From the NCBI GenBank assembly GCA_007136585.1, contig SLGR01000094.1, forward strand, positions 1-18,555: a stretch of 18,555 nt of DNA, read 5' to 3'. Positions within the stretch are counted from its first letter, which is position 1; the number at the start of each line of letters is the position of its first letter. The notes under the pieces were generated by a model that worked only from the letters and a program-made list of their open reading frames with translations, did no database searches and had not been told where the DNA came from. The stretch comes from Candidatus Sumerlaeota bacterium. Lineage in GTDB: Bacteria > CG03 > SLGR01. The position numbers were made by a program, and so were the translations under genes. Shown here piece by piece: positions 1 to 18,555 of this stretch.

Positions 1-1
1 A

Positions 2-1249
2 GGGAAAGACCCCGGACCTTTAAGCGGTATTCCTGTTGCCCTAAAAGATAATATGCTCTATAAGGATACCCCCATGACCTGCGCTTCCCGTATGCTTGAG
101 AATTATATCTCCCCTTATACAGCCGAGGTTGTCTCTCGTCTTGAGGAAGCCGGGGCGCTCATAGTCGCAAAGACCAATATGGACGAGTTTGCCATGGGAT
201 CGTCCGGCGAGACCTCTTATTTCGGTCCGACAAAGAACCCCCGGGACCCCGAGAGAATACCGGGCGGGTCTTCTTCCGGCTCGGCTGCCGCCGTTGCTGA
301 CGGGGAAGTTATGGCGGCCCTTGGAACAGATACCGGGGGGTCGGTCCGCCAGCCTGCGGCAATGTGCGGAACGGTCGGTATAAAACCAACATACGGTCTT
401 GTCTCAAGAAGGGGAGTCGCGGCTTTTGCTTCTTCAATGGACCAGGTTGGAGCGATAGCCCCGAGCGTGGAGGATACGGCTCTCGTACTGCAGGTTATCG
501 CCGGCCATGATCCCGGGGATTCCACAAGTCTTAAGGTTGAAATCCCGGATTATACAGAAGGTCTTGAAGGCGGGGTTGAAGGGCTTACCGTGGGGCTTCC
601 CGGGGATTGGATAGAGAAGGGTCTGGAACCAGGGATAAGAGAAAAAATAGAAGGAGCTGCCGTCGCTCTTGAAGAAGCCGGTGCCCGCATTGAGCGGATA
701 TCCCTTCCGCTTATGGAGTATGGCGTAGCCTCTTACTATATAGCGGCTACGGCTGAGGCATCGGCGAACCTGGCAAGGTTTGACGGAATAAGGTACGGGC
801 TAAGCTCCGTGAAAGCCGGGAACCTCCGGGAGACCTACTCATTCTCCCGTTCGGAGGGGTTCGGTCCGGAGGTGAAAAGACGCATTATGCTGGGCACCTA
901 CGCCCTTTCTTCGGGGTATTATGACGCGTACTACATCAAGGCTCAGAAGGTCCGTGCTATGATAAGCGCGGATATTAAGAAAGCTTTTGAAAAAGTTGAC
1001 CTCATTATATCTCCAGCCGCTCCTTTCGAGCCCTTCAGGCTGGGAGAGAAGATCCAGGATCCTCTTCAGATGTATCTGATAGATATGTACACAATACCCT
1101 GCAACCTTTCCGGGATTCCGGGCATCACTGTTCCCCTTGTTCCGCCCGGGAAAGGGTTGCCTGTATCTGTTCAGTTTATGGGTCCCTTATTATCGGAAAA
1201 ACTTCTTTTCAGGGCCGCCCGGAGCATTGAAAGAGCTTATGAAGAATAA
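2..1249 (+). CDS. gatA: Glutamyl-tRNA(Gln)/aspartyl-tRNA(Asn) amidotransferase subunit A (5' partial)
   Basis: GatA is the glutaminase subunit of GatCAB. It releases ammonia from glutamine, and GatB uses that ammonia to convert Glu-tRNA(Gln) or Asp-tRNA(Asn) to the amidated form. The reading frame is open to the left window edge, so the start codon and roughly the first 70 residues are missing; 415 residues remain. The amidase-signature Ser-cisSer-Lys triad is visible: Lys15 of the visible part in VALKDN, Ser90 in PGGSSSGSA and the nucleophile Ser114 in GTDTGGSVRQPA. Their spacing matches S. aureus GatA Lys79/Ser154/Ser178. The stop at 1247-1249 lies 11 nt inside gatB, which implies translational coupling. 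gatC is not in the window; it is often upstream of gatA. The ATG at 53 is an internal methionine (Asn-Met of KDNM), not the start. Confidence 0.97.
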   Translation, partial: GKDPGPLSGIPVALKDNMLYKDTPMTCASRMLENYISPYTAEVVSRLEEAGALIVAKTNMDEFAMGSSGETSYFGPTKNPRDPERIPGGSSSGSAAAVADGEVMAALGTDTGGSVRQPAAMCGTVGIKPTYGLVSRRGVAAFASSMDQVGAIAPSVEDTALVLQVIAGHDPGDSTSLKVEIPDYTEGLEGGVEGLTVGLPGDWIEKGLEPGIREKIEGAAVALEEAGARIERISLPLMEYGVASYYIAATAEASANLARFDGIRYGLSSVKAGNLRETYSFSRSEGFGPEVKRRIMLGTYALSSGYYDAYYIKAQKVRAMISADIKKAFEKVDLIISPAAPFEPFRLGEKIQDPLQMYLIDMYTIPCNLSGIPGITVPLVPPGKGLPVSVQFMGPLLSEKLLFRAARSIERAYEE

Positions 1250-2663
1250 TTACAGGGTTACTATAGGGCTTGAGGTTCATCTGAACCTCAAAACAGGAAC
1301 AAAGCTTTTCTGCGGATGCCGCAACGATCCTTCGGGAGAGCCCAATACCCACGTATGCCCGGTATGCACCGGTCAGCCCGGAACCCTGCCGGTAATGAGC
1401 CGGGAAGCGCTCAGTAAGGCTCTTACGGCAGCCTCTGCCCTCGGGGCTTCTGTCAGGCCCGTCTCTGTATTTGAGCGGAAACAGTATTTTTACCCGGACC
1501 TGCCCCGGAATTACCAGATCTCGCAGTATAAGCAGCCTCTTGCCGAGGGCGGTACTGTAGAGGTTTCAGGCAGGAAGATAAGGATAAACAGAGTCCATAT
1601 GGAAGAGGATGCCGGGAAGCTCATCCACGAAAAAAACGGATCTCTTGTAGACCTTAACAGGTCGGGTACGCCTCTTGTGGAGATAGTGACCGAGCCGGAT
1701 ATACACTCCCCTTCAGAGGCTGCCGAGTATCTCAGAACTCTCAGGCAGATAATGCGATACTGCGGGGTTAGCGACTGCGATATGGAGAAAGGCTCCTTAA
1801 GGTGCGATGCCAATATAAGTCTCTCCGCTCCCGGAAGTGAGCTGGGCGTCAAGACGGAAGTAAAAAATATGAACTCGTTCAGGAGTGTTGAGAAGGCCCT
1901 TGAATACGAGGTCTCCCGCCAGGCCAGGGTCCTTGGAAGCGGCGGGAAAGTAACCCAGGAAACCCGGCTCTGGGATGATGATAATCAGGTTACAAAACAG
2001 ATGCGTTCCAAAGAGGAGGCGCATGATTACAGGTATTTTCCCGACCCGGATCTTCCCCCGCTTAACGTGGTAAGCGCGGAGGAGGAGAGGGCCAGGGCAT
2101 CTCTCCCGGAGCTTCCGCAGCCCAGGAAGAGAAGGTTTATGAACGAATTCGGACTTTCGGAGTATGACGCGTCCGGTCTTACCCAGGAAAAGGAGAGAGC
2201 CGATTATTTTGAAGAGGCCCTTGAAGTATCCGGTCCAGAGAACGCCAAAAAGCTGGCAAACTGGATACTGGTGGAGCTTACGGGAAAGGTCAACTCAGAG
2301 GGAACGGGGTTTACAGAGCATAAGGTTTCTCCGCCTCTTCTGGGTGAACTTGTCGGTATTATAGAGAAGGGAACCATATCCGGAAAGATGGGAAAAGATA
2401 TCTTTGAGAAAGTCTGGGATACCGGAAGGTCTCCGCTGGAGATAGTTGAATCAGAGGGGTCAAGACAGATAACCTCCGAGGACGAGATTACGCCTCTCTG
2501 CCGGGAAATAATAAACGAAAATCCCGGGCTGGTAAAGAAGTACCTTAACGGAAAGGAAACAGTCGTGGGCGCAATGATAGGGGAGGTTATGCGGAAAACA
2601 GGGGGGCGCGCTAACCCGGGGTTAGTGAAAGAAACACTGGTTCGTCTTATAAGGGAAAAGTAA
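1239..2663 (+). CDS. gatB: Aspartyl/glutamyl-tRNA amidotransferase subunit B
   Basis: GatB is the tRNA-binding kinase/amidotransferase subunit of GatCAB, used by organisms lacking GlnRS and/or AsnRS. I chose the ATG at 1239 (MKNNYRVTIGLEVHLNL), giving 474 residues, the usual family length. The frame is open back to 1137, but those 34 residues lie inside gatA and do not resemble GatB. Visible motifs include the zinc site (Cys25, Cys27, Cys40, Cys43: FCGC...CPVC), the signature YFYPDLPRNYQISQY, DLNRSGTPLVEIVTEPD and EKGSLRCDANIS. A C-terminal YqeY-like helical domain ends near GGRANPGLVKETLVRLI. It overlaps gatA by 11 nt and converges on the HD-like gene, with only 5 nt between the two stop codons. 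Confidence 0.97.
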   Translation: MKNNYRVTIGLEVHLNLKTGTKLFCGCRNDPSGEPNTHVCPVCTGQPGTLPVMSREALSKALTAASALGASVRPVSVFERKQYFYPDLPRNYQISQYKQPLAEGGTVEVSGRKIRINRVHMEEDAGKLIHEKNGSLVDLNRSGTPLVEIVTEPDIHSPSEAAEYLRTLRQIMRYCGVSDCDMEKGSLRCDANISLSAPGSELGVKTEVKNMNSFRSVEKALEYEVSRQARVLGSGGKVTQETRLWDDDNQVTKQMRSKEEAHDYRYFPDPDLPPLNVVSAEEERARASLPELPQPRKRRFMNEFGLSEYDASGLTQEKERADYFEEALEVSGPENAKKLANWILVELTGKVNSEGTGFTEHKVSPPLLGELVGIIEKGTISGKMGKDIFEKVWDTGRSPLEIVESEGSRQITSEDEITPLCREIINENPGLVKKYLNGKETVVGAMIGEVMRKTGGRANPGLVKETLVRLIREK

Positions 2664-2668
2664 CCCGG

Positions 2669-3538
2669 TCAGGCTTTTCTTTTGAGCCTGTTCCTGTAAC
2701 ACTCAGGCTCCTGCTGAATAATATCCTCTAGAAACTCTATCTGGCGGTCAATGGCTTCAACATACATATTATAGCCGATACCGTACCTTTGGGAAAAATG
2801 AACCTCACAGAGTTTGAAAAACCCTTCCAGGTCTTTCTCCAGCCGGTTCATTATCACACTTCTGTAGTGCTGGATATTCTTCTTAAGCAGTTTGAGTCTT
2901 GCGTATTCATCCATATCTTCCCGGGCTGTATCATAAAATTTAAGAAGTTTCTCAAGGTAGTTTCTGCACGACATCCTGCCCAGAATATCGGCGGCCGCTA
3001 CCATCATTGAGATTTTTTTCTGAGTACTGTCTTTAAAACTTGTATTATTGAAGTTGTGGTTTATATCGGCGCAGCATACCATATTCTTAATTACCTCAAA
3101 CTCTTCTTCGGTAAACTCGTATTTTTCTATGATTTTCCGGACGGCCTCATGTATTTCCTCCTGAAAAATATTATCATCAGAGCCGTTGTTCTGGTCCTCA
3201 AGATAGGAGTAGAGGCAGTGCCGGCATAGGAGTGAGGCCATAAGACCCAGTATTACAGTATCTTCGTCCAGGATATCGTCTTTGTTCTCAAGGTTGTATC
3301 CGTCTACCATACGCGAGAAAGCAAGTATTATCCCGGCTGTCTGGGAGAAATCAAGGTTGCCGGAGCTGCTTCGGGGTGTCTCACAGAGCCTGTTGATTGA
3401 TTTAAAAAGCGAGCGTACCGCCTGAAATGATTCAATACGGTAAAAACGTATAAAGTTATTTTTTACTTCCTCAATAACAGCATGAAGGTTATTCATATCC
3501 ACGAGCTGCGACATCTGCAGGAACTCAGTTTTTTTCAT
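2669..3538 (-). CDS. HD-phosphohydrolase-related protein with eroded metal-binding site
   Basis: A soluble protein of 289 residues with no signal peptide or membrane segment. From memory it resembles a bacterial HD-domain family whose members carry a YHN..H motif, LLHDxGY, a D after a conserved Cys/Leu stretch, and a C-terminal signature like ADLLGQMADRTYLEKLLFLY. The C-terminal signature is clear here (residues 181-203, AAADILGRMSCRNYLEKLLK), followed by FYDTARED and a helical tail. The expected ligand positions are changed: residues 63-69 read DFSQTAG where the first His motif should be, and 103-110 read LLCRHCLY where LLHDxGY should be. Only the Asp158 region is retained. It is therefore probably a non-catalytic or altered family member; its role is unknown. 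A strong ribosome binding site AAGGAGGT (3553-3546) lies 7 nt before the ATG. It follows glmS on the same strand after 213 nt, so it may be co-transcribed or have its own promoter. Its composition looks more AT-rich than its neighbours. Confidence 0.6.
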   Translation of the reverse strand: MKKTEFLQMSQLVDMNNLHAVIEEVKNNFIRFYRIESFQAVRSLFKSINRLCETPRSSSGNLDFSQTAGIILAFSRMVDGYNLENKDDILDEDTVILGLMASLLCRHCLYSYLEDQNNGSDDNIFQEEIHEAVRKIIEKYEFTEEEFEVIKNMVCCADINHNFNNTSFKDSTQKKISMMVAAADILGRMSCRNYLEKLLKFYDTAREDMDEYARLKLLKKNIQHYRSVIMNRLEKDLEGFFKLCEVHFSQRYGIGYNMYVEAIDRQIEFLEDIIQQEPECYRNRLKRKA

Positions 3539-3596
3539 TAGCGCGACCTCCTTGAAACAATACTAATCAATTCCCCCCAAAAAAACAACACTCTAT

Positions 3597-3747
3597 CTCC
3601 TCGGAGGTTGAAAGTTTGAAAGTTTATATCTTTAATGCGCTAAAAATACTAGTTTTAACTCTCTTAACTATATAGAAAAAATGTGCCAAAAGGATAAAAA
3701 ACTATTTCAGCGTGCGGCAATCTTTCAATCTTTCAACCTCCGAGGAG
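3597..3747. repeat. 26-bp near-perfect inverted repeat flanking ~100 bp of AT-rich DNA
   Basis: The arms at 3597-3622 and 3722-3747 are reverse complements at 25 of 26 positions; the one mismatch lies within the GAAAG-type part. Each arm holds the short palindrome CCTC-G-GAGG followed by two tandem copies of a TTGAAAG-like heptamer. The 99 bp between them are AT-rich, unlike the surrounding coding DNA. The right arm ends 4 nt before the glmS stop codon and the left arm ends about 44 nt before the ribosome binding site of the HD-like gene. I see no target-site duplication flanking the arms and no ORF inside. It could be a small non-autonomous element, a scattered genomic repeat, or a processing/attenuation structure in the glmS-HD transcript. 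The rest of the 3539-3751 gap shows only short C and A runs near 3572-3585. Confidence 0.8.
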
Positions 3748-3751
3748 GGGT

Positions 3752-5593
3752 TTATTCGACGGTGACGGATTTTGCCAGGTTGCGGGGCTGGTCTATATCA
3801 CACCCGAGGAGTCGGGCCGTGTGGTATGCCAGGAGCTGAAGAGGAACGGTATTTAAAAGAGGGGTGAAGATCTCCATGGTCTCGGGGATGTATATGATAT
3901 CTTCGGCCAGTTCGGAGACGGTACTGTCTCCTTCGCTTGCAAGGGCTATGACAGAGGCGTCGCGGGCCCTGACTTCCTCTATATTGGAAAGGACCTTCTC
4001 ATAAACACAGCTGCGCGTGGCTATGACTACTACCGGGACCTCCCCGTCTATAAGGGCTATCGGTCCGTGCTTCATCTCACCCGCAGGGTACCCCTCAGCG
4101 TGTATATATGATATTTCCTTGAGCTTAAGCGCCCCCTCAAGGGCTATGGGGTAATTGATATTCCTTCCCAGGTAAAGGAAGTTCTTCTTCTTGAAGTACC
4201 TGTGGGCTATCTCTTTTATTGTTTCATTCTGGGTGTCGAGTATATGCTTTACCTTGTTGGGAAGATGGATAAGGGCCTCGGATATTTCGAGGGCTTTCTT
4301 TTCATCAAGCATCCCCCGGATTATACCCAGGTGAAGCGTAAGCAGATAGAAGGCGGTAAGCTGCGAAGTAAAGGCCTTGGTCGAAGCCACACCTATCTCG
4401 GGTCCGGCGTGGGTGTATATAACGCCTCCGGCTTCACGGGTCATTGTGGAACCGAGAACGTTGCATACCGCGGCGGTAAAGGCTCCCCGGGAAGAAGCCT
4501 CCCTGAGGGCGGCAAGGGTATCGGCGGTCTCCCCGGACTGCGATACCGCCATTACCAGGGTTTCGGAATCTATGGGAGGCTGCCTGTACCTGAACTCGCT
4601 TGCTATATCAACCTCGCAGGGGATCTTAAGAAAATCTTCAAGAAGGAATTTTCCCACCAGGCAGGCGTGATACGCGGTTCCGCATCCGATAAGAAATATT
4701 TTCTTTATTTTCCTGATCGCTGCGGGTTCCATATTGAAATCCTCAAAAATCACCTTGCCCGTATCCCTCACCAGGCTTCCCATTACAGTCTCCTGGATAG
4801 CCCTCTGCTGTTCGTATATCTCTTTGAGCATAAAATGCCTGTAACCCTGTTTCTCGGCCATTACCGGGTCCCAGGATACGGTCAGGGGTTTTCTCTCTGT
4901 TTCAGCCCCGTCTGCTCCGGAAACGGTTACCGACCCGCTTTCTATTACGGCTTTATCTCCGTCTTCAAGGAATATGAATTCTCTGGTGTACGGCAGAACA
5001 GCCGGGACATCGGAGGCCAGAAAATTTCCGTCTTCGCCCAACCCTATTATAAGAGGGGAATCTTTTCTTGCCGCTATGATTCTTCCGGGCTCCGAAGAGC
5101 TTATTACCCCCAGGGCGTAGGAGCCCTGAAGCTTCTTCAGAGCGGAACGGACAGCTTCTGCAAGAGATACTTCTCCGTTAAGCTCATCTTCAACCAGGTG
5201 AGCTATCACTTCGGTATCGGTATCGGAAGTAAACCGGTGTCCCGCGGAAGAGAGTTCTTTCTTTAGGCGGAGGTAATTCTCTATTATGCCGTTATGGACC
5301 ACTACGATCTGGCCGCTGCAGTCGGTATGCGGGTGTGCGTTCTCATCCGAGGGGCGCCCGTGGGTGGCCCATCTGGTATGTCCGACCGCTGTATTTCCTT
5401 CGGGATGCTCCCCCTCTATGAGGCGTTCAAGGTTGGCGATCCTGCCCCGGCACCGGTACCGGCTGATTTTTTTCTCCGGGGATATTACGGCTATACCGGC
5501 GGAATCGTACCCGCGGTATTCAAGGCGTTTTAACCCTTCCAGGAGTATTCGGGAGCTCTGGCGGGACCCTGTGTATCCTACAATCCCGCACAT
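3752..5593 (-). CDS. glmS: Glutamine--fructose-6-phosphate aminotransferase (isomerizing)
   Basis: GlmS converts fructose-6-phosphate and glutamine to glucosamine-6-phosphate, the first step towards UDP-GlcNAc for peptidoglycan and lipid A. The protein is 613 residues, the normal family length. It starts MCGIVGYTG with the N-terminal nucleophile Cys2 of the glutaminase domain. Two SIS sugar-isomerase domains follow (GCGTAYHACLVGKF and SQSGETADTL; then the EGALKLKEISYIHAEGYPAG region with KHGPIALID), and it ends in the typical DQPRNLAKSVTVE. The ATG at 5593 is preceded by a GAGGT ribosome binding site that overlaps the glmM stop codon, 11 nt upstream, so the two genes are tightly coupled. With no leader of its own there is no room for a glmS ribozyme. 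Confidence 0.98.
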   Translation of the reverse strand: MCGIVGYTGSRQSSRILLEGLKRLEYRGYDSAGIAVISPEKKISRYRCRGRIANLERLIEGEHPEGNTAVGHTRWATHGRPSDENAHPHTDCSGQIVVVHNGIIENYLRLKKELSSAGHRFTSDTDTEVIAHLVEDELNGEVSLAEAVRSALKKLQGSYALGVISSSEPGRIIAARKDSPLIIGLGEDGNFLASDVPAVLPYTREFIFLEDGDKAVIESGSVTVSGADGAETERKPLTVSWDPVMAEKQGYRHFMLKEIYEQQRAIQETVMGSLVRDTGKVIFEDFNMEPAAIRKIKKIFLIGCGTAYHACLVGKFLLEDFLKIPCEVDIASEFRYRQPPIDSETLVMAVSQSGETADTLAALREASSRGAFTAAVCNVLGSTMTREAGGVIYTHAGPEIGVASTKAFTSQLTAFYLLTLHLGIIRGMLDEKKALEISEALIHLPNKVKHILDTQNETIKEIAHRYFKKKNFLYLGRNINYPIALEGALKLKEISYIHAEGYPAGEMKHGPIALIDGEVPVVVIATRSCVYEKVLSNIEEVRARDASVIALASEGDSTVSELAEDIIYIPETMEIFTPLLNTVPLQLLAYHTARLLGCDIDQPRNLAKSVTVE

Positions 5594-5604
5594 TCCAGGT
5601 TACC

Positions 5605-6954
5605 TCAGGTAAGGGTTTCCCGCGCCGCGTCGGCGATTGAAGCAGCGCATTCCTCGGTTATCTCCCTGGTAGGCCCCTCAACCATGACCCTTATCATTTT
5701 CTGGGTCCCGGAGTACCTTACGAGCACCCGGCCCTTTGAACCGAGTTTCTCTTCGGCGCGGGAGATGGATTCCTTCAACTGAGGCACATCCTCTACAGGG
5801 ATCTTCTCCCTGACATCAATATTTATGAGAGCCTGCGGGTAGGTTTTCATAATCTTCGCAAGCTCCGAAGGCTTCTTCCCCGTAGACTCCATTACAGAAA
5901 GGAGCTGCAGGGCTGTTATTATGCCGTCGCCGGTGGTATGAAGGTCCCTGAAAATTATGTGTCCGGAATCCTCTCCACCGAGCATAGCGTCATTTTCAAA
6001 CATCTTTTCAAGGACAAACCTGTCCCCGACCGGGGCCTCTATGTGCCGGATAGAGTTCTTCTCGAAACACTCTTTCAGTCCTATATTGCTCATAACCGTG
6101 GTTACCACGGAATTGTTCTTAAGTCTTCCGGAATTTTTCATATGCAGAGCGCATACGGCTGTTATCTTATCTCCGGATATTACATCCCCGTTCTCATCAA
6201 CAGCTATAAGACGGTCGCCGTCGCCGTCAAAGGCAAGGCCGATATCGGCCTCGTTTTCCTTTACGGCTTCGGATAATATCTCAGGGTGCAGGGACCCGGC
6301 GTTCTCGTTTATATTTATACCGTTGGGGGTTATATTCAGCGGGATAACCTCCGCCCTCATTTCCCGGAAAAGGGTAGGGGCCACCTTGTATGTGGCTCCG
6401 TTTGCGCAGTCTACGGCAATGGTCATCCCTTCAAGAGAGATATGCCTGGGGAGGGTATGGCGTAGAAAGACTATGTACCTGCCCAGGGCATCATCTTCCC
6501 TGAAGGCTTTTCCTATGCTCTGGGATGGGGGGAGAAGGTCCTGAAGTTTACCCGAGGATACAAGCTCCTCTATCTCCCGTTCCTGGCCGTCATTCAATTT
6601 TACACCTGAGTTTGAGAATATCTTTATCCCGTTATCCTCGTAAGGGTTATGCGATGCTGATATCACAACCCCGGCATCCGCGTCCATATTGTTTGTTATA
6701 AAAGCTATACCCGGAGTAGGCATGGGACCTACCAGAACGACATCGGCGCCCATTGAGCACATTCCGGAAGCAAGCGCGCTCTCAAGCATGTACCCGGAAA
6801 GCCTGGTATCCTTTCCTATGATTATCCTGGGCCGGTGGCTCTTTTTTCCCAGGACATATCCCATCGCCTGTCCTACCCGCAGGGCCGTCTGCGAGGTCAT
6901 TGGAGATTTGTTGGCCACCCCCCGTATACCGTCTGTGCCGAATAACCTGCTCAT
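5605..6954 (-). CDS. glmM: Phosphoglucosamine mutase
   Basis: GlmM interconverts glucosamine-6-phosphate and glucosamine-1-phosphate, the step after GlmS. It has 449 residues, the usual size, and the four expected alpha-phosphohexomutase features. The start is MSRLFGTDGIRG. The phosphoserine loop is VISASHNPYEDNGIKIF with Ser101. The magnesium loop is FDGDGDRL. The sugar-specificity loop is GGEDSGH, and the phosphate-binding loop near the C terminus is RYSGTQKMIRVMVEG. The presence of Ser101 and all three Asp of the DGDGD loop predicts an active enzyme. Its ATG overlaps the stop of the upstream acyltransferase gene as ATGA, and glmS follows after 11 nt, so three amino-sugar genes form one operon. 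Confidence 0.97.
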   Translation of the reverse strand: MSRLFGTDGIRGVANKSPMTSQTALRVGQAMGYVLGKKSHRPRIIIGKDTRLSGYMLESALASGMCSMGADVVLVGPMPTPGIAFITNNMDADAGVVISASHNPYEDNGIKIFSNSGVKLNDGQEREIEELVSSGKLQDLLPPSQSIGKAFREDDALGRYIVFLRHTLPRHISLEGMTIAVDCANGATYKVAPTLFREMRAEVIPLNITPNGININENAGSLHPEILSEAVKENEADIGLAFDGDGDRLIAVDENGDVISGDKITAVCALHMKNSGRLKNNSVVTTVMSNIGLKECFEKNSIRHIEAPVGDRFVLEKMFENDAMLGGEDSGHIIFRDLHTTGDGIITALQLLSVMESTGKKPSELAKIMKTYPQALINIDVREKIPVEDVPQLKESISRAEEKLGSKGRVLVRYSGTQKMIRVMVEGPTREITEECAASIADAARETLT

Positions 6955-7694
6955 AAGTCTTTTACGCCTTCTTTCTTTTTGGATTCCGTGTTCTGTCTCA
7001 GTTTCACTACTGTTTCCGCCTCGTAAAACCCTCTGGCGGAGGTGTTGGGGTATATTACGGTTCCCCGGGAAAGAAGAGTCCCCGGAGCTGTAACAGAATT
7101 ACACCCTGTCTGAACCCCGTCTGCCATTATGGCGCCGAACTTCTTAAGCCCGGTCTCATATTTCCGATCCCCGATATCCAGTACGACCGGGGAGGGGACA
7201 AGTTTAAGATTGGCCAGTTTGGTTCCGGCTCCCAGGTTAACGCTTCCCAGGATACTGTCCCCTATATAAGCGAAGTGCCCGGCTTTGCTTTCATGTAACA
7301 TCACCGAGTTTTTCATCTCAGTGGTATGTCCCACTACGCACCCTGATCCTGTCAGGACGTTGCCGCGGATATAGGCTCCGTGGCGGACCTCTGTTCCGGG
7401 ACCTATCAGAGCCGGGCCTCTTATGTAGGCGCAAGGCTCCACCACGGCCTCTGCCCCTATCTCTATATCCCCTCCCTCAAGAAAGGCCCCTGCGTGTATC
7501 AGGGCCCCGTTATCCAGCCTGGTATCTTCAAGTACTGCTGAACCGTTTCGTCTTATCCCGGAGATATTAGGGGTAAGGATTTCCTCAACGCATTTCCTGA
7601 TATTTGCGAGGCCTTCCCAGACATACTCGGCATCTCTGAAAAGAATGTCGAAAATATCGTTTTTCGGGTCAAAAAAATCTTCCGGTCGAATCAT
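6951..7694 (-). CDS. GlmU C-terminal-like left-handed beta-helix acyltransferase, stand-alone
   Basis: A 247-residue protein dominated by hexapeptide repeats (roughly residues 55-230), the left-handed beta-helix fold of acyl- and acetyltransferases. Its short N-terminal piece includes DAEYVWEGLANI, a stretch common ahead of this helix in sugar-nucleotide enzymes. Residues 137-147 (KAGHFAYIGDS) match the GlmU acetyltransferase active-site segment KAGHLTYLGD, so His140 and Tyr143 align with E. coli GlmU His363 and Tyr366. Asn153 in VNLGAGT aligns with Asn377, with one residue fewer between. Known family members acetylate glucosamine-1-phosphate. Being first in an operon with glmM and glmS supports that role here (inference). 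There is no nucleotidyltransferase domain, so UTP transfer must be done by another protein. No ribosome binding site is seen before the ATG; see the promoter entry for a possible leaderless transcript. Confidence 0.85.
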   Translation of the reverse strand: MIRPEDFFDPKNDIFDILFRDAEYVWEGLANIRKCVEEILTPNISGIRRNGSAVLEDTRLDNGALIHAGAFLEGGDIEIGAEAVVEPCAYIRGPALIGPGTEVRHGAYIRGNVLTGSGCVVGHTTEMKNSVMLHESKAGHFAYIGDSILGSVNLGAGTKLANLKLVPSPVVLDIGDRKYETGLKKFGAIMADGVQTGCNSVTAPGTLLSRGTVIYPNTSARGFYEAETVVKLRQNTESKKKEGVKDL

Positions 7695-7700
7695 GGGAAA

Positions 7701-7729
7701 AGATTAGCAGAGAGAACGATAAAAATCAA
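7701..7729 (-). promoter_or_regulatory. Candidate promoter of the acyltransferase-glmM-glmS operon
   Basis: On the minus strand TTGATT (7729-7724) and TAATCT (7706-7701) are separated by 17 nt, a sigma70-like arrangement. Transcription would begin within about a base of the ATG at 7694, giving a leaderless mRNA. This fits the absence of a purine-rich ribosome binding site (the bases before the ATG read CTTTTCCC). The -10 match is only partial, so this is tentative. Confidence 0.35.
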
Positions 7730-7739
7730 GTTTTTATTG

Positions 7740-7765
7740 CCCGGAAAGAAGCCGGGGATCTCCCC
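7740..7765. other. Dyad symmetries between the divergent promoters
   Basis: Two overlapping inverted repeats sit between the divergent transcription units: CCCGG (7740-7744) with CCGGG (7752-7756), and GGGGA-TC-TCCCC (7754-7765). The second directly abuts the predicted -35 of the rightward promoter. It could be an operator or simply GC-rich chance symmetry; the 2-nt spacer makes it unlikely to be an RNA hairpin. Confidence 0.3.
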
Positions 7766-7794
7766 TTGAAATAAGATGAAAGTGGTGTTAATAT
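7766..7794 (+). promoter_or_regulatory. Candidate promoter of the riboswitch transcript
   Basis: TTGAAA (7766-7771) and TAATAT (7789-7794) are separated by 17 nt, a plausible sigma70-like promoter. The start would fall near 7801, about 20 nt before the riboswitch aptamer, which is the arrangement expected for a riboswitch leader. Confidence 0.5.
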
Positions 7795-7818
7795 TTTATT
7801 GGAAGCAGTGATTTTACG

Positions 7819-7938
7819 CAGGAACCGATAAGGGCAAACCCGTCGAAAGACGGGGACGCAAAGCCGCGGGGCTAAAAATCAGCAATACGGGCTGAGAAAG
7901 CCGGCCGGGTTGCCGATTCACGCTAGCCGGGTTGCCGA
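7819..7938 (+). promoter_or_regulatory. Cyclic-di-GMP-I riboswitch aptamer (GEMM-I)
   Basis: The RNA matches the GEMM-I consensus point by point. AGGGCAAACC (7831-7840) is followed by a perfect hairpin CCCGTC-GAAA-GACGGG (7839-7854) with the GAAA tetraloop. Then come GGACGCAAAGCC (7854-7865), a second stem-loop arm with TCAGC...GCTGA (7879-7895), and the closing strand GGGTTGCC. By alignment to the Vibrio cholerae Vc2 structure, the ligand-contacting G20 is G7834, the intercalating A47 is A7861, and C92 is C7913 or C7935. G at position 20 points to c-di-GMP rather than cyclic AMP-GMP. The receptor is not the classic CCUAAG/UAUGG 11-nt motif. It lies in the 5' leader of the secreted-protein gene at 7974, with no intrinsic terminator between, so translational control is likely. 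Confidence 0.92.
7904..7938 (+). repeat. 13-bp direct repeat duplicating the riboswitch 3' strand
   Basis: GCCGGGTTGCCGA occurs at 7904-7916 and again at 7926-7938. Both copies contain the GGGTTGCC strand that closes the GEMM-I aptamer and supplies the C92 ligand contact. In copy 1, AGCC (7899-7902) pairs with GGCT (7870-7873) to finish the second arm. In copy 2, TAGCC (7924-7928) can pair with GGCTA (7870-7874) instead. The RNA therefore has two mutually exclusive ways to complete the binding pocket. Confidence 0.85.
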
Positions 7939-7940
7939 AG

Positions 7941-7956
7941 ATCTCCTGAAGGAGGT
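7941..7956 (+). promoter_or_regulatory. Hairpin able to sequester the ribosome binding site
   Basis: ATCTCC (7941-7946) pairs with GGAGGT (7951-7956) around a TGAA loop, six pairs including one U-G. The right half is the strongest ribosome binding site before the ATG at 7974, though the spacing to the start is long (17 nt). Separately, CAGGA at 7819-7823, just 5' of the aptamer, can pair with TCCTG at 7944-7948, which would break this hairpin. That gives a possible switch between a hidden and an exposed binding site. Confidence 0.55.
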
Positions 7957-7973
7957 TAGGCGGTGCCGGTATA

Positions 7974-9359
7974 ATGTTATTAAAGGAAAAAATTAAAAAG
8001 GCTGCGTGGTTTTTCCTGGCGTTTCTGTTTCTAACGGTCTCAGGAGCGTATTCTCTGGATATAATAATTCTGCCTCCGATTGACCTTCCTCCCGGCGGCG
8101 GAGATGAGGTGCTTACTCCTTCCGTCTCAGTTAACCCTGAAACCCTGAACCTCTCCAGCAATATAAGAAATATTACCGTTTATATTGAGTTTGCCGGAGA
8201 TTACTACGGTGACGAGGTAGACAGGGCGACGGTTAACCTTTATGCTGACGGATCCGGCCCCGTATCTGCCCTGGAACATCCGTGGGAGGCCTCCGGAAAT
8301 ACGCTTATGCTGAAATTCTGCGCTGAAGAGGTGAAAGGGTACCTTTTTACGGATGATAGTGCGGAGATATCCCTGGAAGGAGAGCTTTTATGCGGCCAGG
8401 TTTTTGCGGGCGGAAACACTATAAGGGTTATAGATCCTCCGGCTGAGTCCCCGGGCCGGGCGGATGAAACTCCCGGTAACATCGAAGATACCCCGGGTAA
8501 CAGCGGTAACGCGCCCGGAAGAAGCGGGGATACCCCGGGTAACAGCGGTAACGCTCCCGGGAACTCCCGGGGCGGAGGGTTTGGGGCGGCTTCTCTTTCC
8601 CAGGCCCGGTACCGTTACAGTCTTGAGCCTATCCCGGAGGAAGCCTCTCTTGTAAGCGCCTATATAGGAAGCGGACGGGGTTACGAGGTTACTGCCTTTG
8701 TAAGGGAAAAGTGGGTTGCGGGAGAAAAACTTATTGAACTCAGCGCGGCGTCATCCGGAGACGCTAACCTGTATATTGAGTACAGCATATCCGGGGGTGA
8801 AGAGTCCCTCGCAGCGGAGAGGCAGAACCTGAAACCCGTAACCGCTTCTCAGAAACCCCTCTCCGGTACTTCTCTGGTGCGTGTCTATTATGACGTCAGA
8901 TCTCTTGAGAGAACTGGGGTATCGGAAAGAGATATAGCCCTTTACGGGTGGAATGAGACAGGGAGGGCCTGGGAACCTGTAGAGGGGGCCGTTCTGGATG
9001 ACGTGGAAAAGAACCTTTCGGCCCCCGAGACCGGGAAGTACTCGCTGTACAGGGTTATGTCATCTGCGCCGGCGGAAGAAAGCAGGCCGGAAAAGGCTTC
9101 AAGCTCCCTGGGGCAGAATTATCCCAACCCCTTCAATCCGGCTACGACAATACCCCTGACCCTTACCCGTGACGGACACGTAACTCTGAAAATCTATAAT
9201 ATGCGCGGCCAGTTGGTAGCCACACTGGTAGACGGTTTTATGCCCGCCGGGAATCACAATATAGTATTTCCTGACGGAGAAACTCTTTCCAGGGGCGTCT
9301 ATTACTACCAGCTCAGAGCGGGAAGTGATGTTAGCACCAGGAGAATGGCCGTACGGTAG
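7974..9359 (+). CDS. Secreted protein with T9SS-type C-terminal sorting domain
   Basis: A 461-residue exported protein. Residues 1-27 form a signal peptide (KIKKAAWFFLAFLFLTVSG, then AYS). Residues about 53-153 form a beta-rich module of a kind that recurs in secreted proteins (NPETLNL, ITVYIEF, GNTIRV). A Pro/Gly/Asn-rich linker with tandem repeats covers 156-203. Residues 205-375 end in a segment like IALYGWNETGRAWEPVEGA, common just before surface-anchoring domains. Residues 378-461 are a sorting domain with GQNYPNPFNPATTIPLTL, VTLKIYNMRGQLVATL, RGVYYYQL and a basic end. In T9SS organisms such a domain directs outer-membrane passage with help from PorV. It is the first gene after the c-di-GMP riboswitch and is followed by a PorV-like gene. 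The ATG at 7974 is the only start in frame with the signal peptide. The function of the mature part is unknown. Confidence 0.85.
   Translation: MLLKEKIKKAAWFFLAFLFLTVSGAYSLDIIILPPIDLPPGGGDEVLTPSVSVNPETLNLSSNIRNITVYIEFAGDYYGDEVDRATVNLYADGSGPVSALEHPWEASGNTLMLKFCAEEVKGYLFTDDSAEISLEGELLCGQVFAGGNTIRVIDPPAESPGRADETPGNIEDTPGNSGNAPGRSGDTPGNSGNAPGNSRGGGFGAASLSQARYRYSLEPIPEEASLVSAYIGSGRGYEVTAFVREKWVAGEKLIELSAASSGDANLYIEYSISGGEESLAAERQNLKPVTASQKPLSGTSLVRVYYDVRSLERTGVSERDIALYGWNETGRAWEPVEGAVLDDVEKNLSAPETGKYSLYRVMSSAPAEESRPEKASSSLGQNYPNPFNPATTIPLTLTRDGHVTLKIYNMRGQLVATLVDGFMPAGNHNIVFPDGETLSRGVYYYQLRAGSDVSTRRMAVR
8487..8560 (+). repeat. 42-bp-period tandem repeat encoding DTPGNSGNAPG
   Basis: A 32-bp block at 8487-8518 recurs at 8529-8560 with one mismatch (GCG versus GCT, synonymous). 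The 42-bp period encodes the 14-residue unit DTPGNSGNAPGRSG. An older, diverged half-unit (ETPGNIE) precedes it. It forms a flexible linker between the N-terminal module and the rest of the secreted protein. Confidence 0.85.
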
Positions 9360-9368
9360 ATCTTCTTT

Positions 9369-10301
9369 TTGAAAAACCTCCGAAAATACATTTCCGCAGT
9401 TTTCCTTATAGTTATATTATTATGGTCTTCTCTCCCGGTTTCGGGTTCCGATACCGGAGCTGATTTTTTAAAGTTCGGGACCGGCGGGAGGCTTTCGGCA
9501 ATGGGGGAGGCTGGTTCCGCGCTTAGAACCGGACTTATGTCGGCGCACTGGAACCCTGCGGGTATATCCGGGGCCGATAGTATCCAGCTGGGGGCGATGC
9601 ATGCCTTTACCACAAGTGATTCTTCCATAGAGTTCGTCGGCACTATGATCCCGGCCGGGAGAATGGGGAATTTTGCTCTTTCCGCGGTGCTTCTGCGTAT
9701 TGACCCCATGGACAGGATGGATTACGAGGGTAACCTGATCGGTGATTATATCTGGAGGGAATGGGCCCTCACCGGGACCTGGGGTAGGGAGGCCTTTAAC
9801 GGTCTGCATGCCGGGCTGGCCGTTAAAATGATACGCAAGGAAGAGAAAGACCCTCTCCTGGGAGATTCATCCGGGACCGCCTTTGCTTTTGACACCGGTA
9901 TAATTTATGAACCGGAATTTCTTCCGGGTCTCTCTTGGGGTGTATCAGTACTTAACAGCGGGGACGGGATACGAATGAAAGGGTCTCCCGTAAAGGATAA
10001 ACTGCCCGGGGTTTTCAGAACGGGGGTATCTTATCTGTATGAACCCGTTATTTTCAGCGCGGAACTCGCCAGACCCCGCGGAAGCGGGTGGGAACCCGGG
10101 GTAGGAGCGGAGCTCAGGTACACGGAAAACCTGTACCTAAGGGGAGGATACTACGACCGCGAGGGGAATATAAGCGGAGTGACTTACGGCGCCGGATTTC
10201 AGTATAATATTCTCTCCATTGACTGGGCCAACCTTCCAGCCGGAGAAATGCTGGGAGCAACCAGGGAAAACAGGTTTTCAGTTGTTGTAAGTTTTAAATA
10301 G
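9369..10301 (+). CDS. PorV/PorQ-family (UPF0164) outer-membrane protein, TTG start
   Basis: A 310-residue predicted outer-membrane beta-barrel. Residues 1-26 are a signal peptide (MKNLRKYISAVFLIVILLWS). The mature protein starts with the family hallmark FLKFGTGGRLSAMGEAGSA, then HWNPAGIS; alternating hydrophobic beta strands continue to the C-terminal Phe-Lys. In T9SS, PorV is the shuttle and docking protein for cargo carrying C-terminal sorting domains, so a partner role for the upstream cargo is inferred. I chose TTG at 9369: it gives a textbook signal peptide, the only codons between the upstream TAG (9357-9359) and it are ATC TTC TTT, and no ATG or GTG offers an intact signal peptide. There is no good ribosome binding site, so translation probably depends on coupling to the upstream gene. 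Its stop overlaps the convergent kinase gene by 8 nt. Confidence 0.85.
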   Translation: MKNLRKYISAVFLIVILLWSSLPVSGSDTGADFLKFGTGGRLSAMGEAGSALRTGLMSAHWNPAGISGADSIQLGAMHAFTTSDSSIEFVGTMIPAGRMGNFALSAVLLRIDPMDRMDYEGNLIGDYIWREWALTGTWGREAFNGLHAGLAVKMIRKEEKDPLLGDSSGTAFAFDTGIIYEPEFLPGLSWGVSVLNSGDGIRMKGSPVKDKLPGVFRTGVSYLYEPVIFSAELARPRGSGWEPGVGAELRYTENLYLRGGYYDREGNISGVTYGAGFQYNILSIDWANLPAGEMLGATRENRFSVVVSFK

Positions 10302-12222
10302 GGAGCGTCATTATGAAGGCGCACCCTCCGTCTTTGCGGTTTTCCGCCCGGAGCCGGCCGCCGTGCGCTTCTGCTATTCTTCTGGCAAGAGTAAGACCCA
10401 GCCCCACTCCTTCTACCTGTCCTGTGAAGCTCTTCTCAAGCTGACTGAATTTTTCAAATACAGTTTCCAGATCTCCTGGAGGTATCCCGGGTCCGTTGTC
10501 TTCTATAACCAGTTTAAGGGTTCCGGCTTCCTGTACACCTTGAATAAAGAGTTTCTTATTCCTGGATGTATTGAATTTTAAAGCATTCTCAATAATATTC
10601 TCAATAGCTTCGCGAACCTTGTCTCCGTCCACAAAAACCCCTCGTATATCTCTCAGACCTGTTTTCTCAACTTCTGTGCCGCTCTCTTCAATAGAAGGTC
10701 TCAGTTCAGAGAGCACATCATCAACAAGTTCTTCAATTACGGTATTTCTCTTGCTGAGAGTTATATCTTCGGATTCAAGAAGAGTGAACCGCAGGAGACG
10801 GTCTACGAGTTCGGAGAGATGATTTGCGTTTTCATCAATCGTTTTCAGGAAATCCTTCTCCTCTTCGCTCAGTCTGGAGAGTGTCTCATTTTCATTAAGA
10901 ATGGAAGTAAAGCCTATAATGGAAGTAAGCGGGGTTCTGAGCTTATGGCTCATCAGGCGGAGGAAATTTTTCTTTACCTTCTCCTCTTTTTTAACCTCTG
11001 TAACGTCTCTAAAGACAAGCAGCCCGCTTGCGCTGCTGGATTTTTCTCCTTTTATGGCAGTGAAAGCTGCTGAGAGATACAGGGGCGTCGGCTTCTCTCT
11101 GGAGAGCTCGAAATGAACCGGCTCCGGCGTATTCATTAGTTCCCTGAGCGGTACAGTGGAGGTGAATCCGCTGAGTTTTACCTGGATATTCCCGTTTTCA
11201 AGATCTTCTCCGAGCAAGGCAGAGGCCGAGTTATTATGCATTACCACTTTCATCTCCTTATCAAGGAGGACCGCCCCGTCACTCATCTCGCTGAAAAGGG
11301 TATTCAGCTTGTCTTTCTCCCTGCTCAGGTTGTCAAATAGAGATGAGTTCTCTATAGCCACGGCGGCCTGGGCGGCAAATATTGAAAGGAGTTTTATATC
11401 GTTATCGGTGAACCCCTTTTCAAATTTTGAGCGATGCAGGTTTACAACTCCCAGAAGCCTTTTTCTGCTCACAAGGGGGACTGTTATAGCCGAATTTATT
11501 CCGTCGTAAGAGTCTATATGTCCGAACCGGGAATCGTTTTTGACGTTACCCTCAACCATTATATCTTCCCGGAGTTTTGCCGCGTATCCGGATATGCGGT
11601 CCCCGAGTTTAACCCTTCTTCCTATAACAATATCGCTTCTTCTTCCGGATGCGGCCTTGACCTCGAGTACGCCGGCTTCCTCATCCAGGAGCATTATGGA
11701 CCCCCCCTCTGCGTTAAGAGCGTCCCGGGCCAGTTCAACTATCAGATTCAGGAGTTCTTCAAGGTTCATTATTGAGCTTATCCCCTTGCTTGATTCGTAA
11801 AGGTTTATGACCTGCTTTAGTCCGCTTACTTCTTTTGCAAGACGCTGTTTCTCCAGGCATTTGTCAACCAGGATATGCACCTCGTCAAGATTAAGCGGTT
11901 TGGAGATGTAATCATAGGCTCCGAGCTTCATCGCTCCCACGGCAGAATCCACTGAGGCGTAAGCGGTCATAATAATGACTTCCGTTTCGGGGTGGGCGGA
12001 CCTTGCGGCCTTAAGAACGCCTATACCGTCAATATCCTGCATTTTCAGGTCAGTTATGACAACGTCGTAAACATTTTCCCTGAAAAGTTCAACCGCAGTT
12101 TCCCCGCACTCCGCTTCATCCGCAAGGTATCCTTCCGATTCAAAAAAATGTTTAAGCCCTATCCGAGCGTCGTCGCTGTCATCAACTATAAGAAGCTTTG
12201 CTTTTTTCTCCGGGTCACTCAT
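10294..12222 (-). CDS. Hybrid response regulator/histidine kinase: REC-GAF-PAS-HisKA-HATPase
   Basis: A soluble 642-residue signalling protein, no membrane segment. Receiver domain at 8-125: Asp14/Asp15, phospho-acceptor Asp58 (VVITDLKM), Thr86, Lys108. GAF domain at about 150-295. PAS-like domain at about 305-410. HisKA with His426 in MSHKLRTPL. HATPase_c at about 525-642 with the N box IENIIENALKF, G1 DNGPGIPP, F box FEKFSQ and G2 GVGLGLTLARRIAEAHGG. The residue after His426 is Lys instead of the usual acidic residue. I chose the ATG at 12222 (MSDPEKKAKLLIVDD), preceded by GGAG at a good distance and overlapping the upstream kinase stop by 8 nt; the in-frame ATG at 12264 lies well inside the upstream gene. 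The receiver is a likely target of the membrane kinase encoded just upstream (inference). There is no DNA-binding output domain. Confidence 0.93.
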   Translation of the reverse strand: MSDPEKKAKLLIVDDSDDARIGLKHFFESEGYLADEAECGETAVELFRENVYDVVITDLKMQDIDGIGVLKAARSAHPETEVIIMTAYASVDSAVGAMKLGAYDYISKPLNLDEVHILVDKCLEKQRLAKEVSGLKQVINLYESSKGISSIMNLEELLNLIVELARDALNAEGGSIMLLDEEAGVLEVKAASGRRSDIVIGRRVKLGDRISGYAAKLREDIMVEGNVKNDSRFGHIDSYDGINSAITVPLVSRKRLLGVVNLHRSKFEKGFTDNDIKLLSIFAAQAAVAIENSSLFDNLSREKDKLNTLFSEMSDGAVLLDKEMKVVMHNNSASALLGEDLENGNIQVKLSGFTSTVPLRELMNTPEPVHFELSREKPTPLYLSAAFTAIKGEKSSSASGLLVFRDVTEVKKEEKVKKNFLRLMSHKLRTPLTSIIGFTSILNENETLSRLSEEEKDFLKTIDENANHLSELVDRLLRFTLLESEDITLSKRNTVIEELVDDVLSELRPSIEESGTEVEKTGLRDIRGVFVDGDKVREAIENIIENALKFNTSRNKKLFIQGVQEAGTLKLVIEDNGPGIPPGDLETVFEKFSQLEKSFTGQVEGVGLGLTLARRIAEAHGGRLRAENRKDGGCAFIMTLPI

Positions 12223-13624
12223 TCTTCTCCGCGGGGAGAGTGAATATGAACTCTGCCCCTTCACCTACTTTTGATTTAACATTTATATCCCCACCCTGCT
12301 GACGGACGATGCCTTTTACTATGGCCAGACCCAGTCCGGTCCCTTTCTGTCCCTTGATCTTTTTCCTTATCCCTTTTACCTGTTCAAACTTGCTGAAAAT
12401 AGAGTCCAGCTGATCCTCTGGAATCCCCATCCCCGTATCAATGACCGAAACCCGTATGTAATCTCCTTCCGGGACCGCCTTTACGGTTATAGTTCCTTTC
12501 TCGGGCGTGAACTTTATGGCGTTACTTATAAGGTTGGTCAGAACTTGTCCGGTTCTTTCAGGGTCTGCGTAGGCCCGGGGTATATCCCCTGTCTCCATTT
12601 TAAGTTCTATGTTCTTTTTATCCGCCTGCACCCGGTAGAGAGATATAACCTCGTTTATCACCTCTTCAGCTCTGAAATTCTCCGGTATAATTTCCAGTTT
12701 ACCCCTTTCAAGTTTCGCGGTATCAAGAAGCGCGTTTATGAAGTTTTCAAGTCTCTTTGAATTTTTCTTCATAACCATAAGGGACTCCCTCTGCTTTTCA
12801 TTGATCCCTCCCAGGCGTTCTTTTATGAGGAGGTCAAAATGGATACCCATAGCGTTAAGGGGAGAGCGGAACTCGTGGGTTATGCCGGAGACAAAATCCT
12901 GTTTCATCCTGTCAAGTTCCGCAAGCTTGTTTGCCATCCTGTTTAAGGTTCGGGCCAGACTTCCGAGTTCGTCGCGGCTCGTTACCTCTATTACAGTGTC
13001 AAGTTTCCCACTCCCGATACTTTCGGCCCCGGCAGCCATTTTCCTGATGGGTTTTACCATCATTGCCGATAGGAGTACGGCCCCCAGAAACCCCAGGATA
13101 AGTCCTATTCCTGCTATTCCGAATATACGCTTTCGGGTCTCCGCGAGGGTATCATCTATTATCCTGGTGATACCGGGACTGGAGAAAGCGACAAGCGCCT
13201 GGGCCAGAACTTCTCCGGATACCTCAACAGGAGCGTGAGAGATCAGGAGTTCCTTCCCGTTTTTAAAATCCTGTATAGTTGCCGGTTCCGTTAAGAGTTC
13301 AAGTTCGGGTATATCAATAAAACTTCCCATTCTGTCCGGGTCAGAGTGCGCGATTACCTCACCTCCGGGTCTGAGTACCGCAGCGTAGACCACGGTATCG
13401 TCAATGGTTATCCCTCTGATATAATTTATGAGCTGTATGCGGCTTGAGGATATTTCTGATTCCCGGCCCACCCGGGCCAGCCCTGCCGCCGCTGAGCTGC
13501 GGGTCTCACGGATTTCCCTTAAAAGGAGGTTTCTTTCCTCTATATACAGAAAAATGGATACCCCGGCTATCACCAGCAGCGTGAGCGAGCAGGTGAGAAG
13601 CGAGAATTTGGTTCTAAGTTTCAT
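12215..13624 (-). CDS. Membrane sensor histidine kinase (HAMP-HisKA-HATPase)
   Basis: A 469-residue inner-membrane sensor kinase. TM1 is at about 7-28, followed by a predicted periplasmic sensor region of about 135 residues (containing AAVLRPGGEVIAHSDP, a pattern seen in PAS/Cache-like sensors). TM2 is at about 167-190 and HAMP at about 190-243. HisKA carries His250 in ITHEFRSPLNAM, with the normal acidic residue after the His. HATPase_c follows to the end (VLTNLISNAIKF, DTGMGIPEDQ, GTGLGLAIVKGIVRQQGG). The ATG at 13624 shares an ATGA overlap with the stop of the PorV-TPR gene, and the gene's end overlaps the hybrid kinase by 8 nt. Its position between a PorV-like gene and a receiver-kinase suggests it senses an envelope state connected to surface-protein export; the signal is unknown. 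Confidence 0.95.
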   Translation of the reverse strand: MKLRTKFSLLTCSLTLLVIAGVSIFLYIEERNLLLREIRETRSSAAAGLARVGRESEISSSRIQLINYIRGITIDDTVVYAAVLRPGGEVIAHSDPDRMGSFIDIPELELLTEPATIQDFKNGKELLISHAPVEVSGEVLAQALVAFSSPGITRIIDDTLAETRKRIFGIAGIGLILGFLGAVLLSAMMVKPIRKMAAGAESIGSGKLDTVIEVTSRDELGSLARTLNRMANKLAELDRMKQDFVSGITHEFRSPLNAMGIHFDLLIKERLGGINEKQRESLMVMKKNSKRLENFINALLDTAKLERGKLEIIPENFRAEEVINEVISLYRVQADKKNIELKMETGDIPRAYADPERTGQVLTNLISNAIKFTPEKGTITVKAVPEGDYIRVSVIDTGMGIPEDQLDSIFSKFEQVKGIRKKIKGQKGTGLGLAIVKGIVRQQGGDINVKSKVGEGAEFIFTLPAEKNE

Positions 13625-15501
13625 TCTTCAAGCTCCCTCCGGACCCTGTTCAGGTTTTCCGCGGCTTCCCTTAGATCCGGGTTATGGCGCAGGGCCTCCT
13701 CCCAGAGGGACTCGGCCTCGTGAAGATCCCCCCGGGAATATTCTATGAGCCCCCGGCGGTTAAGCTCCGCGGCCTTATCCCTCATATTACTAACAATCTC
13801 CTCTTTCTCCCCGGCTATATCTTCCGCGCCGTATTCTTCCGCTTTCCTGTAGTTTTCCAGGGCTTCAGGAAGGTTTCCTTCATCTCTCTTTTCCCTGGCC
13901 AGGTTTATGTAGGCCCCGGCTTTACCTGCTTTCGCTTCATCGTTTCCGGGGTCAAGTTCAAGAGCTCCCCCAAAGGATTCGGCGGCTTCGGCCCATCTTC
14001 CGGATCCCAGATGGCTCTCTCCTCTTTGAATCAGCGCTGTTATGTTACGCTGTCTTACCCTTTCGCGGCGTTCCCGCTCCAGCGCGGCCCGTCTTTCTTC
14101 AAGTTCTCTTATACGCAGGGAAGCCTCCCGGTATATCTCTTCCGCCGATTTGTTTTCGGGATCAATGGCAAGGGCCTTTTCGGCTTCTTCCCGGGCTTTA
14201 CCGAACTCCAGCCTTTCGTAATGTTCTGTAGCCCGGTCGGTTATGGTCTGGGAAACTTCCCGGAACCTGTTTTCAATAAGGTCTATGTACTCAAGGGCTC
14301 CCTTGTGGGCTGAGTATAGAAGTAGGATATCTTCAAAAGCAGCCCGGGCCGAGGTCAGGTCGCCTTTTTCAAAACGGTTTTTTCCTTCTTTAAAAGTATT
14401 TTCAATCTCCCTTTTTACCTCCGTGCTCTCAACAGAGACCTCTATGAGGCTGAGATACTCCTCTGCTTCGCGGTGGCGCGGGGCGACAAGGAGAAGGTTG
14501 CGGAACTCCCGGTAGGCGTCAAGTATGCGTCCGGCGCGGTAGTATCTCTCGCCTTTTTCAAAATGCTGCCTGATTTCTGCTTCAAGAGCTGCCTCCCGGT
14601 ATCCGTCCCCGAAGGTAAAGCTCAGGGAGAGCCTGTGAGAATCATCAAACCTGCCCCCGGGTACCCAGGCGTAATCAAGGGTGATATCGCGTGTGAGTAA
14701 ACCTCCGCCGAGCCTTATGCCGTTTGAGAGGTCATCTTTTCCAGTCCAACCGGTCCGTAAGGCGATGAGTCTGTGGAAAAGAACCTCAGCTCCCGCGGAG
14801 ATATATGAGCTTTCACCTGCCGGCGCAGTCATATTTACCCCGACTTCAAGTTCAGCACCCGCAAACTCAAACTCCCGGGTCGCACCCGCCCGGAAAGCCA
14901 GGGGAAGAGGGGATCTCTTCTTTATGAACCTCATCCCGTTTCCGATATTAAGCAGCGAGGCCCCGAGGCGGAGCCCTTCGGCCGGGGTTTTCCAGAGGAT
15001 GCCGGCATCGGCGGCCATAGATGTGGCGGAGTAAGTGTCAAGTTTCTCGTGCAGTATTTTAAGGCTGATACCGGGATATAAGGGGGAGAAGATTTTAGGA
15101 GAATACGCTATACCGGGAGAAAAAGCGTATGCACTTACGGACCCGGCCGGCATTCCATCGGGAGTATACGCGTCAATATCTCCCGAATGGTAGTACCCGG
15201 AAAATACCGCAAGTGTTCCGCGGAGGGGTTCCGAAGGATAGAGAAAAGCCGCCGCCCCGCGTCTCATCCCTTCGCCGGCCTCGTTATGTGCCAGGAATAA
15301 GTTGCTGAACCCGGCCGGGCCGACTGAAGCCGGGTTATACCACAGGGCCGAAGTGTCTCCTGTAAAGGCCGCCGCGGCTCCGCCCATTGCCGTCGCCCGG
15401 GCCCCGGTCTCAAAACGCAGGAAATGAGCCCCGCGGCCCCTGGACCGTCCGGTTCCCGAAAGAAGCATTACAAAAATAAACGTTGCCGCGGTTACCTTCA
15501 T
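13621..15501 (-). CDS. PorV/PorQ-family beta-barrel fused to a C-terminal TPR domain
   Basis: A 626-residue predicted outer-membrane protein in two halves. Residues 1-20 are a short signal peptide (TAATFIFVMLLSG). Residues 25-299 are a PorV/PorQ-type domain with HFLRFETGARATAMGGAAAA, SALWYNPASV and a barrel-closing strand RLSLSFTFG. Residues 312-620 hold about six tetratricopeptide-type helix pairs, for example KGERYYRAGRILDAYREF, EEAEKALAIDPEN, AESFGGALELDPGNDEA and GLIEYSRGDLHEAE, with a charged coiled-coil stretch at 462-488. Typical PorV/PorQ proteins end at the barrel. The TPR part follows the last strand, so it should face the periplasm if the barrel has the usual topology (inference). 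It shares ATGA overlaps with the surface-protein gene upstream and the kinase gene downstream. Confidence 0.88.
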   Translation of the reverse strand: MKVTAATFIFVMLLSGTGRSRGRGAHFLRFETGARATAMGGAAAAFTGDTSALWYNPASVGPAGFSNLFLAHNEAGEGMRRGAAAFLYPSEPLRGTLAVFSGYYHSGDIDAYTPDGMPAGSVSAYAFSPGIAYSPKIFSPLYPGISLKILHEKLDTYSATSMAADAGILWKTPAEGLRLGASLLNIGNGMRFIKKRSPLPLAFRAGATREFEFAGAELEVGVNMTAPAGESSYISAGAEVLFHRLIALRTGWTGKDDLSNGIRLGGGLLTRDITLDYAWVPGGRFDDSHRLSLSFTFGDGYREAALEAEIRQHFEKGERYYRAGRILDAYREFRNLLLVAPRHREAEEYLSLIEVSVESTEVKREIENTFKEGKNRFEKGDLTSARAAFEDILLLYSAHKGALEYIDLIENRFREVSQTITDRATEHYERLEFGKAREEAEKALAIDPENKSAEEIYREASLRIRELEERRAALERERRERVRQRNITALIQRGESHLGSGRWAEAAESFGGALELDPGNDEAKAGKAGAYINLAREKRDEGNLPEALENYRKAEEYGAEDIAGEKEEIVSNMRDKAAELNRRGLIEYSRGDLHEAESLWEEALRHNPDLREAAENLNRVRRELEE

Positions 15502-18500
15502 CGTATTATAATGAGCTTGCCCCTGGTAGAGTCCGTCTCGTTCTCTATATGATAGAGATAGACCCCGCTTCCAGCGTCTATATTATCCCATACCGCCTGT
15601 TCTCCCCCGTCATTTCTTATTCTTTTAACGAGTTTTCCGTCCGGGGAGTATATCCTTATGAGGCAGCCGGGAGTTATCTGGGTGAATGTAATGGAAGAAT
15701 CTCTGCCCTCAATATAAGGTACGGGGAAAGCGTAGGCCCGGGAAAGGTCCCCGCTTCCTGTAACTCCTATGGAAAAAACGCTGAGCCTGTCAGTTTCCGC
15801 GGAGAGAGTCTTAGAGACGGGGTCCCTTGAAAGCGGCTGAACCCGTGTCCAGAGACTGTTTGCCGTATCAAGTCGGTATATCTCAAGGGTATGCGCGCGC
15901 TCTTCTTCGCCCTCAGGAGAGCTGAAGCTGAGAGTCAGTGGCTTTTCAAACCTTTCAACGGATTTATTTCCGCTCCCGTAAGCTTTTATCTCAACAAGAG
16001 AAGTTTCTATTATAAGGGAGTAGGGGTCCCTGCCGAAACCGTGTTTCTCTCCGGCCCTTGCGGCGGCGCTCAGGGCTGCCTGCGGTATCTCAGTTGATAT
16101 AATTATAAAAAACTTATCCCGTGCCGCATTTTCCGGAATATCCACGTTTACGGTTTCCCCCGCTCCGGAGACCCGGTTTGAATCCGCGGGGTCAAGTATA
16201 GTCGTAAATACCGATTCCGAACCGGCAAAGCTGTTGAGAAGCGTATCGGAAGCTTCAGAGGATATCTCAACACGGTATGAGTAGTTATTTTTTAATATTT
16301 CCTCCGGGGTGAAGGTAAATGTATGAAGGCCTGATACGGTATCGTAAGACTCGCTGAAATCAAGGTCAAGAGGTTCAGCTCCTTCTAAGACCCTGTTCCT
16401 GTTATCTCTCACCGGGTAAACGGATACAGCTTCACGGGTTTTCCCGATACTCATCCGTTTATTGAAACCCATACTTATTGGGGTCCCGGTCTCAATACCC
16501 GCCGCCCCGTCCAGGGGGGTTAGAGATACAAGCTCGGGCGGTTCCCTGTCATCCGGGGTGAACGACCCCGAAAGTATAAATTCAGATACAGCCGTGTTCC
16601 CAAGAGTATCGGTGATAGCCACAGGGACGCTTGATATGCTTACGCGGGAGCCGTCTGTGCCGTATTCGGCGTATAGGGTAGTTGAAGAGGTATCGGTGAA
16701 GTACACGGTTATCACCTCACCTGACTCGTTCCATTCCCCGTATGCCTCTCCCCAGGAGAGTCCTCCTTCCGGCACAAATACAAGGTCAATATTGGAAGAG
16801 TCCACGGTTGGCCTGTTCGTTGGTTCGCTGAAAGTTATGACGACGTAATCACCGTCGTCGGGGCCCGGGCGGGGGATCCCACCGTCACTTGCGATCGCGC
16901 TCAGAACCGCCGGCGGCGCTCCGTCAGTGCAGGCCTCGGCCGAAAACCCGGTGCTTCTGCCGGATGTATCGGTGAAAGCCCCGGCTTCGCATTCAAGCAT
17001 GGGGGTTCTTCCGGTTTTCATTATGCCGTCGGTAAAGTAAATATAAATAATCTTCGGGTTCATTACATCCGCTTCTGCGTCTGTAATATCAACCTCGCCT
17101 CCGGCTATGGTTATCTTTTCCGGATCGGTCTTGCCCGCGTTCATATTCTTATCAAACCTTAGACGTACAGCGTCAATATACCCGTTTGAGCTCCTGTCCA
17201 TAGTGGTTCTTGAGATTATCGCGGGTGTGGATAGATCCACCCCGAAATCCCCTTCAAGTACAAAGGTATGACTGGAGGAGTTCCCCGCCGCATCGGTAAA
17301 GGTGAAGCTGTCAACAAGTATCTCAAACCCGGTATCTATGGTTGGAGCCCCGCCGCTGGCTGAAAGCGTTATGGTAAGTCTGGTGTTGGCCGCGCCCCAT
17401 ACCGCTGAACCGATAAAGCCGTCCCCATCGGTCCAGGTGGTTCCTACCGGAGGGGTAAGCACGGAGTCTATATTTTCATTTGTTATCAGGGGCGGCGGGG
17501 ATACTGCCTCGCTGAAGGTTAAGATTACTTCATCCCCTGCTTGTATACCCGGCTCGTTACCCGATGCCACAGCTTCATATATTACAGGAGACGCTCCGTC
17601 CCTTACGGAGAGAGACCCGTAACCTGCTAAAGGTATCGGGTCGGGCTCAAGACCAGTGAGTCCTCCGGTGTCTTCAATATACTCAAGTTCCGGGGTTATC
17701 CCGGTATCCTGTGACTGGTTTGAAAAGGATATCTCAATTAATGTCTTATCCGGGCTTACATAAGTTATACTGCGGTTGTCAAAGGCCCCTATTAGAAGCC
17801 CGTTAGGGTTAAAGGCCGAGGTATCTACAGCCTTATTGAACTCTATTGCGATCCCATCAACAACCCCGTCCAGGGCGCTGTCAATCGTCCAGGCGTCTGT
17901 TATTCTTGGGCAGTCAAGGGCGATAGTCCTTGAGGAGATATTGTTATTATAATTATCCTCTATTATACTTTTCCCGTCATTGACCCGCAGGAATATATCG
18001 TAGTACCCGGCCGGCACTCCGTCGGTATCCCACTGGGTATGAACCTGTTTTTGGCCGCCGCCGGGAACCGGCCCGATAGTAGTGCTTGATATAAGAATGC
18101 CGTCATTTGAAGGATTCCCTCGAAAAAATTCCACGGTCGTTTCTGTTGCACCGTAAACCATAAAAGTAAGATCATTTGTGTAGCTTACTGACCAGCTGTT
18201 TCCCTGATCTTCAGAAGTCGCCGGTCTACCCTGCTCAAATGCCCCCGAGCTGTCGGCTGCCCAGCCGTAGCCGTCAAAGTCTTCACCTATCGGAGAGTTT
18301 GCCGCGGTGCTCTTTGCAACTATCCAGTACGTAGTTCCCTCTGTGAGTTTAATATGTTCCGGAAAAGGGATATCCCTCCATCGTAATCCTGATTTAGGAA
18401 TATTAACGGTGGAGGTGGCAAGGGAGATTCCAGAAGGAACAGGATCAGCTCCCGAAAAATCGCTTTCCTGAATATTTACGGTCAGATCGGAGTTTCCGCT

Positions 18501-18555
18501 GTTTGAGATGAAAAGTTTAACTCCGGCGAAATTTATATTATTTTTAAAATAAACT
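15498..18555 (-). CDS. Large multi-domain surface protein with C-terminal sorting-type domain (5' partial)
   Basis: The frame is open to the right window edge, so the start and signal peptide are missing; 1018 residues are visible. The ATG at 18161 is internal: 131 more residues of sensible protein lie before it. Numbering below counts from that Met. Before Met1 there is a beta-sandwich segment with TYWIVAKS and WAADSSGAFEQG, typical of 'choice-of-anchor'-type domains. Residues 5-85 resemble a CARDB adhesion module (GYYDIFLRVND, EDNYNNN). Residues 88-536 are two tandem units of about 224 residues, each with a DG.(I/V)DG-like strand and a GD.V.ITFSE strand. Residues 540-655 resemble a bacterial Ig-like (Big_5) domain (PPELVSLTPLDGAAG). 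The region at about 670-800 is beta-rich. Residues 808-887 form a FlgD/T9SS-like C-terminal domain (AYAFPVPY, LIRIYSPDGKLVKRI, SGVYLYHI). It is probably a surface adhesin or structural protein exported with the PorV-TPR protein, whose gene overlaps its stop as ATGA. Confidence 0.85.
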   Translation of the reverse strand, partial: VYFKNNINFAGVKLFISNSGNSDLTVNIQESDFSGADPVPSGISLATSTVNIPKSGLRWRDIPFPEHIKLTEGTTYWIVAKSTAANSPIGEDFDGYGWAADSSGAFEQGRPATSEDQGNSWSVSYTNDLTFMVYGATETTVEFFRGNPSNDGILISSTTIGPVPGGGQKQVHTQWDTDGVPAGYYDIFLRVNDGKSIIEDNYNNNISSRTIALDCPRITDAWTIDSALDGVVDGIAIEFNKAVDTSAFNPNGLLIGAFDNRSITYVSPDKTLIEISFSNQSQDTGITPELEYIEDTGGLTGLEPDPIPLAGYGSLSVRDGASPVIYEAVASGNEPGIQAGDEVILTFSEAVSPPPLITNENIDSVLTPPVGTTWTDGDGFIGSAVWGAANTRLTITLSASGGAPTIDTGFEILVDSFTFTDAAGNSSSHTFVLEGDFGVDLSTPAIISRTTMDRSSNGYIDAVRLRFDKNMNAGKTDPEKITIAGGEVDITDAEADVMNPKIIYIYFTDGIMKTGRTPMLECEAGAFTDTSGRSTGFSAEACTDGAPPAVLSAIASDGGIPRPGPDDGDYVVITFSEPTNRPTVDSSNIDLVFVPEGGLSWGEAYGEWNESGEVITVYFTDTSSTTLYAEYGTDGSRVSISSVPVAITDTLGNTAVSEFILSGSFTPDDREPPELVSLTPLDGAAGIETGTPISMGFNKRMSIGKTREAVSVYPVRDNRNRVLEGAEPLDLDFSESYDTVSGLHTFTFTPEEILKNNYSYRVEISSEASDTLLNSFAGSESVFTTILDPADSNRVSGAGETVNVDIPENAARDKFFIIISTEIPQAALSAAARAGEKHGFGRDPYSLIIETSLVEIKAYGSGNKSVERFEKPLTLSFSSPEGEEERAHTLEIYRLDTANSLWTRVQPLSRDPVSKTLSAETDRLSVFSIGVTGSGDLSRAYAFPVPYIEGRDSSITFTQITPGCLIRIYSPDGKLVKRIRNDGGEQAVWDNIDAGSGVYLYHIENETDSTRGKLIIIR
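16554..17900 (-). repeat. Two diverged tandem ~224-residue units inside the surface protein
   Basis: Protein-level repeat. Unit 1 spans about 17900-17232 and unit 2 about 17231-16554. Each begins with a Big_5-like half (TIDSALDGVVDGIAIEFNK versus TMDRSSNGYIDAVRLRFDK). Each continues with a second half opening DGASPVIYEAVASG versus DGAPPAVLSAIASD, followed by GDEVILTFSEAV versus GDYVVITFSEPT, and ends in a F.LEG/F.LSG strand. DNA identity has largely decayed, so the duplication is old. Confidence 0.7.

Follow-up and report, generated by a model that had tools for sequence, protein, structure and literature searches.

The window analyzed here is the whole 18,555-nucleotide stretch of contig SLGR01000094.1 from Candidatus Sumerlaeota bacterium, and on its forward strand it carries a two-gene cassette preceded by a structured leader. 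The first gene (7974-9359) encodes a cargo protein with a signal-peptide-like N-terminus, Gly/Pro/Asn-rich repeats and a C-terminal tail resembling those of type A T9SS substrates, which scored 34.9 with TIGR04183 (cut-off 23) and 27.7 with Pfam Por_Secre_tail (cut-off 27). The second gene (9369-10301) encodes an outer-membrane protein of the PorV/PorQ family (NF033709, 127.9 against a cut-off of 90) that is the likely shuttle of the cargo. Its product scored 56.5 bits with the PorV equivalog model (NF033710), not reaching the cut-off of 250, and fell far under the PorQ equivalog cut-off (220), and it is thus neither PorV nor PorQ proper. A first-pass annotation had proposed both the NYPNPFNP-type sorting domain, whose motif lies at 9117-9140, and the PorV/PorQ family of the neighboring gene, and both assignments held. 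The linker of the cargo (8440-8580) is made of repeated Pro-Gly-Asn-Ser type units (TPGNSGNAPG...). A second cassette of tail-protein and PorV-TPR genes lies on the minus strand of the window (13621-18554), without a riboswitch, and adjoins two overlapping sensor kinase genes (10294-13624).

The near-consensus GEMM-I aptamer that the same annotation had placed in the leader was borne out by covariance models. RF01051, the Rfam GEMM-I model, matched 7823-7939 on the forward strand with 80.2 bits against a cut-off of 35 and an E-value of 2.5e-16 per genome, and a chance match is excluded. RF03167 (c-di-GMP-I-GGC), which belongs to the same clan, matched 7824-7918 with 74 bits against a cut-off of 59, and in a scan of the whole Rfam library it was this model, not RF01051, that was best of the clan by E-value. 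An RSV_RNA match at 7649-7817 was dismissed as chance (16.5 bits against a cut-off of 105). The window RNA resembles known GEMM-I riboswitches in its whole aptamer, the GAAA tetraloop of P2, its pocket bases and its location in a 5' leader; it differs from them in having its closing strand in two copies, the second of which doubles as a hairpin or terminator arm, and in its predicted target, a T9SS-like cargo-PorV cassette.

The two alignments stop on different copies of this duplicated strand. The P3/P1 closing strand (GCCGGGUUGCCGA) is present at 7900-7918 (copy 1), where RF03167 ends, and again at 7922-7941 (copy 2), where RF01051 ends; the core bases are identical (13/13), and copy 2 can form 12 of 12 closing pairs. 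Copy 2 doubles as the 5' arm of a hairpin just 5' of the start codon (7926-7970; -22.8 kcal/mol, z -3.7, with 0 of 200 shuffles equally stable), which buries the Shine-Dalgarno sequence AAGGAGG at 7949-7955. Because copy 2 can make closing pairs as well, the aptamer has two rival closures, of which one prevents the hairpin. As read from the sequence, the Shine-Dalgarno is 7 nt from the GTG of a mini-ORF (GTG CCG GTA TAA, 7963-7974) and 18 nt from the annotated ATG of the cargo gene at 7974; the stop codon of the mini-ORF overlaps this ATG (TAATG), and our guess is that the cargo is translationally coupled through it. No U tract follows the hairpin at 7926-7970, and control in the window is therefore probably translational. 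In the thermodynamic model this hairpin was more stable than the aptamer closed by either copy, and closure by copy 1 left it intact. Switching would therefore need kinetics or ligand energy outside the model, and the folding energies did not decide between an ON and an OFF switch.

The same arrangement was found in other genomes of the phylum, where loci are denoted by genome and contig. In two leaders of G003, in G012/G014, in G007 and in G008:C69, a strong terminator with a final U run takes its 5' arm from a second copy of the strand. Twelve P1/P3 closing pairs were modelled. Copy 2 can form every one of them in the window, in both G003 leaders and in G012; it can form 11 in G005. In G007 each copy forms only 8. 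The RF01051 match extends to copy 2 in the window and in G008:C69 and closes on copy 1 in most relatives, while in G004:C100 and G006:C179 the sequence reads as a sole closing strand running straight into the terminator. Given that either the match reaches copy 2 or the sole closing strand enters the terminator, G008:C69, G004:C100 and G006:C179 are expected to be ON switches like pilM. The Geobacter pilM riboswitch, a GEMM-family ON switch for 3',3'-cGAMP (PMC9262584), has in common with these leaders a closing strand that competes with a terminator; pilM has one such strand, whereas here it is duplicated and the output of the window looks translational. The idea that duplication is a usual GEMM-I trait was rejected, as 12 GEMM-I loci of other phyla showed no second copy.

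Taken together with the gene content, we consider it likely that the GEMM-I riboswitch controls the cargo-PorV surface cassette, somewhat more probably as an ON than as an OFF switch. The 5' strand of the aptamer can pair with one or the other of its nearly identical 3' strands, and copy 2 also serves as the 5' arm of the ribosome-site hairpin, or of an intrinsic terminator in relatives; c-di-GMP would stabilize the copy-2-closed aptamer, preventing the hairpin and turning the cassette on; and export of the cargo over the outer membrane would use a T9SS-like SprA translocon, after which the co-encoded PorV-family shuttle would receive it.

For the window, ON is the somewhat likelier direction, favored by analogy with the ON-type relatives, RF01051 closing on copy 2 here as it does in G008:C69. 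The opposite sign is a serious, if less probable, competitor: c-di-GMP would lock closure by copy 1 and leave copy 2 free for the hairpin or terminator, and without ligand copy 2 would displace copy 1 and so act as an antiterminator. Copy 1 is transcribed before copy 2, and RF03167, like RF01051 in most relatives, aligns to it, but the GEMM-I model itself closes with copy 2 in the window and in G008:C69. Closure by copy 1 is compatible with the hairpin, and in three relatives closure by copy 2 was computed to be more stable than that by copy 1 before the terminator is complete, as displacement needs; on the other hand, in G012 copy 2 is the better-pairing copy, and the sole closing strands of G004:C100 and G006:C179 have the layout of an ON switch.

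The ON reading for the window also includes an export route. An SprA-like protein is present in 15 of the 16 genomes, in frames of about 1,650-1,760 aa that match the model at several places; that of the window genome (1,756 aa, E 6e-27) is a partial match of 92 bits, under the curated cut-off of 200. The C25/PorU sortase (PF01364) had no match in the window genome, which is 88% complete, or in its order, and was found in family f5 only; GldM/PorM (TIGR03517) had no match in the 16 genomes, and the controls gave none either. Since the SprA-like match lies under its cut-off and neither C25/PorU nor GldM was found, we call the route T9SS-like only, presumably using a diverged SprA-like protein. 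It is unlikely, though worth weighing, that the tail is instead a FlgD-Ig-like C-terminal domain with no type IX system, in which case the switch would control an ordinary secreted protein and an outer-membrane protein. FlgD_ig does match the tail, at 23.3 bits and under its own cut-off, but the tail exceeds the cut-off of TIGR04183. The want of PorU/C25 in the order and of GldM in the 16 genomes (controls also silent) and the partial, sub-cut-off SprA matches would fit such a reading, but nearly every genome has an SprA-like frame of this size with several regions that match the model; and while the PorV-family protein falls under both equivalog cut-offs, tail and PorV genes are systematically paired, as a substrate and its shuttle would be. 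The favored route is T9SS-like export, with the cargo at 7974-9359 and the PorV-family protein at 9369-10301 as a likely substrate-shuttle pair.

The numbering of the ligand contacts was transferred by hand from the Rfam alignment, with the Vc2 aptamer as the reference: G20 corresponds to 7833, A47 to 7860, and C92 to 7913 in copy 1 or 7935 in copy 2, all on the forward strand. By this mapping the pocket, made of G7833, A7860 and C7913 or C7935, matches that of an ordinary c-di-GMP switch. The window shares its overall aptamer with RF03167; at the A47 position, however, the consensus of that model (GACGCGAAgCc as printed, in our own reading) has a G, which the window, with GACGCAAAGCC, lacks. 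That a real aptamer here binds another cyclic dinucleotide, be it 3',3'-cGAMP or the one recognized by the GGC variant, is very improbable: RF03167 is the top match of the clan by E-value, but the window has G at position 20, where a G20A change in the class I GEMM aptamer has been studied in connection with cGAMP binding (PMC6274999), and A rather than the GGC consensus G at position 47. The window RNA looks like a genuine c-di-GMP-sensing switch, with c-di-GMP as its predicted ligand, and synthesis of c-di-GMP is plausible in this organism because its genome has nine GGDEF matches, at least five of them with an intact GG[DE]EF motif.

The first-pass annotation had proposed a search with the Rfam GEMM-I model in the window and in related genomes, and this gave 23 aptamers in all, in 13 of the 16 phylum genomes examined. 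A PorV-family gene lies downstream at five non-orthologous loci (class 1), at four of which a tail gene is visible as well. Besides the window these are G005:C170, with a 1,248-aa tail protein and then a PorV truncated where the contig stops; G014:C2 (with a near-copy in G012:C62), with a FlgD-like protein of 356 aa, a 1,947-aa tail protein and a PorV of 183 bits; G007:C43, with a 286-aa protein, a long tail-bearing protein and a PorV; and G003:C4, where the first gene is masked, the tail hence not visible, and a PorV follows. At G013:C1, weak tail and PorV matches lie four and five genes downstream. The other aptamers precede a response regulator (G004:C100 and G006:C179), a CsgG-like gene (G003:C4b), a serine protease (G008:C69) and a cluster with a spermidine-synthase/TPR protein (G004:C91). 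With orthologues counted once and class 2 (described below) set aside, 9 loci were resolved, and a tail or PorV gene lay at most three genes away at about 5 of them; the binomial chance of this is near 1e-3 at a rough expectation of 10% per locus. Tail or PorV genes make up ~60 of roughly 1,700 genes in the window genome, and the pairing of riboswitch and cassette is therefore unlikely to be chance when the relatives are counted.

The proposal that GEMM-I before T9SS cargo is common among T9SS bacteria found no support: among 50 genomes from other lineages that bear such tails, most of them of the FCB group, none had the arrangement, in a run with strict filters in which no control matched. 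In another phylum (L132, G042:C12), a 77-bit GEMM-I at contig positions 9112-9188 precedes a secreted protein whose weak tail-like C-terminus is cut by the contig end. We found no published link between a GEMM riboswitch and T9SS in the open-access literature, where the two papers joining c-di-GMP, riboswitches and T9SS concern Porphyromonas signalling.

The window genome has 31 PorV-family and 29 tail matches. With profiles built in-house and over the fetched stretches of this genome, 17 of the 21 PorV frames examined followed a same-strand tail gene, frequently with a 4-nt overlap; among the 17 is the class-2 PorV gene, where the other riboswitch of the genome lies between PorV and tail gene. 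Cargo plus PorV is therefore the standard unit here, and the riboswitch sits on one or a few units per genome; in the window genome only one cargo-PorV cassette has this switch. Across the phylum sample (G000-G015) such two-gene cassettes are expanded to about 20-30 per genome, with frequent 4-nt overlaps. In a tree of 73 PorV proteins the riboswitch-linked ones were scattered, those that were well placed lying beside PorVs without a riboswitch; the PorV of the window formed a long branch of unsure placement. We therefore rejected the idea that the riboswitch tracks one orthologous PorV, and different lineages have different cassettes behind the switch.

The first-pass annotation had gone further and put surface-protein export through a T9SS-like route under second-messenger control. 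Since the riboswitch, tail and PorV partner were all confirmed and the arrangement recurs in relatives, we infer with good support that c-di-GMP controls T9SS-like cargo; the control would extend to one cassette of about 20-30, however, not to export as a whole, and the route is only T9SS-like, PorU/C25 being absent from the order. Type B substrates of T9SS are paired with their own PorP/SprF, the substrate gene being linked to that of an outer-membrane shuttle as here, whereas the type A CTDs of Flavobacterium johnsoniae all use one PorV (PMC12618676). In the present genomes type-A-like tails each adjoin a PorV-family gene, which would extend the known type B pairing of substrate and shuttle.

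Beyond the duplicated closing strand, the analysis turned up a further element outside the earlier annotation, a second GEMM-I operon (class 2). The other GEMM-I of the window genome (C145:3450-3534, 49.4 bits) opens a locus (L111, G000:C145, 3450-9182) with genes for a PorV-TPR protein, FliG and a coiled coil. It has counterparts in G001, G003, G004, G005, G008, G009, G012 and G014 (loci of relatives L129, L127, L125 and L126), with one orthologous operon downstream that was read furthest in G003 and G004: PorV-TPR, a membrane protein with FliG(M+C) and TPR, a proline-rich coiled coil of ~1,300 aa, FlbD, MotA and MotB. FlbD, MotA and MotB were seen only in relatives because the contig of the window genome ends within the coiled-coil gene. 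The PorV-TPR proteins of this operon form a single clade in the 73-protein tree. FlhA was absent from 16 of 16 genomes (four control genomes matched) while FliG_C was present in 12 of 16, and the operon thus very probably encodes a non-flagellar FliG-Mot machine. A terminator 5' arm complementary to the aptamer's own 5' strand is the usual layout of an OFF switch, and in the window's order the class-2 leaders have this complementarity (GAUAAAGGCAACC with GGUUGUCUUUAUC in the window genome).

A promoter-like motif, GTGTTA-N10-GGA, lies at 7785-7803 on the forward strand of the window and is common to other GEMM-I loci of its order. The pattern GTGTTA-N(about 10)-GGR occurs 36-60 nt upstream of 8 of the 23 aptamers, of both classes and all in this order, against a background of ~0.0017 per 75 nt, a comparison that is not blind, the motif having first been spotted by eye in the same leaders.

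The usual logic of c-di-GMP sets sessile against motile life. Should class 1 prove ON and class 2 OFF, c-di-GMP would favor surface proteins over the motor. We offer only tentatively a broader picture for a phylum that lacks flagella: by way of two kinds of GEMM-I platform, c-di-GMP would trade surface cargo, switched ON as cargo-PorV cassettes, for a non-flagellar FliG-MotAB machine, switched OFF, that includes a PorV-family outer-membrane component. Such a machine might be a novel motor for gliding or secretion in the place of GldLM. The role of rotor proteins without a filament is a question raised in PMC12199754, on which a c-di-GMP-linked FliG/MotAB operon in bacteria lacking the flagellar export gate would bear. 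A GEMM-I platform with two competing closing-strand copies is also a ready system for the study of strand exchange. For this uncultured organism itself, the second messenger probably has a part in selecting the surface protein to be made, relatives repeating the arrangement with different cassettes; acting directly at the level of RNA, it would control the choice of T9SS-like cargo.
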